Assembly: GCF_900110865.1 (NCBI RefSeq)
Contig: NZ_FOFD01000003.1
Coordinates: 186,001 to 250,000, forward strand
Length of the DNA stretch: 64,000 nucleotides
Direction of reading: 5' to 3'
DNA from: Natrinema salaciae
GTDB taxonomy: Archaea > Halobacteriota > Halobacteria > Halobacteriales > Natrialbaceae
The position numbers and the translations under genes were made by a program. Below the pieces are notes generated by a model. It saw nothing but the letters and a program-made list of their open reading frames with translations, did not search any database and had not been told where the DNA came from. This document shows, in pieces, positions 1-64,000 of the stretch (within the stretch, counting starts at the first letter, position 1; every line of letters starts with the position of its first letter).

Positions 1-149
1 GCGTATAATCCCGGGTGGAAATTCCAGATTTTCGGGATCGCTCGATCGGAATCGCCGACAGTGTCGTTGTCGAACTGATACCGGTCGCCGTTCCGTCCCG
101 CGGTTTCGGTAGACAACGGTATTTTTTGCCGGGCCCGACGACAACGGAA

Positions 150-160
150 GGGTTTACCTG
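150..160 (+). promoter_or_regulatory. Leaderless-type promoter element of serA
   Basis: A TTTA core lies about 29 bases before the serA start codon. In haloarchaea a TATA-like element at this distance usually gives a transcript that begins at or next to the start codon. The same spacing is seen before several other genes in this window. Confidence 0.5.
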
Positions 161-181
161 CTCCGCACGATTGTCTCGCGC

Positions 182-1768
182 ATGAAGGTTCTCGTCACGG
201 ACCCGATCGCAGATGCGGGTCTGGACGTACTCAGAGACGCCGGCCACGAGGTCGAGACGGGCTACGAACTCGAGGACGACGACCTCCTCGAGGCGGTATC
301 GGACGCACACGGCATGATCGTTCGCTCGGGAACGGAAGTCACCGAGGACGTCCTCGAGGCCGCCGAGGACCTGGTCATCGTCGGCCGAGCCGGGATCGGC
401 GTCGACAACATCGACATCGACGCCGCGAAAGACCACGGCGTCATCGTCGCCAACGCACCGGAAGGAAACGTTCGCGCGGCGGCCGAACACACCGTCGCGA
501 TGACGTTCGCGGCCGCTCGCTCCATCCCACAGGCACACATCCGCCTCAAAAACGGCGAGTGGGCGAAAAGCGACTACCTCGGAACCGAGCTCAACGGCAA
601 GACCCTGGGCGTCGTCGGCCTCGGCCGCGTCGGCCAGGAAGTCGCCAAGAAGCTCGACTCGCTGGGCATGGACATCGTCGCGTACGACCCGTACATCAGC
701 GAGGAGCGGGCCGACCGCATCGGTGCCGAACTCGTCGATCTCGAGGAGAGCCTCGAACGGGCGGACTTCCTCACGGTTCACACGCCGCTTACGCCGGAGA
801 CTGAAGGCCTGATCAGCGAGGACGAACTCGATCTGCTGGGCGACGGCTACCTGATCAACTGCGCCCGCGGCGGCGTCGTCGACGAGGACGCGCTGGCCGC
901 CAAGGTCGAGGACGGCACTCTCGCCGGTGCGGCGCTGGACGTCTTCGCCGAGGAACCGCTCTCGGCCGAGTCGCCGCTACTCGAGCACGACGAGATCATC
1001 GTCACGCCCCACCTCGGGGCCTCGACGGAAGCCGCACAGGAGAACGTCGCGACCTCGACGGCCTCGCAGGTCAACGCCGCGCTGATCGGCGAACCGGTCG
1101 CGAACGCGCTGAACGCGCCGTCGATCGACGAGAGCGCGTTCCCCCGCGTCCAGCCTTACATCGAGCTCGCGGAGACCGCCGGCAAGGTCGCCGCTCAGCT
1201 GCTCGAGGGCCGCATCGAAGACATCGAGGTCGTCTACGAGGGCGACATCGCCGACGAGGACGTCGAGTTCGTCACCGCGAGCGCGCTGAAGGGCGTCTTC
1301 CAGCCGCTCGAGTGGCAGGTCAACGCGGTCAACGCGCCCCAGATCGCGGAGGATCGCGGCGTCGACGTCACCGAATCCAAGACCCGCCAGGCCGAGGACT
1401 TCCAGAGTCTCGTCTCCGTGACCGTCAGCAACGACGACAGCGAGGTCTCGGTCGACGGAACGCTGTTCGCCGGCGACGACCCGCGCATCGTCCGTATCGA
1501 CGGCTACCGCGTCGACGCCATCCCCCACGGCCGGATGGTCGTCGCGCGCAACACGGACGAACCCGGCGTCATCGGTCTCATCGGCTCCGTGATGGGCGAC
1601 CACGGCGTCAACATCGCCGGCATGTTCAACGCCCGCGAAACCATCGGCGGCGAGGCGCTGACCGTCTACAACGTCGACAGCGAGGTCCCCGCGGACGCGA
1701 AGGAGGAACTCGAGTCCGACGAGCGGATCATCGCCATCAACGACATCACGCTGAACGGCCAGGCCTGA
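182..1768 (+). CDS. serA: D-3-phosphoglycerate dehydrogenase
   Basis: Catalyses the NAD-dependent oxidation of 3-phosphoglycerate to 3-phosphohydroxypyruvate, the first step of serine synthesis, in the cytoplasm. The 528 residues have the full long-form layout: a split substrate domain, a Rossmann domain with GLGRVG near residues 146-151, the CARGG segment near 227-231 carrying the substrate arginine, and the catalytic histidine in TPHLGA (about residue 277). An intervening allosteric substrate-binding domain (roughly 310-445) and a C-terminal ACT domain (from about 450, with EPGVIGLIG) follow; ACT domains in this family commonly bind serine for feedback control. The ATG start fits the family N-terminus and a promoter element 29 bases upstream. 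The gene stands alone, without other serine genes nearby. Confidence 0.97.
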   Translation: MKVLVTDPIADAGLDVLRDAGHEVETGYELEDDDLLEAVSDAHGMIVRSGTEVTEDVLEAAEDLVIVGRAGIGVDNIDIDAAKDHGVIVANAPEGNVRAAAEHTVAMTFAAARSIPQAHIRLKNGEWAKSDYLGTELNGKTLGVVGLGRVGQEVAKKLDSLGMDIVAYDPYISEERADRIGAELVDLEESLERADFLTVHTPLTPETEGLISEDELDLLGDGYLINCARGGVVDEDALAAKVEDGTLAGAALDVFAEEPLSAESPLLEHDEIIVTPHLGASTEAAQENVATSTASQVNAALIGEPVANALNAPSIDESAFPRVQPYIELAETAGKVAAQLLEGRIEDIEVVYEGDIADEDVEFVTASALKGVFQPLEWQVNAVNAPQIAEDRGVDVTESKTRQAEDFQSLVSVTVSNDDSEVSVDGTLFAGDDPRIVRIDGYRVDAIPHGRMVVARNTDEPGVIGLIGSVMGDHGVNIAGMFNARETIGGEALTVYNVDSEVPADAKEELESDERIIAINDITLNGQA

Positions 1769-1881
1769 TCGGTGGCGGACGGGGTCCGAATACCCGCGGT
1801 CGCCGCAACGACTGCCCCAAACCGAACCCACCGCCGATCGGACAGTCCGTCCGTTCGTGAGCGCTCTTTATTGCCCGCGAG

Positions 1882-1903
1882 CGCCTCCTTCCCGTAGGAG
1901 GCG
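1882..1903 (+). promoter_or_regulatory. Hairpin covering the ribosome binding site
   Basis: A perfect 7-bp stem (CGCCTCC at 1882-1888 with GGAGGCG at 1897-1903) with an 8-base loop contains the GGAGG Shine-Dalgarno sequence at 1897-1901, just ahead of the ATG at 1910. When the stem is closed the ribosome binding site would be hidden. It could be a translation control hairpin, or a chance GC-rich palindrome. Confidence 0.45.
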
Positions 1904-1909
1904 AGAGAC

Positions 1910-2179
1910 ATGGCAATTCCGTACCGCGGTCCAGGACAGTACCCGACCGAGAGCGACCGAGAGGACGCCGCAACCACGAAGTGGGGGCTCAGAGAGGGGA
2001 TCGGACTCTCGATCGCCTCGATCTTCGGGTTACTGCTGCTGGTCGTCGGACTCATGCTGGCCTCGGGACTGGTCGCGGCGGCGAGCACGGACGCGGTCAC
2101 GGCCGCCGTGACGATCGGCTTCCTGCTGTTCGCGGTCGTGCTACTCGTCGTCGGCCGCTGGAGCTGGAACGGACGCTGA
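1910..2179 (+). CDS. Small two-helix membrane protein
   Basis: Protein of 89 residues. A short polar N-terminus (about 30 residues) is followed by two strongly hydrophobic segments, roughly residues 31-56 and 62-82, so it is probably an integral membrane protein with both ends on the same side. I recognise no functional family. The start is supported by a GGAGG ribosome binding site 8 bases upstream, unusual here because most neighbours look leaderless, and that site lies inside a hairpin. It sits alone between serA and hisI on the same strand. Confidence 0.7.
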   Translation: MAIPYRGPGQYPTESDREDAATTKWGLREGIGLSIASIFGLLLLVVGLMLASGLVAAASTDAVTAAVTIGFLLFAVVLLVVGRWSWNGR

Positions 2180-2284
2180 GACCGACTTTGCCCTTTGTCC
2201 CGGTTCTTCGTCCCGATTCTCGAGCGACGCACTCGCGGTCTCCGCAGCAAAAGACCTATCGCTCGGCCGACCGATATCCCGAGT

Positions 2285-2653
2285 ATGGACGACGACGTTG
2301 CGGTCGACTTCGGCGAGGACGGACTCGTCCCCGCAGTGGCACAGGACGTCGACACCGGCGAGGTGCTCATGCTCGCGTACGTCTCGCCGGACGCCCTCGA
2401 GCGGACCCGCGAGACCGGCCGCGCGCACTACTACTCCCGGAGCCGGGACGAACTCTGGGAGAAGGGGGCGACCAGCGGCCACGTTCAGGACGTCGCCGAG
2501 GTCCGAGTCGACTGCGACGCCGACACCCTTCTCTACCTGGTCGACCAGGAGGGCGGCGCGTGTCACACCGGCCACCGGTCGTGTTTCTACCGGACGATCG
2601 ACGGGGAGACCGTCGGCGAACAGGTGTTCGATCCCGACGCCGTCTACGAGTGA
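2285..2653 (+). CDS. hisI: Phosphoribosyl-AMP cyclohydrolase
   Basis: Opens the adenine ring of phosphoribosyl-AMP in the third step of histidine synthesis. The 122 residues match a stand-alone HisI domain without the HisE part. Visible landmarks are the DCDAD metal site, the SGHVQDV segment and the zinc-ligand stretch CHTGHRSC. I chose the ATG at 2285 because the protein then begins just before the conserved [11 protein letters not shown] region; an in-frame upstream extension (from 2195) has no family similarity. It lies one base before the next gene, so the two are probably co-transcribed. The other his genes in the window (hisA, hisB) are more than 35 kb away. Confidence 0.95.
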
Positions 2654-2654
2654 G

Positions 2655-3833
2655 ATGAGCGAGCGCGTCCCTCCCTCTGACGCCCGCTCGGACGCACGCG
2701 CCGGGGCTGCTGACGAGCCGACGCCCTTCGAAGCGCTCGAGGCCGCCCGCCAGCGCCTCGAGACGGTCGAGACGCGGATCGCGGACCACGGGTCCGAGAC
2801 CGTCGAGGAGGTCACGACGGCCTACCGGAACGCGACGACGCTGCTGGACGACTACGTCGACCGGGCGACGGGAACCGGCAAGGAGAACTTCCAGGCCTAC
2901 ATCGAGCTCGAGGGGAAGTTCGACGGGCTGGTCTCGGGGTTGGCCGACGATCTCCCGGAACGCGACGCCTTCGAGAACGCCCTCGAAGCGATCGACAAGC
3001 GACGGCTCAGCGAGTCGGATTTCGAACGGGCCCGCGACGCGCTCGTGCCGGCCGCCGCGTACGCCGACCTGCTCGAGGAGCGCGAGGCGGCCAAGGAAGA
3101 GCTGGCGGAAGCTCGCACAGCCGCGGCCAAGCGCCGTCGGACCGTCGACGACGAGATCGACCGGCGGGAACGGCTGCTCGAACTCTCGAACGCCGATCTG
3201 GACGCGCCGGTCGAGCGCCTCCGCGAGCCGATCGAGGCGTACAACGAGGCCATCCGCGAGGGCGTCCGCGAGTATCGACTCGAGGCCAGCGCACGCGAGG
3301 TGTTCGACCTGCTCGAGCGAAGCCGGTGGTACCCGTTCGTGACCTACGAACAGCCGCCCGACGAGCTGGTGGACTACGTCCGCGAGAACCCGGCCGGCGA
3401 GTACACGATCCCCGAACTGCTCGAGTACGCCGACTACTCCCGGTCGAAGCTCTCCCACTACGTCGAGAGCGCGGACGAACTCAAGCGCAACGTGGCGACC
3501 CAGCAGACGTATCTCGACGGCGTCGACGCCGAACCGCTGACGATCGACTGGCCGCCGGGACCGGCCGGCGAACTCCGCTGTCGGACGCGGGAGTACCGTC
3601 CGTTCGTCGCCCGGATCGCCGACGAGGAGACGGTCGCGGCCCTGCGCGACGTCCGCCTGCTCGCGACCGACCCCGACTACGACCGCCTCCAGACCGCCGC
3701 ACAAGCGGTGGCACAGCTCAGCCCCGGCGAGCGCGAGCGGCTGGCCGACGGCCGCGTCGCGGACGAACTCGAGTCCCTGCGGGCCGAACGGGAACGACTC
3801 GAGGAGGCGCTCGCGGTCGACGACCCGATCTGA
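2655..3833 (+). CDS. Coiled-coil haloarchaeal protein of unknown function
   Basis: A 392-residue, strongly acidic cytoplasmic protein. The ATG at 2655 is one base after the hisI stop, which suggests translational coupling. Residues from about 20 to 220 are rich in long charged helices with heptad character (predicted coiled coil). Near residues 245-285 there is a helix-turn-helix-like stretch (YTIPELLEYADYSRSKLSHY). The C-terminus returns to a charged helix. The layout resembles a protein seen widely in haloarchaea beside hisI, but its role is unknown to me; a structural or DNA-associated scaffold role is only a guess. Confidence 0.8.
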   Translation: MSERVPPSDARSDARAGAADEPTPFEALEAARQRLETVETRIADHGSETVEEVTTAYRNATTLLDDYVDRATGTGKENFQAYIELEGKFDGLVSGLADDLPERDAFENALEAIDKRRLSESDFERARDALVPAAAYADLLEEREAAKEELAEARTAAAKRRRTVDDEIDRRERLLELSNADLDAPVERLREPIEAYNEAIREGVREYRLEASAREVFDLLERSRWYPFVTYEQPPDELVDYVRENPAGEYTIPELLEYADYSRSKLSHYVESADELKRNVATQQTYLDGVDAEPLTIDWPPGPAGELRCRTREYRPFVARIADEETVAALRDVRLLATDPDYDRLQTAAQAVAQLSPGERERLADGRVADELESLRAERERLEEALAVDDPI

Positions 3834-3935
3834 GCGACCGCGCGAGCGGCTGACGGCCGCCCACCAGCGCCTCGAGAGCGAGTCGTCGCCGCCCGTCGGC
3901 CCCGCATTTTAGCCGTCTTCGGCCGAAGACCACGT

Positions 3936-4331
3936 ATGACCAGACACGTCCTCGTCCCGATGGACGACTCCGACCCGTCGCGGGCGGCCCTCGAGCACGC
4001 CCTCGAGTGGGTGCCCGCCGGTCGGCTGACGGTGGTCCACGCGATCGACGATCTCGAGGCGGACTACGGCAGTATCGTCTCGGGGGACGACGAACCCGCG
4101 TTCTTCGCCGACGTCCAGGCGCTCGCCGACGAGTACGACCGCTCCATCGAAACGAACGTGATCGAAGGCCAGGGGACGGCGGACGCGATTCTCGAGTACG
4201 TCGCCGAGGCGGACGTCGACGCGATCGTCATGGGGAGCGAGGGGAAAGCCGGCGTCTCGCGGGTGTTGCTGGGCAGCGTCGCGGAGGCGGTCACCCGCCG
4301 GGCGGACGTTCCGGTGACGATCGTTCCGTGA
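3936..4331 (+). CDS. Universal stress protein (UspA family)
   Basis: A single-domain UspA-type protein of 131 residues. It starts with the typical VLVPMDDSDPS strand and ends with the nucleotide-binding pattern MGSEGKAG...LLGS followed by ADVPVTIVP, which is the ATP-binding version of the fold. Such proteins act in the cytoplasm as dimers in stress or metabolic signalling; the partner cannot be read from the sequence. It is monocistronic as far as can be seen. Confidence 0.93.
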   Translation: MTRHVLVPMDDSDPSRAALEHALEWVPAGRLTVVHAIDDLEADYGSIVSGDDEPAFFADVQALADEYDRSIETNVIEGQGTADAILEYVAEADVDAIVMGSEGKAGVSRVLLGSVAEAVTRRADVPVTIVP

Positions 4332-4643
4332 CGATGTCCAGCGCGAACACTCGAGACGACATCCGATGAAAGAGCGATCACCTGGCCCCCGCCGACGGCC
4401 GAGTACGGCGGGTAGTGAAACAAATTCCAGGATGGTTCTTGCGCTCTAAGAAGCTATGAACGGTCCCGAACGAGCGCGGACAGGCAGGTCGATCGGACCG
4501 TAGATCGTACGAGACGGGAGCGAACGACGACGCGGGGACGGTTCCACCTCCTGCAACCCGCCCGAAGGACGAATCCGGCCGGTGACTTCCAGACAGAATT
4601 TCCCATCCGGCTCCGCCAAAGGCTATTTGACACGTCGTGAGAA
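4332..4643. other. Intergenic region, about 310 bases
   Basis: No convincing gene on either strand. The end of the region (GGCTATTTGACA near 4621-4632) is AT-richer than its surroundings and may hold the promoter of the surface-protein gene that follows. Confidence 0.4.
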
Positions 4644-5684
4644 ATGACAGCCGAGATGTGTCGGATACAGAGACGAAAATTGTTGACACTGACAGTAGCC
4701 GGGGGGACAGGGGTCGTCGGAACCGTTGTGGGTGCCGCAAGCAGCGGCGCCGCCGCAGTCGACATCAAGCACTCGAGCGCGACATCGACGGTTGTGGGAC
4801 CGGGCGCGGCGTCGGAGACCATCACCGTCAGTACCACCGGAGGTGGCCTATTCGAGTTCGGGGGAGACGCCGATCGGTCGCTTCGGGTCCGCAACGCCGC
4901 GACGGGCAAGACGACCACGTTCAAACCGGACGGGGACGGGGAAACGTACGCGACCGATCACGTGATAATCTTTACCGGTTCGCTGGAGGAGGTCCCGTCG
5001 ATGGACGGACTCGTCGATGTCCGAACGCCGGAGGGAAGCGAGTCCTCCGTCACCGTCAGCGGTTCATACAGCGGTGATAGGGGGATATTCACGGACCAGA
5101 CGTTCGCCCCGTACATCGTCGAACTCCTCGACGGATCGGGGACCGTCGTTTCGACGACCGGCGAGAAAGTATACGGGACCAACTACGAGTGGGAGTTCGA
5201 TCAAGACGGAGCGACAGTGACGATTACTCGAGACGAGGAAGTCGACGAAAGCTGGCTCGTCGAATTCGAAATCGAGAACGACTCGAGCGGAGATATACAG
5301 GCTGTCCCTCACGAGGACGGCGACGACGTCTTCGAAATTCCTCTCGATGAATTCAACGTCGACGATGGCGAGTACGAGTGGGAAATGATCATCTACAACG
5401 GGCCGAACTCGTCGGACGAGGACATCGCGATCCGTCTCCCAGGAGGGGACGAGCAACTCGTCACGATCGGGGCCGCTGATGAGGGTACCGACGGTGACTC
5501 CGGTAATACCGAATCCAACGGCGACTCTAACAGTTCCGAATCTGCCGATAACACCAGTGATACCGAATCCAACGGCGATTCCGCGCCCGGCGGTGACGGG
5601 ATGCCCGGCTTCGGACCCGTTGCCACGATCGCGGGCCTCGCCGGTGGCTACGCGCTGATTCGACGGTCCGAAGACGAGACGTAA
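4644..5684 (+). CDS. PGF-CTERM anchored surface protein
   Basis: A secreted protein of 346 residues. The N-terminus has a twin-arginine-like signal (RRKLLTLTVAGG) followed by an alanine-rich stretch; the ATG at 4656 (MCRIQRR) is an equally good start. The body, about residues 35-270, is beta-rich and acidic with no enzyme motif that I recognise. A linker rich in Asp, Ser and Asn (about 275-315) leads to MPGFGPVATIAGLAGG plus a basic end, the layout of a PGF-CTERM tail, which archaeosortase A removes while attaching the protein to a membrane lipid. It probably sits at the cell surface. It converges on the phosphohexomutase gene with only 9 bases between. Confidence 0.85.
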   Translation: MTAEMCRIQRRKLLTLTVAGGTGVVGTVVGAASSGAAAVDIKHSSATSTVVGPGAASETITVSTTGGGLFEFGGDADRSLRVRNAATGKTTTFKPDGDGETYATDHVIIFTGSLEEVPSMDGLVDVRTPEGSESSVTVSGSYSGDRGIFTDQTFAPYIVELLDGSGTVVSTTGEKVYGTNYEWEFDQDGATVTITRDEEVDESWLVEFEIENDSSGDIQAVPHEDGDDVFEIPLDEFNVDDGEYEWEMIIYNGPNSSDEDIAIRLPGGDEQLVTIGAADEGTDGDSGNTESNGDSNSSESADNTSDTESNGDSAPGGDGMPGFGPVATIAGLAGGYALIRRSEDET

Positions 5685-5693
5685 CGACTGCGT

Positions 5694-7070
5694 TCAGACG
5701 TCGGCCTTCGCGTCGGCCAGCGCCTCGTACATGTCGCTGGCGAGTTCCTCCGCCCGGTCGCCCTCGCGGGCCTCGGCGTAGATCCGGACGAGCGGTTCGG
5801 TTCCGGATGGGCGGGCGAGCACCCACGCGTCGCCGTGGTCCAGCCGGTAGCCGTCGCGGGTGTTGAGTTCCGCGTCGGCGGCCTGGGCCTGGTTGGCCGC
5901 CGCGTCGAGCATCGCGTCGCGTTCGGCCGTCGACTCGTACTCGATGTTGCGCCGCACGTTGACGTAGCCGTCGTAGGGGGCGACGATCTCGCTGACCGGC
6001 CGCTCGGCGACCAGCGCGAGGAATCGCGCGGCCGTATACGCGCCGTCCCGCGAGAGCCGGTAGCCGGGGAAGAAGATCCCGCCGTTACCCTCTCCCGCGA
6101 CCGGAACCCGCTCGCCCTTGTCCTCGAGTTCCTCGATGCGGGTGATGATGTTCGTCGAGCCGATGGGGGTGAGCTCGAGTTCGGCTCCGATCTCGGTGAC
6201 GACGTCGACGAGCCGCTGGGAGACGTTGACGGCCGAGACGGTGGTGTCGCCGGCCTCGAGTTCGGCGGCTGCGAGCGCGGCGAGGGTGGCGTCGCCCTCG
6301 ACGTACTCGCCGTGTTCGTCGAAGAAGATGGCGCGGTCGGCGTCGCCGTCGTGGGCGATGCCGACGTCGGCGTCGGTCGCGCGGACGAGCCGGCCAAGAT
6401 CCACGAGGTTGTCGGGAACTGGCTCCGGATCGCGACCGGGGAAGTGTCCGTCGGGCTGGGCGTTGACCGTGACGACGCGACAGCCGAGTTCGCGGAAGAA
6501 CTCGGGGCTCGTCAGCGCTCCCGCGCCGTGGCCCGGATCGAGCGCGACGGTGAGCTCCGCGTCGGCGATCGCCTCCCGGTCCGCGGCGGCGAGCAGTTCG
6601 TCGACGTACTCCCGCCTGACGCCGTCGATCTCGCGGACACATCCCGTCTCGTCCCAGGGCGCGACGGTGAACGACTCCGCGAGCAGCGTCTCCTCGATCG
6701 TCTCGAGGTCGGCGACCGCGAGTTCGACGCCGTCGGCCCCGACGAGTTTGACGCCGTTGTACGGCGGCGGGTTGTGCGAGGCCGTGATGACGATTACCGG
6801 CACGCCCTCCCGTTCGGCGTAGGCCTGTGCACCCGGCGTGGGAACGATCCCGAGGCGGTCGATGTCGATTCCCGTACTTGCGAGCCCGCTGGCGGCCGCA
6901 TCGGCCAGCATTCGGCCGGTGTGGCGCGTGTCGCGGGCGATGGCAACCCGGTCCCCACCGTGACCGTCACCCCAGGTCGTCCCGGCCGCTTTCGCGACGC
7001 GCAGGACGAACGCGGGCGTCAACTCCTCGTTTGCGACGCCCCGCGTCCCGCTGGATCCGAAGACTTGCAT
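5694..7070 (-). CDS. Phosphohexomutase (phosphoglucosamine or phosphoglucomutase/phosphomannomutase family)
   Basis: Moves phosphate between the C1 and C6 hydroxyls of a hexose or hexosamine. The 458 residues carry all four family sites: N-terminal GSSGTRGV, the phosphoserine loop TASHNPPPYNG, the magnesium loop DGDADR, the sugar-binding GEGNGG, and the phosphate-binding RPSGTEP near the C-terminus. The start at 7070 gives the usual MQVFGSSGTRG beginning; in-frame sequence further upstream is unrelated. Substrate choice between glucosamine, glucose and mannose cannot be decided here. The product would feed surface glycan and nucleotide-sugar synthesis. Confidence 0.95.
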   Translation of the reverse strand: MQVFGSSGTRGVANEELTPAFVLRVAKAAGTTWGDGHGGDRVAIARDTRHTGRMLADAAASGLASTGIDIDRLGIVPTPGAQAYAEREGVPVIVITASHNPPPYNGVKLVGADGVELAVADLETIEETLLAESFTVAPWDETGCVREIDGVRREYVDELLAAADREAIADAELTVALDPGHGAGALTSPEFFRELGCRVVTVNAQPDGHFPGRDPEPVPDNLVDLGRLVRATDADVGIAHDGDADRAIFFDEHGEYVEGDATLAALAAAELEAGDTTVSAVNVSQRLVDVVTEIGAELELTPIGSTNIITRIEELEDKGERVPVAGEGNGGIFFPGYRLSRDGAYTAARFLALVAERPVSEIVAPYDGYVNVRRNIEYESTAERDAMLDAAANQAQAADAELNTRDGYRLDHGDAWVLARPSGTEPLVRIYAEAREGDRAEELASDMYEALADAKADV

Positions 7071-7175
7071 CACGTGGTAGTCTGACCGGCCACCCCAAAG
7101 GGATTCCGCAAACCGACCGGCGTGCTGGCCGATCGCCGACGGAACGTTTTCGGCCCGTCCCCCCGACGGGTCCGT

Positions 7176-8075
7176 ATGGACTCGATCGAGGAGAAACGCG
7201 TCTACGGCGACCGCGAGGGCGCGGTCACCGCCTACGTCGCGAGCGCGATGGGAGTCGTCCGCGTCCGCGTCGCCGGCGACACCGTCGGCGAATTCGGCCT
7301 CTGCGAGCGCTGCGAGGCTCGAGACATCGCGGCGACCCGCGACGCCGTCGCCATCGCGACCGACGAGGACGTCAGGGTACACGAGGTCGCGAACGAGGCG
7401 GCCGCCGAGACCGGCGACGGCGACGCGGCCGACGAAACGTTCGTCGAAGCGGGGTTCGGCCCGGCGGTCGCCGTCGGCTACGACGACGGCGATCTGATCG
7501 CGGCCAGTCCGGACGGCCGCGTCGCGTGTCGGGCGGCTGGAGCCGAGGAGTGGACCACGCTCGAGGACGTCCCTGTGGCAACGGTGCGCGCGATCGACGG
7601 CGACCTCGTCGGTACCGACAACGGCGTCTACCGCGTTCACGAGGGCAGGCTCGATCACGCCGGGCTGACGGACGTGCGGGACGTCTCGGCCGCCGGCGTC
7701 CCGCTGGCCGCCACCGCCGACGGACTCTACAAGCTGGGCAACGGCTGGATGGCGGTCCTCGAGCCAGCGTTCGAGACCGTCGCGGCGGACCCCCGCTCTC
7801 GACCCGGCCGACTCGAGCGTGCACACGCGGTCGCCGGCGAGACGATCTACGAGTACGCGGCCGACGACGACGAGTGGCGGGAGCGCGAGCCCGACGGCTC
7901 GGGCGAGACGGTCGTCGGATTCGGCTACGGCGACGAACGCTACGCGGTCACCGAGTCGGGGACCTTCCTGTCCTCGAGCGACGGCGGCTGGCGACGGCGG
8001 CTGCTCGGCATCACCGACGTGGTCGGGATGGCCGTCCCCGCGACGGTCCCGGACGCGACCGCCGCGGAACGATGA
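7176..8075 (+). CDS. Haloarchaeal beta-propeller-like protein (HVO_0234 type)
   Basis: A 299-residue acidic protein built from short repeating strands with recurring pairs such as DGD.V and GV.RV.EG, consistent with a small beta-propeller. From memory it resembles the HVO_0234 family, a haloarchaeal protein of unknown function often placed before prs, as here. I set the start at 7176 (MDSIEEKRVYGD); in-frame residues before it are arginine-rich and atypical. No signal peptide or membrane segment is visible, so it is probably cytoplasmic. The last 25 bases of the gene, including the stop, are part of a 57-bp tandem duplication. Confidence 0.72.
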   Translation: MDSIEEKRVYGDREGAVTAYVASAMGVVRVRVAGDTVGEFGLCERCEARDIAATRDAVAIATDEDVRVHEVANEAAAETGDGDAADETFVEAGFGPAVAVGYDDGDLIAASPDGRVACRAAGAEEWTTLEDVPVATVRAIDGDLVGTDNGVYRVHEGRLDHAGLTDVRDVSAAGVPLAATADGLYKLGNGWMAVLEPAFETVAADPRSRPGRLERAHAVAGETIYEYAADDDEWREREPDGSGETVVGFGYGDERYAVTESGTFLSSSDGGWRRRLLGITDVVGMAVPATVPDATAAER

Positions 8076-8174
8076 GCTGACGCTCCGACGGCGACCGCGA
8101 CGGCACCGGACGCGACCGCCGCGGAACGATGAGCTGACGCTCCGACGGCGACCGCGACGGCACCGGACGCGACC
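8051..8174. repeat. 57-bp perfect tandem duplication at a gene end
   Basis: The block 8051-8107 is repeated without a mismatch at 8108-8164, and the first 10 bases recur again at 8165-8174. Each copy carries the end of the propeller gene (...ATAAER-stop), so the second copy is a duplicate of the terminal codons and stop lying outside the gene. It appears to be a recent slippage or unequal crossover product. Confidence 0.95.
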
Positions 8175-8189
8175 GGGAGAACGAAAGCG

Positions 8190-8197
8190 GGTTTACC
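8190..8197 (+). promoter_or_regulatory. Leaderless-type promoter element of prs
   Basis: GGTTTACC lies about 28 bases before the prs start codon, directly after the 57-bp tandem duplication, so the duplication stops just short of the promoter. Confidence 0.45.
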
Positions 8198-8218
8198 CCC
8201 CGGGCTGTCCCACCGAAT

Positions 8219-9076
8219 ATGATCGTCAGCGGATCCGCGTCGCAGGCTCTCGCCGCGGCGCTCGCACGCGAACTCGAGGAGCCGCTCGCCGCCGTCGAGT
8301 ACGACCGCTTTCCCGACGGCGAACTGCTCGCCGCCGTCCCCGGGGTGGCCGACGCCGAGCCGGACCGGGCGGTGATCGTCGCGTCGACCGTCTCGAGCGA
8401 CGCCCACCTCGAGGTGCTCCAGTTGCAAGACGCCGTCCGCGAGGCCGGCATCGAGGAGGTCGTTACCGTTCTCCCCTACATGGGTTACGGGCGGCAGGAC
8501 GAGGCCTTCGAACCGGGCCATCCCGTGTCCGCGCGTGCGATCGCACGCGCGATTTCGACCGGTACCGACCGCGTGTTGACGGTCGATCCCCACGAAGAAG
8601 CGGTCTGTGAGTTCTTCGAGCCGACAGCGACCGCCGTCGACGCGGCGGGGCAGCTGGCCGAACCGCTCCCGGCCGATCTCGCCGATCCGGTCTTCCTCTC
8701 CCCCGACGCGGGGGCGATCGAGCTCGCCGAAACGACCAGAGACGCATACGGCGCGGGCGAAACAGACTACTTCGAGAAGACCCGTCTCTCCGGGACGGAG
8801 GTCGAAATATCCCCCAGCGACGTCGACGTGGCCGGTCGCGACGTGATCGTCGTCGACGACATCATCGCGACGGGGTCGACGATGAGCGAGGCCGTCACCC
8901 TCCTCCGGGATCGCGACGTCGGTCGCGTCTTCGTCACCTGCGTCCACCCCTTGCTCGCCCGCGACGCCGTCACGAAGCTCTCGCGGGCTGGGGTCGAAGC
9001 GATCTACGGCACCGACACGATCGAGCGAGGCGTCGAGACCGTCTCCGTCGCGCCGGTGCTCGCTGCTCATCTGTAA
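8219..9076 (+). CDS. prs: Ribose-phosphate pyrophosphokinase
   Basis: Makes PRPP from ribose 5-phosphate and ATP, the precursor for nucleotides, histidine and tryptophan. The 285 residues are the short archaeal form. Visible features are the YMGYGRQD loop, DPHEE in the catalytic flap region, and the PRPP-binding signature VVDDIIATGSTM. The start ATG is 28 bases after a TTTA element and gives the usual short N-terminus (MIVSGSASQ). The product links to hisI, hisA, hisB and upp elsewhere in this window, all of which use PRPP or its derivatives. Confidence 0.96.
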   Translation: MIVSGSASQALAAALARELEEPLAAVEYDRFPDGELLAAVPGVADAEPDRAVIVASTVSSDAHLEVLQLQDAVREAGIEEVVTVLPYMGYGRQDEAFEPGHPVSARAIARAISTGTDRVLTVDPHEEAVCEFFEPTATAVDAAGQLAEPLPADLADPVFLSPDAGAIELAETTRDAYGAGETDYFEKTRLSGTEVEISPSDVDVAGRDVIVVDDIIATGSTMSEAVTLLRDRDVGRVFVTCVHPLLARDAVTKLSRAGVEAIYGTDTIERGVETVSVAPVLAAHL

Positions 9077-9190
9077 CTAAACGGTTAAGTGGCCCCCAGA
9101 CACTGCCTTAGATGTTAGCGCGTGGCAGTGACGGCGCTGCCACACCCACCGAACGCGCGGGAGTACGCGACCACACACCGACACGGCCAG

Positions 9191-9730
9191 ATGCACGGAA
9201 TCGTCCACAAGACCCTCAAAGAGTACGTCGTCGAGCGAACCGACGACGGCACCTGGGACACGGTCGTCGAACAATCCGGTCTCGAGCCGCAGCTATACCT
9301 CCCCGTCACGAACTACGACGACGAGGAGATCGACGCCATCCTCGAGACGCTGTCGACGATGGCCACGCAGGACAGACACGAGATCGAACGCGACTTCGGC
9401 CGCAGGCTGGCCCCCGAACTGCTCTCGACGTTCAGTGCGCACATCCGTCGCGACTGGGAGCTTGCGGACCTGCTCGCCGACCTCGAGGGCGTCTACAACG
9501 ACATCGACACCGCCACCGAGGAGGCCACGCTCCCGGAACTCGCCTGTGCGCGGGAGTCGGATCACGCCATCGTCACGTACGACACGCATCGCGGCCACCA
9601 GTACTGCGGGCTCGCACACGGCATCCTGGACGGGCTGGTCGCGGCGTTCGACGCCGACGCGACCGTCACGAAAACGGCCTGCGTCGACGACGGCGACGGC
9701 GCGTGCCGGTTTCACGTCGACCTCGAGTGA
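9191..9730 (+). CDS. HNOB-like (heme NO-binding domain) protein
   Basis: A 179-residue protein starting MHGIVHKTLKEYV, the characteristic opening of heme NO-binding (H-NOX/HNOB) domains, and ending with a GDGACRFHVDL strand as many of these and the related V4R domains do. I chose 9191 because of that opening; an in-frame GTG at 9122 would add 23 residues that look unrelated. In classical H-NOX proteins a histidine on the proximal helix binds the heme iron. The matching helix here (about residues 85-105) shows no histidine in the expected LxxLH-like position, so heme binding is doubtful. It may be a gas sensor, or a scaffold that binds another ligand. No partner kinase or cyclase is adjacent. 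Confidence 0.72.
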   Translation: MHGIVHKTLKEYVVERTDDGTWDTVVEQSGLEPQLYLPVTNYDDEEIDAILETLSTMATQDRHEIERDFGRRLAPELLSTFSAHIRRDWELADLLADLEGVYNDIDTATEEATLPELACARESDHAIVTYDTHRGHQYCGLAHGILDGLVAAFDADATVTKTACVDDGDGACRFHVDLE

Positions 9731-9826
9731 CTGCAGTGACGAGCGATCGGCGGACGCTCGAGGCGCATCTCGACGGCGACTCCACCTCTCCCTCCTCCTC
9801 ACTCACACGCTCACTCGGCGGCACCG

Positions 9827-11935
9827 TCAGCGGCGGCGAGCCACCAGTATCGAGAGCGCGATCGCGACGGCGATCGCCGCGGCCGAGAGACCGAACCCGG
9901 GCACCTCCTCGAGTGCCGCGGCCGGGTCGGCGCCGACGCTGACCGTCGCCGTCCGATCCCCGACGCCGATCTCGTACCGCCCGCGCTCGTCGAATCGGAG
10001 GGGCGCTTCGACGGTCGTCGTCTCACCGGGCCGGAGCGCCACCGACCGCTCGGCCGCGATCCCGTCGACGGTCCGGAACGCGACGACGGCCGCGGCCGGT
10101 CGGTCGTCGTCGGCTGCGATCGTCGCCGTCGCCGTTACCGGCTCGCCAGGGTCGACGCTGTCGGGCGCGACCTGCAGGTCAGCGACGGTCGCGCTCGCGG
10201 GCGAGCGAACGACGGCAGTCAGCCGCTCGGCACCGACTCGAACCGTGTACTCGCCGGGTTCGGACGGCGTCCACGAGAGTCGGTGCGTCGTCCCCTCGTC
10301 GGGTGCGAGCCTCCCCCGACGGTGAGCGACCACCCGTCCGTCGACGTCCAGCGTCGCGTCGTAGGTCCCCTCGCGCTCGCCGACGTTCTCGACCGCGACC
10401 GGAATCGACACGGATTCGCCGGCCGGAACCGCGATCACGTCGTGGACACGGGTGCCGTCGATCTCCGTGGCGTTCCAGCGGGGCCACTCCCGACCCGCGA
10501 CCTCGAGCGGCTCGGCACCGATCCCGTACGCGAAGTCGGCGACCGGTTGCTCGAACGCGGCCTCGTGTTGGCTCCGGCTCCACATCTCCGGACTCTCGTC
10601 CGTCCGCGTGTACCGCTCCGCGACGGCGCGGACGGTCGGTCCGCCGGCCTCCTCGATCGCCTCCAGGAAGTCGTCCTCGGTCACCGTCCCCTCGCCGGCG
10701 TTCAGCGCCCGGAACACGTCCTCGAGGGTCCGATCACCGTCGGTCGCGAGCCGAAGCTGCCGATCGATCTCGCCGGCGACGAGCGCCCCTTTCGTATACA
10801 TCGTCTCCCGGTTCTCCCAGGTCGAGCGGTCGGCGAGGACCGCGTCGGCGTCGGGCGACTCCTCGCCGCGCTCGAGGAGACGGCTGAAATCGGCGAAGTC
10901 GGTCGCGCCGCTCTCGAGGGCGAGCAGCCCCGCGTAGTAATCGGCCTGGCCCTCGACGAGCCAGCTCGTCTCGGGAGCGGTATCGCCGTCCGCGTTCGAA
11001 AACCGCTGGCGGACGTGGACGTACTCGTGGAGCCAGACCGGGTTGGGCTCGTCGAGCGTCGCGTCGTCGACGACCCAGGCGTCCGACCGGCCGTACTGGA
11101 TGCCACGCTTTTGCCCCCAGTCGACGTCGCTCGGTACCGCGACCACGAACACCTCGTCCGTTCGCGCCCCGACCGCGAGCCGGCCGCGCGCGTCCGCGAG
11201 GGCCGCGAGGATCGCGTCCGGCGACTCCTCGAGTGACGCGGCGTCGGGGACGACCAACTTGATCGTCCCGCCGTCGACGGCCCGCTCGTACTCCCGCACC
11301 GCGCCGAAGAAGGCGATGTCGCCGCCGGTCGCACCCGGACCGTCGACGGTCACCGACCGCTCGATGCCGACCGGTTCGGTCCGACGCAGCGAGAGCGACA
11401 CGTCGGGAACCGCCACGACGCCCCAGTCGCCGGTATCGACGAAGGTGTAGCCACCCGCCGACCCGGCACCCTGCTCGCCGTCACCGCGTCGATCGGCCGG
11501 CATCGCGTACCGCACCGTCGGCGCGTCGGTCCCGCCGGTCCACTCGAAGGTCCGGTCGCCCGTCCGCTCGAATCCGGCGGTCGACTCGACGGTCGCGTCC
11601 GGATCGAGTTCGATCTCGAGTTCCGTCACGGGATCGGGCACGTGGACGGTCGTCTCCACCTCGAACGCGTCGGGGTCGGCCGGACGGTGCCGAAGGACGG
11701 TCGTCCGGTGGAGGACGTCCTCGGAGCCGCCGGACCCGACCGTCGATCCGGCGGTCGTCCCGATCGAAGGAGCCGTCCCTCCGGCCCGCGAATCGAGACC
11801 GCCGGTCGTCGCGGAGCCGGCGGCTCGCGCCGGCTCGAGTGCGGCGACGCCGGCCGGTAGACTCGCGACGAGCAAGACGACGACCAGGAGAGCGGCGAAC
11901 CGAGATTTCACTAGCCATCGCTGGGAAGTCAGCAC
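9827..11935 (-). CDS. Secreted HExxH metalloprotease with PGF-CTERM tail
   Basis: A 702-residue exported protein. The N-terminal hydrophobic stretch (RFAALLVVVLLVASLPAG) is a Sec-type signal; a GTG at 11911 is an alternative start that places this signal at the very N-terminus. Residues 303-307 read HEYVH, the zinc-binding HExxH pattern, and EGQADYY about 25 residues later supplies the third ligand expected in gluzincin proteases. Residues about 470-670 look like two beta-sandwich domains. The protein ends VPGFGLSAAAIAVAIALSIL plus ARRR, a PGF-CTERM tail for archaeosortase A. It is therefore likely to be a membrane-anchored peptidase facing outward, distantly like the M1/M61 proteases. Substrate unknown. 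Confidence 0.85.
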   Translation of the reverse strand: MLTSQRWLVKSRFAALLVVVLLVASLPAGVAALEPARAAGSATTGGLDSRAGGTAPSIGTTAGSTVGSGGSEDVLHRTTVLRHRPADPDAFEVETTVHVPDPVTELEIELDPDATVESTAGFERTGDRTFEWTGGTDAPTVRYAMPADRRGDGEQGAGSAGGYTFVDTGDWGVVAVPDVSLSLRRTEPVGIERSVTVDGPGATGGDIAFFGAVREYERAVDGGTIKLVVPDAASLEESPDAILAALADARGRLAVGARTDEVFVVAVPSDVDWGQKRGIQYGRSDAWVVDDATLDEPNPVWLHEYVHVRQRFSNADGDTAPETSWLVEGQADYYAGLLALESGATDFADFSRLLERGEESPDADAVLADRSTWENRETMYTKGALVAGEIDRQLRLATDGDRTLEDVFRALNAGEGTVTEDDFLEAIEEAGGPTVRAVAERYTRTDESPEMWSRSQHEAAFEQPVADFAYGIGAEPLEVAGREWPRWNATEIDGTRVHDVIAVPAGESVSIPVAVENVGEREGTYDATLDVDGRVVAHRRGRLAPDEGTTHRLSWTPSEPGEYTVRVGAERLTAVVRSPASATVADLQVAPDSVDPGEPVTATATIAADDDRPAAAVVAFRTVDGIAAERSVALRPGETTTVEAPLRFDERGRYEIGVGDRTATVSVGADPAAALEEVPGFGLSAAAIAVAIALSILVARRR

Positions 11936-12278
11936 TCAAGACTTTTGTGGCAGCGCGACCGTCACGGTCGTCGAACGGATCGAACGGAGACGAACGACGA
12001 CGTCGCAGTCCGTCAGTCGGAGGCTTCCGCCGCCGCCAGCGGTTCGATCGCGATCTCGGCATCCACCTTTTTCCGTTCGGATCGCTCACAGCGTTCGCGA
12101 CCGCTCACGCAAAAACCTGGTCCAAAAAACGCCGCCTCGCTGCTCACGTGTCACATCGTTCCCCGTCTGCTCACGGCGGCTCCGCCGCCGTTCGCACGGC
12201 CCGCGGGACCCGAGGTCCCGCGCTATTCGCTATCCGAGGACTTCGCGTTCGCTCAGCCCTCGCGCCGCTCGGCGGCGA
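11936..12278. other. Intergenic region downstream of ileS, about 340 bases
   Basis: Apart from the displaced copy of the ileS tail (12013-12057) I see no gene. Near 12180-12225 there are GC-rich palindromic strings (for example CGCGGGACCCGAGGTCCCGCG), which could act as a transcription terminator or a processing site for ileS. Confidence 0.5.
12013..12057 (-). pseudogene. Displaced copy of the ileS 3' end
   Basis: On the minus strand this piece encodes EIAIEPLAAAEASD followed by a stop, identical in protein sequence to the last 14 residues of IleS, whose own tail is at 12279-12323, 266 bases away. At DNA level the copies differ at a few positions and use different stop codons (TGA here, TAG in ileS), so the copy is not brand new. 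It has no start codon and no longer frame upstream. It is best read as the remnant of an older ileS end or of a partial duplication. Confidence 0.8.
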
Positions 12279-15200
12279 CTAGTCCGACGCTTCCGCCGCC
12301 GCCAGCGGCTCGATCGCGATCTCCATCGTCACCCCTTCGACGTCCCACTCCTTGCGGTGGCCGTCCTCGACCGTGCGGCGTTCGTCCGCCCGAACCTCCT
12401 CGCTGATGAGCGCCTCGCGCTCGGCGACGAGGTCGGCGACGCGGTCGTCGTCGATCTCGAGGTCGAGCGCGATCCGCTCTTCCACGTCGAGATCGAGGTC
12501 CTTGCGCATCTCCTGGACGCGCCGGATGACCTCGCGGGCGTAGCCTTCGCTCTCGATGTCGTCGGTCAGCGAGGCGTCGACGTAGGCGACGCCGCGGTCG
12601 TCGCCGTCGGTGCCGAAGGCGGTGCCGGCGACGCCCTCGGGCGTCTGCGTGACGAACGACACCATTTCGTCGGTGATCTCCTCGCCGTCCTCGAGCGCGT
12701 CGTCGACGGCGTCCTCGATCGCCGCGAGGCTCGGCTCGTCGATGCGGGCCTCGTTGAGCGCGTTCATCACCCGCCCGGCGCGGTCGCCGAAGGCCGGGCC
12801 GAGCTCGCTCATGTCCGCCTCGGCGCTGTACTGCAACTCGCCCCAGCGATCGTCCGGCGAGACGAGTTCGATCTCGCGGGCGTTGAGCCGATCCTCGAGC
12901 AGGTCGGTGTGGCGCTCGACGGCCGCCGCGACGCGCTCGTCGTCGGCGGCGACGACGACTCGCGGGACGGGCCACCGAAGCTTGCGACCGGCCTGCTGGC
13001 GGGCGTTCGCGCCGGCCTCCTCGATGGCGCGCAGGATGGCGACGTCGTCCTCGAGTTGCTCGTCCTCCCAGTAGTCGTCGACCGCGGGCCAGTCTTCCAT
13101 GTGGACGGTATCGAACCCGTCGTCGCCGGTCAGCGTGCCGTAGATCTCCTCGCTGATAAAGGGCGCGTACGGCGCGAGCAGGGCGACGCTCTCCCGGAGC
13201 ACGTGGTAGATCGTCGCGTAGGCGGCCCGCTTCGAGCCGCTGTCCTCCTCGGCCCACATGCGTTCGCGGACCGCCTGCACGTAGAACCGCGAGACGTCCT
13301 CGACGACGAACTCGAGGAGCGCGTCGAGCGCCCGGTCCTGCCGGCGGTCCTCGAACGCCGCCGTCATCGTCGCCTTGGTCGACTGCAGTCGGGCGAGTAC
13401 CCACTCGTCGATCAGCTCGAGGTCACCGTCGGAGCTGCGCTCCGACGAGCCTCCGCTCGCGTCGCTCGCGGAGACGTCGTCCACGTCCGCCAGCGTCGTT
13501 TCGGCGGGGTCGAACTCATCCAGCCGCATGTACGGCAGCGGGAACCGGAAGACGTTCCACAGCGTCCGGAGGTGATTCTCCATCGTCTGCATCCCGTCCC
13601 AGGAGAAGCGCATGTCGTCTCCCTGCGGGTTGTTCGAGAGCAGGAACAGCCGCATGACGTCGCGCCCGTGGCGGTCGATGGCCTCGTGGGGGTCGATCAG
13701 GATGTCCTTGGATTTGCTCATCGCGCGGCCGTCGGGCATCAGCGCGTGGCCGTGCATCAGGACCTCCGTGTACGGGCTCTCGCCGAGCGCGGCGGTACCC
13801 ATCCCCAGCTGGGACCAGAACCAGCCGCGGGTCTGGTCGTGGGCCTCGAGGATGAAGTCGGCGGGCCAGAGCTCGTCGAACGTGCTGTCGTCCGAGGGGT
13901 AGTTTAGCGTCCCCCACGACGCGACCGACGAGTCGAGCCAGACGTCGAACACGTCGGGAACGCGGGTGTAAGTGGTGCCGTTCTCGGTGATCGTCAGGTC
14001 GTCCACGGTGTCCTTGTGGAGATCGACCGCCTCGGGATCGACGTCCTGATCGACGCGTTCGGCGAGTTCTTCGCGCGTCGAGACGACGATCATGTCCTCG
14101 TCGTCGTCCCGATCCTCCGGCGTCCAGACCGGGAGCGGGATGCCCCAGTAGCGCTGCCGGGAGACGTTCCAGTCCGGTGCCTCCTCGACGAAGTCACGGA
14201 AGCGGTTGTCGCGGGCCCAGTCGGGGTGCCACTCGCTGTCCTCGATGTTGTCGAGGAGTTCGTCCTTGACGTCCGTGATCGTGATGAACCACTGGTCGGT
14301 GACGATCTGGAGGATGCCCGTATCACAGCGCCAGCAGTGGCCGTAGCTGTGCTGGACAGTTCCGGAGGCGAGCAGCGCGCCGTTGTCCTCGAGGTCGGCC
14401 GTGATCTCCGGATCGGCGTCCTTGACGAACTGACCCGCGTACTTGCCGGCTTCCTCGGTGTAGACGCCGTCTCCGCCGACCGGACAGAAGATCGGGAACC
14501 CGAGTTCGCGTCCGCGCTCGAAGTCCACTTCACCGTGGCCGGGCGCGGAGTGGACGAGCCCGGTGCCGTCACCGTGCGTGTCGACGTAGTCGGCGGCGTA
14601 GACCTCGAACGTCCCCTCGGCGTCGACGTGGTCGGGCACCTCCTCGGCGAGCGGGTGTTCGTAGGACCAGCCGATCAGGTCCTCGCCCGACAACTCCTCG
14701 ACGACCTCGTAGTCGTCGTAGCGGCCCTCCCGAAGCACCTCCTCGTGCTTCGCGTCGGCGACGTACAGCAACTCTTCCTCACCGTCGCTCTCGGCACGGA
14801 CGCCGACGTAGTCGCCGTCCGCGTCGACGGCGACGAAGGTGTTCGCCGGAATCGTCCACGGCGTCGTCGTCCAGATGACGATCGAGCCCTCGCGGTCCTC
14901 GAGGTCGAACGAGACGTAGACGGAGGGGTCCTCGACGTCCTCGTACTCGACCTCGTTGTTCGCGATCGCCGTTTCACAGCGCGGACACTGCGAAATGGAG
15001 CGGTGGCCCTTCTCGACGAGGCCGCGATCGGCGGCCTTCGAGAAGCCCCACCAGGCGGCCTCCATGTACTCCGGTGCGACCGTCCTGTAGGGGTCGTCCC
15101 AGTCCATCCAGACGCCGAAGTCCTGGAAGTCCGACTGGAGGCCCTCGAGTTGCTCGTTGGCGTAGTCCTTACACTCCTGGATGAAGTTCTCCTCGCCGAA

Positions 15201-15536
15201 CTCCTCGATGTCCTGTTTGTTCTCGAAACCGAGTCGTTCCTCGACGCGGGTCTCGATCGGGAGCCCGTGCATGTCGTAGCCCGGGCGGTCCGTCACGTCG
15301 TACCCCTGCATCCGCAGGAAGCGGAGGTAGACGTCCTTCAGCGACTTGTTCCAGGTGGTCCCCATGTGCGCCGACCCCGACGTGTACGGCGGGCCGTCGA
15401 CGAAGAAGTAGGACTCACCGTCCGATCGGTGCTCGACCGTCTGCTCGTAGGCGTCGACGTCGTCCCAGTACTCGAAGACCCGCTGCTCGAGTTCGTGTGG
15501 GTCGTACTGGTCGTCGACCTCGCCGAACCTGCTCAT
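12279..15536 (-). CDS. ileS: Isoleucyl-tRNA synthetase
   Basis: Charges tRNA-Ile with isoleucine; a class I synthetase of 1,085 residues, normal for archaea. The HIGH-type signature appears as AHMGTTW near residue 58, the KMSKS-type loop as RAMSKSKDI near residue 602, and the CP1 editing domain lies between them. A paired-cysteine site (QCPRCE near residue 185, and another CWRCD near 403) is visible. The C-terminal anticodon-binding and tail domains follow. Between about residues 696 and 712 a short Ser/Gly/Asp-rich piece interrupts the family sequence and coincides with DNA palindromes. Convergent or nearby genes are unrelated; the gene is probably transcribed alone. Confidence 0.97.
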   Translation of the reverse strand: MSRFGEVDDQYDPHELEQRVFEYWDDVDAYEQTVEHRSDGESYFFVDGPPYTSGSAHMGTTWNKSLKDVYLRFLRMQGYDVTDRPGYDMHGLPIETRVEERLGFENKQDIEEFGEENFIQECKDYANEQLEGLQSDFQDFGVWMDWDDPYRTVAPEYMEAAWWGFSKAADRGLVEKGHRSISQCPRCETAIANNEVEYEDVEDPSVYVSFDLEDREGSIVIWTTTPWTIPANTFVAVDADGDYVGVRAESDGEEELLYVADAKHEEVLREGRYDDYEVVEELSGEDLIGWSYEHPLAEEVPDHVDAEGTFEVYAADYVDTHGDGTGLVHSAPGHGEVDFERGRELGFPIFCPVGGDGVYTEEAGKYAGQFVKDADPEITADLEDNGALLASGTVQHSYGHCWRCDTGILQIVTDQWFITITDVKDELLDNIEDSEWHPDWARDNRFRDFVEEAPDWNVSRQRYWGIPLPVWTPEDRDDDEDMIVVSTREELAERVDQDVDPEAVDLHKDTVDDLTITENGTTYTRVPDVFDVWLDSSVASWGTLNYPSDDSTFDELWPADFILEAHDQTRGWFWSQLGMGTAALGESPYTEVLMHGHALMPDGRAMSKSKDILIDPHEAIDRHGRDVMRLFLLSNNPQGDDMRFSWDGMQTMENHLRTLWNVFRFPLPYMRLDEFDPAETTLADVDDVSASDASGGSSERSSDGDLELIDEWVLARLQSTKATMTAAFEDRRQDRALDALLEFVVEDVSRFYVQAVRERMWAEEDSGSKRAAYATIYHVLRESVALLAPYAPFISEEIYGTLTGDDGFDTVHMEDWPAVDDYWEDEQLEDDVAILRAIEEAGANARQQAGRKLRWPVPRVVVAADDERVAAAVERHTDLLEDRLNAREIELVSPDDRWGELQYSAEADMSELGPAFGDRAGRVMNALNEARIDEPSLAAIEDAVDDALEDGEEITDEMVSFVTQTPEGVAGTAFGTDGDDRGVAYVDASLTDDIESEGYAREVIRRVQEMRKDLDLDVEERIALDLEIDDDRVADLVAEREALISEEVRADERRTVEDGHRKEWDVEGVTMEIAIEPLAAAEASD
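13428..13473. repeat. Palindromic insert inside ileS
   Basis: Two adjacent inverted repeats: GTCGGAGC/GCTCCGAC with a 3-base loop (13428-13446), and CTCCGC/GCGGAG with an 11-base loop (13451-13473). They encode the low-complexity stretch SASDASGGSSERSSDGD. The first palindrome has the same arms and loop length as two elements at 28162-28231 in an ABC permease gene. Confidence 0.7.
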
Positions 15537-15629
15537 ACCCGACCTAATCGCCTCCGGCAGTAAAGAGGAATCGATATTGCGGATCTCGTGTTCCGGTCGC
15601 TCGAGCGAACGAGTCGCGGCTGCGACCGC

Positions 15630-15860
15630 TCAGACGTACTGCGAGAGGAGCTTCTGGTAGCCGATGCCGTACGCGCCGGCGTAGAGCATGACGCCGCCGA
15701 GTCCGGCCAGCCACAGTGCGATCATCGCTTCGCCGGCCCCGAGGTGCTGGAGACTCGCCTGTTCGGCGAGGACGCCGACGACCGTCAACACGCCCGCGGC
15801 GACGGTGTAGAGGATCAGCGAGAGCGATTCCGCGAGCAGTTCCGGACCGATGGATGTCAT
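15630..15860 (-). CDS. Small membrane protein downstream of ileS region
   Basis: A 76-residue protein with two long hydrophobic segments (about residues 12-34 and 45-66) and short polar ends. The start at 15860 (MTSIGPELLAESL) is chosen because the in-frame residues before it are charged and atypical. No family is recognised. It is transcribed in the same direction as ileS, 94 bases upstream of it, and could share its transcript. Confidence 0.65.
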   Translation of the reverse strand: MTSIGPELLAESLSLILYTVAAGVLTVVGVLAEQASLQHLGAGEAMIALWLAGLGGVMLYAGAYGIGYQKLLSQYV

Positions 15861-15949
15861 TCGTTCGTCCGTACCCACCCGTCGAAGGTAAACCTGTCCC
15901 CTCGAGTGCAACTAGATCACACGGTCGCGAGCGCGCCGAATCGACCGGG

Positions 15950-16087
15950 GTGAACTACTCCGCCCTACTCACTCGCCGCTAACGCGACTCGTTCCTTGAG
16001 GACGGAGCTTCCTGTTTCTACGACGCGACTTGCAGACACAGAACGAGTGTCCGCAGAGGTAGCAGTCTCCACAGGCGTGCCTTTGGA
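15950..16087 (-). mobile_element. Relic of an IS1341-type tnpB gene with its right end
   Basis: On the minus strand, 40 codons (16087 to 15968) plus a TAG stop (15967-15965) read PVETATSADTRSVSA...VVETGSSVLKERVALAASE, which is the conserved C-terminal tail of haloarchaeal TnpB proteins of IS200/IS605-IS1341 elements. A stop codon cuts the frame upstream, and no other part of TnpB is present. After the stop the DNA continues TAGGGCGGAGTAGTTCAC and ends at 15950, the usual right-end sequence of such elements. In intact elements this stretch is also the 3' end of the guide (omega/re-) RNA. Here it lies between a small membrane gene and the UDG gene and would overlap the UDG promoter. Confidence 0.8.
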
Positions 16088-16115
16088 CTAAACCGCTGGG
16101 GACGTATCTCGGATC

Positions 16116-16844
16116 GTGCCCGCGTCCGACCCCGATACCGACACCGATACCGATATCGATACCAACCCCGACGCCGAATCCGATTCGGCGACCGCCGAAG
16201 CACCTTCGTATCCGACCAGCCGCAACGTCCTCGAGCCCGACTGCGCCCGCTGTCCCGCGCTGGCCGAGACCCGCGAGCGCATCTCCTGGGGAACCGGTCC
16301 CGAAGACGCGAGCATCGTCGTCGTCGGCGAAGCGCCCGGGTACGGCGACCCCGACGCCGACCGCTGGCGGGGCGGCAACTGGACCGGCAAGGCCTACACC
16401 TCCCGTCACTCCGGCCGGCGGATCCGGCGCATGCTCGAGGAGATCGGCCGCGGCGACGACGCGTACTACACGAACGCCGTGAAGTGTTTTCCCGCGAGCG
16501 CCGACGACCCGACGAGCAACCGCGAGCCCACGGCCGAGGAACGCGCGACCTGTCGAACGCACCTGCTGACCGAACTCGAGGAGATCGATCCCGCGGTCGT
16601 CCTGGCGACGGGGAAACACGCGACGAAGACCGTGCTCGCGGCCGAGGATCGCGAACTCGACGGCTTTCTCGACAGCGTGCTCGAACCCGTGCGCTGTGAG
16701 CGACTCGACGTGTGGCTCGTGCCGATCCTCCACCCCTCGTATCAGGACGTCTGGATCGGCCGGCTGGGGTACGAGCCGGCCGAGTACCTCGAGGCGGTCG
16801 GCGAGACGCTGGACCGACTCCGGGGACGCAGAGCCGGTAGATAA
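16116..16844 (+). CDS. Uracil-DNA glycosylase, family 4-like
   Basis: Removes uracil from DNA, starting base-excision repair. The 242-residue protein shows the family-4/5 layout: an N-terminal cysteine pair (CARC) and later cysteines (KCF, CRTH) in positions suited to a 4Fe-4S cluster, the motif GEAPGYGD, the NAVKCFP loop and the C-terminal LHPSY motif. The GTG start at 16116 is the first in frame; the first 30 residues are an Asp-Thr repeat encoded by a six-base microsatellite and are probably disordered, so a later start is possible. A relic of a tnpB gene lies directly upstream. A decayed fragment similar to this gene is found at 21703-21882. Confidence 0.88.
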   Translation: MPASDPDTDTDTDIDTNPDAESDSATAEAPSYPTSRNVLEPDCARCPALAETRERISWGTGPEDASIVVVGEAPGYGDPDADRWRGGNWTGKAYTSRHSGRRIRRMLEEIGRGDDAYYTNAVKCFPASADDPTSNREPTAEERATCRTHLLTELEEIDPAVVLATGKHATKTVLAAEDRELDGFLDSVLEPVRCERLDVWLVPILHPSYQDVWIGRLGYEPAEYLEAVGETLDRLRGRRAGR

Positions 16845-16969
16845 GAGGGGCAAAACGGGGAGCGAGAATACAACGTCCCATTTCGTACTAACGGGGACGG
16901 AACACCAGTGATCAGCGGTCGAATATCCCACCCCGGTGATGCACCCGCCAGTGCCGACGGTGTTCCAGA

Positions 16970-17137
16970 GTGCGGGGCCGAGTACGCTCCGACGAGGAGG
17001 GCGACGCAGCCCTCGAGGAGGCGACGTGGCGGGACCACTACGACGACGCGACTCGGGCAGTGTGGGTCGGACTTCTGAACGCCGTTTCGGATGGATCGGT
17101 TCGACCGCTGCTCACGGTCGGTACTACTCGAGAGTAG
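16970..17137 (+). CDS. Possible small protein or gene fragment
   Basis: A 55-residue frame from a GTG at 16970 to a TAG, very acidic and GC-rich at third positions (WRDHYDDATRAVWVGLLNAV in the middle), which looks like haloarchaeal coding sequence. Its last 14 bases overlap the end of the convergent flippase gene. No family recognised; it may be the C-terminal scrap of a lost gene. Confidence 0.3.
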   Translation: MRGRVRSDEEGDAALEEATWRDHYDDATRAVWVGLLNAVSDGSVRPLLTVGTTRE

Positions 17138-18695
17138 TGCTCTCGGCCTCGGTTCGGCGGAGCCGCCTGCAGATCGTATTCGACAGTGAGCCGATCGGAT
17201 CGGGGAACTCGGTGAGGATCTCGAGCAGCTCGAATACGCCGAGCGCGCCGACGCCAATCGCGGCGAGGAGGAAGAGTCCAAGTCCGAGCGGCGGGACGAT
17301 CAGGATCGAAACCGGAAGTGCGCCGACATATGGGACGGCGATCACGGAAGAGATCGCCGATTCGAGGGCGAAGATTGGAACTGCCGCGATGAGTGATGCA
17401 AGGGTGATACGGCCGATGCGTGCATCGGCAAGCGGATCGAATCCGATCTTCCGCGCACTCCAGACGTGGAAAACCGTCATCGATGCGTATCCACTACTCG
17501 TCGCGACTGCGGCCCCGTGCATCCCGTATCGAGGGATCAATAGCAGGTTGAGGACAAGATTGATGACCGCAGCAACACCGGTAGCCGCGATTGGATACCG
17601 CAACTCGCCTTTTCCTTGACTGATCGCGAGTATCGGGCGAGCGAGTGCGAAGCCGAGCGAACCGGGAAGCAACAGTAGCAACGGACCGACGGGTTCCATC
17701 CCGTAGCTCCAGTAGACCGGGATGACGTCCGCGGCGAGCGCGGCGATCCCGATACTCATCACTGCAGTGAGCAAGAACGTATATCTCGTTGCCCTCGCAG
17801 CGAGCTGTGATATCCGCTCCGTCTCCCCCTGTGACCAGAGTTCCGACGTCGAATGAACGAAGACCGTCTGGAGGACGAGGGGAGCGAACCAGAGGAACTC
17901 CGCGAACTCCAGTGCGGCTTTGTAGTAGCCGACCTGATCGCCCCCGATCCATCCCTGTAGCATGAGAATGTCGATGTGGTACAGCGACATCAGGAGGAAA
18001 ATGAGGGCGATCGACAGCGAGTTGAACGTCACCATCTCCATCCGAGGGAAGGTATCTGGTGGCTGATGGAAGACGTTCCGGAGAGAGTCGCGCCAGTGAA
18101 GGAGGAGGAGACCACCGACCGCAGCGAGCGCCGTTGCGACGATCTGGCCGATGATAGCGCCGATTACACCGGACCCAGTCGCAATGAGTGGCAACGCAAC
18201 GAGCGGAAAGGAGATCGTATAGAGGATCTTCAGTGGTTCGGAATACCGCTCGAGGCCGAGTCCCATCAGAGACTTGCGTGCGAACTCCCAGTACTGTGCC
18301 GTGATCACGAGCACGACGAGGAGGTAGAAGTAACTCGAAAACCGGGGTTCGAACACGGTTGCAAAGAAGCCACTGTAGGTCACGCCCGCAAGAACGATCG
18401 CCCCGCCGATAGCGAGAACCGTTGCAGTCCGGAGATAGAACCCGATGACGGTCGCTTTCCACCCGTCTTCGTGTCGATCTTCGGCGACGTATTTCCGAAC
18501 GCCATCGGAGATTCCAGCGCTCACGAAGATCATGAAGATGCCCTGAACGGCCATCACCGTCGCGTACTCGCCGAACTGCTCTGGGCCGAGCAATCGAGCG
18601 AGAAGCGGTTTCGATAGAAGTCCCACGACGAGCGCGATGAACTTGCTCGCCGAGACCGAAAGTATACCGCTTACAATACTACGATCCATGATCAA
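17124..18695 (-). CDS. Flippase of the polysaccharide transporter family (Wzx-like)
   Basis: An integral membrane protein of 523 residues with about 12-14 hydrophobic segments and the opening typical of the family (SASKFIALVVGLLSKPLLARL, then GPEQFGEYA). Such proteins flip lipid-linked glycans to the outside of the membrane. The start could be 18695 or the ATG at 18689. The gene uses more A/T-ending codons than the flanking genes, a sign often seen in surface-glycan loci. It is the last gene of a minus-strand group with a glycerophosphodiesterase, a cytidylyltransferase-like enzyme and a glycerophosphotransferase, which suggests its cargo may be a phosphoglycan. Confidence 0.88.
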   Translation of the reverse strand: MIMDRSIVSGILSVSASKFIALVVGLLSKPLLARLLGPEQFGEYATVMAVQGIFMIFVSAGISDGVRKYVAEDRHEDGWKATVIGFYLRTATVLAIGGAIVLAGVTYSGFFATVFEPRFSSYFYLLVVLVITAQYWEFARKSLMGLGLERYSEPLKILYTISFPLVALPLIATGSGVIGAIIGQIVATALAAVGGLLLLHWRDSLRNVFHQPPDTFPRMEMVTFNSLSIALIFLLMSLYHIDILMLQGWIGGDQVGYYKAALEFAEFLWFAPLVLQTVFVHSTSELWSQGETERISQLAARATRYTFLLTAVMSIGIAALAADVIPVYWSYGMEPVGPLLLLLPGSLGFALARPILAISQGKGELRYPIAATGVAAVINLVLNLLLIPRYGMHGAAVATSSGYASMTVFHVWSARKIGFDPLADARIGRITLASLIAAVPIFALESAISSVIAVPYVGALPVSILIVPPLGLGLFLLAAIGVGALGVFELLEILTEFPDPIGSLSNTICRRLRRTEAESTTLE

Positions 18696-18828
18696 ACCAT
18701 CGCGGTAGTATTGTCTTCATTCGAAAGAATCGGTCCAGAGACCGTGACCACAGGTATTTCGGGAACGATCTCGAGCACCTGTACCAAACGTCGGTACAAA
18801 CAACCGACTTATTACCCTATTGGTTTCG

Positions 18829-18840
18829 ATTATATAAATT
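18829..18840 (-). promoter_or_regulatory. AT-rich promoter-like element ahead of the flippase gene
   Basis: The gap 18696-18980 between the flippase and the glycerophosphodiesterase contains no gene. It holds ATTATATAAATT (18829-18840), which on the minus strand is a good archaeal TATA box, about 135 bases before the flippase start. A short inverted repeat GTACC/GGTAC (18781-18797) lies just downstream of it. The flippase may therefore have its own promoter. Confidence 0.45.
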
Positions 18841-18980
18841 GACCATTAGGGGTAGAGTAGAACGCTTTCAGGTACTAGCGAACGGGTGTAACTAGGTTGC
18901 CACGGCTTTGTCGATAATCAGCGCGCCATCGATCGACCCGAGCCGTCGGCCGTCGTACGACCGGTCCAACCGGCGCGTCG

Positions 18981-19682
18981 CTACGGCTGCTGTGGCTCCG
19001 CAATCCCCTCGATCGACGGCGGCGCGACGTCCCAGCGATCCGCAGTGACGCCGTCGACGCCGGCCTCGTGGAGGGCGCGCACGTCGTCGACGGTTCGCGC
19101 CGCCTTCCAGGCGATGACGTCGAGCCCGCGGTCGCGGGCGGCGGAGACGATGTCGGTGTCGACGCAGAGGTCGAAGTGGGGGAACACGTGCGTGCAGTCG
19201 AGATCGACGGCTCGCGAGAGGTTGCCGTCCGGCTCCTCCCCGAAGAGGAGGCCGTTCGGAACGTCCAGACAACTGGCTTCGACTTCCGCGACCGCCTCCG
19301 GGAGGAACGACGTGATGCGGACGTCGGCACCGGCCGCCATCGCGAGTTGCATCGCGTCCGCGGCGACGCCGGTCTCTTTGAGTTCGACCTGTACGGTCGT
19401 CTCGTTCGGCACGGCTCGCAACACCGACTCGAGGCGCGGGATCGATTCGCCCGACTCGAGTACGTCCAGTTCGCGGAGGGCGGCCCACGGCGTCTCCGCG
19501 ACCGGGCCGGCCGCGTCGGTGACGCGCTCGAGGGTTTCGTCGTGGAACACGACCAGTTCGCCCGATTCGCACCGCCGCACGTCGACCTCGACGGCGGGCA
19601 GCCGGCGGGCGGCCTCGCGGACGGCGAGGAGGGTGTTCTCCGGGAACTGCGCTGCACAGCCGCGATGGCCGATAATCTCCAT
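18981..19682 (-). CDS. Glycerophosphodiester phosphodiesterase
   Basis: Hydrolyses glycerophosphodiesters to an alcohol and glycerol phosphate. The 233 residues begin with the family pattern GHRGC...PENT, where His and Glu are catalytic, and continue with EVDVR and VFHDETLERVT, which supply the metal-binding Glu/Asp and the second catalytic His. There is no signal peptide, so it is cytoplasmic. Its neighbours handle activated alcohol phosphates, so it may recycle or trim glycerophosphate units. The gap to the gene upstream is 172 bases. Confidence 0.92.
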   Translation of the reverse strand: MEIIGHRGCAAQFPENTLLAVREAARRLPAVEVDVRRCESGELVVFHDETLERVTDAAGPVAETPWAALRELDVLESGESIPRLESVLRAVPNETTVQVELKETGVAADAMQLAMAAGADVRITSFLPEAVAEVEASCLDVPNGLLFGEEPDGNLSRAVDLDCTHVFPHFDLCVDTDIVSAARDRGLDVIAWKAARTVDDVRALHEAGVDGVTADRWDVAPPSIEGIAEPQQP

Positions 19683-19854
19683 CTACCGGGACCGCACCAG
19701 TCGACGGATATCAATATTCTGGTTTCGCGGCCTGATACGGTCGATATCCCCGAATGTCCCCGAGAACTGACTCCCGCGTCGGCCAACCAGTGTCGACGAC
19801 CGGCTCGACGGCAAACTCGCGGAACGAGCGTCCGACGCGGCCCTCGTTCGGCGA

Positions 19855-20535
19855 TCACGCACACCGAACCCGATCGGACGCGAGCCACGCTCGAGCCCGC
19901 TCGAGGTCGATCGGTCGGTTGATCTCGATGTGCCGGTCGGCCGGGATCGACACCGGTCGGGTCGGCGTCCGGGGGTAGACGCAGGGGTACCAGTCGTCCA
20001 GCCGCTCTCGGAGGGTTCGAATCGCCGCCGCCCGGTGGGTCCGGCTCACGATCCCGCATCCGGCGTGTCGATGGCCGTCGATGAGCCCGTAGGCCGTCAC
20101 GCGCCCCGACTCGTCCCAGCGAATCGCCGTCTCCGCGTCCTGAAGTCCCGGAATGCAGCCGACGAGGTTGAGACGAGCGTCGAGGTCGTCGAACGTCCCC
20201 GCGAGCCGTCCGAGGTCGCGCTCGTCGACGAGCACGTCGCCGTTCAGGATCAGCACGTCGTCGTCGACCCGTCTGAGCGCCAGCAGTAGCGACGCGGCGT
20301 TCTCGTAGCGGTCCCAGCCCTCGAGGACGATCGGGTCCTCGGGCTCGTACCTGTCGAGGACGGTCTCGTGGCGGTAGCCCAGCACGACGCTCGTTCCGTC
20401 CACGTGGGATTCGAGCAGCGCGCGCTGTCGGTCGTACAGCGTTCGGCCGTCGAACTCGAGGAAGGCTTTCGGGACGTCGTCGGTATAGCGCCCCATCCGT
20501 CGGCCGCGACCCGCCGCGAGGATCACGCCGCGCAT
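19855..20535 (-). CDS. Nucleotidyltransferase, cytidylyltransferase-like
   Basis: A 226-residue sugar- or alcohol-phosphate nucleotidyltransferase. The N-terminal MRGVILAAGRGRRMG is the nucleotide-binding loop, DVPKAFLEF contains the conserved lysine, and LNGDVLVDE carries the metal-binding Asp. The size and the short single domain resemble LicC-type phosphocholine cytidylyltransferases more than long glucose-1-phosphate enzymes. The start at 20535 overlaps the end of the upstream gene by 13 bases, so the two are translationally linked. With a CDP-glycerol-type transferase beside it, a role in making a CDP-alcohol donor is the natural inference; the true substrate is not visible. Confidence 0.85.
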   Translation of the reverse strand: MRGVILAAGRGRRMGRYTDDVPKAFLEFDGRTLYDRQRALLESHVDGTSVVLGYRHETVLDRYEPEDPIVLEGWDRYENAASLLLALRRVDDDVLILNGDVLVDERDLGRLAGTFDDLDARLNLVGCIPGLQDAETAIRWDESGRVTAYGLIDGHRHAGCGIVSRTHRAAAIRTLRERLDDWYPCVYPRTPTRPVSIPADRHIEINRPIDLERARAWLASDRVRCA

Positions 20536-21509
20536 CGGGTCACCTCCTCGGCCGCACGCTCGCCGGCCCGTCCGTCCATCGGGATGCCGAGGGACGCGAG
20601 CCACGACGCGCGGCGGCGTTGCACGGCCGTGGGTTCGCCGTTTCGGTACAGGTCGTCGACGAGGTCCAGGTCGATCGCGTCCGTCGTGACGCCGATCCGC
20701 GGCACGTCGCGGTCCGGTGCGTCGATGTCCGTCAACTGGATTAGCGGCCGGCCGGTGTGGAGCCACTCGGCGATCGAGCCGGAGTAATCCGAGACGAGCA
20801 CGTCGGATCGACGCATGCTCTCGGTTGGCGTCGCGGTCGCGTCGAAGACGACGTTCGGTAACTCGGCGATCCGGTCCCGACACGCTCGAGTAACCGAGCG
20901 GCCCGGCTCCTCGCGTCTGTCGGTCGGGTGGGGGCGAAAGAGCAGTTCGTAGGTCGTGTCGGCGAAGCACTCGACGACCGCCCGGGCGGTGTTCGCGTAC
21001 GCGCCCCGGCCCACCAGATAGTTGGTCGGGGCGTACAGCACCCGGCGCGCTCGGGGCGGCGGCGCACCGACCAGCGCGTCGGCCTCCGGGATGCCGACGA
21101 CGGCGATCCGCACGGTCGACGGTGCGGCGGCCCGGTACGCTTTCGCCCACCTCTCGCCCGGCGCGAGCGCGGTGGCGACGTGCTCGAGGATCGTCGCCGT
21201 CGTCACGGAGAGCTCTCCCCGACCGATCGACGCGCCGTGTCGCACGTGCACGAGCGGGTACTCCTCGTAGAACGTGAACCGATCGATGCCGAACCGGTGG
21301 TTGTAGACGACGACGGACGGGTCGATCGCTCGAACGTTGTCGTCGACCGCATCGGGGTCGGCCACCTCGAGTTCGTCGATGCGGTTGCTACAGCCCCGTG
21401 CGTCCGTTCGAACCGGGACGAACGCCGACGTAACGTCCACGTGACGGTCGATCGCTTCGAACGTCTTGCGCATGAACGGTCGCTCGATCGCGTACAGTAC
21501 CTCGACCAT
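20523..21509 (-). CDS. CDP-glycerol glycerophosphotransferase-like protein (TagB/TagF type)
   Basis: A 328-residue GT-B-like protein. The second half has the signature segments of the CDP-glycerol:poly(glycerophosphate) transferase family: LLFRPHP with the conserved His, a region around DATATPTESMRRSDVLVSDYSGS, where the SDYSG stretch binds the donor, and TGRPLIQL. These enzymes transfer glycerol phosphate onto a growing chain in wall teichoic acids. It has no signal or membrane span and would act at the inner membrane face. I use the ATG at 21509; a GTG at 21521 is also in frame. It overlaps the nucleotidyltransferase gene by 13 bases. Confidence 0.8.
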   Translation of the reverse strand: MVEVLYAIERPFMRKTFEAIDRHVDVTSAFVPVRTDARGCSNRIDELEVADPDAVDDNVRAIDPSVVVYNHRFGIDRFTFYEEYPLVHVRHGASIGRGELSVTTATILEHVATALAPGERWAKAYRAAAPSTVRIAVVGIPEADALVGAPPPRARRVLYAPTNYLVGRGAYANTARAVVECFADTTYELLFRPHPTDRREEPGRSVTRACRDRIAELPNVVFDATATPTESMRRSDVLVSDYSGSIAEWLHTGRPLIQLTDIDAPDRDVPRIGVTTDAIDLDLVDDLYRNGEPTAVQRRRASWLASLGIPMDGRAGERAAEEVTRCAA

Positions 21510-21521
21510 GCTGTGAACCAC

Positions 21522-22118
21522 CGACGAGCGCGCCGACCGGCGATTTCATCTCGTCGACGAAACAGAGCAACTGACTACGGATTCCGGCCGGGCCAAACGA
21601 TACGCGCACCTATGTCGAGTAGGAGGTTAACGTTTACAGTGCCGTTCGGACGGGGCCGTCGAGTCAGTCGGATCGCACGGCGCGCCGCGACCGCAGCCCC
21701 CGCCGGCAATCGGCCGGTACACGAGCGCGGTGAACTGCGTCCCCGCGAGCGGACGGCGACGCCGCGAGCGGGTATCCCCGGCCAGCCGCGAACCCACCGC
21801 CGAGGAACGCACGACCTACCGGACGCACCTGCCGACCGAACTCGAGGCGATCGGCGAGCGACTCGACACGCTGTGTGCGTGACGATACCGCGGATATCGG
21901 CACGGGCCGATGTCCGGTCGATGCGATACGACGGAGGAGCATTCTTTCGGCCCCAAAACTCCGGAGCGGACCGTGGCTGGGTTCGATGACTTCCGGTGGG
22001 GTCGGTCGACCTCAAGGCCGCACACGGACGCGGTAGGACGGTTGCGATCGCGGGACGACGAGCGGGCAGAGACTCACAAGCGACACACCCACCCGGTTCA
22101 GTCAGGAGTGTCGAACCG
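21522..22118. other. Gene-poor region with relics, about 600 bases
   Basis: No intact gene is visible on either strand. It contains the decayed UDG fragment at 21703-21882. The remainder, including 21883-22118, shows no coding signal, and I see no clear promoter or terminator in it. Confidence 0.55.
21703..21882 (+). pseudogene. Decayed uracil-DNA glycosylase fragment
   Basis: One continuous frame ending in TGA at 21880-21882 reads IGRYTSAVNCVPAS, then about 11 unrelated residues, then SREPTAEERTTYRTHLPTEL. It aligns with the UDG gene at 16116-16844 (IGR...YYTNAVKCFPAS and NREPTAEERATCRTHLLTEL) with a short deletion after IGR. Both the N-terminal active-site part and the C-terminal LHPSY part are missing, and there is no start. 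It is a remnant of a second copy, 5 kb from the intact gene. Confidence 0.82.
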
Positions 22119-22412
22119 TCACTCGACGGCGTCGAACTCCTCGCAATCCTCAGAGTGAAAGTACGTTTTCAGTTCGCGTTCTTTCCCACAGAACTTGCAG
22201 CGGTAGACTGTGTGTGGAGTGGTTCCATACCACATTTGATGAGGTTCCACGACGTGCGGACCGACCGTCTCGCTCCGAGATTCGCGACGAAACCGACTAA
22301 TCCGCGTGAATACGCGCATACCACCGAAGATGGCGACGAATATCAGTATGAACCCGAGGAGGACGTCTTCAGGGACGTTGGCGTCAAATGGAGGGGTTTG
22401 ACTGGGAAGCAT
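22119..22412 (-). CDS. Small membrane protein with a zinc-ribbon tail
   Basis: A 97-residue protein with one hydrophobic helix (about residues 16-33, VLLGFILIFVAIFGGMRVF) and a cytoplasmic or external C-terminal tail with CKFCGKERE...FHSEDCEEF. Two Cys, a His and another Cys form a plausible small zinc site. The start at 22412 (MLPSQTPPF) is preferred over 22433. It sits alone among relic sequences, in a more AT-rich stretch. No family recognised. Confidence 0.65.
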   Translation of the reverse strand: MLPSQTPPFDANVPEDVLLGFILIFVAIFGGMRVFTRISRFRRESRSETVGPHVVEPHQMWYGTTPHTVYRCKFCGKERELKTYFHSEDCEEFDAVE

Positions 22413-22433
22413 TGCGCGGCTACGTATTCGCAA

Positions 22434-23004
22434 ATATCTAAATAACTGCTGATTTCCTCATTACAGTATCCCATATCCAGTATAGGTATATCAACACCAT
22501 ACACCATATAATTTTTAGAACCCGATCCGGACGGCAGTGCGCCGTCGAACTGTCCGTCGTTACGGACGGTCGGCGGGCGGTCGAGTCGATGCGTGCAGTG
22601 ACGCGAGGAACCGCCGAACAGATCAGTATCCTAACTCTTTTTACAATCGGTTGAGTACCGAAGAAACGCGCACGAAAGTGCGCAGAGCCGGAGTCCACGC
22701 GACCAAGCTAGCACTCCGGCTCCCACAACCCCCGCGTAGCGGGAGCAACTCATGCTTGACGTTGGCGAAATAAAGATGTGCCGACGTCCCGCCAATCCAG
22801 TATCATGGACTCGTGGGTTCCGAGCGAGGGTGCTCTCGGCTACGTCGGGGACGCGTAGTGAGATATGCATACGAAACTCACCAGACACAGCGACTGTGGT
22901 ACCGACGACCGCACGGAGCCGGCTGCTGGCGCGGGTCCGTGCCCGAACGCTGCGTTGGCGTTCGCTGCACCGAGCATCGAACGCCGACCGAACGACGACT
23001 CGTG
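22434..23004. other. Gene-poor region, about 570 bases
   Basis: The left third (22434-22520) is unusually AT-rich for this genome and probably carries the promoter of the minus-strand zinc-ribbon gene. The middle holds three successive hairpins (22668-22743). No convincing gene is seen; the short frames on both strands have non-haloarchaeal composition. Confidence 0.5.
22668..22743 (+). ncRNA. Three-hairpin element, candidate structured RNA or IS605-type end relic
   Basis: Three perfect stem-loops follow each other: GCGCAC-GAAA-GTGCGC (22668-22683, a GNRA tetraloop), a 10-bp stem GAGCCGGAGT/ACTCCGGCTC with an 18-base loop (22685-22722), and CCCGC-GTA-GCGGG (22731-22743). On the plus strand a short frame ending at TAG (22737-22739) reads AHESAQSRSPRDQAS, which resembles the end of some haloarchaeal TnpB proteins. 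Together this looks like the right end, and so the guide-RNA scaffold region, of an IS200/IS605-type element without its nuclease gene. A host regulatory RNA is the alternative. Confidence 0.4.
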
Positions 23005-23223
23005 ATGCACCCGACCATCGCCGCGGTACTCGAGCGCGTCGCGGCGCTCGAAGGTCGCAGCCCGACGGCGCTCCCGCCGCTGTACGACACCGTCGATCCC
23101 GAAGCACTCGCCTCGCTGCTCGAGTCGGACGGAGACGTCACCGTGTGCTTCGAGTACGACGGCTACCGCATCGTGATCGGACCCACCCCCCACGAGGTGG
23201 AGGTGATCGACGGGACGCGGTAA
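23005..23223 (+). CDS. HalOD1 output-domain protein
   Basis: A 72-residue protein with the pattern of the HalOD1 domain (PPLYDTVDPEALASLL...VTVCFEYDGYRIVI), a small haloarchaeal domain found alone or at the end of signalling proteins. It probably acts in signal output, but its target is unknown. The start at 23005 is the ATG; a GTG three bases earlier is possible. It ends 42 bases before the HIT gene and could be co-transcribed with it. Confidence 0.8.
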   Translation: MHPTIAAVLERVAALEGRSPTALPPLYDTVDPEALASLLESDGDVTVCFEYDGYRIVIGPTPHEVEVIDGTR

Positions 23224-23265
23224 GGTCGGGTAACTTTCTTACCACGAGCCGACACACACTCGAGC

Positions 23266-23685
23266 ATGAGTACGATCTTCAGCCAGATCGTCGAGGGAGA
23301 GATCCCCGCGCGAATCGTGTACGAGGACGAGACGACGGTCGCCTTCCTCGACGCCAACCCGCTGGCACCCGGCCACACGCTGGTGATCCCGAGAGACGAG
23401 CACGAGCGGCTGAACGACGTTCCCGAGGACGTCGCCGAGGACCTCTACGCGACCGTCCACCGCCTGGTCCCCGCCGTCGAGGCGGCGGTCGACGCCGACG
23501 CGACCACCGTCGCGTTCAACAACGGCGAGGCCGCAGGCCAGGAGGTCCCGCACGTCCACTGCCACATCGTCCCGCGCTTCGAGGACGACGGCGGCGGTCC
23601 CATCCACGCCATCGCGGGCGACCGCCCCGACCTCGCGGACGACGAGCTCGACGACATCGCCGACGACATCGAGTCTCGAGCCTGA
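23266..23685 (+). CDS. HIT family nucleotide hydrolase
   Basis: A histidine-triad protein of 139 residues of the HinT branch, which hydrolyses nucleoside phosphoramidates and related compounds. The active-site motif appears as VPHVHCHIVPRF (His-x-His-x-His), preceded by the typical FLDANPLAPGHTLVIP and FNNGEAAGQ segments. A TTTCTTA element lies about 30 bases before the ATG. Cytoplasmic. Confidence 0.95.
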   Translation: MSTIFSQIVEGEIPARIVYEDETTVAFLDANPLAPGHTLVIPRDEHERLNDVPEDVAEDLYATVHRLVPAVEAAVDADATTVAFNNGEAAGQEVPHVHCHIVPRFEDDGGGPIHAIAGDRPDLADDELDDIADDIESRA

Positions 23686-23755
23686 CCGGCCGACAGGCCG
23701 GACCAGCCGACCGGGCCGCCGTGACGTTTTTACGACCCGCGCGCGAGGCTCGCGT

Positions 23756-23983
23756 ATGGCTCTCGCCGGTCTCGTCGCGCAGTTGCGCACCTACCCCGTC
23801 GCCGCGGCCATCGAACTCGGCAGCGTCCTCGTCTGCGGGCTGCTGTTCGCCGGGACGTTCGTCCTCCTCTCGAGCGGCGTTCCGACCGGACGGGGCGACC
23901 CGTGGCTGGGGTTGATCGGCGTCGGCGTCGCGTTCGTGCTCTTCTGGACGGTCGTCGTGCCGCTGTACGAGCGAACGCGCTGA
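23756..23983 (+). CDS. Small membrane protein
   Basis: A 75-residue protein with two hydrophobic segments (about residues 14-38 and 50-68) and a short charged C-terminus (YERTR). No function is recognised. It follows the HIT gene by 70 bases on the same strand and converges on the prepilin peptidase gene with 10 bases between. Confidence 0.68.
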   Translation: MALAGLVAQLRTYPVAAAIELGSVLVCGLLFAGTFVLLSSGVPTGRGDPWLGLIGVGVAFVLFWTVVVPLYERTR

Positions 23984-23993
23984 CGCGCGGTCG

Positions 23994-25061
23994 TTACAAC
24001 AGCGTCCCCAACAGGAGATCCCCGTAGAGCAGCGCGATCACCAGTCCGACGAACACCGGCACGAGGAACGGCGTTCCCGGCGAGATCCAGACCGTCTCCT
24101 TCTCGGCGAGCACCTCGAGACCCTCGCGCAGCGTGTCGGGCGTCGTGCCGTAGGCCGAGCCGTCGATGTCGTCCAGAAACGCGTCCGCACCCCACGGATC
24201 GTCGACCGTCGCCCCCGTCGCCGACTCCGGCTCGGCCGCGTCAGCCGCGTCGGCCGCGTCGGCGGGAGCTGACTCGAGCGCACCGCCGTCACCGCGCACC
24301 GCCACGTCAGCGGTCACCGCGCCGTCGGTCGGCGGGTTCGGCTCGGCGGGCAGCGTCGCCGGATCGCGGTACCGCTTCGGATCGGCGCGCAACTCGGCCA
24401 GCGAGAGTCCGCGCCAGCGGAGGTACATCCGCAAGGCGTCGAGGTCGAGCCCGCCGCGGGAGCGCCCCGACGGCGTCTCGAGCAGGCGGCCGTGACTCGT
24501 CGGAATTCGCTCCCAGGAGACGGGCCAACCGACGAACATGACCGGCGCGATCCGACCCGCGGCGGCGTTGCGGACGGCGAGGGCGAGCGGGAGCGCGATC
24601 CCGACGAGGACGGCGTTGGTCAAAATCGTAAACGAGAACGGCCTGATAGTGGTCGGTTCTGCGAGCGAACTCGTCTCCGCAAGCGGGAGCGCCACTGACC
24701 CCAGCGCGTACTCCGGAACCGTCGGAAAGAGCACGGCCAATACGAGCAGTGCCTTCGCGTCGGCCCCGCCGAAGCCGCCGAACCACCAGAACAGGTAGGC
24801 GATGGGGACGACCAGCCCGAGGCTGATCGTCGTCGGGATCAGGAACTCGTAGGACCACGCGGTTCCGCCGGCGCTCCACGAGAGCCAGCCGTCCCAGACC
24901 AGCAGCACGGTCCCCAGCAGGGACAGCGGGATCCAGACGGTACTCGAGACCCGGCGGGTCTCGATATCCCGGTAGGCGGTCCAGGCGAAGACGGGGACGG
25001 CGACGAGTCGAAGCAGGTCCGGACCCGTCGCCGAGACGCCGGCAACTGTCACGCCCGTCAC
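23994..25061 (-). CDS. Prepilin/preflagellin peptidase (A24 family, PibD-like)
   Basis: An integral membrane aspartic peptidase that cleaves the signal peptides of archaeal type IV pilins and archaellins. The two catalytic aspartates are seen in TAYRDIETRRV near the N-terminus and in GGFGGADAKALLVL, the haloarchaeal form of the GxGD motif. About six hydrophobic segments are present. Between residues 200 and 310 there is a long Ala/Asp/Glu-rich cytoplasmic insert, then a final hydrophobic segment. The start is a GTG at 25061 or 25052. It lies 61 bases after the end of the sugar ABC transporter operon on the same strand, but its function is unrelated. Confidence 0.88.
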   Translation of the reverse strand: MTGVTVAGVSATGPDLLRLVAVPVFAWTAYRDIETRRVSSTVWIPLSLLGTVLLVWDGWLSWSAGGTAWSYEFLIPTTISLGLVVPIAYLFWWFGGFGGADAKALLVLAVLFPTVPEYALGSVALPLAETSSLAEPTTIRPFSFTILTNAVLVGIALPLALAVRNAAAGRIAPVMFVGWPVSWERIPTSHGRLLETPSGRSRGGLDLDALRMYLRWRGLSLAELRADPKRYRDPATLPAEPNPPTDGAVTADVAVRGDGGALESAPADAADAADAAEPESATGATVDDPWGADAFLDDIDGSAYGTTPDTLREGLEVLAEKETVWISPGTPFLVPVFVGLVIALLYGDLLLGTLL

Positions 25062-25122
25062 TCTCGGGCGAAGGGGCGTTACGTTTTCGGCTCGACGAGA
25101 AATTGGGTCGGCGACTCGAGGG

Positions 25123-26271
25123 TTACTGTACCGGGTGGTCGGCTTCGGCGTCCTCGAGGCGGCGGTTGTGCAACGCGTCGCCGGTGCGCCGGTCGAAGAC
25201 GTGGATCGCATCCTCGGGGAGGTCGACCGTGACCGCGTTACCGCTCTCGAGTCGGCGCATCCCGTCGACGGTCGCGATGAGCGAGACGTCGGCGTCGGCG
25301 AGATCCAGATAGACGACGTTGTCGTCGCCCATCGGCTCGACGACGTCGATCGTCGCCGACATCGTGTGATCCCCGGTCGCCGACGCGTCTCCGACTTCGA
25401 CGTCTTCGGGACGGATCCCGAGGACGAGGTCGGTCGCGTCGCCGAGATCGGCCGCGACGTCGGACGAGAGGGGGTACTGAAACCCCTCGTCCGCAGTCGC
25501 GAGCACGTCGCCGTCTCGCCGCCCGACGTCGAGGAAGTTCATCGAGGGGTCGCCGATGAAGTCGGCGACGAAGCGGTTCGCCGGCCGGTGGTAACACTCC
25601 AGCGGCGTCCCGACCTGCATCAGCCGCCCCTCGTTGAGGACGGCGATGCGATCCGACATCGTCATCGCCTCGGTCTGGTCGTGGGTGACGTAGATCGTCG
25701 TCACGCCGAGTTCCTGCTGGATCCGCTGGAGTTCGGTGCGCATCTGCGAGCGCAGTTTGGCGTCCAGGTTCGACAGCGGTTCGTCCATCAGGAAGACCTC
25801 CGGATCGCGGACGATCGCCCGCCCGAGCGCGACCCGCTGTTGCTGGCCGCCGGAGAGATCGCTCGGTTTCCGCTCGAGCAGGTCGCCGATACCCATCATC
25901 GTCGCCGTCTCCTCGACGCGGCTGTTCATCTCGTCGTCGGGGAGATCGGTCGATTCCTCGAGTCCGAAGCGCATGTTCTCCCGCACGGTCATGTGCGGGT
26001 ACAGCGCGTAGGACTGGAACACCATCGCCACGTTGCGGTCTTTGGGCTCGCGGTGTTCGATCGATTGGCCGTCGAGTCGGATCGAGCCCTCGGTGACCGT
26101 CTCGAGGCCGGCGACCATCCGCAGGGTCGTCGACTTCCCACAGCCCGAGGGACCAACGAGGACGAGAAACTCCCCGTCCTCGATGTCGATCGTTACGTCG
26201 TCGACGGCGACGATTTCGCCGTTGCTATCCTGAAACGTCTTCGTCACGCCGTCGATCGTCACTTCTGTCAT
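25123..26271 (-). CDS. Sugar ABC transporter ATP-binding protein (MalK/UgpC type)
   Basis: The energising subunit of a CUT1 sugar importer, 382 residues. It shows Walker A (GPSGCGKST), the signature LSGGQQQRVALGRAI, Walker B with VFLMDEPLSNLD, and the switch histidine in YVTHDQTEAMTMSDR. The C-terminal third (from about residue 240) is an OB/TOBE regulatory domain. Two such subunits would bind the two permeases encoded directly upstream. The start at 26271 (MTEVTIDGV) is 19 bases after the end of the permease gene. Confidence 0.95.
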   Translation of the reverse strand: MTEVTIDGVTKTFQDSNGEIVAVDDVTIDIEDGEFLVLVGPSGCGKSTTLRMVAGLETVTEGSIRLDGQSIEHREPKDRNVAMVFQSYALYPHMTVRENMRFGLEESTDLPDDEMNSRVEETATMMGIGDLLERKPSDLSGGQQQRVALGRAIVRDPEVFLMDEPLSNLDAKLRSQMRTELQRIQQELGVTTIYVTHDQTEAMTMSDRIAVLNEGRLMQVGTPLECYHRPANRFVADFIGDPSMNFLDVGRRDGDVLATADEGFQYPLSSDVAADLGDATDLVLGIRPEDVEVGDASATGDHTMSATIDVVEPMGDDNVVYLDLADADVSLIATVDGMRRLESGNAVTVDLPEDAIHVFDRRTGDALHNRRLEDAEADHPVQ

Positions 26272-26290
26272 CTGTCGTATCTCTCGTAGC

Positions 26291-27199
26291 TCATACGGTT
26301 GCACCTTTCGCGAACTGTTCTCCGAACGCGATGTAGACCAACAGCGTCGGCAGCGCCGCGATGAACGCGCCGGCCATCTGGACGTTGTACATACTCTGCA
26401 TCGAGCCGGCGAGCGCGTTCAGCTCCATCGTCACCACGAAGTTCTCCGGCGAGTTCAGGATGACGAGCGCGATCAGGAAGTCGTTCCAGATCTGGGTGAA
26501 CTGATAGATCAGCGTCACCGCGAACATCGGGATGGACAGCGGCAAGACGATGCGACGGTAGACCCGTCGCTCCGGTGCGCCGTCCAGCCGTGCCGCCTCG
26601 AGGATCTCGTCGTTGAGGTTCTGGTAGTACGATCGGAAGAGGATCGTACAGATCGGAATCCCGTAGGCGCCGTGGGTGATGATCAGCTCGAAGATACCGG
26701 TTCGGTCCGCCAGCGTCTCGCCGACGATCGGAATCAGGACGAGCGTGTGCTCGAGGCCGACCAGCGACCACCCCTGTCGCAGCGGGACGAGAACCGCCTG
26801 GTACGGGATGAAGATGGCGGCGAGCAGCAGCGTGACGACGGCGAGCTGGCCGCGCCACTCCATCTTCGTGAGGCCGAACGCCGTCATGCTCCCGAGCAGC
26901 GCCGAGATGATCGTCGCCGGGATGGCGACCGCGGCGCTGTTTACCATCGCGGGGCCGAGCCGCGAGAGCGCAGTCGACCACGGCTCGAGCGTCGCCGCGT
27001 CGGGCGACGGCGGGACGAAGGGAAGGGTCGTCGCGAACGTGTTCCCGCCCTTGATCGACGTCATCAGTCCGCTGATCAGCGGGACGAGGAAGAGGACGGC
27101 GATCGCAGCTAGCACCGCGTAGAGGCCGACACGCCGGTAGTTCAGCCGTTCGAACCGCGATTCCGTCGTTTCCGCCGGTCGTGATTGTGCGTTGCTCAT
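26291..27199 (-). CDS. Sugar ABC transporter permease (MalG type)
   Basis: A 302-residue inner-membrane permease with six hydrophobic segments and the EAA loop EAARLDGAPERRVYRRIVLPL, which docks to the ATPase. It pairs with the other permease of the operon to form the sugar channel. Its ATG overlaps the end of the upstream permease gene by 4 bases, so translation is coupled. Confidence 0.95.
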   Translation of the reverse strand: MSNAQSRPAETTESRFERLNYRRVGLYAVLAAIAVLFLVPLISGLMTSIKGGNTFATTLPFVPPSPDAATLEPWSTALSRLGPAMVNSAAVAIPATIISALLGSMTAFGLTKMEWRGQLAVVTLLLAAIFIPYQAVLVPLRQGWSLVGLEHTLVLIPIVGETLADRTGIFELIITHGAYGIPICTILFRSYYQNLNDEILEAARLDGAPERRVYRRIVLPLSIPMFAVTLIYQFTQIWNDFLIALVILNSPENFVVTMELNALAGSMQSMYNVQMAGAFIAALPTLLVYIAFGEQFAKGATV

Positions 27200-28341
27200 A
27201 GGTCACCTCGTCGGTACTGTGCGAACGCGTAGGGGGCGATCACGGCGAGCGCCAGGACGAACAGCACCATCGCAACCGCGGAACCGTACGCCCACTCGGG
27301 CTTTCCGGCGAACGCCTCGCGGTACATCATGATGCCGAGGATGTCGGCCGAAGGGCCCGGCTGACTGCCGCCGTAGATCACGTAGATGAAGTCGAACGCT
27401 TTCAGCGCGAAGACCATGAGCACGACCGTCGCGCCCATCGTCGCCGCGCGGAGTTGCGGGATGATCACGCGCCAGTAGAGCCGAACGGTGGTCGCGCCGT
27501 CGACGCGGGCCGCCTCGTAGTGATCGTCCGGAATGGCACGCAGCGCCGCGAGGTAGACGATCATGCAGTAGCCGCTGAACTGCCAGATGAGTGCGATGAT
27601 GACCGCCCAGAGCTTGAACCGGGGGTCGCCGAGCCAGTTGGGAGCGATCGCACCGAAGCTGATCGTCTTGAGTACCACGTTGATGACGCCGTCGTTGGCG
27701 TTGTACATCCACTTCCAGAAGATGGCGGTAACGACGAACGAGAGGCTCATCGGCAGCAGGTAAATCGTCCGAAAGCCGTTGCCGAAGCGGATCTCCCGGT
27801 CCATCAGGATCGCCAGGAAGAGCCCGACGGCTAGCGCGATGACGGTAAAGGCCACCATCAACACGAACGTGTTCCACGTCGCGTTGCGGAACGTGGGGTC
27901 CCCCAGGAGTTGGACGTACGTGTCGAACGAGATGTTCGAGTAGTTCGGGTCGCCTAGCCCGGACCAGTCGGTCAGCGATATCAGGAAGTTCCACCCGATC
28001 GCGCCGTAGACGAACGCGCCGACGAGGAGAAATCCGGGGAGCCAAAACGGGAGCGACCGCACGAACTCGCTCCGACGGAGGGCGTCGAGCGTCGATCCCG
28101 ACCGTCCGGGATCGGTCTCGTCCGATCGACCGAGACCGGACTCCGCGGCGTCGACGCCGCCGTCGGAGCGAAGCTCCGACGAGGGTCGCCTCGGACGGCT
28201 CGGCTCGCCGCCGTCGGCGCGAAGCTCCGACGAGGGTCGCGGTCTATCGGACCGCTCACCGCCGTCAGCGCGACGCCGATCGGACGAATCCGCGCCCGAA
28301 TCGGACGACTGTCGGAGGGAGCGCAGGAGTTGCGCGATCAT
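27196..28341 (-). CDS. Sugar ABC transporter permease (MalF type) with a long N-terminal tail
   Basis: A 381-residue permease. The channel part, from about residue 95, has six hydrophobic segments and the EAA loop EAARVDGATTVRLYWRVIIPQL (shown here in part). The first 90 residues are an unusual polar tail with two near-copies of DGGE.SxRPxPSSELR, encoded by palindromic direct repeats (28162-28231); most relatives start close to the first membrane helix. A downstream ATG or GTG start is possible but none is obvious. It lies 30 bases after the binding-protein gene. Confidence 0.92.
   Translation of the reverse strand: MIAQLLRSLRQSSDSGADSSDRRRADGGERSDRPRPSSELRADGGEPSRPRRPSSELRSDGGVDAAESGLGRSDETDPGRSGSTLDALRRSEFVRSLPFWLPGFLLVGAFVYGAIGWNFLISLTDWSGLGDPNYSNISFDTYVQLLGDPTFRNATWNTFVLMVAFTVIALAVGLFLAILMDREIRFGNGFRTIYLLPMSLSFVVTAIFWKWMYNANDGVINVVLKTISFGAIAPNWLGDPRFKLWAVIIALIWQFSGYCMIVYLAALRAIPDDHYEAARVDGATTVRLYWRVIIPQLRAATMGATVVLMVFALKAFDFIYVIYGGSQPGPSADILGIMMYREAFAGKPEWAYGSAVAMVLFVLALAVIAPYAFAQYRRGDL
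28162..28231. repeat. Palindromic direct repeats in the permease N-terminus
   Basis: The element GTCGGAGC-GAA-GCTCCGAC (28162-28180) is repeated with one mismatch as GTCGGCGC-GAA-GCTCCGAC (28213-28231), each followed by GAGGGTCGC; a third degenerate unit follows near 28262. The arms are identical to the palindrome found inside ileS at 13428-13446. Confidence 0.75.
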
Positions 28342-28371
28342 CTGTTCGAAACACCGTGTCGGTGACTCATC

Positions 28372-29706
28372 TTACTCGAGTGCGTTGACGATACCGTCGT
28401 AGGCTTCGTCGGCGTCCCAGTTTTCGGCCATTGCCGTCATGGCGCTCTCGACGTCCGACTGCTGACCGGGGGTAAACGCCAGTCCGTGTGCCATCGACGG
28501 CGGCTGCGCGTCGGAGGACTGGAACTGCTCGATCTGACGCTGGTGGAAGTCGGTGAACTCCCCGGTCTCGACGTCGTTACGCGGCGGGATCGATCCCTTC
28601 TGCTGGTTGAACCGCCGCTGTGCGTCCGCCGTCCCCACGTACTGCAGGAACGCGAGCGTCGCGTTCGGCGACGGGTTGTACTTCGGGAAGACGAACGAGT
28701 CCATGTTCAGCGCGTACTGGCCGTCCGTACCCGGGAACGGGATGTAGTCCCAGTCGTCCTCGAACTCGAACCCGTCCTCGCCGAGGTACTGCCCGGCGGC
28801 CCAGTCGCCGTTGTGGTGGAACGCCGCGTCGCCGCTGATAACGCCGCCGTTGGCCTCGTCCCACGCGACGGAGCTCGCATCGCCGGGGAAGTACTCCGAG
28901 AATTCGACGACCGTCTCGAGCGAACTGCGGACGGTCTCCTCGTTGCCCGAGACGTCGCCGCCGATAACCGACTCGTAGGTGTCCATGCCGCCCTCGGCCA
29001 GCAGCGTCATCGCCCACAACTGCACCATCATGAACGTGTCCGTCGACTGTGCGAAGCCGGTGTAGCCGGCGTCGTCGACGGCCGAGAGCGCGTCGGCGAA
29101 GTCGCTCGGACTCCCGAGGGACTCGGGGTCGACGCCCGCGTCTTCGAGCACCGACACGTTGTAGAACACGTTGTTGAGCCGGTGGATGTTGATCGGGACC
29201 GCGTAGTAGGTCCCGTCGATCTGGGCCTGATCCTCGGGGCCCTGGAGGTACGCGTCCTGCATATCGCTCTTCCAGACGTGTTCGCCGATGTCGAACAGGA
29301 GGTCGTCGTTGGTGTAGGTCGTCAACGCCTGGCCGGGCCAGATCTGGAACGTACTCGGCGGGTCGTTGTCGACCACGCGGCTCCGAACGTCCGTCTCGAG
29401 CGCACTGCCGCCCCCACCGGGCGAGTCCTGCAGTTCGTAGTCGATATCGGGGTGTTCCTCCTCGAATCCCGACATGAGAGCGGCGAGCGCGTCGGCCTCG
29501 CCACCCGCGGTCCACCAGTGACCGATCTCGAGCGTCTCGTACTCGCTCTCCTCGAGATCGTCGTCGAGGGCATCCTCGAGCGATTCAGCGGCCGATCCCC
29601 CACCACCGAGGCAGCCGGCGAGCGCGAGCCCACCAGCGGCACCCATCGCACCGAGAACGCGACGCCGATGCAGCATCGCGTCCGTAATATCATCGTTCTG
29701 TGACAT
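28372..29706 (-). CDS. Sugar ABC transporter substrate-binding lipoprotein
   Basis: A 444-residue extracellular binding protein of the CUT1 family. The N-terminus has a twin-arginine motif (HRRRVLGAMG) and a lipobox (LALAGC), so it is exported folded by Tat and anchored by lipid on the cysteine (near residue 33). A short acidic linker leads to the two-lobed binding fold, with typical pieces such as EIGHWWTAGGEADALAAL near the start and FVFPKYNPSPNATLAFLQYV near the end. It is the first gene of the four-gene importer; the sugar is not known. Confidence 0.95.
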   Translation of the reverse strand: MSQNDDITDAMLHRRRVLGAMGAAGGLALAGCLGGGGSAAESLEDALDDDLEESEYETLEIGHWWTAGGEADALAALMSGFEEEHPDIDYELQDSPGGGGSALETDVRSRVVDNDPPSTFQIWPGQALTTYTNDDLLFDIGEHVWKSDMQDAYLQGPEDQAQIDGTYYAVPINIHRLNNVFYNVSVLEDAGVDPESLGSPSDFADALSAVDDAGYTGFAQSTDTFMMVQLWAMTLLAEGGMDTYESVIGGDVSGNEETVRSSLETVVEFSEYFPGDASSVAWDEANGGVISGDAAFHHNGDWAAGQYLGEDGFEFEDDWDYIPFPGTDGQYALNMDSFVFPKYNPSPNATLAFLQYVGTADAQRRFNQQKGSIPPRNDVETGEFTDFHQRQIEQFQSSDAQPPSMAHGLAFTPGQQSDVESAMTAMAENWDADEAYDGIVNALE

Positions 29707-29743
29707 GGTATATTCTACCGTGAGCCAGTATTATTCGTTCCCC

Positions 29744-29765
29744 GTAATAAAGGTAGTGTTATTAC
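29744..29765. promoter_or_regulatory. Candidate operator upstream of the sugar importer
   Basis: A perfect inverted repeat GTAATAA-N8-TTATTAC lies about 40-60 bases upstream of the binding-protein start. Its AT-richness, symmetry and position over or beside the promoter suit a dimeric regulator site or an overlapping TATA box. No regulator gene is adjacent. The rest of the 29707-30032 gap has no gene. Confidence 0.5.
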
Positions 29766-30032
29766 TTCACACACGAGTAAAGAATGGAGGTGCCGAATTC
29801 GCGGTTTTCGCCCGTTTTACGTGCCGAAAGCGACGGTCCGATCTCACCGGCGGCGTCTCCTATCTATATGGAAAGATCACTCGTAAGACAGCCCTGTTTT
29901 CCGACGGCGAACGTCGGACGGCGATCCTCGGCGAGCGCCGGCGGATCGGTCCGATCGAGCCGACCGATCCCACGCGTCGGCGCGGACCCGTGAACGAACG
30001 GTATATCAGTCCCCGCAGAGAAGCGAGCGGGC

Positions 30033-30545
30033 ATGAGAGAGGGGACGGCGTTTTCCACCCTGTACGTCGGCGTTCTCCTCGCGGTTCCGGGCCTGCTGGC
30101 CTGGCTGACCGGACGAGCGTTCCTCTTCCCAAGTCTGGGGCCGTCCGCCTTTCTGCTGGCGACGGTTCGCGACGGCGAGGTGACCGCCCCCCGACGGGTG
30201 GTCGGTGGCCACTTCATCGGCGTCCTGGCCGGGTTACTCGCGTACCACACCATCGCGCCCGAACTCGGCGTGAGCGTGACCGCGAGCGCGCCGATGCTGG
30301 CTACCGACCAGCTCCGGCTCGTCGCCAGCGGCGTTCTCGCCGTCGTCTTGACCTCGGGCGGGATGCTCGCGACCGAGACCGTTCACCCGCCCGCCTGTGC
30401 GACGACGCTGATCGTCTCGCTCGGTCTCCTCTCCACGTTCGTCGACGGGGCGCTCATCATGCTCGCCGTCGTCGTCCTCGTCGTCGCACACGAACTCGTC
30501 GTCTCCGGGCCGTCGGTCGGCGTCGCCGAACTGCTCGAGCGCTGA
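30033..30545 (+). CDS. HPP family membrane protein
   Basis: A 170-residue integral membrane protein with four hydrophobic segments and both signature motifs of the family, FPSLGPSAFLL and ETVHPPAC. HPP-domain proteins are found in cyanobacterial and plastid nitrite transport and in proteins of unknown function, so an anion-transport role is possible. There is no CBS domain attached. It is transcribed divergently from the sugar importer. Confidence 0.85.
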   Translation: MREGTAFSTLYVGVLLAVPGLLAWLTGRAFLFPSLGPSAFLLATVRDGEVTAPRRVVGGHFIGVLAGLLAYHTIAPELGVSVTASAPMLATDQLRLVASGVLAVVLTSGGMLATETVHPPACATTLIVSLGLLSTFVDGALIMLAVVVLVVAHELVVSGPSVGVAELLER

Positions 30546-30652
30546 GAGCCACCCCATCGGCGACGATCGACGCTCGCACCGCTCTCGGGTAAGAACGAAG
30601 ATGCGACCCGGAAGTGGGACGCATTCGAGGACTGCGCAGCAATGCGTGTCGT

Positions 30653-31042
30653 CTAAATGACGCGGTTCTGCAGGTAGTCGAGGTGCTTTGCGTTGTAGAC
30701 GATCTTGACCTCGTCGGTCTCGGCCGAGCCGATGCAGGTCAGACGGACGTTCTTCTCTTCGACCTCCTCGTCGGAGAGAATCTGCTGCATGTCCATCTCG
30801 ATCTCGCCCTCGAAGACGATCGCTGCGCAGTTCGCGCAGGCACCGGCGCGACACGAGAACGGCCAGTCGTAGCCCTGGGCCTCGGCGGCCTCGAGGATGT
30901 ACTCACCCTCGGCGACGTCGAGCGTGCCGTAGTCCTCCTCGTCGAGGCCTGCGTCAGCGGCCTCCGCGAAGAGATCGTCGTCGTCCATGTCCCAGCCCTG
31001 GTCGTCCAGTACTTCGTAGTTGAGGTATTCTACCGTGGGCAT
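30653..31042 (-). CDS. Halophilic 2Fe-2S ferredoxin
   Basis: The main soluble electron carrier of haloarchaea, accepting electrons from 2-oxoacid:ferredoxin oxidoreductases. Its 129 residues match the plant-type halophilic ferredoxin, including the acidic insertion near the N-terminus ([10 protein letters not shown]). The cluster ligands are Cys64, Cys69, Cys72 and Cys103. The start at 31042 ([12 protein letters not shown]) is standard; an upstream in-frame ATG at 31066 would add 8 atypical residues. The upstream 31080-31140 region is AT-rich, consistent with a strong promoter. Confidence 0.97.
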
Positions 31043-31513
31043 CACCCTGCGATTCGAGTCCCGCACTGGTATAGCTTGCTGTTCGGTCCTAAATTGTCTT
31101 TCAGTGAAAATCGACCAATTCGAAGGAAAGAATGCGCCGGTTCGTTACAAGAACGGTGATCGTGGGGGAGAGAAAAAAGAAATGTACGAACGTATTCGCG
31201 AAAACGGCGTCTTCGTTGCCGGGTTCGAAACCGACCGGCCGTCACGACGAGACGGGGAGAACGAACACGTCCGCCAGTCCGGTCGACGCGGCGGGCCAAC
31301 GAATCCAGAACGCGACGAAACGCGACCGCGTCCGGCTGTCCAGCGGCCGTCTCGAGCACCCCATCGGCGGCCGCCGCACGACCGTGGGAACGGTCTCGAG
31401 CGGCTCCCGTGTCGGGAGTCGTCGATCGCTCGAGGATGTCATCGGGCGTGAGGGAGACGAGTCCCGCCGGACGGCAGGGACGGGCACCGATCGAACGACG
31501 GCGCGCGGTCCGG
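31043..31513. other. Intergenic region, about 470 bases
   Basis: The left part (31080-31140) is AT-rich and should carry the ferredoxin promoter on the minus strand. The remainder has open frames, but they encode strongly basic, arginine-rich sequences unlike haloarchaeal proteins, so I see no gene. Confidence 0.5.
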
Positions 31514-32698
31514 TCAGAATCCGAAGATCGGGAGGAATCGAAAGGTGAGATAGGCACCGACCGTCGAGATAGCCGGCACGACGTTCTGCATGAGGATGAC
31601 GCGGGCCGTCGTCGACGGGTCGAACAGGTCCGACGCCTTCGGAATGTCCTCGACGTCCTCCTCGCCGATCTTGGGGGAGCGTTCGCCCTCTTCCTCGGCG
31701 GTCAGTGCGCCGACCGAGACGCGCGTCTCCTCGCCGGCCCGAACGCCCGACAGCGTCGTGGTTCGGGTGGCTCGGCCCCAGCCGAGCCCGACGATGCTCA
31801 TCGTCGCGATGACGACGAAACTCGCGGGGATGCCGATCGACGAGAGGCCGATGACGATTCCGGAACTGATGACGGCGACGACGATCGCCGCCGTCAGCGG
31901 CAGGTTCGTGATGTCGTTGCCGAGTGTGTCGAGCGTGCGGCGGGCGATCGTAAAGCAGCCGACCGCGACCGCCGCCGAGCCGATCAGGATCAGCGGCACC
32001 ATGTCGACGTCACCGGTGCCGTAGATCGGCGCGATCGCGTTGGCGATGTTGCTCGTCCCCGAGGCAAAGCCCATGAGACAGCCGATCGCGACGACGACGA
32101 GCGCGCCGGTGATCTCGCGCCGATCGGCGTTGGCACCGAACTGGAGTCGCGGGGCGATCCCGGATCGATCGATCGTGACCATCGGTCGACCGCCCTGCTT
32201 GCTTTCGATGGCGACCCACGCGTTGATCTGCGGATAGAAGTACCGGCCGACGACGCCGGCCACCCAGAACCCGATGATCGGTGCGACGATCCACCAGACG
32301 GCGATCTCGCCGAGTTCGTTCCAGTTGAGTTCGCCGGTTGCAAAGCCCAGCGCCGCGATCGCGCCGACAGCGGTCATCGACGTCGAGGCGGGGACGCCGG
32401 CGTAGTTGCCGACGAACAGCGCGCCGCCGATGAAGAAGAGCACGGCGACGTTCGAGCGCAGCGTGAAGATGGAGGTGTCGGTAACGAGTTCCTCGCCGAG
32501 CGTGGTGACGACCTCCGGACCGATGGTGTACGCCCCGATAAAGAAGAAGATCGACATCAGGCCGGCGGCCATCACCTTCGTGATCACGTTCGCGCCGACG
32601 GCCGGCCCGAACGCGGGGCCGGTCGTCGAGCCGCCGATGTTGTAGCCGACGAAGATCGCTGTGAGAATGCCGACGACGAGTAGCGGTTCCGCGTTCAC
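31514..32698 (-). CDS. PiT-family inorganic phosphate transporter (first of three)
   Basis: A 394-residue membrane protein with about 10-11 hydrophobic segments. Two copies of the family signature can be seen: VGYNIGGSTTGPAFGPAVGANV in the first half (given in part: GPAVGANVITK) and GTSNIANAIAPIYGTG in the second. Such permeases bring in phosphate with a cation. A charged cytoplasmic loop (about residues 315-350) precedes the last helix. Another PiT gene lies 1.2 kb upstream on the same strand. Confidence 0.92.
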   Translation of the reverse strand: MNAEPLLVVGILTAIFVGYNIGGSTTGPAFGPAVGANVITKVMAAGLMSIFFFIGAYTIGPEVVTTLGEELVTDTSIFTLRSNVAVLFFIGGALFVGNYAGVPASTSMTAVGAIAALGFATGELNWNELGEIAVWWIVAPIIGFWVAGVVGRYFYPQINAWVAIESKQGGRPMVTIDRSGIAPRLQFGANADRREITGALVVVAIGCLMGFASGTSNIANAIAPIYGTGDVDMVPLILIGSAAVAVGCFTIARRTLDTLGNDITNLPLTAAIVVAVISSGIVIGLSSIGIPASFVVIATMSIVGLGWGRATRTTTLSGVRAGEETRVSVGALTAEEEGERSPKIGEEDVEDIPKASDLFDPSTTARVILMQNVVPAISTVGAYLTFRFLPIFGF

Positions 32699-32963
32699 GT
32701 CCGGTAGTCACACGGTCCGGTGGTAAAAACGCGACTATTCACGCGTGCTTCGCAGTCGCCACGATGCGGCCGTGCGCGTCCGAACCCGTACGAGCGCAGA
32801 CGATGCACACGATCCCAAATGTTTCGACGCGTCGTATCGTACCGAACGATATCATGTCGCCACGCGTGCCACCGGTTCGGGAGACCGATCGACCGCAGAC
32901 CGACCGCCGCCGTTCGTCGCGGCGAACCGCACCGATCGAGAGCGCTTCCGCCGGCTGGCAGCC

Positions 32964-33386
32964 ATGAGACCGGCGCGCGTCGACGCGATCATCGACCTCG
33001 CGTACGGGGCCCTGATCTTCATCTCGATCGCGCTGATCGCGACGGTCGATCTCCGCGTCGGGCTGACGTTCGGGCTGGGCGTGTTCGCCTCGTATATCCT
33101 CCACGTCGTCTGGAAGATGGCCCGGTTCGATCCGGATTGGATGACACAGGCCGTCGGTGAGAGGGTCGAGCAACAGGTCGAGGACGTCCAGACGCAGGTC
33201 GAGGAAACCGTCGAACAGACCGTCGAGGAAACCGTCGAACAGACCGTCGGCGAGACGGTCGAGCAACAGGTCGAGGACGTCCAGACGCGGGTCGAAGCCG
33301 TCAACGAGCGGGTCGACCGGCGCCCTCGAGAGGACGAAGTCGAGGAGATCATCGAGGAGTCAGTCGAGGACGAGTCGGGGACCTAG
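32964..33386 (+). CDS. Membrane-anchored coiled-coil protein
   Basis: A 140-residue protein with two N-terminal hydrophobic segments (about residues 8-27 and 30-50) followed by a highly repetitive, acidic helix made of VEQ/VEE/VED heptads (about residues 64-120). The repeat is visible in DNA: a 30-base block at 33165 recurs at 33258, and a 24-base block at 33199 recurs at 33223. It probably forms a coiled coil below the membrane. The start at 32964 (MRPARVDAII) is the closest to the first helix. Function unknown. Confidence 0.75.
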   Translation: MRPARVDAIIDLAYGALIFISIALIATVDLRVGLTFGLGVFASYILHVVWKMARFDPDWMTQAVGERVEQQVEDVQTQVEETVEQTVEETVEQTVGETVEQQVEDVQTRVEAVNERVDRRPREDEVEEIIEESVEDESGT

Positions 33387-33397
33387 CGGCCGAAACG

Positions 33398-33826
33398 TCA
33401 GCGGACGATGGTCACTGGAATCGATGCCCGCTTCGATACCGTCTCGGCGACGTTTCCGACCAGGAACTGGCGCGTCGCACGGCTCCAATCCTGGCCGTGA
33501 CTGCCGATGATGACCGCGTCGTACGCTTCGGCACGGTCGATGATGTTTCGAGCCGGATGTCCGATGCCAACGGTCGTTTCGATCTCGCGGTCGCGTTCGG
33601 CGGCGATCTCGCGAGCGCGCTCGAAGACGCCCGCGGCGCGCTCGGCGGCGGCGTCGTCGAGGTCGTCCTCGAGCGTGAGCCCCACCGCGTCGCCCATCAT
33701 CATCGACGGGACGCCGACGACGTGGAGAACGGTGACCTCGGCGTCGGGATTGTTCTCGAGCGCGTACTCGAGGGCGCGACCGGCCTGTTCGGAGTCGTCC
33801 ATCGGAACCAGAATGTCCGAGAGCAT
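33398..33826 (-). CDS. Universal stress protein (UspA family)
   Basis: A 142-residue UspA protein starting ILVPMDDSEQA and ending with IIGSHG...LVGNVAETV...IPVTIVR, the nucleotide-binding pattern with Asn in place of the usual Ser. It lies 36 bases after a PiT phosphate permease on the same strand; haloarchaeal transporters are often paired with Usp proteins, which may regulate them. An operon of permease and Usp is therefore likely. Confidence 0.93.
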   Translation of the reverse strand: MLSDILVPMDDSEQAGRALEYALENNPDAEVTVLHVVGVPSMMMGDAVGLTLEDDLDDAAAERAAGVFERAREIAAERDREIETTVGIGHPARNIIDRAEAYDAVIIGSHGQDWSRATRQFLVGNVAETVSKRASIPVTIVR

Positions 33827-33862
33827 GCAGCGAGCTACGGTAGCCAGTAATGTAAGTTCCCG

Positions 33863-35041
33863 TTAGGCGACGCCGGGGAGGACCGAGAAGAAGGCGTACG
33901 CGAGGATCGTCGACATCGACGGGCCGATGATCCACATGGAGACGTACTTGATGATCGCGTGGGGGTTGAAGAGATCTTCGCCGCGAAGCACGGCTTCGGG
34001 CTCGGGTTCGCCGATTTTGGGGGCCGTTTCGTCCGCTTTCTCCTCGGCGACGATGGCACCCATTTTGATCTCGGGGTTCTCCACGTCGCGGGTGACCGCC
34101 TCGCGGACCGTGATCGGGCGGGTCGCTCGGCCCCAGCCGATGCCGACGATCGTCATCACGGTCGCCATCACGAGGCTGATCGGGATGCCGGCCCACGAGA
34201 GGAGAGTCGTAATCGTCGACGCGGTCACCATGACGAACAGCGCCGCGAGCAGGGGGATGTCGCTCAGCTCGCCGCCGACGGAGTCCATCGTTCGGCGAGC
34301 GATCGTGAAGCCGCCGAGTCCGATCGCGAGCGTGGCGACGATGATCGCGGTGTTGGCATCCAGTCCGGCGACGGTACCGACGAGGGGGGCGGCGGCGTTC
34401 GGGACGTTGCTCGCGCCGGCGCTGAACGCCATGTAACAGCCGATGACGAGGACGACGACCGTCGTGACGAGTTCCTGCCAGGTCGTGTTCGGACCCAGCA
34501 CCGGCGTCGGAACCGCTCCCTGGCGATCGAAGCGCAGCAAGGGTCCCTCGGACTTCTCGATCTTCACTCGCCGATTGATCCACGAATAGATGTAGCGCCC
34601 GATCAGCACACCGATCCAGAGGCCGATGATCGGCGTCACGACCCACCAGGAGATGATCCCCGCGACCGTCTGGTAATTGAGCGTCCCGGTCGCCAGTCCG
34701 AGGCCGGCGATCGCGCCGACGGTCGTCATCGACGTCGGGACGGGGACGCCGAAGACGTTGGCGACGAGCATTCCCAGGCCGATGAAAAAGAGGACGGCGA
34801 CGCCGGCAGTCAGCGTGAGGTCCGTCGTGATGATCCCCTGACTGAGCGTATCCATCACGTTCCGACCGACGGTCCAACCGCCGAAGAAGACGAAAAACGT
34901 CATGACCGCCGCCGCCGTGGTTTTCGTCACGATCCCGGCGCCGACGGACGGTCCCCACGTGATCCCCGTCGACGAACCGCCGATGTTGAACCCGACGAAA
35001 ATCGACGCGACGACACCGACCAACAGCACGGTTTCGGCCAT
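33863..35041 (-). CDS. PiT-family inorganic phosphate transporter (second of three)
   Basis: A 392-residue permease closely similar in layout to the one at 31514: FNIGGSSTGITWGPSVGAGI near the N-terminus and SAGASNVPNAAAPLVGTVAG in the middle. The order of helices and the cytoplasmic loop before the last helix match. It is followed directly by a UspA gene. The start at 35041 (MAETVLLVG) is the only ATG close to the first helix. Confidence 0.92.
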   Translation of the reverse strand: MAETVLLVGVVASIFVGFNIGGSSTGITWGPSVGAGIVTKTTAAAVMTFFVFFGGWTVGRNVMDTLSQGIITTDLTLTAGVAVLFFIGLGMLVANVFGVPVPTSMTTVGAIAGLGLATGTLNYQTVAGIISWWVVTPIIGLWIGVLIGRYIYSWINRRVKIEKSEGPLLRFDRQGAVPTPVLGPNTTWQELVTTVVVLVIGCYMAFSAGASNVPNAAAPLVGTVAGLDANTAIIVATLAIGLGGFTIARRTMDSVGGELSDIPLLAALFVMVTASTITTLLSWAGIPISLVMATVMTIVGIGWGRATRPITVREAVTRDVENPEIKMGAIVAEEKADETAPKIGEPEPEAVLRGEDLFNPHAIIKYVSMWIIGPSMSTILAYAFFSVLPGVA

Positions 35042-35388
35042 CGATCGATGGTACGCCGCTGTCCGCCAAATAAGTGGGGGAATCGCGTGATACGTCGTCC
35101 GGCTGACACCGATATCTCGCGCTCTCGAGGGCCGATTGCCCGTACAGTGGCGACCGAGGACAGATGCGATAGCTGTCACGTGTCGCTCGGACGATCGGCC
35201 GCGTTCCGAGGCAATAGCCGATCCCGGCGATCGCACTGGGGCGAGGGGCCGGACCGTCCCCTGCTCGAGCCGGGGCGGCATCCCGCACGCGCCGATGGTG
35301 TCGCCAGCGCGGCAAGGTCGACCGTCTCCGTCGGAGATATCGGCCGTTGCATCGGGGTAGGTGCAACCGGCGATATATCGGTCGTCCC
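35042..35388. other. Intergenic region, about 350 bases
   Basis: Lies between the second PiT gene and the SLC13 gene, both read on the minus strand. I see no gene or clear structure; presumably it holds the promoter of the PiT gene. Confidence 0.4.
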
Positions 35389-37248
35389 TCAGACGCCCCA
35401 GATGAGCGCGATGCCGACCACGGTGACGACCGAGAGGAGCAACTGCAGCGGCGCGCCGATCCGGAAGTAGTCGCTAAAGCGGTAGCCGCCGGGACCGTAG
35501 ACGAACAGGTTCGTCTGGTAGCCGATCGGTCCCAGGAAGGCCGTGCTCGCGGCGAAGGTAACTGCGAGGACGAACGCGAACGGGTTCGCGCCGATCCCTG
35601 CGGCGGCCGCCGCCGCGACCGGGATGAGCAGGACGACGCTGGCGTTGTTGCTGATGACCTCCGTGAGCAACCCGGTCAGGATGTAGAACAGCCAGAGCAC
35701 GACCAGCGTCGGCAGGAAGCCGGCCGTCTCGACGACCAGGAACGCGAGATAGGCGGCCGCACCGCTTTGCTCGAGTGCGATTCCCAGCGGGATCACCCCG
35801 GCGAGCAGGAAGATGATGTCCCACTCGACGGCGTCGTAGAGTTCGTTGGGCTCGAGTACGCCCGTGACGATCATCGCGACGACGCCCGCGAGCGCGGAGA
35901 TCAGGATCGGATAGATCTCGAGGGCGGCGACGGCGACGACGCCGATCATGATGGCGACGGCGACCGGCGCCTTGTCGGTGCGGTAGTCGGGCCGAGGCGG
36001 TTCGCGAGCGACGATCACGTCGTCCCCGCGCGCGAGTCGATCGAGCGTGGCCGGCGGCGCCTGAACGAGCAGCGTATCGCCGACGCCGAGCCGTCGCCCG
36101 ACGATGCGCTCACCGACGATCTCGCCGCGGCTCCGCAGTCCGAGGACCGCCGCGTCGAACTCCTCGCGAAAGCCCGCCGGGTCGAGTCGCTCGCCGACGA
36201 GGCGCGAATCGAGCGAGACGACCAGCTCCGTTAACATGCTCTCGCCCGACGTGGAGAGGGTCGCCTCCCCGCTCGGTCGACCGACCGGCTCGACCCCGTC
36301 GGCGTCCTCGAGCGCCGTGATCGCGTCGCGGTCCGTCCGAACGACGAGGACGTCGCCCTCGCTGAGGCCGGTTTCCTGTCGCGGTGCGACGGATCGCTCC
36401 CCGTCGTGAACGACCTGCACGACGTCGATATCGGGGCCGAGCGCCGCGCTCGCGTCGCGGACCGTTCCGCCCGCGAGCGGCGAGCCGGGAACGACGGCGA
36501 CGTCGGCGATGTACTCCCCCACCGCGTACGCCTCGAGGTAGTCCGCACGCGGCGGGACCCGCTCGGGGAGGAGGTAGTGGCCGACGAAGATCAGGTAGAG
36601 GGAGCCGACGACGACGACGAGGGCGCCGAGTTTCGTAAACTCGAACATCGAAAACCGGTGGAGTTCGGGATAGGTGGAGCCGAGACGACCGCTGACGTCG
36701 CTCGCGAGGATGTTGGTGGAGGTCCCGATGAGCGTGAGCATGCCGCCCAGCTGCGAGGCGTAGGAGAGCGGGATCAACAGCTTCGACGGCGACGTGTTCC
36801 CTCTGTTCGCGACGTCGATGACGACGGGGACCAGCAGCGCGACGACCGGCGTGTTGTTCAGGAAGCCGGAGACGGGGCTGGTCACGCCGACGGTCGCGAA
36901 CAACTGCTTTCGGAGGCTCTCGCCGGCGAAGCCGGCCATCCGGCGGCCGAGCACCTGGACGAGTCCCGTTCGGCTGATGCCGCCGCTCAGGATCAGCATC
37001 GCCAGGACGGTGATCGTCGCTTCGTTCGCGAACCCGGAGATACCGGTCTCGGGGTCGACGCCCGTCCAGGGCTCGAGCACCACCAGCACGACGATCAGGA
37101 GGATCGCGGTCACGTCGATCGGCAGCCGCTCGGTGAGAAAGAGGACGAGCGCGAGGCCGACGACGCCGAAGACGACGAACATGTCCGTCGTCGCGTCGGG
37201 TTGCGTGGGAGTCGTTTGTGCGAGAAAATCGCACGCCGCCAGCGGCAT
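35389..37248 (-). CDS. SLC13/ArsB-type anion transporter with two RCK-C domains
   Basis: A 619-residue membrane protein. Hydrophobic segments form two blocks, about residues 25-225 and 425-615, with SNNASVVLLIPVA and LNNTPVVALLVPV as the paired motifs of the DASS/SLC13 superfamily. Between them are two TrkA-C (RCK-C) domains, around residues 235-320 and 325-410, which sense ligands in related transporters. This layout is typical of sodium:sulfate or other anion symporters. I took the ATG at 37248; an ATG at 37182, nearer to the first helix, is also plausible. It is divergent from hisA with about 115 bases between. Confidence 0.88.
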   Translation of the reverse strand: MPLAACDFLAQTTPTQPDATTDMFVVFGVVGLALVLFLTERLPIDVTAILLIVVLVVLEPWTGVDPETGISGFANEATITVLAMLILSGGISRTGLVQVLGRRMAGFAGESLRKQLFATVGVTSPVSGFLNNTPVVALLVPVVIDVANRGNTSPSKLLIPLSYASQLGGMLTLIGTSTNILASDVSGRLGSTYPELHRFSMFEFTKLGALVVVVGSLYLIFVGHYLLPERVPPRADYLEAYAVGEYIADVAVVPGSPLAGGTVRDASAALGPDIDVVQVVHDGERSVAPRQETGLSEGDVLVVRTDRDAITALEDADGVEPVGRPSGEATLSTSGESMLTELVVSLDSRLVGERLDPAGFREEFDAAVLGLRSRGEIVGERIVGRRLGVGDTLLVQAPPATLDRLARGDDVIVAREPPRPDYRTDKAPVAVAIMIGVVAVAALEIYPILISALAGVVAMIVTGVLEPNELYDAVEWDIIFLLAGVIPLGIALEQSGAAAYLAFLVVETAGFLPTLVVLWLFYILTGLLTEVISNNASVVLLIPVAAAAAAGIGANPFAFVLAVTFAASTAFLGPIGYQTNLFVYGPGGYRFSDYFRIGAPLQLLLSVVTVVGIALIWGV

Positions 37249-37334
37249 GCATCGACCCACACCGGCCCCACATGTACCAATTCTGTTGAGAATGGGAACA
37301 GTGTCGCGGCGATGTCGGTCGGCGAAACCGTCGC

Positions 37335-37340
37335 CTTTAC
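37335..37340 (+). promoter_or_regulatory. Leaderless-type promoter element of hisA
   Basis: CTTTAC lies about 30 bases before the hisA ATG, the usual distance in this window. The same short gap must hold the promoter of the divergent anion transporter gene. Confidence 0.45.
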
Positions 37341-37365
37341 TCGCGCCGGCCCCGCGGATTCGAGT

Positions 37366-38115
37366 ATGAACACCGATGCGAGCGAGGAATTCGAGGCGTT
37401 CGAAGTGATTCCGGCAGTCGACATCCAGGACGGGGAGGTCGTCCAGCTCGTGCAGGGGGAACGCGGCACGGAGAAGACCTACGGCGATCCCGTAGAGGCC
37501 GCCCGCCGATGGATCGACGCCGGTGCCGGGACGCTCCACCTCGTCGATCTCGACGGCGCGTTCGAGGGCGAACGGCGGAACGCCGACGCCATCGACGCGG
37601 TCCTCGAGACCGCCGACGTCCCCACGCAACTGGGCGGCGGGATCCGCACCGCCGACGACGCCGTCGACCTGCTCGAGCGCGGCGTCGACCGCGTCATCCT
37701 CGGTACTGCGGCGGTCGACGATCCCGACATCGTCGCCGAGATCAGCGAGTCGTACCCGGACAGCGTCGTCGTCAGCCTCGACGCGAAAGACGGCGAGGTC
37801 GTGGTCGAAGGGTGGACCGAGGGGGCCGGGATCTCCCCCGTCGAAGCCGCCGAGCGATACGCGGACCTCGGTGCCGCCGCGATCCTCTTCACCAACGTCG
37901 ACGTCGAGGGGCAACTCGAGGGCGTCGCGACCGAGCCGGTCCGCGAACTGGTCGACGCGACCGACATCCCCGTGATCGCCAGCGGGGGCGTCGCGACCCT
38001 CGAGGACGTGCGGGCGCTCGAGGACGCCGGCGCGGCAGCGGTCGTCGTCGGCAGCGCGCTCTACGAGGGCAACTTCACGCTCGCGGACGCGCAGGCCGCA
38101 GTCGATGACGTCTGA
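37366..38115 (+). CDS. hisA: Phosphoribosylformimino-AICAR-phosphate isomerase
   Basis: Performs the fourth step of histidine synthesis, an Amadori rearrangement of ProFAR to PRFAR. The 249 residues form a TIM barrel with the family landmarks VIPAVDIQDG (catalytic Asp), QLGGGIRT, NVDVEG around the second catalytic Asp, and IASGGVAT plus VVVGSALYEG at the phosphate-binding end. The ATG at 37366 follows a TTTA element by 30 bases. It is not next to any other his gene. Confidence 0.95.
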   Translation: MNTDASEEFEAFEVIPAVDIQDGEVVQLVQGERGTEKTYGDPVEAARRWIDAGAGTLHLVDLDGAFEGERRNADAIDAVLETADVPTQLGGGIRTADDAVDLLERGVDRVILGTAAVDDPDIVAEISESYPDSVVVSLDAKDGEVVVEGWTEGAGISPVEAAERYADLGAAAILFTNVDVEGQLEGVATEPVRELVDATDIPVIASGGVATLEDVRALEDAGAAAVVVGSALYEGNFTLADAQAAVDDV

Positions 38116-38252
38116 CTGGCGGAGTTCGGCGATCCGGCGAACCGAACACAGTATCGTCGGGAGAACATCGCGAAACAGCCGAACGCGGCCCAGTGGTATC
38201 CGTTACCGGACCATCGAAAGAAAGTAGTTCCAATCGGAACACGAATCGAGAG

Positions 38253-38692
38253 ATGACGAGTGTTTGTGATCTCACATCCGACGATGCACAGGCGCTGACC
38301 GCACTATACGAGGACTACGAGTGGTGGGCTGACCGCGACGTGAGCGACGTCCGCGAAGCGCTCGCCAACACGGAGGTCGCCGTCGCGGACTCGAGGAAGA
38401 CGGCGAACTCGTCGCCGCAGCGCGGGTCCTGACCGACTACACGTATTACGCGAACGTCTTCGATGTCATCGTCGCTGCCGACCGTCGGGGTCAGGGAGTC
38501 GGCGAAATCCTGCTGGAAGCCGTCGTCGATCATCCCGGTCTTCAAGACGTCGTTGGCCTCTCGTTGCTCTGCCGTCGCGGCCTGATTCCTTACTACGAGA
38601 CCGTCGGATTCGAACGCTTCGACCCCGAAACCGAGATTCCGGAAGGGGGTACCGAAGAGATGGTCCGAATGACCTACACGCAGAGCGAGTGA
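38253..38692 (+). pseudogene. GNAT acetyltransferase interrupted by a frameshift
   Basis: The first part, from the ATG at 38253 (MTSVCDLTSDDAQALTALYE), matches the start of a GNAT-type N-acetyltransferase up to about base 38390. The fold then continues in another frame: LVAAARVLTDYTYYANVFDV, then RRGQGVGEILLEAVV, which is the acetyl-CoA-binding loop, and ends ...MVRMTYTQSE with a TGA at 38690-38692. One base is missing (or two are extra) around 38385-38400. The gene is otherwise complete at 146 codons, so the change is recent or a sequencing error. Confidence 0.85.
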
Positions 38693-38765
38693 GCCACGCG
38701 ACTGCCAGGCATCTGGTCAGTCGTCGTGGCCGAAGTACGAGGACTCGAGCGGCGACGCGAGGGAC

Positions 38766-39032
38766 TCAGCCGTCGTAACCGTGACCGACGTAGAGGGCAA
38801 AGACGTTGGCCACCAGCAACGTGACGAATGCCACTATGACGGTTGGATCGCCGAGCCCCTGTGTGAGGAGGGGAAGGTACACGAAGGGCAACGCGATAGC
38901 GGCCCAGAACGAGAGGAACTGGACCGGTCCTTTGAGCGAGCGGACGATCCGGTCGTAGTACTCGCGGTGGGGCTCCGTCTCGGGGCTCGACGGAGTGATC
39001 GATTCGTTCGAAAGGGGGGAGGGGTTGGACAT
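38766..39032 (-). CDS. Small membrane protein
   Basis: An 88-residue protein with a polar Ser/Pro-rich start and two hydrophobic segments (about residues 36-55 and 61-83), joined by a short loop. The start at 39032 (MSNPSPLSNES) is chosen because upstream in-frame residues look unrelated. An AT-rich stretch (39070-39090) upstream probably contains its promoter. No function is recognised. Confidence 0.62.
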   Translation of the reverse strand: MSNPSPLSNESITPSSPETEPHREYYDRIVRSLKGPVQFLSFWAAIALPFVYLPLLTQGLGDPTVIVAFVTLLVANVFALYVGHGYDG

Positions 39033-39307
39033 TGGGCGGGGCACCTCTTCTCGAGTACGACATTCAGCCACCACATCATATAATAGGCTGAAAATTGGCG
39101 TCGTTTCGGACCGTTTCACCCGCTGTAACCATAGCCAAACAACATTTTTCGACGGTTCAGAAACAGTTAGACGTTTTATAACCTATTCTGAGCCGTTTTT
39201 CCGAAACTGGGGCGAAACGGGCGGAATTCGGTCGACGAACACCCGCGATCGGATCGCCGACGGCGACGAGCGGAATGCCCTTGTACCGGGGGCGGCATGG
39301 CTCTCTC

Positions 39308-39895
39308 ATGAGCGAGCGAGCGGCGACTGTCACGCGCGAAACGGCCGAGACGACGATCGAGTGTACGCTCGAGATCGACGGCAGCGGCACGGCCGCGATC
39401 GACACCGGCGTCGGCTTCTTCGATCACATGCTGACGTCGTTCACCAAACACGGCCTGTTCGACCTCGAGGTCGAGTGCGACGGCGACCTCGAGATCGACG
39501 ACCATCACACGGTCGAGGACGTGGCGATCGTGCTGGGGGAGGCTCTCGACGAGGCGCTGGGCGACCGGTCGGGAATCGTCCGGTACGCCGACCGACGGGT
39601 TCCGCTGGACGAGGCCGTCGCGGGTGCCGTCGTCGACGTAAGCGGCCGCCCGCGCTTCTACTTCGACGGGAGCTTCTCGCAGGCGCAGATCGGGGAGTTC
39701 ACCAGCGACATGGCGCGTCACTTCGGCGAGTCGCTGGCGATGAACGCCGGCCTCACCGTACACCTCGAGGTGACCGGCGAGAACGCCCACCACGAGGTCG
39801 AGGCGCTGTTCAAGGCGCTCGCCCGGAGCCTCGACGACGCGACGCGGCTCGACGAGCGGCGGGAGGGGACGCCGAGTACGAAGGGGACGCTGTAA
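39308..39895 (+). CDS. hisB: Imidazoleglycerol-phosphate dehydratase
   Basis: Catalyses the sixth step of histidine synthesis, dehydration of IGP to imidazole-acetol phosphate, using manganese. The 195-residue monofunctional form shows the metal-binding motifs [12 protein letters not shown] and DDHHTVEDV in the first repeat and [14 protein letters not shown] in the second. The start at 39308 gives the usual [12 protein letters not shown] opening. It is followed in the opposite direction by a zinc-finger gene; no other his gene is adjacent. Confidence 0.96.
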
Positions 39896-39919
39896 TCGTC
39901 GGTCGGCGGACGCGACTCG

Positions 39920-40843
39920 CTACGCGCGGTGGAGCATCTCTCGTTTCTGGTCGAACTCGTCGTTTTCGACCGCGTAGTTGACGATCGCCTCGACCTCGTC
40001 GTCCTCGAGATCGTAGGCACCCGCGGCGAGTTCCTCGACGGCACTGCGTTGCATGGGAAACTCGCGGTTTCGAAGGAGTCGGACGACCTTGTTGTAGGCC
40101 CTCGGCGGGCGCTCCGGAACCGCCGACGACTCGGCAGTTGACTCCTCGTCGACAGCGGCCGTCTCAGCCGAGTCGGACGGCGTCTCCGCCGCAGTTGCAT
40201 CCGCCGAGTCGGACGGTGTCTCCGCCGCGGTTGCATCCGCCGAGTCGGACGGCGTCTCCGCCGCCGAACCGGACGCCGCCTCCGCTTCTACCTCCGCCTC
40301 TGCCGCGTCCACTAACTCGGCGACTTCCGCCGAATCGACCCCGTCGTCGTCCGTCCGCTCGTCTCGTTCGAAGGTGATACCGTCGTCGAGTAGCGACTCG
40401 GAATCCGATCCAGCGTCGGATTCGACACCGACCGTGGCTTCGGCCTCGGCGGTCGCATCGGCGCTCGTCGACTCGACCGTGTCCGAGTCAGGTGACCGAT
40501 CCGAACCAGTCACGGCCGGGCTATCCGAGCCATTCGAGCTCGCCGAACCGGCCGCGTCCGATCGGTTCCGCGTCGGTTCGTCGGCCGCAACGGGGGCCGT
40601 GCTGTCACCGTCGCCGTCCCCGGCGTCGGTCGCGTCTCGAGACCGGTCCGCGGACTCGCGCCCGGTCTCGGCACCGACGCGGGCGAGCAACGGTTCGAGC
40701 AGCACCTCGAGTCGCTCCTTGCAGTCGGGACAGCAGACGACGCGGCGCTGTTCGGTCTCGGTCGGGTCGAGTTCTGGCGGGACGATTTCGAACGTACCGA
40801 CGGCCTCGTCGGCGCAGAAATCACAGCTCCGGAGTTCGCGCAT
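39920..40843 (-). CDS. Zinc-finger protein with a repetitive acidic linker
   Basis: A 307-residue protein in three parts. Residues 1-50 carry two cysteine pairs (CDFC and CCPDC), a likely zinc site. Residues 60-235 are a low-complexity Asp/Ser/Ala/Glu-rich linker, including three near-identical copies of AAETPSDSADAT. Residues 240-307 form a compact helical domain (RPPRAYNKVVRLLRNREFP...AIVNYAVENDEFDQK). The layout suggests a nucleic-acid or protein-binding factor, but the function is unknown. The start at 40843 (MRELRSCDFC) places the zinc site at the N-terminus as in other such proteins. Confidence 0.75.
   Translation of the reverse strand: MRELRSCDFCADEAVGTFEIVPPELDPTETEQRRVVCCPDCKERLEVLLEPLLARVGAETGRESADRSRDATDAGDGDGDSTAPVAADEPTRNRSDAAGSASSNGSDSPAVTGSDRSPDSDTVESTSADATAEAEATVGVESDAGSDSESLLDDGITFERDERTDDDGVDSAEVAELVDAAEAEVEAEAASGSAAETPSDSADATAAETPSDSADATAAETPSDSAETAAVDEESTAESSAVPERPPRAYNKVVRLLRNREFPMQRSAVEELAAGAYDLEDDEVEAIVNYAVENDEFDQKREMLHRA
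40167..40274. repeat. Three tandem 36-bp repeats in the linker of the zinc-finger gene
   Basis: Units begin at 40167, 40203 and 40239 with the same 14-base start GCCGAGTCGGACGG and differ at a few third positions. They encode the 12-residue linker repeat. The length is a whole number of codons, so copy number can change without breaking the frame. Confidence 0.9.
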
Positions 40844-40995
40844 AGTATCGGCTCTCACTGCGACGGTAAAAAAGCATCCGTCAAACGGCAATGGAGACCG
40901 GCCGGATGCGACTCGCGCTCGAGAGGCGGGGGAACGACACCGAGCGAAACCGATCACCGGACATTATACCGGAGCGTCCGTACACCCCTCAACGA

Positions 40996-41499
40996 ATGTT
41001 CGACGAAATCATGAAAAAGTTCGAGGGATCGCCGAGTCAGCAGGCCGTCATCCGACTGCTACTCGAGCGGGGCTTCTCCGTCAACGACGACGGGCGAGTC
41101 GTCTCCGGCGGGATCGAGATTCCGAACACGGGGATCGCCCGCGAGATCGGCGTCGACCGACGGGTCGTCGACTCGACGACCGACGTCATCCTCGACGACC
41201 CCGAACTGCGCCGAATTTTCCAGAACATCTCGCAGGTACCGAGCCTGATGGATCTGGCACCGGTGCTCGACCTGACGGTGCTCTCCATCGAGGTGATCGA
41301 CGCGGAGCGGAAGGGGATCGTCGCCAAGGTCACGGGAACGCTGGCCGAACACGGCATCTCGATTCGCCAGACGATCAGCGAGGACCCCGAGTTCACCGAC
41401 GAACCCCGGCTCTACCTGATCACCGACGAGGAGTTGCCGGGCGAGGTGATCACCGCGCTTCGCGACATCGAGTTCGTCCGGAAGATCGAAATTCAGTGA
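40996..41499 (+). CDS. ACT-domain regulator of amino acid metabolism
   Basis: A 167-residue predicted regulator. The N-terminal half has a helix-turn-helix-like segment (QQAVIRLLLERGFSVN and IAREIGVDRRVVDSTTDVIL), and the C-terminal half, from about residue 95, is an ACT domain (LSIEVIDAERKGIVAKVTGTLAEHGISIRQ, given here in part as KGIVAKVTGTLAEHGI) that usually binds an amino acid. This matches the archaeal COG2150 family. Its targets cannot be read from sequence, though hisB is 1.1 kb away. It starts at the ATG 40996. Confidence 0.85.
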   Translation: MFDEIMKKFEGSPSQQAVIRLLLERGFSVNDDGRVVSGGIEIPNTGIAREIGVDRRVVDSTTDVILDDPELRRIFQNISQVPSLMDLAPVLDLTVLSIEVIDAERKGIVAKVTGTLAEHGISIRQTISEDPEFTDEPRLYLITDEELPGEVITALRDIEFVRKIEIQ

Positions 41500-41506
41500 T
41501 GGCGGC

Positions 41507-41920
41507 TCAGTCGTCGCTCTCTCCCGCGACGTCGACGGTGTCCGCGAAGTCGTCGAGCACCGACTCGAGCGCGCTCGTGAGCTCCTCGAACCGCTCCATC
41601 GACATGTCGTCGGTCGTCACCCAGACGCCGTGCGGGCCGCGAATGACCCGCGACAGGTAGCCGTTCTCGAACATTCGGATCGTCGCCTGATACTCGCCGA
41701 GTTGCGTGTTCCGGTAGGCCGACTGCGAACGAAAGCCCAGCCGCTCGTGTTCGGCGAAGCCGATCAGATCCGCGGTCTGTTCCAGATCCGAGCGGAGGTA
41801 CAGCTGCTCCACGTCGTCCTCGGTGAAGTAGGTGATACTGCGCAGTTCGTCTCCGACCGTCGTCCGGCAGACGCTGTGGATCTCGCTCGCGAGTTCGGAG
41901 TCGATAGTCTCGCCGTCCAT
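41507..41920 (-). CDS. Conserved haloarchaeal protein of unknown function
   Basis: A 137-residue acidic protein with the features of a small alpha/beta sensor-like domain (RSITYFTEDDVEQLYLR, then RMFENGYLSRVIRGPHGVWV). It resembles a haloarchaeal family of about this size often annotated as DUF7522; I am only moderately sure of that assignment. The start at 41920 (MDGETIDSEL) is preferred. Cytoplasmic, convergent with the ACT regulator. Confidence 0.7.
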   Translation of the reverse strand: MDGETIDSELASEIHSVCRTTVGDELRSITYFTEDDVEQLYLRSDLEQTADLIGFAEHERLGFRSQSAYRNTQLGEYQATIRMFENGYLSRVIRGPHGVWVTTDDMSMERFEELTSALESVLDDFADTVDVAGESDD

Positions 41921-42133
41921 GTGTGCACATAACACACGGAATGACAATAGCGTACGGGTCGGGGCGAAATGCCCGTCCCGTGCGGGCCCGGACGACGCGC
42001 CACCGGGTACCTGCCGTTCCCGGCTCGAACCGGCCGCGGGCGACCGACGGTCTCTTTTCACCGGCCGCAGTACCACGAGCATGGCCAGCCTCGAGCGACG
42101 ACGTCGACGGCGAACGGCGGCGGGTGAACGGCC

Positions 42134-42742
42134 GTGAATCGGACGTATCGAACCGTCTCGGAGCCGGCCACCGCCGAGTTCGTCGTCCAAGGGTCGGAGT
42201 TCATCGGTCACGTCCGGCCCGTCGAAACCGTCGACGCGGCCGAGGCGTTCGTCGACGCCGTCCGCGAGGAGTACGCCGACGCGACCCACAACGTCCCCGC
42301 CTATCGGGTCCGGGACGGCCCCGACGGGGAGTTCCTGCGCGAGTACTCGAGCGACGACGGCGAACCGTCCGGTTCGGCCGGGAAACCGGCGCTGAACGTG
42401 CTCAGCCAGCAGGACCTCGAGAACTGCGCGATCGTCGTCACGCGCTACTACGGCGGGACGAACCTCGGGGTCGGCGGCCTCGTCCGCGCCTACTCCCGCG
42501 CGGTGAAAGAAGGCGTCGAGGAAGCCGGGATCGTCGAAGCGCGACCCCACGAACGCGTCTCGATCACCGTCGAGTACGACGACTCGGGGACCGTCCGCTC
42601 GATCCTCGAGAGCGAGGGCTACGAGTTCGAAGCCGACTACGAAACCGTCGTCAGGTTCGACGTTCGCGTCCCGCTGGCCGACGGCGAGTCGCTGCGGGAT
42701 CGGATCCGGAGCGCGACGAGCGGCCGGGCCGACCTCGAGTGA
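42134..42742 (+). CDS. IMPACT/YigZ family protein
   Basis: A 202-residue protein with the conserved core of the YigZ/IMPACT family: EFIGHVRPV, ATHNVPAYRVRD, the glycine-rich DDGEPSGSAGKPALNVL and VVTRYYGGTNLGVGGLVRAY. Eukaryotic IMPACT proteins regulate translation by binding GCN1; the role of the prokaryotic proteins is not settled. The C-terminal third is a ferredoxin-like UPF0029 domain. The start is a GTG at 42134. Confidence 0.92.
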   Translation: MNRTYRTVSEPATAEFVVQGSEFIGHVRPVETVDAAEAFVDAVREEYADATHNVPAYRVRDGPDGEFLREYSSDDGEPSGSAGKPALNVLSQQDLENCAIVVTRYYGGTNLGVGGLVRAYSRAVKEGVEEAGIVEARPHERVSITVEYDDSGTVRSILESEGYEFEADYETVVRFDVRVPLADGESLRDRIRSATSGRADLE

Positions 42743-42785
42743 TCGGCGGGACGTAGCGACCGCGGGGCAGCCGCCCGGTCGCCTC

Positions 42786-43667
42786 TCATCCGGCAGAAAC
42801 GGCCGGGCCGTTGGTCGGCAGTTGCCGTTCGATTTCCGCCCGCACGGCCTCGATATCGGGGAGTTCGTCGCGGTCGAAGCGAACGTCGAACGCACCGCGA
42901 TCTAGCACGAGTTCGCCCTCGCGAACCCGGACGTGCGAGACGTCGGTCCACGGGACGAGCGATCGCGCGTACGGCCGTTGCGTGACGAGACCGGCCTCGT
43001 GAACGCGGATTTCGGGGGTCGATCCCCGCGATCCGATCCGCCATCGACCCTCGGCGATGCCGCTGCACGCCCAGAGGATCGCCAGCCCCGTCCACGCGAT
43101 CGACTGGACCCAGTTACCGCTGCCGGCGCTGCCGACGGCCAACAGGAGCCACGTCGCGAGAAGGAGCGCGTCCAGTCGGGGGCTGCTCGGCGGCTCCCAC
43201 TGCCAGACGGCGACGGGGTCGTCGCCGGTAACGGCGTCCACGTAGCGGGTCCGCGCCAGCCACTGCAGGAGCGCGCCGGCGATGGCGACGGCGAGAAAGG
43301 CGACGAGTGCGACCGGCTGGAATCGTGGCTCGAGGGGGGCGACCAGCGACGCGACGACTCCCAATCCCAGCGGGGCGGCGAGGAGAACGAGCGCCGCCCG
43401 CCGACGTCGGGTTCGGCCGAGCCGTACCGCGAACCCGCGAACGCGCCTCGTGAGGCCGACGCCGACGAGACAGCCACCCGAGAACGCGACGACTGATGCG
43501 CCGAGAACGGCGGTCGACGGCGCGTCCGTCAGTGCCACGACGGCCGCCGCGAGTCCCGCGACGAGAGCTCCGGCGTAGCCACCGAACGCGAGTCGAAGCC
43601 GCGTATCCGCCGTCCCGGCGTCGCGGTCGTCGACGGCGATCGGGTCGGTCGAACGACGATCGGACAT
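42786..43667 (-). CDS. Multi-pass membrane protein with a PH-like tail
   Basis: A 293-residue protein. Residues 25-210 contain about six hydrophobic segments in pairs. The C-terminal part (about 215-290: STPEIRVHEAGLVTQRPY...VPWTDVSHVRVREGELVL) resembles the bacterial PH-like domain found in many haloarchaeal membrane proteins. No enzyme motif is visible. The start at 43667 gives MSDRRSTDPIAV. Function unknown. Confidence 0.72.
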   Translation of the reverse strand: MSDRRSTDPIAVDDRDAGTADTRLRLAFGGYAGALVAGLAAAVVALTDAPSTAVLGASVVAFSGGCLVGVGLTRRVRGFAVRLGRTRRRRAALVLLAAPLGLGVVASLVAPLEPRFQPVALVAFLAVAIAGALLQWLARTRYVDAVTGDDPVAVWQWEPPSSPRLDALLLATWLLLAVGSAGSGNWVQSIAWTGLAILWACSGIAEGRWRIGSRGSTPEIRVHEAGLVTQRPYARSLVPWTDVSHVRVREGELVLDRGAFDVRFDRDELPDIEAVRAEIERQLPTNGPAVSAG

Positions 43668-44012
43668 GGATATCCGTTCTGCCTCCCGGAACAAAATTGT
43701 ATCTGTGGTGACAACGGAAATACACGCCATCCGGCTCGGCGACGGCGATCGTTGACGTTCGTCCGACGCCGCTCGTTTTTCGGTACCGATCACGTCGCGA
43801 CCTGCACAGGCGTACGGGACGACGGGGCTTCGCAGCGAGAGGCCCGCCCCAATCGGCCGACCAGAGCGAATCGAAACGCCGTCCGAGCGGCGTCGGGTGA
43901 GCGGTTCGTCTGGACCGAATGGCGGAACATTCACCCGATGGGAGCGGGGTTCGACCGGAAACGAGGGGGTTGCAGGCAGCACCGATATCGACGTCCCGCC
44001 CGTCCACTCGAT
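43668..44012. other. Intergenic region, about 345 bases
   Basis: Divergent promoters for the genes on either side should lie here. The left edge (43680-43720) is AT-richer, suitable for the minus-strand gene. I see no gene. Confidence 0.4.
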
Positions 44013-44216
44013 ATGGACAGAAACGTCTGTGATTTCGATCGCCTCGGTCGCCTCGTCATCGCGGCGGCGTTGCTGCTGGCCGGCTATCGACATCGGGAGC
44101 GAACGATCGGCGCACTGTCGTTTATCGCCGGCAGCGACATCCTCGCGACTGCAGTCATTCAGCGATGTCCGGTGAACGCGCTGCTGGGAATCGATACCTG
44201 CGGGACGGATCAGTAG
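44013..44216 (+). CDS. YgaP-like small membrane protein (DUF2892)
   Basis: A 67-residue protein with two hydrophobic segments and the conserved pattern DRLGRLVIAAALLLAGY followed by RCPVNALLGIDTC, which is the DUF2892/YgaP membrane domain without the rhodanese part. Possibly related to sulfur metabolism by analogy, but there is no direct evidence. Starts at the ATG 44013. Confidence 0.82.
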   Translation: MDRNVCDFDRLGRLVIAAALLLAGYRHRERTIGALSFIAGSDILATAVIQRCPVNALLGIDTCGTDQ

Positions 44217-44264
44217 CTGTCCCGGGAGCGCCGTGAACGGGGATGCTCGAGACCCGCCGATCGC

Positions 44265-44639
44265 TCACGCGTCGGGCTCGTACGGTGCTACGTCGTCGAC
44301 CGAGGGAGCCCCGATCGCGAGCACCGAGACCGATTCGTCGGCGTCCTCGGGGTTGTACGCTCGATGGGGCGACTCGGGCTGGGCCGCGAACATCGACCCC
44401 TCCGTGACCACGAGTGCTCCCTCGGGCGTCTCGACGTGGAGCGTTCCCGAGAGGACGAGGAACGCCTCCTCCTGGGTCTCGTGAACGTGATAGGCCAGCG
44501 GTAACTGCTCGCCCGGCTCCGCGTCGAACCGATTGATCGCGACGTTGTCCAGCCCGGCCGCCTCGCCCAGGCGACGGAGGTCGCAGGGTCGGTCATCGAC
44601 TCGCTCGAGGTCGTCAGGATCGACGACGCTGTACTCCAT
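44265..44639 (-). CDS. Cupin domain protein
   Basis: A 124-residue single cupin. The metal-binding motif 1 is seen as YHVHETQEEAFLVLSG and motif 2 as PESPHRAYN. Such proteins are enzymes or sugar/ligand binders; the substrate cannot be read. The gene is 76 bases downstream of upp on the same strand. Confidence 0.9.
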   Translation of the reverse strand: MEYSVVDPDDLERVDDRPCDLRRLGEAAGLDNVAINRFDAEPGEQLPLAYHVHETQEEAFLVLSGTLHVETPEGALVVTEGSMFAAQPESPHRAYNPEDADESVSVLAIGAPSVDDVAPYEPDA

Positions 44640-44715
44640 GGGACTCGGTTCGGGTCGATCCGCAAAAGTCCGTCGGCGCTCGGCTGTACCGTGACAGGTC
44701 GGCGAGACGATCCGC

Positions 44716-45393
44716 TCAGGTCGTCCGGAAGGCCCGGTCTCCGGCGTCGCCGAGGCCCGGAACGATGAAGCCGTCGTCGTCGAGGCGGTCGTCGATCGAG
44801 ACCGTCAGCAGGTCGGCCACGTCGAACTCCTCGTTGACGCGGAGCAGTCCCTCCGGTGCCGACACCGCCGAGAGCACGATCAGGTTCTCCGGCTGCGTCG
44901 CGTTCTCGACGACGTGCTCCAGCACGGTACACATCGTGCTCCCCGTCGCGAGCATCGGATCCGCGATGATGACCGTGTCCTCCTCGTGGATCTCGGGCAG
45001 TTTCACGTAGTCGACCGAGATGGGGAACGAGCCATCCTCGGCCCGGCCGGCTTCCTCGTCGCGACTCGCGCTGATGACGCCCTGTCGCGCTCGCGGGAAC
45101 GCCTTCAACAGCCCCTCGACGAACGGCGTCGCGGCCCGTAAGACGTTGATGATGACCACGTCGTCGAGCCCGCGGACGCGCTCGCCCATCGTCTGCTCGA
45201 GCGGCGTCTCGATCTCGACGTACTCGGTCTCCATTCGGCCGTCGATGATCTCGTAGCCGCAGATCCGGCCGAGTTTGACCAGCCCCTTCCGAAAGCTGAC
45301 CTGCTCGGTCTCGACGTCGCGCAGGCGCGAGAGCGTGTCCTTCGCCAGTGCATGCGTAATGAGATAGGCGTTGTCCCGGTCTTCGATCGGCAT
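44716..45393 (-). CDS. upp: Uracil phosphoribosyltransferase
   Basis: Salvages uracil to UMP using PRPP. The 225 residues show [22 protein letters not shown] (given here in part: [12 protein letters not shown]) and the PRPP loop [11 protein letters not shown], and end with the uracil-binding [11 protein letters not shown]. The start at 45393 ([12 protein letters not shown]) fits the family. It draws on the PRPP made by prs in this window. Confidence 0.95.
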
Positions 45394-45670
45394 ACCCGTA
45401 TGGCCACCCGCCGGGTAGTTCACAGTATCGATCCTCCAGACCGCCGTTCCGGCCGGCGATCTCGGGCCGGGAGCGACTCGCGAAATACCGTCTTGGCGAT
45501 CGCTAACTGGAAGTTACCGCGCCCCGACCGGTGCTACAGACCGCATTCGAGCGCCGCCGCGTCGGGTGGAAACAGGCGCTTGGCGGCCGGAAACTGTCGT
45601 AACGGTGGGTTCGCTTTAATCGAGTGATCGGCGTATCGTTCGATGCCTTCCCACGGGCGAGGAGTATACA

Positions 45671-46450
45671 ATGAGCCACCAGTACAACCAACAGCCGCAG
45701 CAGGGACAGCCGAGCCACCAGTACAACCAACAGCCGCAGCAGGGACAGCCGAGCCACCAGTACAACCAACAGCCGCAGCAGGGACAACCGGGCCACCAGC
45801 CGACACGGACGTCGGGCCACCATGGAATGCGCGGCGGCCAGCAGATGGGCGGCCACCAAACCGGCGGCCAGCAGATGGGGGCCGGTACGCAGCCCCAAGC
45901 CATGCAGGGACAGCAGTCGGGAACGCAGCCGGCACCGTCCTTCGAGGACCATCTCACCGACGAGCTGCGCCTCCTGCTCGAGGATTTCAGCGAGCTGTCA
46001 CACGTCACCGCCTGGTGTGCAAAGGAGTGTGCGACCGGCGCGCCGGCGCTCGGAACCTGTGCGCGAATCTGCCAGGATCTCGCCGAGATCGCCGAGCTCA
46101 ACGAGATGCTGATCGCGCGCGACTCGATGTTCGGCCCCGAGGTCGCGGACATGTTCATTCGCGTCGCGAACGAAGGGCTTCCGGAGCTCTACCAGCACCA
46201 GCAGCAACACCCCCACATCACAGAGACGATCGCGGCGATCGAGCGGACGATGAACTCCTGTGAAAGCGTCCTGCAGCAGTTGGGCGGCCAGCAGCCGACG
46301 ACCGGTGGACAGCAGGCCGGTCCGCAGGGGATGGGCGGCCAGCAGATGGGCGGCCAGCCAACGCAGCCGATGCCCGAACAGGGCCAGCACGGGCACGAAA
46401 TGAGCGGCCAGCCGACGGGCGGAGCAGGATCGATGGGCCGACAGTACTGA
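45671..46450 (+). CDS. Glutamine-rich protein with a cysteine-bearing four-helix core
   Basis: A 259-residue protein of unusual composition. Residues 2-40 are three perfect 13-residue repeats (SHQYNQQPQQGQP), then a Gln/Gly/Met/His-rich stretch to about residue 95. The central 90 residues form a predicted four-helix bundle with WCAKECATG and TCARICQDL and one more Cys near the end, resembling DUF326/Csp-type copper-binding bundles. The last 70 residues are again Gln/Gly-rich (GGQQMGGQ). Low-acid, Q-rich sequence is rare in haloarchaea. A GGAG ribosome binding site precedes the start. It might bind copper, or form a condensate or surface layer. Confidence 0.8.
   Translation: MSHQYNQQPQQGQPSHQYNQQPQQGQPSHQYNQQPQQGQPGHQPTRTSGHHGMRGGQQMGGHQTGGQQMGAGTQPQAMQGQQSGTQPAPSFEDHLTDELRLLLEDFSELSHVTAWCAKECATGAPALGTCARICQDLAEIAELNEMLIARDSMFGPEVADMFIRVANEGLPELYQHQQQHPHITETIAAIERTMNSCESVLQQLGGQQPTTGGQQAGPQGMGGQQMGGQPTQPMPEQGQHGHEMSGQPTGGAGSMGRQY
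45674..45790 (+). repeat. Three perfect 39-bp tandem repeats
   Basis: Units begin at 45674, 45713 and 45752; the third differs only at its last few bases. They encode the Q-rich 13-residue repeat at the N-terminus of the protein. The near identity at DNA level means a recent expansion. Confidence 0.95.
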
Positions 46451-46561
46451 GAATCCCCGGTCCAGGATGGCTACCGGAATGGGCCGATCGACGGGCACGG
46501 CTCGGTCTCGGAACCGGTGTCCCGTCGAACGCTCGGACGCCACCCTGATAGTTCGGCAGAG

Positions 46562-46570
46562 AAGTTTATA
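46562..46570 (+). promoter_or_regulatory. Promoter element of the DUF5828-like gene
   Basis: AGTTTATAC lies about 35 bases before the ATG at 46602, a good archaeal TATA box. Confidence 0.45.
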
Positions 46571-46601
46571 CCTATCCGCACGCTACCACTCGGCCAGCCG
46601 A

Positions 46602-47324
46602 ATGGAAGAGAGTATTTCGGGGTTCAAAGTTCGCGGTGACTGGGGCGACATCGTCGAACACGGCGAGCGCATCACGCGAGCGCTTCGAGACGCCGATGTC
46701 CACGATCCTGACCAGGAGTACGGTGCCCGCTTCGCGGGCGCGTTCGAGGAGTGGGAAGAGTGGCGTCCCAAGGCCCACGAAACCCTCGACTCCGACGTCA
46801 GCGAGAAGACCGCCGACCAGGCCAGCGTCGAGGAAGGGAAAGGCGAGAAAGCCGGCAAGGAGCCCGACGAAGACATCAAGACCGCCGGCGAGAAGCTCTC
46901 CGAGTCCTACGAGCAACTCGAGGACGACGACGCCGAGGGTGCGGTAGACAACTGGAAGGAGTCGATCGATTACGTCGCGCGGGCGGCCGACTCCGCGAGT
47001 CGCAAGGCCCTCCGGCGGGTCGAGGACACGGTCTACCAGAACGTGATGACCCAGCTCGCGCCCTACTACTTCGACAACGAACTCGTCAGCGCCAACATCC
47101 AGCAGGCCGCGCGCAACGGCGGGAACGGCGAACAGTTCGTCTTCGAGGTCAACGTCAACGACGACGTGTTGAAGGAGAGCGTCTCCGACCGACTCGCCGA
47201 GTACGAAGACGAGATCGACCGCTGGCACGTCGAGGTCGAGAAGGACACCGACGCGGCCGAGGCGATCGAGGGGGTGGAGCCGCCGCCGGACAACGGCGAC
47301 AACTCGAGGTCGACGACGAACTGA
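46602..47324 (+). CDS. DUF5828-like haloarchaeal protein
   Basis: A 240-residue, highly acidic protein beginning MEESISGFKVRGDWGDIVEHG, which matches my recollection of the haloarchaeal DUF5828 family. The middle is a charged Glu/Lys-rich linker (about residues 70-115) followed by helices (KESIDYVARAADSASRKALR) and a C-terminal alpha/beta piece. No catalytic motif is visible. Cytoplasmic, function unknown. Confidence 0.72.
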   Translation: MEESISGFKVRGDWGDIVEHGERITRALRDADVHDPDQEYGARFAGAFEEWEEWRPKAHETLDSDVSEKTADQASVEEGKGEKAGKEPDEDIKTAGEKLSESYEQLEDDDAEGAVDNWKESIDYVARAADSASRKALRRVEDTVYQNVMTQLAPYYFDNELVSANIQQAARNGGNGEQFVFEVNVNDDVLKESVSDRLAEYEDEIDRWHVEVEKDTDAAEAIEGVEPPPDNGDNSRSTTN

Positions 47325-47379
47325 GGCGGCCAGCCGGATTGCCATCCCCTCGCCCCACAATAATCCGACCGTAATCAAA

Positions 47380-47392
47380 CGAAATTTATACG
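47380..47392 (+). promoter_or_regulatory. Promoter element of the following membrane protein gene
   Basis: AAATTTATACG around 47381-47391 lies about 30 bases before the ATG at 47414 and fits a TATA box for a leaderless transcript. Confidence 0.45.
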
Positions 47393-47413
47393 TCGCGAGC
47401 GGCCGTTCCCCAC

Positions 47414-47839
47414 ATGGGACGCGGTCTGCGGGGAACCGCGGAGTGGCTACTCGAGCCGTCTACTACTGATGGGCCGGCCGGCATGCAAATACTCGGGGTG
47501 CTCGCTCTGCTTCTTGGAGCCGAGTACGGTTTCGCTGCAATCACGACGGACACAACACTCGGAACTGTCCGATACATCTTCCTCGGTGGGTGGTTACTGG
47601 CTGCCGGATGGGGCGTCGTTACCGGCCGTCCAATCGGTCTCGCCGGCGGATTCCTTGCTTGGAGCTTCCAGATCACGTCGGGGTTTTTTGGGCTTCTCGA
47701 GTCCGGCACCGTCACAGATCACGTCGATCTACTACTGGCGAGCGGGACAGCCGCAGGACTCTGGATAGCCGGCGTATGGGTCCTGTACAGGAACAGGGAT
47801 TTCTTTCTCGAGCACACCGCACCCGAGCCCAAAGACTGA
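47414..47839 (+). CDS. Multi-pass membrane protein of unknown function
   Basis: A 141-residue protein with four hydrophobic segments (about residues 25-43, 52-68, 72-92 and 105-124) and a short acidic tail. No family recognised. Codon use is less GC-biased than in the flanking genes. It lies upstream of a PiT permease on the same strand, 112 bases away. Confidence 0.68.
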   Translation: MGRGLRGTAEWLLEPSTTDGPAGMQILGVLALLLGAEYGFAAITTDTTLGTVRYIFLGGWLLAAGWGVVTGRPIGLAGGFLAWSFQITSGFFGLLESGTVTDHVDLLLASGTAAGLWIAGVWVLYRNRDFFLEHTAPEPKD

Positions 47840-47951
47840 CGAGACGCAAATCGACCAGCAGCCAGTCATCAGCGGCACACTGGCTCACAGCCGCCGCTGT
47901 CGACCGCAGGTCGGCACACACTTGTAGGGTCACCCAATAGGAACCGGGTAG

Positions 47952-49139
47952 ATGGTCGAAATCGCCGTGCTCGGTACCTTCCTCGTGGCCGCAGTCGCGA
48001 GTCTCTTCATGGCCTGGGCGATCGGTGCCGGCTCGAGCGGGTCGACGCCCTTCGCCCCGGCGGTGGGCGCGAACGCGATTTCGGTGATGCGGGCCGGCTT
48101 TCTCGTGGGACTGCTGGGCTTTGCCGGCGCGGTCCTCCAGGGCGCGAACGTCTCCGAGGCGGTCGGGACCGAACTGATCGGCGGGGTGACGCTCTCGTCG
48201 CTCGCGGCGACGATCGCCCTGCTCATCGCGGCCGGACTGGTGGCGATCGGCATCTTCACGGGGTATCCGATAGCGACGGCGTTTACCGTCACGGGGGCGG
48301 TCATCGGCGTCGGGTTCGCCATGGGCGGCGATCCCGCGTGGGCGAAGTACACCGAGATCGCCACGCTGTGGGTGCTGACGCCGTTCGTCGGCGGCAGCAT
48401 CGCCTACGCGGTCGCCCGGTCGCTCCGTGCGGAGGTGATCGCGGAGGAGTATCTCATCGTCGTCCTGGCCGCCGTCGTCGGCGCGATCGTCGCCAACATC
48501 GAGTTCGCGATCCTCGGCTCCGGAGCCGGCGGCGCGTCGATCGCGCAGGCCTCGAGCGGCTGGGTTCCCGGACCGTCGGTCGCCGGCACCGCCGCCGCGA
48601 CGCTCGTGATCGCGGGGCTGTGGGCGGGATCGATCGCGCTGGATCTCAGGAACGGGACCGAACGCGGCGAGCGCCACTTCCTGCTGGTTCTCGGCGGGCT
48701 CGTCGCCTTCTCCGCCGGCGGCAGTCAGGTCGGGCTGGCGATCGGCCCGCTGATTCCGCTCTCGGGCGAACTCGACCTGCCGCTGATCGCGATGCTCGTC
48801 GGCGGCGGCTTCGGACTGCTGCTGGGGTCGTGGACCGGCGCACCCCGGATGATCAAAGCGATCTCGCAGGACTACTCCTCGCTCGGGCCGCGACGGTCCA
48901 TCGCCGCGCTCATCCCCTCGTTTATCATCGCACAGGCCGCGGTCCTCTTTGGCATCCCGGTCTCGTTCAACGAGATCATCGTCAGCGCGATTATCGGCAG
49001 CGGGTACGCCGCGACCGGCAGCGGCGGCGTCAGCGCCCGCAAGATGGGCGTTACCGTACTCGCGTGGATCGGCTCGCTGGCCGGCGCGATCGTCGTCTCT
49101 TACGTCGGCTACACCGCCGTCGCCGCGATCCTGCTCTGA
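47952..49139 (+). CDS. PiT-family inorganic phosphate transporter (third of three)
   Basis: A 395-residue permease with about 10 hydrophobic segments and the two signature regions WAIGAGSSGSTPFAPAVGAN and FSAGGSQVGLAIGPLIPLSG. The second half also shows GIPVSFNEIIVSAIIGSG. It differs more from the two PiT proteins at 31.5-35.0 kb than these do from one another (for example in lacking the long cytoplasmic loop), so it may have another affinity or partner ion. Confidence 0.9.
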   Translation: MVEIAVLGTFLVAAVASLFMAWAIGAGSSGSTPFAPAVGANAISVMRAGFLVGLLGFAGAVLQGANVSEAVGTELIGGVTLSSLAATIALLIAAGLVAIGIFTGYPIATAFTVTGAVIGVGFAMGGDPAWAKYTEIATLWVLTPFVGGSIAYAVARSLRAEVIAEEYLIVVLAAVVGAIVANIEFAILGSGAGGASIAQASSGWVPGPSVAGTAAATLVIAGLWAGSIALDLRNGTERGERHFLLVLGGLVAFSAGGSQVGLAIGPLIPLSGELDLPLIAMLVGGGFGLLLGSWTGAPRMIKAISQDYSSLGPRRSIAALIPSFIIAQAAVLFGIPVSFNEIIVSAIIGSGYAATGSGGVSARKMGVTVLAWIGSLAGAIVVSYVGYTAVAAILL

Positions 49140-49159
49140 GTCGAGCGACATCGAACGGC

Positions 49160-49166
49160 CTTTACA
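49160..49166 (+). promoter_or_regulatory. Leaderless-type promoter element
   Basis: CTTTACA lies 27 bases before the ATG at 49188. Confidence 0.4.
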
Positions 49167-49187
49167 CGACGGGTTGCGAGTTCGACT

Positions 49188-49940
49188 ATGGACGAGGACG
49201 CCGTCGACGTCACCGGGAACGGTTCGGCGGACGACGATGCGCTGACCCAGTGGCGACGGGACGCGAGCACCTCGCGAACGGTCCGACTCCTGTGGGCGTT
49301 CGGCGTCGGCGCGTTCTTCGCCGCGATCGGAACCGTCGTCTGCTGGCGACTGTACCGGTTAGCCAGCGAAGCCGCCGGACGCTCCGGGAAAGCCGTCGTC
49401 ATCGCGCTCATCGCAGCGAGCGCTACGATGGTCCTCGCACTGGCCGCCTCGAGCCACACCGACCGCCACCTCGAGCGACTCACTCGACGGCTCCCCGTCG
49501 ACGTTCCCGCAGGAACGAGTCTAGATCGGACGGTAGACGCCGCGGTCGCGACGGTCGTGATCGGAACGGTCATCGGCGTACTGATGGGGATCGGGCGGTA
49601 CGTCTCGCACAACGAGCTTCTGGCCGTCGGCGCTGGTCCGTTTACCGGATTAGCTGCGCTGTTCGTTCCGTTCGGGTTCGCCGCGCTCGTCCTCGCGTCG
49701 TTCCTGCAATCGGTCGGCGCACTCGACCGTGACGAGCGAACGATTTACCTCTACGAACCCGAGCAGGCGATCGACCTCGCGGTAATCGATGCCGTTTCGA
49801 TCCGGGAAATCGGGGATGCAGCCGTCCTGAGCCTCACGTACGCTCAGCCGGGCGGCCAGTACGTCCAGGGGCCGCGCCGAATCGTCGTCCCGCCCGCGGT
49901 CGCCGCCGACGTCGCGGCGCTCGTCGAGTCGCGGACCTGA
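49188..49940 (+). CDS. Multi-pass membrane protein of unknown function
   Basis: A 250-residue protein with four hydrophobic segments in two pairs (about residues 36-56, 66-86, 122-140 and 150-174) and a C-terminal soluble part of about 75 residues (DERTIYLYEPEQAIDLAVIDAV...VPPAVAADVAALV), which looks like a PH-like or small beta domain. No family is recognised. It converges on the CNNM/CorC gene with 4 bases between. Confidence 0.72.
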   Translation: MDEDAVDVTGNGSADDDALTQWRRDASTSRTVRLLWAFGVGAFFAAIGTVVCWRLYRLASEAAGRSGKAVVIALIAASATMVLALAASSHTDRHLERLTRRLPVDVPAGTSLDRTVDAAVATVVIGTVIGVLMGIGRYVSHNELLAVGAGPFTGLAALFVPFGFAALVLASFLQSVGALDRDERTIYLYEPEQAIDLAVIDAVSIREIGDAAVLSLTYAQPGGQYVQGPRRIVVPPAVAADVAALVESRT

Positions 49941-49944
49941 CCGG

Positions 49945-51351
49945 TCACTCGTCGTTCTCGTCGATTTCCAGCGGAGCGGCCTCGTCGTCCGTCTCGTCTT
50001 CGACGCCTTCGTCGGCGGCCTCGAGTCGCTTCAGCCGGGCTTTCATGATCCGGGTGTTTTCGACTGTTTCGACGGTGATACGGATTCCGTCGTACGTGAT
50101 CTCCTCACCCTCCTCGACGAGGCGACCGGCGCGGTTGAAGATGAACCCAGCGATGGTCTCGAACTCCTGCCCCTCCGGGAGCTCGATCTCGAGCGCCTCG
50201 TTGACGTCCTCGATGTTGACCTCGCCCCGAACGAGGACCGTGTCCTCGTCGATCGACTCGATCGGCTGGTCTTCACCGCCCTCGAGGATCTCGCCGATGA
50301 TCTCCTCGATCATGTCCTCCATGGTCACCAGCCCCTCGGTGGTGCCGAACTCGTCGATGACGATCGCCATGTGCATCCGGTTTTCCCGCATTTCGGACAG
50401 GAGTTCGTCGACGTTCTTCGATTCGGGTACGTGGAGCGTCGGCTGGATGAGGTCCGCGAGTTCGAGTTCGTCGTCTTCCGCCTCGCCGTAGTTGAGATCG
50501 CGAACGAGATCGCGGATGTGGACGACGCCCTGGACGTTGTCGAGACTCCCCTCGTAGACCGGGATTCGCGCGTGACCGCTCTGGATACAGGTCTCGATGG
50601 CTTCGTCGATGGCGGCGTCTTTCGGGACCGCCGTCATATCGAGCCGCGGGGTCATCACCTCTTTGACGATGGTATTGTTAAAGCGGAAGATGCGCGTGAG
50701 CATCTCGTGTTCCTCCTCCTCGAGGACGCCCTCGCGCTCGCCGGATTCGATCATTTCCTGAATCTCGTCGCGAGTGACGTACGGCGTCTCGATCGCACCC
50801 GTCGACCCGGTGAGCCGATTGATCTGTCTGGTGAGATAGTCGAAGAGGATCACGAGCGGGAGCATCAGTCTCTCGGCGGCCTTCAGGGGCCCAGCAACAC
50901 GGACCGACCACGACTCCGTGTTCTCGACCGCGTAGGACTTGGGCGCGCTCTCGCCGAACAGCAAGACGACGGCGGTGATCCCGAGCGTGGCGATCGTGAC
51001 GGCCGTCAGGCCACCGAAGTACAGCCCGAGGATGGCCGTCGCGATCGACGACATCGCGATGTTGACGATGTTGTTTCCGACGAGGATCGTCACGAGCAGT
51101 CGGTGCGGATCGGACTTGAGCGACTTGACGCGCTCCGCGCCCGGAATCCCGTCTTCGACCATCCCGTCGACGCGGTGTTTCGGGATCGAAAACAGCGCGA
51201 TCTCCGACGAGGAGAAGAACCCGGAGAGCGCGATCAGTCCGACGAGCGCGAGCGCACCGAGGACCGTCACCACCGACTGCTCGATCTCGAGTCCCACGAC
51301 CGGGACCTCGTAAACAGCCAACACAACCTCGGAGGGCGAAGACAACGCCAT
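49945..51351 (-). CDS. CNNM/CorC family protein (hemolysin-type, DUF21-CBS-CorC)
   Basis: A 468-residue membrane protein. A DUF21 domain with about four hydrophobic segments (residues 20-190) is followed by a pair of CBS domains (about 215-335, starting VMTPRLDMTAVP) and a CorC/HlyC C-terminal domain (about 345-430, with GQEFETIAGFIF). CNNM/CorC proteins export magnesium or other divalent cations and sense nucleotides through CBS. The tail is very acidic. Start ATG at 51351. Confidence 0.93.
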   Translation of the reverse strand: MALSSPSEVVLAVYEVPVVGLEIEQSVVTVLGALALVGLIALSGFFSSSEIALFSIPKHRVDGMVEDGIPGAERVKSLKSDPHRLLVTILVGNNIVNIAMSSIATAILGLYFGGLTAVTIATLGITAVVLLFGESAPKSYAVENTESWSVRVAGPLKAAERLMLPLVILFDYLTRQINRLTGSTGAIETPYVTRDEIQEMIESGEREGVLEEEEHEMLTRIFRFNNTIVKEVMTPRLDMTAVPKDAAIDEAIETCIQSGHARIPVYEGSLDNVQGVVHIRDLVRDLNYGEAEDDELELADLIQPTLHVPESKNVDELLSEMRENRMHMAIVIDEFGTTEGLVTMEDMIEEIIGEILEGGEDQPIESIDEDTVLVRGEVNIEDVNEALEIELPEGQEFETIAGFIFNRAGRLVEEGEEITYDGIRITVETVENTRIMKARLKRLEAADEGVEDETDDEAAPLEIDENDE

Positions 51352-51432
51352 TGATGTACAGAGTTATAGCTGGATCGGTTAACCGTTTCCCATTTTACAA
51401 CGGGAGACGGTCATCGCCGCCGGCGACGACAC

Positions 51433-51438
51433 GTTTAC
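51433..51438 (+). promoter_or_regulatory. Leaderless-type promoter element of the glutaredoxin gene
   Basis: GTTTAC lies about 30 bases before the ATG at 51464. Confidence 0.45.
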
Positions 51439-51463
51439 CCGGCTGTTTCCCGTACGGGCGGCC

Positions 51464-51766
51464 ATGAGCGAGACCGCCGAACCACCGATCACGTTCTACC
51501 GGTTGCAGGGCTGTCCGTACTGCGAGCGGGTTACCAGGCTGCTCGACGAGTACGGCCTCGAGTACCGATCGCGGTTCGTCGAACCGATGCACTCCGAGCG
51601 GAACGTCGTGAAACGCGTCGCCGGCGTCCGGACCGTCCCCGTCGTCGTCGACGAGAGCACGGGCGTCACGATGGCCGAAAGCGCGAACATCGTCGACTAC
51701 CTCGAGTCGACCTACGGACGCGACCACCCCGACGCGGCCGCCGCGGGTGCCGGGGGTGCCGATTGA
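51464..51766 (+). CDS. Glutaredoxin-like thiol protein (GST N-terminal type)
   Basis: A 100-residue thioredoxin-fold protein with the active-site CPYC (LQGCPYCERV), the cis-proline loop VRTVPVVVD and the final helix motif ESANIVDYLE. It can reduce disulfides or act in thiol exchange. Haloarchaea use gamma-glutamylcysteine rather than glutathione, so its reductant may be that thiol. Its stop overlaps the ATG of the peroxiredoxin-like gene, so the two are co-translated. Confidence 0.92.
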   Translation: MSETAEPPITFYRLQGCPYCERVTRLLDEYGLEYRSRFVEPMHSERNVVKRVAGVRTVPVVVDESTGVTMAESANIVDYLESTYGRDHPDAAAAGAGGAD

Positions 51767-52281
51767 TGCCGGAGTTCGACGTCGTCGAACTCGGTCCGGC
51801 GGACCACCCCGAACCCGGCGAGCAAGCGCCCGAGTTCACCCGCCCGCTCGTCACCGACGAGTTCTGGGAGGATCGGACGCTGTCGGAACTCGTCGCCGAA
51901 ACCGAGGGCCGGACCGTCCTCGTGTTCACCCCGATGACCGGCTCCTTCCTCGCCAAGTACGTCTGGGACGAACTGGCGGACCGGAGCTGGAACGACCGCG
52001 CGGGACGCGTCGTCGGCGTCACGGCCTCGACGCCCTACGGCGTGAAGCGGTTCCTCGAGGACAACGACTCCCCCTTCGCGTTCTTCGCCGATCCCGCCAA
52101 CGGGGTCGCGGAATCGTACGGGATCGACCACGACCTCGACGGGATGACCGGCGTGAGCGAACCGCGCGTCGCCTTCTTCGCGCTCGACGGCGACCGCACG
52201 GTCGAGGGCGCGTGGGTCGCCACCGACTGGCCCGACTTTCCCGACTACGACGCCCTCGAGTCGGAACTCGGCCTCGAGTAG
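51766..52281 (+). CDS. Peroxiredoxin-like protein without any cysteine
   Basis: A 171-residue protein of the AhpC/TSA thioredoxin fold: GEQAPEFTRPLV near the start, TVLVFTPMTGSFLAKYVWDEL where the active site should be, VVGVTAST and PFAFFADP. In true peroxiredoxins a cysteine sits in the segment after the FTP strand; here that stretch and the whole protein contain none, so it cannot be a classical peroxidase. It may bind the glutaredoxin encoded in the overlapping gene upstream or act as a chaperone or inhibitor. The ATG at 51766 is chosen; a TTG at 51763 is also in frame. Confidence 0.85.
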   Translation: MPEFDVVELGPADHPEPGEQAPEFTRPLVTDEFWEDRTLSELVAETEGRTVLVFTPMTGSFLAKYVWDELADRSWNDRAGRVVGVTASTPYGVKRFLEDNDSPFAFFADPANGVAESYGIDHDLDGMTGVSEPRVAFFALDGDRTVEGAWVATDWPDFPDYDALESELGLE

Positions 52282-52339
52282 CGAGTCGGACGACTCCGAG
52301 CGATAGCTTTTTGCCCGATATGGGCCGACTTCGAATCGA

Positions 52340-52924
52340 ATGAGCGATATCGACCGTGCCGCCGACGCGATCGATTCGGAGGCGCTCGTCGTCTACCCGA
52401 CGGAGACGGTCTACGGCCTCGGCGCAGCGGCGCTCGAGCCCGACGCCGTCGACCGGGTCTTCGAGGTGAAGGGGCGCGACCGCTCGAAGCCGCTCTCGTT
52501 CGCCGTCCCGTCCGTCCCGTCGGCGCTCGAGCACGTCCGCGCGACCGATCGCGAACGGCGGTTCATGGCGACGTTTCTCCCCGGTCCCGTGACGGTCCTC
52601 TGTCGGCGACGCGAGACGGTCCCGGACGAACTCACGGCCGGTCGCGACCGCGTCGGCGTCCGCGTGCCGGACGACGACCTCGCGCTCGCGCTCTGTGAGC
52701 GAGCCGGGACGCCGATCACCGCGACGAGCGCGAACGTCAGCGGCCGGGCGAGCGCCCGGCGACTCGAGGAGGTCGATCCCGAAATCCGCGAGGCAGCAGC
52801 GGTCGTTCTGGACGGCGGCGAAACGGCCGGCACCGAGAGTACCGTCGTCGACGTCTCGACGGATACGATCCACCGACGTGGGGCACAGGCCGACGAGATC
52901 GAGGCGTGGCTCGAGACGCATTAG
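52340..52924 (+). CDS. L-threonylcarbamoyladenylate synthase
   Basis: Makes threonylcarbamoyl-AMP for the t6A37 modification of tRNAs that read ANN codons. The 194-residue YrdC-type domain shows VVYPTETVYGLGAAAL, KGRDRSKPLSF, the PGPVTVLCRR strand, RVGVRVPDD and ITATSANVSG. It lacks the C-terminal Sua5 domain. The gene's last 4 bases overlap the end of the convergent Cas4-like gene. Confidence 0.93.
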   Translation: MSDIDRAADAIDSEALVVYPTETVYGLGAAALEPDAVDRVFEVKGRDRSKPLSFAVPSVPSALEHVRATDRERRFMATFLPGPVTVLCRRRETVPDELTAGRDRVGVRVPDDDLALALCERAGTPITATSANVSGRASARRLEEVDPEIREAAAVVLDGGETAGTESTVVDVSTDTIHRRGAQADEIEAWLETH

Positions 52925-53604
52925 AAGCTGAGCATCGATCGCAACGTCCTCGTTTTGACGCCGCACTCTGTAGCGAACTCGCAGGGGTCGCACTTCGAGC
53001 GATTGGCCGTCCGCGCTGGCGGCCCGTCCAGTTCTCGTACCGCCCGGAGCGCGCTTCGGTACTGCGCCTTCCGCCGGGTCGTCAGCTCGAGCGACCGAAT
53101 CGCGCCGTAGGCCGGATACTCGAGCCAGGCCCGGTCGACCGATTCCCGGTGCTCCCAGGCCAGCGCCTTCGCGGCCGCGACGGCGTGGACCGACTGGGGC
53201 TCCCAGACGCCGTTCTCGGGCGGTTCACCGGTCGAGACCAGGACCGGCTCGAGCGGCTCCGCGAGGACCTTGTGGACGACGCCACGGCAGTGTCGTCCGG
53301 CCGCGAATACGTCTCGATCGGCGGGATCCCGGAGTCGGTCCCAGTGGCCCGCGTTCTCGAGTCGGTCGCGAGTGGACGCCAGCCGATCGCGGTATCGGAC
53401 GGACGACACGGCGATCGGCTCGCACTCGAGGTCGTCCGGCGGGGCCTCGAGAAGGGATTCGTATCGGGGCTCGAGTCCCCGGATCGACTCGACCTCCGGG
53501 GGCGGTTCGCGGTCCTCGTCGGGCAGCGCCCGCTGATAGTAGCATTTCCGCGGACAATAGGCGGCGGTTCGAAGATCGCTGAACGAGACGTGCGTGCGAG
53601 TCAC
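52921..53604 (-). CDS. Cas4-family protein with degenerate nuclease site
   Basis: A 227-residue protein with the Cas4 frame: N-terminal SFSDLRTAAYCPRKCYY (Cys17, Cys21) and C-terminal KCDPCEFATECG, which together can hold a 4Fe-4S cluster, plus the LELTTRRKAQYRSALRAV helix. In Cas4 nucleases the core has a GxVD strand and an ExK strand. Here the matching places read GVVHKVL and PVLVSTGEPP, so the metal-binding Asp, Glu and Lys appear to be missing. No CRISPR array or other cas gene is in the window. It may be a DNA-binding relative of Cas4 with another role. Confidence 0.75.
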   Translation of the reverse strand: MTRTHVSFSDLRTAAYCPRKCYYQRALPDEDREPPPEVESIRGLEPRYESLLEAPPDDLECEPIAVSSVRYRDRLASTRDRLENAGHWDRLRDPADRDVFAAGRHCRGVVHKVLAEPLEPVLVSTGEPPENGVWEPQSVHAVAAAKALAWEHRESVDRAWLEYPAYGAIRSLELTTRRKAQYRSALRAVRELDGPPARTANRSKCDPCEFATECGVKTRTLRSMLSF

Positions 53605-53815
53605 GGGCCGTCTGGCCGCGGCTTGGTATAAGAAGTCGCGCCGAATACCGACGCCGGCAAATCGATGGACGCTTGGCTACGTCCGCCTGTTCGAGGGGGA
53701 GCGAGCGACTGTTCCGAGCGCTCGCTTCGCTCACGCTCGGCCTTTTTTCATCGAAGGTTTTGACCGGGTTCGAGCGAACGGCGTGCGCGAGGACCCGGTC
53801 GAAAACGTTCGTTGC

Positions 53816-54406
53816 TTAGAAGTCCACGTCCGTCTCCATCCCTTCCGTCGCGTCCTCGAGGCCGTCTTCGCGGAGATCGGACGTCATGCGCTCGGAGAGT
53901 TCCGCGTCGGCGAGGATGCTGTCGAACTCGTCGCGGTAGCGATCGTTTGCCGTCCGGGACTGGTTCTCCGCTTCGGCGACGCGACGGTAGCGGCGGATCC
54001 GGTCCTCGCTGACGTCGTACTCCGCGGCCAGCGTCGCGTCGTCCTCGTCGCGGTCGCGGATCGCCGCGAGGTCGACCTCGTCGGCGTCGTCCTCGCCGAC
54101 GAGGTGCAGCGACATGCGGGCCTCGAAGATCTCGTCCGCGTCGACGCCCATCTCGTCGGCGATCTCGCCGTCGCTTCGCTCGTCGTAGAAGTCCCTGGCG
54201 ACCGAAATCAGCTCGTCGTCCGAGAGCGCCGTCTCGAACTCGTATCGTTCGCGCATCTGCTGGACGACGCTCTCGAGGCGTTCCTCGTCCGATCGCTCGT
54301 CTCGCTCGAGGGAGCCGCGGGTATCCTCCTGCGATTCGGTGACGGTCTCCTCGCCGTCGGTGACGTCGGTGAAGATATCCCGGAGTTCCTCGGTTTTATC
54401 GTTCAT
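53816..54406 (-). CDS. Conditioned medium-induced protein 4 homologue
   Basis: A 196-residue, very acidic protein (MNDKTEELRDIFTDVTDGEE...). It contains one or two helix-turn-helix-like segments (DGEIADEMGVDADEIFEARM and AEYDVSEDRIRRYRRVAE), so a DNA-binding regulator is likely. It resembles the haloarchaeal proteins called 'conditioned medium-induced protein 4'; I recall that name with moderate certainty. The start at 54406 is the first ATG with this composition. An AT-rich stretch upstream (54425-54500) is shared with the divergent iron-sulfur gene. Confidence 0.68.
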   Translation of the reverse strand: MNDKTEELRDIFTDVTDGEETVTESQEDTRGSLERDERSDEERLESVVQQMRERYEFETALSDDELISVARDFYDERSDGEIADEMGVDADEIFEARMSLHLVGEDDADEVDLAAIRDRDEDDATLAAEYDVSEDRIRRYRRVAEAENQSRTANDRYRDEFDSILADAELSERMTSDLREDGLEDATEGMETDVDF

Positions 54407-54581
54407 GGGTGGACACTCCCGACGGGAGTGTATATAAGCCTGTTGCCAGATGACGTTGGGCGACCGAATCGAACACGGACAACAATTATAAACTCGGGAT
54501 GAGGTGAGAATTTTCGCAAGACGGCGTCGGGGTTGTCCCCCAGCCGGTGTGGCAAGAATTAAGTTACAGCCCACCCCCTCA

Positions 54582-56795
54582 ATGGACATGAACGCTATCG
54601 CGCAATCGGACGTGGCGAGGGAGACGTACTGGGGGATCACCAGCGTCGAGTACGCGGTGTTCTACCTCCTTGCGTTCACCGCCATCGCCGTCTTCATTTA
54701 TGGCGTGTACCAGCGGTTCGCCCGCTACGCCGACGGAGACGACGATTCGTTCCCCCGCCTCGACGATTTGCAGAACCGTGTCGTCAGTAGTGCCAAGATC
54801 GTGCTCTCGAACGAGAAACAGTTCAACAGGGACCTCTACGGAGGGTTGATGCACTCCTTTATTCTCTGGGGATTCCTGACGCTGTTCATCGCGACATCTA
54901 TTCTGGCGTTCGATATGTACGGCGCTCAAAAGCTCCTACATCTGGAAAGCTTCTGGGTAGGTGACTTCTACCTCGCCTACCAGTTCATGGTCGACGCCAT
55001 GGGCCTGCTCTTCGTCGTGGGCATCGGGATGGCGATGTATCGGCGCTACTGGGTCCACAACCACCGTCTCTGGGGCCGTCACACCTCCAACGAGGACGAC
55101 ATCTTCATCTGGACGCTGTTCGCGCTCGGCGTCGGCGGCTTCCTGCTCGAGGGGCTTCGGATCTACATCGCCGGGATTCCGGACCACGAAATCGTGAGCT
55201 TCGTCGGCTACGGACTCGCAACGATGTTCGACGGGATCGGCCTCCCGAGCACCGAAGCCGCAGTGGCCGCCGGCCCCGAGTACAGCGCGTCCGCCAATCT
55301 CGGTGCCAACGCCGAGACGCTCCACTGGCTCACGTGGTGGTCCCACTCGCTGATCGCGTTCTTCTTCATCGCGTGGATCCCCTACGCCAAGCCGTTCCAC
55401 ATGATTTCGTCGTTCGCGAACGTCGTCACCCGGGACGAGAAGGCGGGCCAGCGCCTGCCCAACGTCCCCTCCGATCTGGACGCGACCAACGCCGAGTCCA
55501 TCGACGACTTCACCTGGAAGGAGATCTTAGACCAGGACGCCTGTACCAAGTGCGGCCGTTGTTCTTCCGTCTGCCCCGCGAAAGCCTCCGACCGCCCGCT
55601 CGACCCCCGGAACGTCATCCTCGACCTGAAAGCCTACCGCGAGGAGCTCGACGCCGGCGGCGAGGAACAGCCGATCATCGCCGACGGTGGCACGAGCGTG
55701 ATCAACGCGGAGACGATGGAGTCCTGCATGGCCTGCATGGCCTGCATGGACGCCTGTCCCGTCGAGATCGAACACCTCAAGAGCTTCACCCGGCTCAACC
55801 GCCAGATGACCGATCAGGGCGACGTCGCCCCCAGCATGCAGGACGTCTTCCAGAACGTCATGCAGAACGGCAACACCTTCGGCGACTCGCCGCGCAACCG
55901 GGGCGACTGGGCGGACGAACTCGAGTTCGACGTGACCGACGCCCGCGAGGAGGAAGTCGACTACCTCTGGTACGTCGGCGACTTCCCGAGCTACGACGAG
56001 CGCAACAAGCAGGTCGCCCGCTCGCTGGCGACCATCCTCACGGAGGCCGACGTCAGCTTCGGCATCCTCTTCGACGACGAGAAGTTCGACGGCAACGACA
56101 TCCGCCGCGTCGGCGAAGAACTGCTCTACGTCGAGCTGGCCGGCCACCACGTCGAAACGTGGGAGGACTGCGAGTTCGACACGATCGTCTGTACCGACCC
56201 CCACTCCTACAACACCTTCAAGAACGAGTATCCGGAGGTCAACTTCGACGAGTTCTCCGACGACCCGATGATGCCGTTCGACTACGAGGACCAGTGGAAC
56301 GAGGACGGCGAGATCGACGTGCTCCACTGGACGCAGGCCGTCGAAGAACTGGTCACCGACGGCAAACTCGACCTGACCGGCACCGAACTCGACTACACGG
56401 TCACCTACCACGACCCCTGCCATCTGGGACGGTACAACGACGAGTACGAAGCGCCGCGTGAACTCATCAAAGCGACGGGCTGTACCCTGGACGAGATGCC
56501 CCGCAACCGCAGCAACTCCTTCTGCTGTGGCGGCGGCGGCGGCGGCCTCTGGATGGACTTCGAGGAAGAGCCCAAACCCAGCGAAGAGCGCATTCGGGAG
56601 GCGCTCGAGGACACCGACGCCGGCAGCGGCGTCGAGAAGTTCGTCGTCGCCTGTCCGATGTGCATGACGATGTACGAGGACGGTCGCAAGACCGGCGGCT
56701 ACGAGGAGGAGATCGAGATCGTCGACGTCGCCGAACTCATCGTCGAGGCGATCGGAAAAGCCGACGAGGCGCAGGTCGAAGTCGCGGCAGACTGA
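54582..56795 (+). CDS. Membrane iron-sulfur reductase (HdrD/GlpC-like, CCG domains)
   Basis: A 737-residue respiratory-type protein. The first 290 residues form a NarI-like membrane domain of about six hydrophobic segments with histidines (GGLMHSFILWG, HNHRLWGRH, WWSHSLIAF) suited to heme b. Two 4Fe-4S motifs follow (DACTKCGRCSSVCP and ESCMACMACMDACP). The C-terminal half has two cysteine-rich CCG-type regions, with YHDPCHLGR and FCCGGGGGGLW. The layout matches heterodisulfide reductase-like or glycolate/lactate oxidase-type electron-transfer proteins found in most haloarchaea. The electron donor is unknown; the gene has no flavoprotein partner nearby. The start at 54582 (MDMNAIAQS) is preferred. 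Confidence 0.9.
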   Translation: MDMNAIAQSDVARETYWGITSVEYAVFYLLAFTAIAVFIYGVYQRFARYADGDDDSFPRLDDLQNRVVSSAKIVLSNEKQFNRDLYGGLMHSFILWGFLTLFIATSILAFDMYGAQKLLHLESFWVGDFYLAYQFMVDAMGLLFVVGIGMAMYRRYWVHNHRLWGRHTSNEDDIFIWTLFALGVGGFLLEGLRIYIAGIPDHEIVSFVGYGLATMFDGIGLPSTEAAVAAGPEYSASANLGANAETLHWLTWWSHSLIAFFFIAWIPYAKPFHMISSFANVVTRDEKAGQRLPNVPSDLDATNAESIDDFTWKEILDQDACTKCGRCSSVCPAKASDRPLDPRNVILDLKAYREELDAGGEEQPIIADGGTSVINAETMESCMACMACMDACPVEIEHLKSFTRLNRQMTDQGDVAPSMQDVFQNVMQNGNTFGDSPRNRGDWADELEFDVTDAREEEVDYLWYVGDFPSYDERNKQVARSLATILTEADVSFGILFDDEKFDGNDIRRVGEELLYVELAGHHVETWEDCEFDTIVCTDPHSYNTFKNEYPEVNFDEFSDDPMMPFDYEDQWNEDGEIDVLHWTQAVEELVTDGKLDLTGTELDYTVTYHDPCHLGRYNDEYEAPRELIKATGCTLDEMPRNRSNSFCCGGGGGGLWMDFEEEPKPSEERIREALEDTDAGSGVEKFVVACPMCMTMYEDGRKTGGYEEEIEIVDVAELIVEAIGKADEAQVEVAAD

Positions 56796-56880
56796 TCGAA
56801 CCCTCGCGTTTTCTTCGAACGACCCGTTCCGTACCGTCGTCGGATCGATTCGATCTACGAATCCGTCGACGTCGTCACAG

Positions 56881-57618
56881 TCAGTCGGAACGCCCGACTC
56901 GAGTCGCGGTTCGGTTCTCGGTCTCGACGTCGACCCCGTCCGCCCGCACCTCGCCGACGAACTCGAGGAAGTTGTCGAACACCAACTTCGCCTCGCAGGC
57001 CTGCCGGTAGTTCGCCTCGGTGATCTCCGCGAGCACCGACTCGAGGCGTTCGTCGGAGAGTTCCTTCCGGTGGACGAGTTCCCGAGCGGTCTTCGTGTCG
57101 TACTCCGGGTGGAACTGGACGCCGAAGACCCGATCCGTACGGAACCCGTGGTTCGAGTACTCGTTTTCGGCGAGCGGTTCGGCATCGGGCGGCAGTTCGG
57201 TGACCGCGTCGGAGTGGCTGGTGAAGGCGGTGAAGGTCTCGTCGACCCCGTCGAACAGTCGCGACTCGCCGGTGTGGTCGATCTCGCTGTAGCCGACCTC
57301 GTAGACGCCCATGTCGGCGACGGTGCCGCCGAGGACGTCCGCAAGTAGCTGGTGGCCCCAGCAGACCCCGAGGAAGGGGATCCCGCGATCGATCGCCTCG
57401 CCGACCCACTCCTTGACCGGCTGCATCCAGTCGTCGTCCCAGTAGACCGACGACCGGGAGCCGGTGACGACGGCACCGTCGTACGCGAAGTCGTCCGGGA
57501 CCGTCCCGTCGGTGGCGTCGAACTCCGCCAACGAGGCGTCGAGTTCGCGCCGGAAGTTCCGCGTCGTGTTCTCGTCCCGATGAGCCGCGTTCAGGACGGC
57601 GATTCGGAGGTGGCTCAT
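56881..57618 (-). CDS. Class I glutamine amidotransferase-like protein
   Basis: A 245-residue triad-type GATase. The nucleophile cysteine lies in GVCWGHQLLA and the catalytic His and Glu in VQFHPEYD, with an oxyanion glycine strand at AVVTGSRSSVY. It resembles the stand-alone GMP synthase-like amidotransferases that hydrolyse gamma-glutamyl compounds. No partner synthetase is adjacent. Confidence 0.92.
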   Translation of the reverse strand: MSHLRIAVLNAAHRDENTTRNFRRELDASLAEFDATDGTVPDDFAYDGAVVTGSRSSVYWDDDWMQPVKEWVGEAIDRGIPFLGVCWGHQLLADVLGGTVADMGVYEVGYSEIDHTGESRLFDGVDETFTAFTSHSDAVTELPPDAEPLAENEYSNHGFRTDRVFGVQFHPEYDTKTARELVHRKELSDERLESVLAEITEANYRQACEAKLVFDNFLEFVGEVRADGVDVETENRTATRVGRSD

Positions 57619-57745
57619 TGAGCGCTAGTGGCGACTCGATGAAAATAGGTTTTCCGTCCCGCCCCGGCGTTGCCGCGACCGTCGACGGCTCGTCCGCCGC
57701 CGCTCGAGCCGAGCGAGCGGGGCTCGGTCGCGGTCGGTCGACGGC

Positions 57746-59002
57746 TCATCGTCGCAGATAATAGGTGCCGTCCGCCCCGCGCCGGAATCGATCGCCGGTG
57801 TCGAACCAGCCGTCGAGAAACCGCCCGCGCTCGTCGCCGTCCTCGTACTCGGCGCTCGCCATTTCGGCGGGCTCGTACCAGTTCTCGGCGTCAGTTCCGG
57901 CGGCGCGGACGTACCCCTCGGCGACCGTCGGTCCCGAGAGCTGGAGCCGACCGGTCGCTTCGCCCTCGAGCACCGAGCCCTCGTCGTCGACCACTCGCGC
58001 CCGACAGTCCGGCACCGGACGACCGACGGCGGTCCCGTCGGTGTCGGCGCCGGCCTCGAACCCCTCGCTCAGAGCGGTCGGACACTCGAGGCGACCGTGG
58101 ACGGCCGCGACGGGGACGCCGCGGTCTCGGTAGGTCGCGCGGACGGCGTCGTCGATCGGCCCCTCGCAGATCGCTCGCTCGAGCGAGTCGACGGCGGCAT
58201 CGAAGCCGGATTCGGCCGCGAGGTCCCGAAGGACCGTCTCTCGTCCGGGGAGCAACGTCGCCGCCTCCTCGTCGATCGCGGCGAGCGTGTCGCCGGGGTC
58301 GAACGCCCGATCGAGCAGGAGGGTCCCGCCGGCGTACAGCACCGACAGCGCGATCCGGACGAGCCCGTCCGGGGTCGACAATCGCGTGGTGAGCGGGACG
58401 GTATCGTTCGCCGCGAGGCCCCAGACGGCGATGGCCGTGCGACAGTTGCGTTCGACGGTCGCGGCGGAGTAGCCGGCGATCGGGCGTCCCGTCCCGCCGT
58501 GGAGGGCGAGCAGGGGACCGTCGTTCGTCCCCGCTCGTCGCTCGTCGAGGTCGACACCGTCGCGGTCCGTGTCGGTAAGCTCCTCGAGCGTTACCGAGCG
58601 ATCGAAGGGGATCGATCGAACCAGATCGCGCTGGGCCGCCTCGGCGACCACCAGGTCGGGCTCGAGGACGTCGAACGGGCGCTCGACGGTGGCCGGCGTC
58701 AGCAGGTGCGAGATCGGCGCGACCGTCGCGTCGAGTCGCCGGCAGGCGAAACACAGCGCGAGCGAGGCGACCCGGTTTCGCGTGACGACGCAGACGGTGT
58801 CCCCGGGGCCGATATCCAGCGCCGCGAGCCGTTCGGCCGTCAGCGTCGCGATCGTCGATAGCTCCCCGTAGGAGATCCGATCCTCGTGGATCGTCTCCGC
58901 GGGCGCGTACAGCCGCTGCTCGGAGATATCGACGACGGCCGTCCGATCCGGGAAGTGGTCGGCCCGGCGAGCCAGCGAGAGGGTCACGGCCGATGGTCCC
59001 AC
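57746..59002 (-). CDS. Truncated acyl-CoA synthetase-like protein
   Basis: A 418-residue adenylate-forming enzyme relative. It matches the large N-terminal domain (ALDIGPGDTVCVVTRNRVAS near residue 60, HGRLECPTALSEGF, the LDGWFDTGDRFRR motif near the end) but stops right after the Asp-containing hinge (TYYLRR), so the C-terminal domain with the catalytic lysine is absent. The nucleotide-binding loop, normally YTSGTTGxPKG, reads LHGGTGRPIAGY. Both changes argue against normal acyl-CoA ligase activity. The GTG at 59002 is my start; 59041 and 58987 are possible. Confidence 0.82.
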   Translation of the reverse strand: MGPSAVTLSLARRADHFPDRTAVVDISEQRLYAPAETIHEDRISYGELSTIATLTAERLAALDIGPGDTVCVVTRNRVASLALCFACRRLDATVAPISHLLTPATVERPFDVLEPDLVVAEAAQRDLVRSIPFDRSVTLEELTDTDRDGVDLDERRAGTNDGPLLALHGGTGRPIAGYSAATVERNCRTAIAVWGLAANDTVPLTTRLSTPDGLVRIALSVLYAGGTLLLDRAFDPGDTLAAIDEEAATLLPGRETVLRDLAAESGFDAAVDSLERAICEGPIDDAVRATYRDRGVPVAAVHGRLECPTALSEGFEAGADTDGTAVGRPVPDCRARVVDDEGSVLEGEATGRLQLSGPTVAEGYVRAAGTDAENWYEPAEMASAEYEDGDERGRFLDGWFDTGDRFRRGADGTYYLRR

Positions 59003-59167
59003 GCTCGAGCACGTAGTTGATAGGGGGTCAGTCGCAAGCACGGGCGGCGGATACCGTGCAGTGGAGGTACGCTCGTTATTTTGTCTCCAGTCCTCCCAGT
59101 CGTAACGACGCGAGGTGACCGCGAGGTCGGCCCGGAAGCCCCGGAGCAGCGAGAGATCGGGCGAGAG

Positions 59168-59320
59168 ATGATCGACCAGAGCACGGGTCTCGGATCGGTC
59201 GTGATCGGTGTCATCGTCCCGTGTTACGGACTCGCCGGCGGCGGCGCGTTCCGGCCGCGCGAGCGGCAGGCCAGAGGGGAGGTCGAGGAGGCCAAATACG
59301 GCGAGCGGACGGAGACCTGA
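59168..59320 (+). CDS. Possible small membrane peptide
   Basis: A 50-residue frame with one hydrophobic segment (GSVVIGVIVPCYGLAGGGA) and a charged tail (EVEEAKYGERTET) of normal haloarchaeal composition. It lies between two minus-strand genes. It may be real or chance. Confidence 0.3.
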   Translation: MIDQSTGLGSVVIGVIVPCYGLAGGGAFRPRERQARGEVEEAKYGERTET

Positions 59321-59369
59321 CCGAGTCGTGGCCCATCGCGCGGAGACCGATCTGCGTTCCGTCGACCGC

Positions 59370-60158
59370 TCACTCGTCGTCCGTCTGCGCCTCGAGAGCG
59401 CCGAGCAACCGATCGTTGACCGTCCGCGAGCGCTCGACGAACGCGAGGTGGCCGGCCCCCTCGAGTTCGACCCACTCCCCGCGGGGGAGCCCCCGCGCTA
59501 ACGCCCGTCCGGCCGCGGGCGACACCAGTTCGTCGTCGCTCCCGTGGATGACGTGCGTCGGCTGGGTCACCTCCACCAGCCGTTCGGTCGCGTCGAACCC
59601 GTCGAGCGCAGCCGTCTGCGCCTCCCAGCCATCGCGGTCGGCGTCGCCGTCGGCCCGCCAGTCGACGATACCCTCGCACACGTCGGGCTGGCTCTCGAGG
59701 AAGTCCGCGGAGAGTCCCGCCTCGAGCGACTCCCGGAGCGCGTCCGGATCGTCGGGTGGGGCGAAAAGCGGCTCGAGGTCGAACGCCGCGCCGCGAGCCG
59801 CAGTGCCGAACAACGTCAGCGTCTCGACGCGGCTCGAGGTCCGGGCCGCCTCGAGCGCGATCGCGCCGCCGAGCCCGCAGCCGACGAGGTGGGCGGCGGT
59901 GATCTCACACGCGGCGCAAACCGCTTCGAGGTCGGCGACGAGCGTCTCGAGCGCGTAGGGCCCGGCGGGCGCGTCCGAGCGGCCGGTCCCACGGAGATCC
60001 CAGACCACGGCCTCGTGGGGGCCGGCGACGGCGGCGTGTTGCCAGCTCCACAGCCAGCCGCCGAGGCCGGCCTCGGGGACGAAGACGACGGACTCGCCCT
60101 CACCCTCGCCCGCCCGATCGTAGTACAGCGAGACGCCATCGTTCGAGGCAGTCGACAT
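59370..60158 (-). CDS. Alpha/beta hydrolase-fold protein lacking the catalytic serine
   Basis: A 262-residue alpha/beta hydrolase. The fold is clear: VVFVPEAGLGGWLWSW (oxyanion region), VVWDLRGTGRSD, HGSDDELVS with the acid, and GAGHLAFVE with the catalytic His. The nucleophile elbow should read G-x-S-x-G; here it is GCGLGG, with Gly in place of Ser and Cys one residue before. Unless that cysteine acts, the protein is not a classical hydrolase. The start at 60158 (MSTASNDGV) is used. It lies 367 bases upstream of the truncated acyl-CoA synthetase-like gene on the same strand. Confidence 0.87.
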   Translation of the reverse strand: MSTASNDGVSLYYDRAGEGEGESVVFVPEAGLGGWLWSWQHAAVAGPHEAVVWDLRGTGRSDAPAGPYALETLVADLEAVCAACEITAAHLVGCGLGGAIALEAARTSSRVETLTLFGTAARGAAFDLEPLFAPPDDPDALRESLEAGLSADFLESQPDVCEGIVDWRADGDADRDGWEAQTAALDGFDATERLVEVTQPTHVIHGSDDELVSPAAGRALARGLPRGEWVELEGAGHLAFVERSRTVNDRLLGALEAQTDDE

Positions 60159-60326
60159 GGGTCCCTCGAGTGGCCGGGACAAGGCGAGGGTTTCGGTTCC
60201 GCACGCGAGTGTCCGAGCGACCGGCGTTTCGGGGAACGACTGGCCGGCGTCGCGATCGGTCAGTCATAGCCCTCACACAACGGCACTATAGTTAGAAATA
60301 AATAATAATGGCCACCACCATTGGTT

Positions 60327-63300
60327 ATGGGTTTGGAAAATTCGAGAGTGATAGCCGTTTTCTTCGCCGTGCTGGTCGTGACCTCGATGGTCGCCGTGCC
60401 GGCACTCGCGACCGAACCGAACTCGACTTCGGGGAGGAACGAGGTCTCCCTCCCAGACCGTGACCGCGTAGAATCCACCGAAGACGACGACGGGCCGAGC
60501 TACGTGGGCCCCGAGTTCCGCGAGAACAGCTCGATCGACCTGATTCTGAACGCGACCGAGCGTCTCGGGGACCTCGAGATCGAAAACGAGACGGCGGCGA
60601 CGGCGATGAACGACACCGTCGCCGCTATCAACGCCTCGATGCAGGCGTATCGCCGGACGCGGTACATCGACTCGCGAGAGGGGTTCGACTCCCTCGCCGA
60701 GGCCCAGCGATCACTCGCGGAACTGAGAGCCGCCGTCGACGAAGACGACGAAGCGATCGTCGACGAAATCAGTCGCGAGCTGTATACGGCGGCGGCCACG
60801 AGCGGGAGGCTGACCGTCGGCGACGCGGCCGCGATGGTCACCGTTCACGACGCCGAGTTACGCGGGACGAACCAGCACTCGAAAGCGGTGAACGGGATCG
60901 GCGGCGCGTACGTGGCGCTCGAGCAGGCAAACAGATCGATCGCAGGCATAAACTCCTCGACCGGTGAGCCAACGGCGGCGGTCGGTCCGACCGATCGCGC
61001 CAGTGCGATCGGATACGTCGAAAGCGCCTGGGTGAACGCTCAGGGGGTTCTCGACGCCGTCGAGGCCGTTACCGAACCGTCGCTGTCGCTCTCGCACGGG
61101 CAGCCGTTCGAGCGAAACGGAACGATTCAGGTGCCGCTCGAGGCGACGCTCTCGGACATCCGTCCGTACGCGTACGAAAACGCGACGGTGACCGTCGACG
61201 GCGACGACGGGACCGACTCGCTCCCGTTCGTCTCGAACGAGTCGGCCGGGTCGTCCGCGAGCGGAACGACGCTCGTCGACCTGGGGGCCGAACCCGGGAA
61301 CGTGACCGTCGCGGTGACGGCGACCCCCGGACACGATTCCAATCGGACGGTCGAGGCGAGCCGCGAGATCCGTGTCACCGAGGACGACATCCGATGGGAT
61401 CGACCCGAACCGGACGAACACCGGGACATCGAGGTCTCGAACGAGTCGACCGACGTCGCAGTCGACGTCGAAGGCGACGGGTTGCACGAGGCCGACGTCT
61501 CGATAACCAACGAGACGCCGGCGACCGACGACGAGTACCGGGTCGGACCGACGGTCCGAATCGTCACCGAGACGTCGTTCGACCGAGCCGAAATCACCCT
61601 TCCCGTCGACGAGAAGGAACTCGAGCAGCGGGAAGGGAACGTCTCGATCTACACGTGGGACCCGACCAGCAACGAATCGTGGACGGCTCTCGAGACCGAA
61701 ATCGATCGCGAAAACGGGACTGCTACGGCCGAGGTGGACCACTTCTCGTACTTTTCGGTGTTCGACCACGAACGGTGGACCGAAACCACGAACGACGTGA
61801 TCACGCTCGAGGATCGCCACGTCGAGGGCGATCCCGACGATCTCCCATCGTCATGGATTCCGCCCGGCGACGAAAGAGACGGGACGGTCTACGTGGGAAT
61901 CAACACCTCACTGCACGCGATCGACGCGGCAACCGGCGCGACGGAGTGGGAGTTCGAGACTCCCAGACCGATTGGATCATCACCAACCGTCGTCGACGGG
62001 ACGGTGTACGTCGGCAGCAGCGACGGTTCGATGTACGCGGTAAACGCCCGGACGGGCGAACAGGAGTGGAGATTCGACTCTCGTGGCCCGATCAGTGCGT
62101 CACCTACGGTCGTGGACGGATCGGTATTTTTCGGCAATCGTGACCACTCGCTGTACGCCATCGATTCGGAAACCGGAGAGGAAGAATGGGAGTACAAAAC
62201 GAGCAGTAACGTTACTACGGCATCGACGGTCGTCGATGGGACGGTATATACCAGCATCGGGAGCGCTGTCGTCGCTGTAGACGCGACCACCGGCGACGAA
62301 GTGTGGGAGTACGACACTGATAGTTACGAGATACCAGCATCACCGACTGTCTGGAACGATACCGTCTACGCGGGGGAGAGTGCCAGACACAACGACAGCA
62401 TCTATGCGATCGATTCAAAAACGGGTGAAACGCGATGGAGATCCGAGATAGACCTGTCGGTAGGGGAGAGATCGTCTCCCACCGTTGCGAACGGCATCGT
62501 ATTCATCGGGGGGTCGTCCGGTCGGTTACACGCTTTTGACGCTGCGACGGGCGATTCCGCGGGCGACTTCCAAACGGGAGACGGCAACCCGATGCCGACT
62601 GGTACCGATGAGGGCGAAATTAGCAGGCCTGTGGGGATCAAATCATCACCGACAGTAGCCGACGGGACCGTCTACGTCGGCGGTGGGAGACACGAAAAAT
62701 CGGGGTCGCTGTACGCTATCGACGCTGTGACGATGGAACAGGAGTGGGAATACCGACTACCCGATGGGAAAGATATCGGGTATTCATCGCCGACAGTAGC
62801 GAATGGGGTAGTGTATTTCGGGAGTGAAGAGCACTTTTACGAGAACGGATACCCGAACAGTACCGGCTCCGTACTAGCAGTCGACGCAGAAAGCGGTGAA
62901 CGGCTTTGGGAACGCGATAGCGACCGCGCGGTATTCTCGTCACCGACGGTCGTTCTGGCGGGTGACGATCGGAGTAGCGACTCCCGTGTGCGGCTCGGAA
63001 CGCTCGGCCACCACGACGGGTGGGACGGCGAGGATTCGGCCAGTGCGCACCTCCGAGATACCAGCGGCGATGGGATCCCCGACGCCGTCGCCGAGATGGA
63101 TCTCGGGATGCCCACCGGCGGCCCCGGCGTCGTCGGTACACCGCTGAACCTCGACCCGACCACGGTCGACACCAGCGGCGACGGCATTCCGGACAGCGAA
63201 ACCGTCGACATCAGCTACCGGGTCATAACGGACGACGGCGAGACGAAACTCGAGGCCGAGGTCACGGACGCGGCCCATCACCCGGCGCGTATCGACACGA

Positions 63301-64000
63301 CCGGTGACGGGGTGACCGACGCCGAGCAGCTCGAGGGTTGGGAGATCGAGGTCGTCGACGAGCCCACCGAGGCACAAGATCTGATGGAGCTCGTTACGGA
63401 TCCGGACACTGACGGCGATCCCGCTGTGTTCTTCTCGTCTCGAGAGGTGGATGCGGACCCGCTGATAGACGATACGGACGGGGACGGGCTCGCAGACGAG
63501 GAAGAACGTGACCTCGGGACCGACCCCGAACGGTCGGATACGACCGGTGACGGGATTTCCGACGCCGACGCGTTTGACGATCCGGAGGAAGATCCGACGG
63601 TCTTCTCGACGAGTCCGCCCGAAATGACGCTCGTGGACTACAGGAAGTGGTCCGAACCGCCGAGCGTCGATTTCGAACTCGGCCTCGATCCGATCGACGT
63701 AGACGGCCCCTCCTGGCACTTCCAGTATGTTGTTCAGTTCCACGATCCCGGCGGCGTCTCCGAGTACGAGATCACCCGCGGAGACCGAACGATCGGCGAA
63801 GGTACGCTCTCGAACGAGCCAGTAATGGCTACGCGCACGGAAACACTCGAGTCACTCACCGAGGGCGTGTTCACCTCGTGGCGCGGCTCACAGGCGACGG
63901 CCAAAGCGACGGACGGCCACGGGAACGACGGTGCAGAACGAATTCACAGTGAGTCGTCCTTCTACGGCACCGTTATCGGAACGAACGTCGATCCACACGC
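60327..64000 (+). CDS. Giant secreted PQQ-propeller protein with calcium-type repeats (3' end outside the window)
   Basis: One open frame from the ATG at 60327 to the right edge, more than 1,224 codons and without a stop, so the gene is partial. Residues 1-29 are a Sec signal peptide (AVFFAVLVVTSMVAVPALA). To about residue 510 the protein is helical then beta-rich, with many N-glycosylation sequons (NSS, NAT, NDT). From about 515 to 895 there are roughly seven blades of a PQQ-like propeller, each with the patterns GTVYVG, YAIDAxTGExxWxF and SSPTVVDG. From about 905 to 1090 several DTxGDGxxD repeats suggest calcium binding (thrombospondin-3-like). It should be a large extracellular surface protein. 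The propeller segment has more AT-ending codons than the flanks. Confidence 0.93.
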   Translation, partial: MGLENSRVIAVFFAVLVVTSMVAVPALATEPNSTSGRNEVSLPDRDRVESTEDDDGPSYVGPEFRENSSIDLILNATERLGDLEIENETAATAMNDTVAAINASMQAYRRTRYIDSREGFDSLAEAQRSLAELRAAVDEDDEAIVDEISRELYTAAATSGRLTVGDAAAMVTVHDAELRGTNQHSKAVNGIGGAYVALEQANRSIAGINSSTGEPTAAVGPTDRASAIGYVESAWVNAQGVLDAVEAVTEPSLSLSHGQPFERNGTIQVPLEATLSDIRPYAYENATVTVDGDDGTDSLPFVSNESAGSSASGTTLVDLGAEPGNVTVAVTATPGHDSNRTVEASREIRVTEDDIRWDRPEPDEHRDIEVSNESTDVAVDVEGDGLHEADVSITNETPATDDEYRVGPTVRIVTETSFDRAEITLPVDEKELEQREGNVSIYTWDPTSNESWTALETEIDRENGTATAEVDHFSYFSVFDHERWTETTNDVITLEDRHVEGDPDDLPSSWIPPGDERDGTVYVGINTSLHAIDAATGATEWEFETPRPIGSSPTVVDGTVYVGSSDGSMYAVNARTGEQEWRFDSRGPISASPTVVDGSVFFGNRDHSLYAIDSETGEEEWEYKTSSNVTTASTVVDGTVYTSIGSAVVAVDATTGDEVWEYDTDSYEIPASPTVWNDTVYAGESARHNDSIYAIDSKTGETRWRSEIDLSVGERSSPTVANGIVFIGGSSGRLHAFDAATGDSAGDFQTGDGNPMPTGTDEGEISRPVGIKSSPTVADGTVYVGGGRHEKSGSLYAIDAVTMEQEWEYRLPDGKDIGYSSPTVANGVVYFGSEEHFYENGYPNSTGSVLAVDAESGERLWERDSDRAVFSSPTVVLAGDDRSSDSRVRLGTLGHHDGWDGEDSASAHLRDTSGDGIPDAVAEMDLGMPTGGPGVVGTPLNLDPTTVDTSGDGIPDSETVDISYRVITDDGETKLEAEVTDAAHHPARIDTTGDGVTDAEQLEGWEIEVVDEPTEAQDLMELVTDPDTDGDPAVFFSSREVDADPLIDDTDGDGLADEEERDLGTDPERSDTTGDGISDADAFDDPEEDPTVFSTSPPEMTLVDYRKWSEPPSVDFELGLDPIDVDGPSWHFQYVVQFHDPGGVSEYEITRGDRTIGEGTLSNEPVMATRTETLESLTEGVFTSWRGSQATAKATDGHGNDGAERIHSESSFYGTVIGTNVDPH

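Follow-up and report, generated by a model that had tools for sequence, protein, structure and literature searches.

Activation of alcohol phosphates as CDP derivatives is familiar chiefly from the teichoic acids and capsules of bacteria, where characterised TagF-type enzymes transfer onto lipid- or glycan-linked acceptors. Known donors of this transferase family (PF04464) are CDP-glycerol and CDP-ribitol, used by TagF and TarL. In archaea, homologues of teichoic-acid genes were noted in 2010 in Methanobrevibacter ruminantium (PMC2812497), and CDP-1-glycerol has been named as a precursor of archaeal glycerophosphoinositol (PMC8262930). A further relative is the CpgD/ceramide diphosphoglycerate pathway of Caulobacter, in which a CDP-linked small acid alcohol becomes a lipid head group and for which an analogy with TagD/TagF has been proposed (PMC12275187). 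Here we compare with these systems a locus of the haloarchaeon Natrinema salaciae, situated in a stretch of 64,000 nucleotides of contig NZ_FOFD01000003.1 (the window). M. ruminantium provides a conceptual precedent, but it is a pseudomurein-walled methanogen and the haloarchaeal genes are not described in that report; the Caulobacter pathway differs in placing phosphoglycerate on a bacterial sphingolipid. A description of the cassette was not found in the open-licence literature on haloarchaeal teichoic acid or glycerophosphotransferases, and it appears to be undescribed so far. The claim of an earlier note on this DNA that an archaeal pathway of this kind would be new is nevertheless too strong, given the M. 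ruminantium homologues and the classical PF04464 proteins present in many archaea, other haloarchaea included.

Gene content and distribution of the cassette

On the minus strand of the window, gpt (positions 20523–21509; 328 aa, ATG start) encodes a TagF/TagB-type CDP-alcohol phosphotransferase (PF04464, GT-B fold). It is followed on the same strand by ntp (19855–20535; 226 aa), encoding a LicC/PntC-like nucleotidyltransferase and predicted CTP:alcohol-phosphate cytidylyltransferase, and by gdpd (18981–19682; 233 aa), encoding a glycerophosphodiester phosphodiesterase. A Wzx/MurJ-like flippase gene (17124–18689, alternatively 18695; minus strand) adjoins them. All four open reading frames are real, in the places and order given in the earlier note. 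The 5' end of ntp and the 3' end of gpt share 13 bp, an overlap kept in 28 of the 29 loci measured.

Of 125 genomes from the family to which the window belongs, 22 contain the gpt-ntp-gdpd cassette, with gpt at least 79% identical in the 21 besides that of the window. Further families of the Halobacteriales carry it too, and its copies reside on chromosomes or megaplasmids. Gene order is kept in every same-family relative with neighbourhoods examined (21/21) and at all 19 named haloarchaeal loci, and the three genes are therefore not a chance set. Pairwise distance correlations among gpt, ntp, and gdpd range from 0.96 to 0.98; judged by their sequences, the three genes co-evolve. The earlier note had counted the flippase as a fourth co-inherited gene and had proposed looking for the same order in other haloarchaea. 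The result upholds the trio, whereas the flippase is absent at all other cassette loci, both the 21 same-family and the 19 named ones. Its product matches Polysacc_synt at 52.5 bits, relatives (E ≤ 1e-60) are found in 95 of the 125 family genomes, and the GC content of the gene is lower than that of its surroundings. The flippase is a local extra from a generic family and a strain-specific neighbour; membership in the cassette was rejected on its absence elsewhere and the generic nature of its family.

The cassette copy of Haloarcula rara nests inside the clade of the window's family, and megaplasmid copies were found. Sister genomes display an empty site where the cassette would sit, in one case with a gdpd relic left behind, which marks the cassette as dispensable. 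Comparison of these loci indicates a portable unit, transferred and lost as a whole. A viral origin was rejected, as a scan of viral contigs was without any relative. A stretch of UDG sequence located 5' of gpt was also considered as a scar of insertion and rejected, as it occurs in the window alone.

Families, folds and predicted activities

PF04464 is the sole Pfam match of gpt, and a borderline one (22.2 bits, cut-off 22.1); the gpt copy of another genome (G146) scores 36.6 bits, above the cut-off. An AlphaFold model (pLDDT 87.6) superimposes on TagF (3l7k) with Z 21.3 over 303 residues at 3.2 Å, so that the GT-B fold of TagF/TagB/TarL extends over the full length of gpt, with UDP-GlcNAc 2-epimerases, likewise GT-B proteins, close behind (Z 19.7). 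A PDB profile search with gpt alone as query returned chance-level matches only, and residues were therefore mapped to TagF via classical archaeal PF04464 sequences. In this mapping, H91, R192, and H194, invariant across 18 gpt sequences, align with TagF H444, R582, and H584; the catalytic His pair and Arg are accompanied by the PT, RxH, and SDYS motifs of the TagF/TagB/TarL family. Unlike TagF, in which an extra N-terminal part precedes the catalytic domain (352–719), gpt has no such region, and its three-gene cassette contains no other tag/tar genes. We infer that gpt transfers alcohol phosphate from a CDP-polyol to an acceptor.

The ntp protein matches NTP_transf_3 (59.3 bits) and has a GT-A-like nucleotidyltransferase fold with G-x-G-x-R and P-K motifs. 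In a profile search against solved structures, the CTP:phosphocholine cytidylyltransferase LicC was the best match (E 9.5e-11), which bears out the label "LicC-like" of the earlier note. The closest fold to the ntp model is PntC by a modest margin (Z 24.0, against 21.6 for LicC), but GlmU and UDP-glucose pyrophosphorylases score as high as LicC, some 2 Z or less below PntC; CpgD is a relative of the same fold. An N-x-x-S motif is common to ntp and the three CTP enzymes LicC, PntC, and IPCT and is not found in the compared sequence of the sugar-1-phosphate enzyme 5z09. Some aromatic positions do not vary among ntp sequences. LicC and PntC are partnered by licD or an aminotransferase, whereas ntp is coupled by overlap to a TagF-type gene. 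The nucleotide is predicted to be CTP.

For gdpd, the assignment is supported by the GDPD profile (PF03009, 101.3 bits), by matches to solved GDPDs down to E 1.8e-31, and by the presence of all catalytic motifs of the GlpQ/UgpQ family, with HRG, PENT, E-x-D-V, and HD invariant (E32/D34 and H47 among them). It differs from this family in that it regularly accompanies a TagF-type transferase. The protein opens directly with the catalytic HRG motif, no signal sequence is visible, and the phosphodiesterase looks cytosolic from its N-terminus.

Proposed product and function of the cassette

We consider it probable that this portable, dispensable haloarchaeal cassette serves to make a CDP-alcohol, transfer the alcohol phosphate, and hydrolyse the resulting phosphodiester. 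In such a scheme, ntp would use CTP to turn an alcohol phosphate (glycerol phosphate being the likeliest) into a CDP-alcohol (probably CDP-glycerol), and gpt, as a single-domain TagF/TagB-type enzyme, would pass the alcohol phosphate from CDP to an acceptor hydroxyl. Candidate acceptors general to haloarchaea include a membrane glycolipid, a dolichol-linked or protein glycan precursor, and a small solute; no acceptor or glycan gene shows consistent linkage to the cassette at the loci examined. Cytosolic cleavage of the phosphodiester by gdpd may serve turnover or editing, and an EEP-family hydrolase encoded nearby may take its role in certain lineages.

Gene order, gene families, and the TagF fold of gpt would also fit an archaeal teichoic-acid-like polymer, made by gpt and ntp, trimmed by gdpd, and exported through the adjacent flippase, a reading that we regard as improbable. 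The flippase is generic and tied to this one locus, no dedicated exporter is conserved across cassette loci, GDPD is without a visible signal sequence, and gpt lacks the additional N-terminal part of TagF. Searches of the genome gave 0 matches for the TagA/WecG linkage-unit glycosyltransferase (PF03808) and the LCP ligase (PF03816), each with a positive B. subtilis control, and the best match to a TagD-type glycerol-3-phosphate cytidylyltransferase (TIGR01518) reached 40.6 bits at a cut-off of 165.4. These absences speak against the teichoic-acid-like set of pathway parts seen in the earlier note; of the activities it had listed, activation, transfer, and trimming fit the gene families, but export is not supported, with a strain-specific flippase and a cytosolic-looking gdpd. 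The cassette is best read as something other than a wall-teichoic-acid pathway. Ordinary surface-glycan synthesis, with ntp as sugar-1-phosphate uridylyl- or thymidylyltransferase and gpt as epimerase or sugar transferase, would account for GlmU-type structures scoring near PntC and LicC and for the epimerases ranking next after TagF. PF04464 as the only Pfam match of gpt, reaching its cut-off, the retained TagF catalytic residues, and the N-x-x-S motif missing from the sugar enzymes compared make this highly improbable.

More room is left for variants of the module itself, each of them still unlikely. The activated alcohol could be choline, ethanolamine, inositol, glycerate, or aminoethylphosphonate, as the solved relatives of ntp take phosphocholine (LicC), aminoethylphosphonate (PntC), or inositol-1-phosphate, CpgD takes phosphoglycerate (PMC12275187), and the invariant aromatic residues of ntp are in line with such a substrate. 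However, the known PF04464 donors carry glycerol or ribitol, and the glycerophosphodiesterase encoded by the third gene of the cassette suggests glycerol; we infer that glycerol is most likely the alcohol activated by ntp. Alternatively, a soluble phosphodiester such as a glycerophospho-sugar or glycerophospho-inositol may be made and broken down, to act as an anionic osmolyte or to store phosphate, consistent with the lack of a conserved transmembrane or export gene, the cytosolic appearance of all cassette proteins, and the glycerophosphoinositol precedent (PMC8262930). In Halobaculum, plasmid copies of the cassette have genes for trehalose-6-phosphate synthase/phosphatase or inositol-3-phosphate synthase in their vicinity, but this linkage is confined to that genus and was rejected as a general feature of the cassette. 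The lipid- or glycan-linked acceptors of characterised TagF-type enzymes also argue against a soluble product.

Returning to the CDP-glycerol module, we tentatively propose, with somewhat less than even confidence, a new haloarchaeal pathway in which CDP-glycerol from a LicC-type enzyme would be used to place (glycerol) phosphate on a surface glycan, archaeal lipid, or solute, and which would spread as a three-gene module. If this chemistry holds, haloarchaea modify an envelope component or solute via CDP-activated alcohol phosphates. Some cassette-bearing genera are culturable, opening the product to a direct search by 31P NMR and mass spectrometry, and because sister species carry or lack the cassette in a patchy manner within a shared synteny, natural wild-type/null pairs are at hand for comparison.

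Upstream elements and variant loci

An AT-rich CCAGAATATTGAT element (19708–19720, minus strand) lies ~27–36 nt 5' of the gdpd start, and a similar element precedes gdpd in the 12 relatives whose intergenic sequences were compared; it is a possible gdpd promoter. A TGTAAACGTTAACC-like element (21625–21638, minus strand) is located ~115–130 nt upstream of gpt, with akin sequences 5' of gpt in several relatives, and may represent a promoter or operator.

Several loci depart from the standard arrangement. gdpd is missing at the Halobaculum plasmid loci and two further f4 loci. One locus (L062) contains gpt alone, with no ntp or gdpd nearby; its neighbour was rejected as a replacement cytidylyltransferase, being unlike one in sequence. 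Two others (L098, L114) yielded weak gpt-like matches of insufficient length for interpretation. Related pairings elsewhere favour the proposed module. Two genomes (G141, G143) combine a TagF-like gene with a GDPD and an NTP_transf_3-HAD gene, and in a third (G099) an ntp-like sequence is positioned directly 5' of a PF04464 gene. A bacterial lipid A/heptosyltransferase locus harbors NTP_transf_3 together with three PF04464 genes.

Gene content and conservation of the cassette

Three genes lie in a row on the minus strand: a predicted CDP-alcohol phosphotransferase gene of TagF/TagB type (gpt, 20523-21509; 328 aa; PF04464, 22.2 bits against a Pfam cut-off of 22.1), a LicC/PntC-like nucleotidyltransferase gene (ntp, 19855-20535; 226 aa; NTP_transf_3, 59.3 bits), whose start overlaps the end of gpt by 13 bp, and a glycerophosphodiester phosphodiesterase gene (gdpd, 18981-19682; 233 aa; GDPD, 101.3 bits). 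Public records name their products “CDP-glycerol glycerophosphotransferase family protein”, “NTP transferase domain-containing protein” and “glycerophosphodiester phosphodiesterase”. As the intergenic sequences compared share a conserved AT-rich element ~30 nt before the gdpd start, gdpd may have its own promoter.

In Natrialbaceae, gpt is found in 22 of 125 genomes (that of the window and 21 others), being either 79-87% identical or absent. Gene order is the same in all 21 relatives, 18 of which carry IleS and uracil-DNA glycosylase (UDG) genes on one side and HIT and prepilin-peptidase-like genes on the other. A class-wide draw of 391 genomes yielded gpt in 31, 14 of them from other families (55-77% identity). 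The complete triad is present at 19/19 named haloarchaeal loci, spanning Natrinema, Haloterrigena, Natronorubrum, Haloarcula, Haladaptatus, Halorussus, Halorientalis, Halobaculum, Halomicrococcus and less defined relatives. Distances between the three proteins correlate at 0.96-0.98 (30 loci), and the 13-bp overlap recurs at 28 of 29 loci measured. Exceptions are a single locus (L062), with gpt but neither ntp nor gdpd nearby, and the Halobaculum plasmid loci together with two further f4 loci, which lack gdpd. In place of gdpd, most of these gdpd-less loci have a gene of the endonuclease/exonuclease/phosphatase family, located upstream of gpt.

An earlier note had counted a Wzx/MurJ-like flippase gene as a fourth member (17124-18689, minus strand, ~290 bp past gdpd; Polysacc_synt, 52.5 bits). 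Co-inheritance holds for gpt, ntp and gdpd but does not extend to this gene, which adjoins no other cassette among the 21 family relatives and 19 named loci. Its close relatives (E ≤ 1e-60) occur in 95/125 family genomes, often in several copies, the nearest (82% identity) in a genome lacking gpt (G056). The flippase is thus a bystander, and the unit comprises three genes. GC content in the 17-19 kb stretch is 58.5%, lower than in its surroundings.

Two further features were observed in the window. A degenerate UDG-like fragment (21709-21852, plus strand; 57% over 54 aa to the UDG at 16116-16844), present only in this genome, lies across the cassette from that UDG. Past the prepilin-peptidase-like gene, an ABC transporter set of sugar or glycerol-3-phosphate type (25123-29706, minus strand; UgpC-like ATPase, 452.6 bits versus a cut-off of 432) accompanies only some cassette copies.

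Predicted chemistry and the teichoic-acid question

The gpt model (pLDDT 87.6) matches TagF best (Z 21.3 over 303 residues). Next come Cps3D, a capsule polymerase resembling TagF, and TarL; UDP-GlcNAc 2-epimerases, which have the same fold, score only slightly lower. Aligned via classical archaeal PF04464 proteins, with positions counted on the printed alignment, gpt H91 corresponds to TagF H444, and R192/H194 to R582/H584; judged from their sequences or titles, 3l7j and 3l7m represent TagF altered at these histidines, H444 and H584.

For ntp, LicC headed a profile search of solved structures (E 9.5e-11), ahead of a sugar nucleotidyltransferase, PntC and an inositol-1-phosphate cytidylyltransferase. 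The ntp model was closest to PntC (Z 24.0); GlmU and LicC scored about 21-22. Printed alignments reveal an N-x-x-S motif common to ntp, LicC, PntC and the inositol enzyme and absent from the sugar-1-phosphate enzymes 5z09 and 2ggo, which favors CTP and an alcohol phosphate as predicted substrates. The gdpd protein contains every catalytic motif and starts directly at the catalytic strand, with no signal sequence visible in its N-terminus. Given the PF04464 precedent and the GDPD partner, glycerol phosphate is most likely the group handled.

Similar pairings exist elsewhere. An ntp-like sequence immediately precedes a PF04464 gene in G099, and on a bacterial Fermentibacteraceae contig (L094, 2732-6804) an NTP_transf_3 gene, its product closest to inositol-1-phosphate cytidylyltransferases, overlaps the first of three tandem PF04464 genes in an operon-like run flanked by GT9 heptosyltransferase and lipid A acyltransferase genes. 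In the haloarchaeal genomes G141 and G143, a classical, TagF-like PF04464 gene is followed by genes for a GDPD and for an NTP_transf_3 protein fused to a HAD phosphatase (L137, 5741-9582; L138, 5680-9520). This repeated pairing supports a putative donor-maker and transferase relationship. The G141/G143 set is arguably more teichoic-like than that of the window.

Teichoic-type genes have an archaeal precedent in Methanobrevibacter ruminantium (PMC2812497, PMC5816558). The teichoic-acid reading of the earlier note is not borne out: the genome contains no match to TagA/WecG or LCP proteins and nothing above cut-off for TagD, the B. subtilis control being positive, and among the loci compared the cassette has no regular companion gene for a glycosyltransferase, an exporter or an anchor. 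As predicted from sequences and models, its chemistry resembles teichoic-acid priming, but the cassette itself is not a teichoic-acid pathway. It is a real, conserved and mobile enzymatic module; our literature search found no paper treating the three genes as a unit.

Loss and transfer

HIT adjoins UDG within the fetched stretch in 19/20 sister genomes lacking gpt, some UDG copies being broken. One cassette-less sister (G053) retains between UDG and HIT a 29-residue gdpd relic (L111, 2655-2741), 90% identical to the gdpd of a relative. The cassette, once present, has therefore been lost on at least one occasion and can be dispensed with. Next to the relic is a short ORF predicted to encode a membrane protein.

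The Haloarcula rara copy branches within the family clade amid different neighboring genes, and Haladaptatus and Halobaculum carry cassette genes on plasmids of 196-816 kb, suggesting that the genes were transferred together. Halobaculum plasmid copies (L148, 8813-16637; L147, 470-11637) lie near genes for trehalose-6-phosphate synthase/phosphatase or inositol-3-phosphate synthase, and near stress-type genes (CBS, Dps, dodecin).
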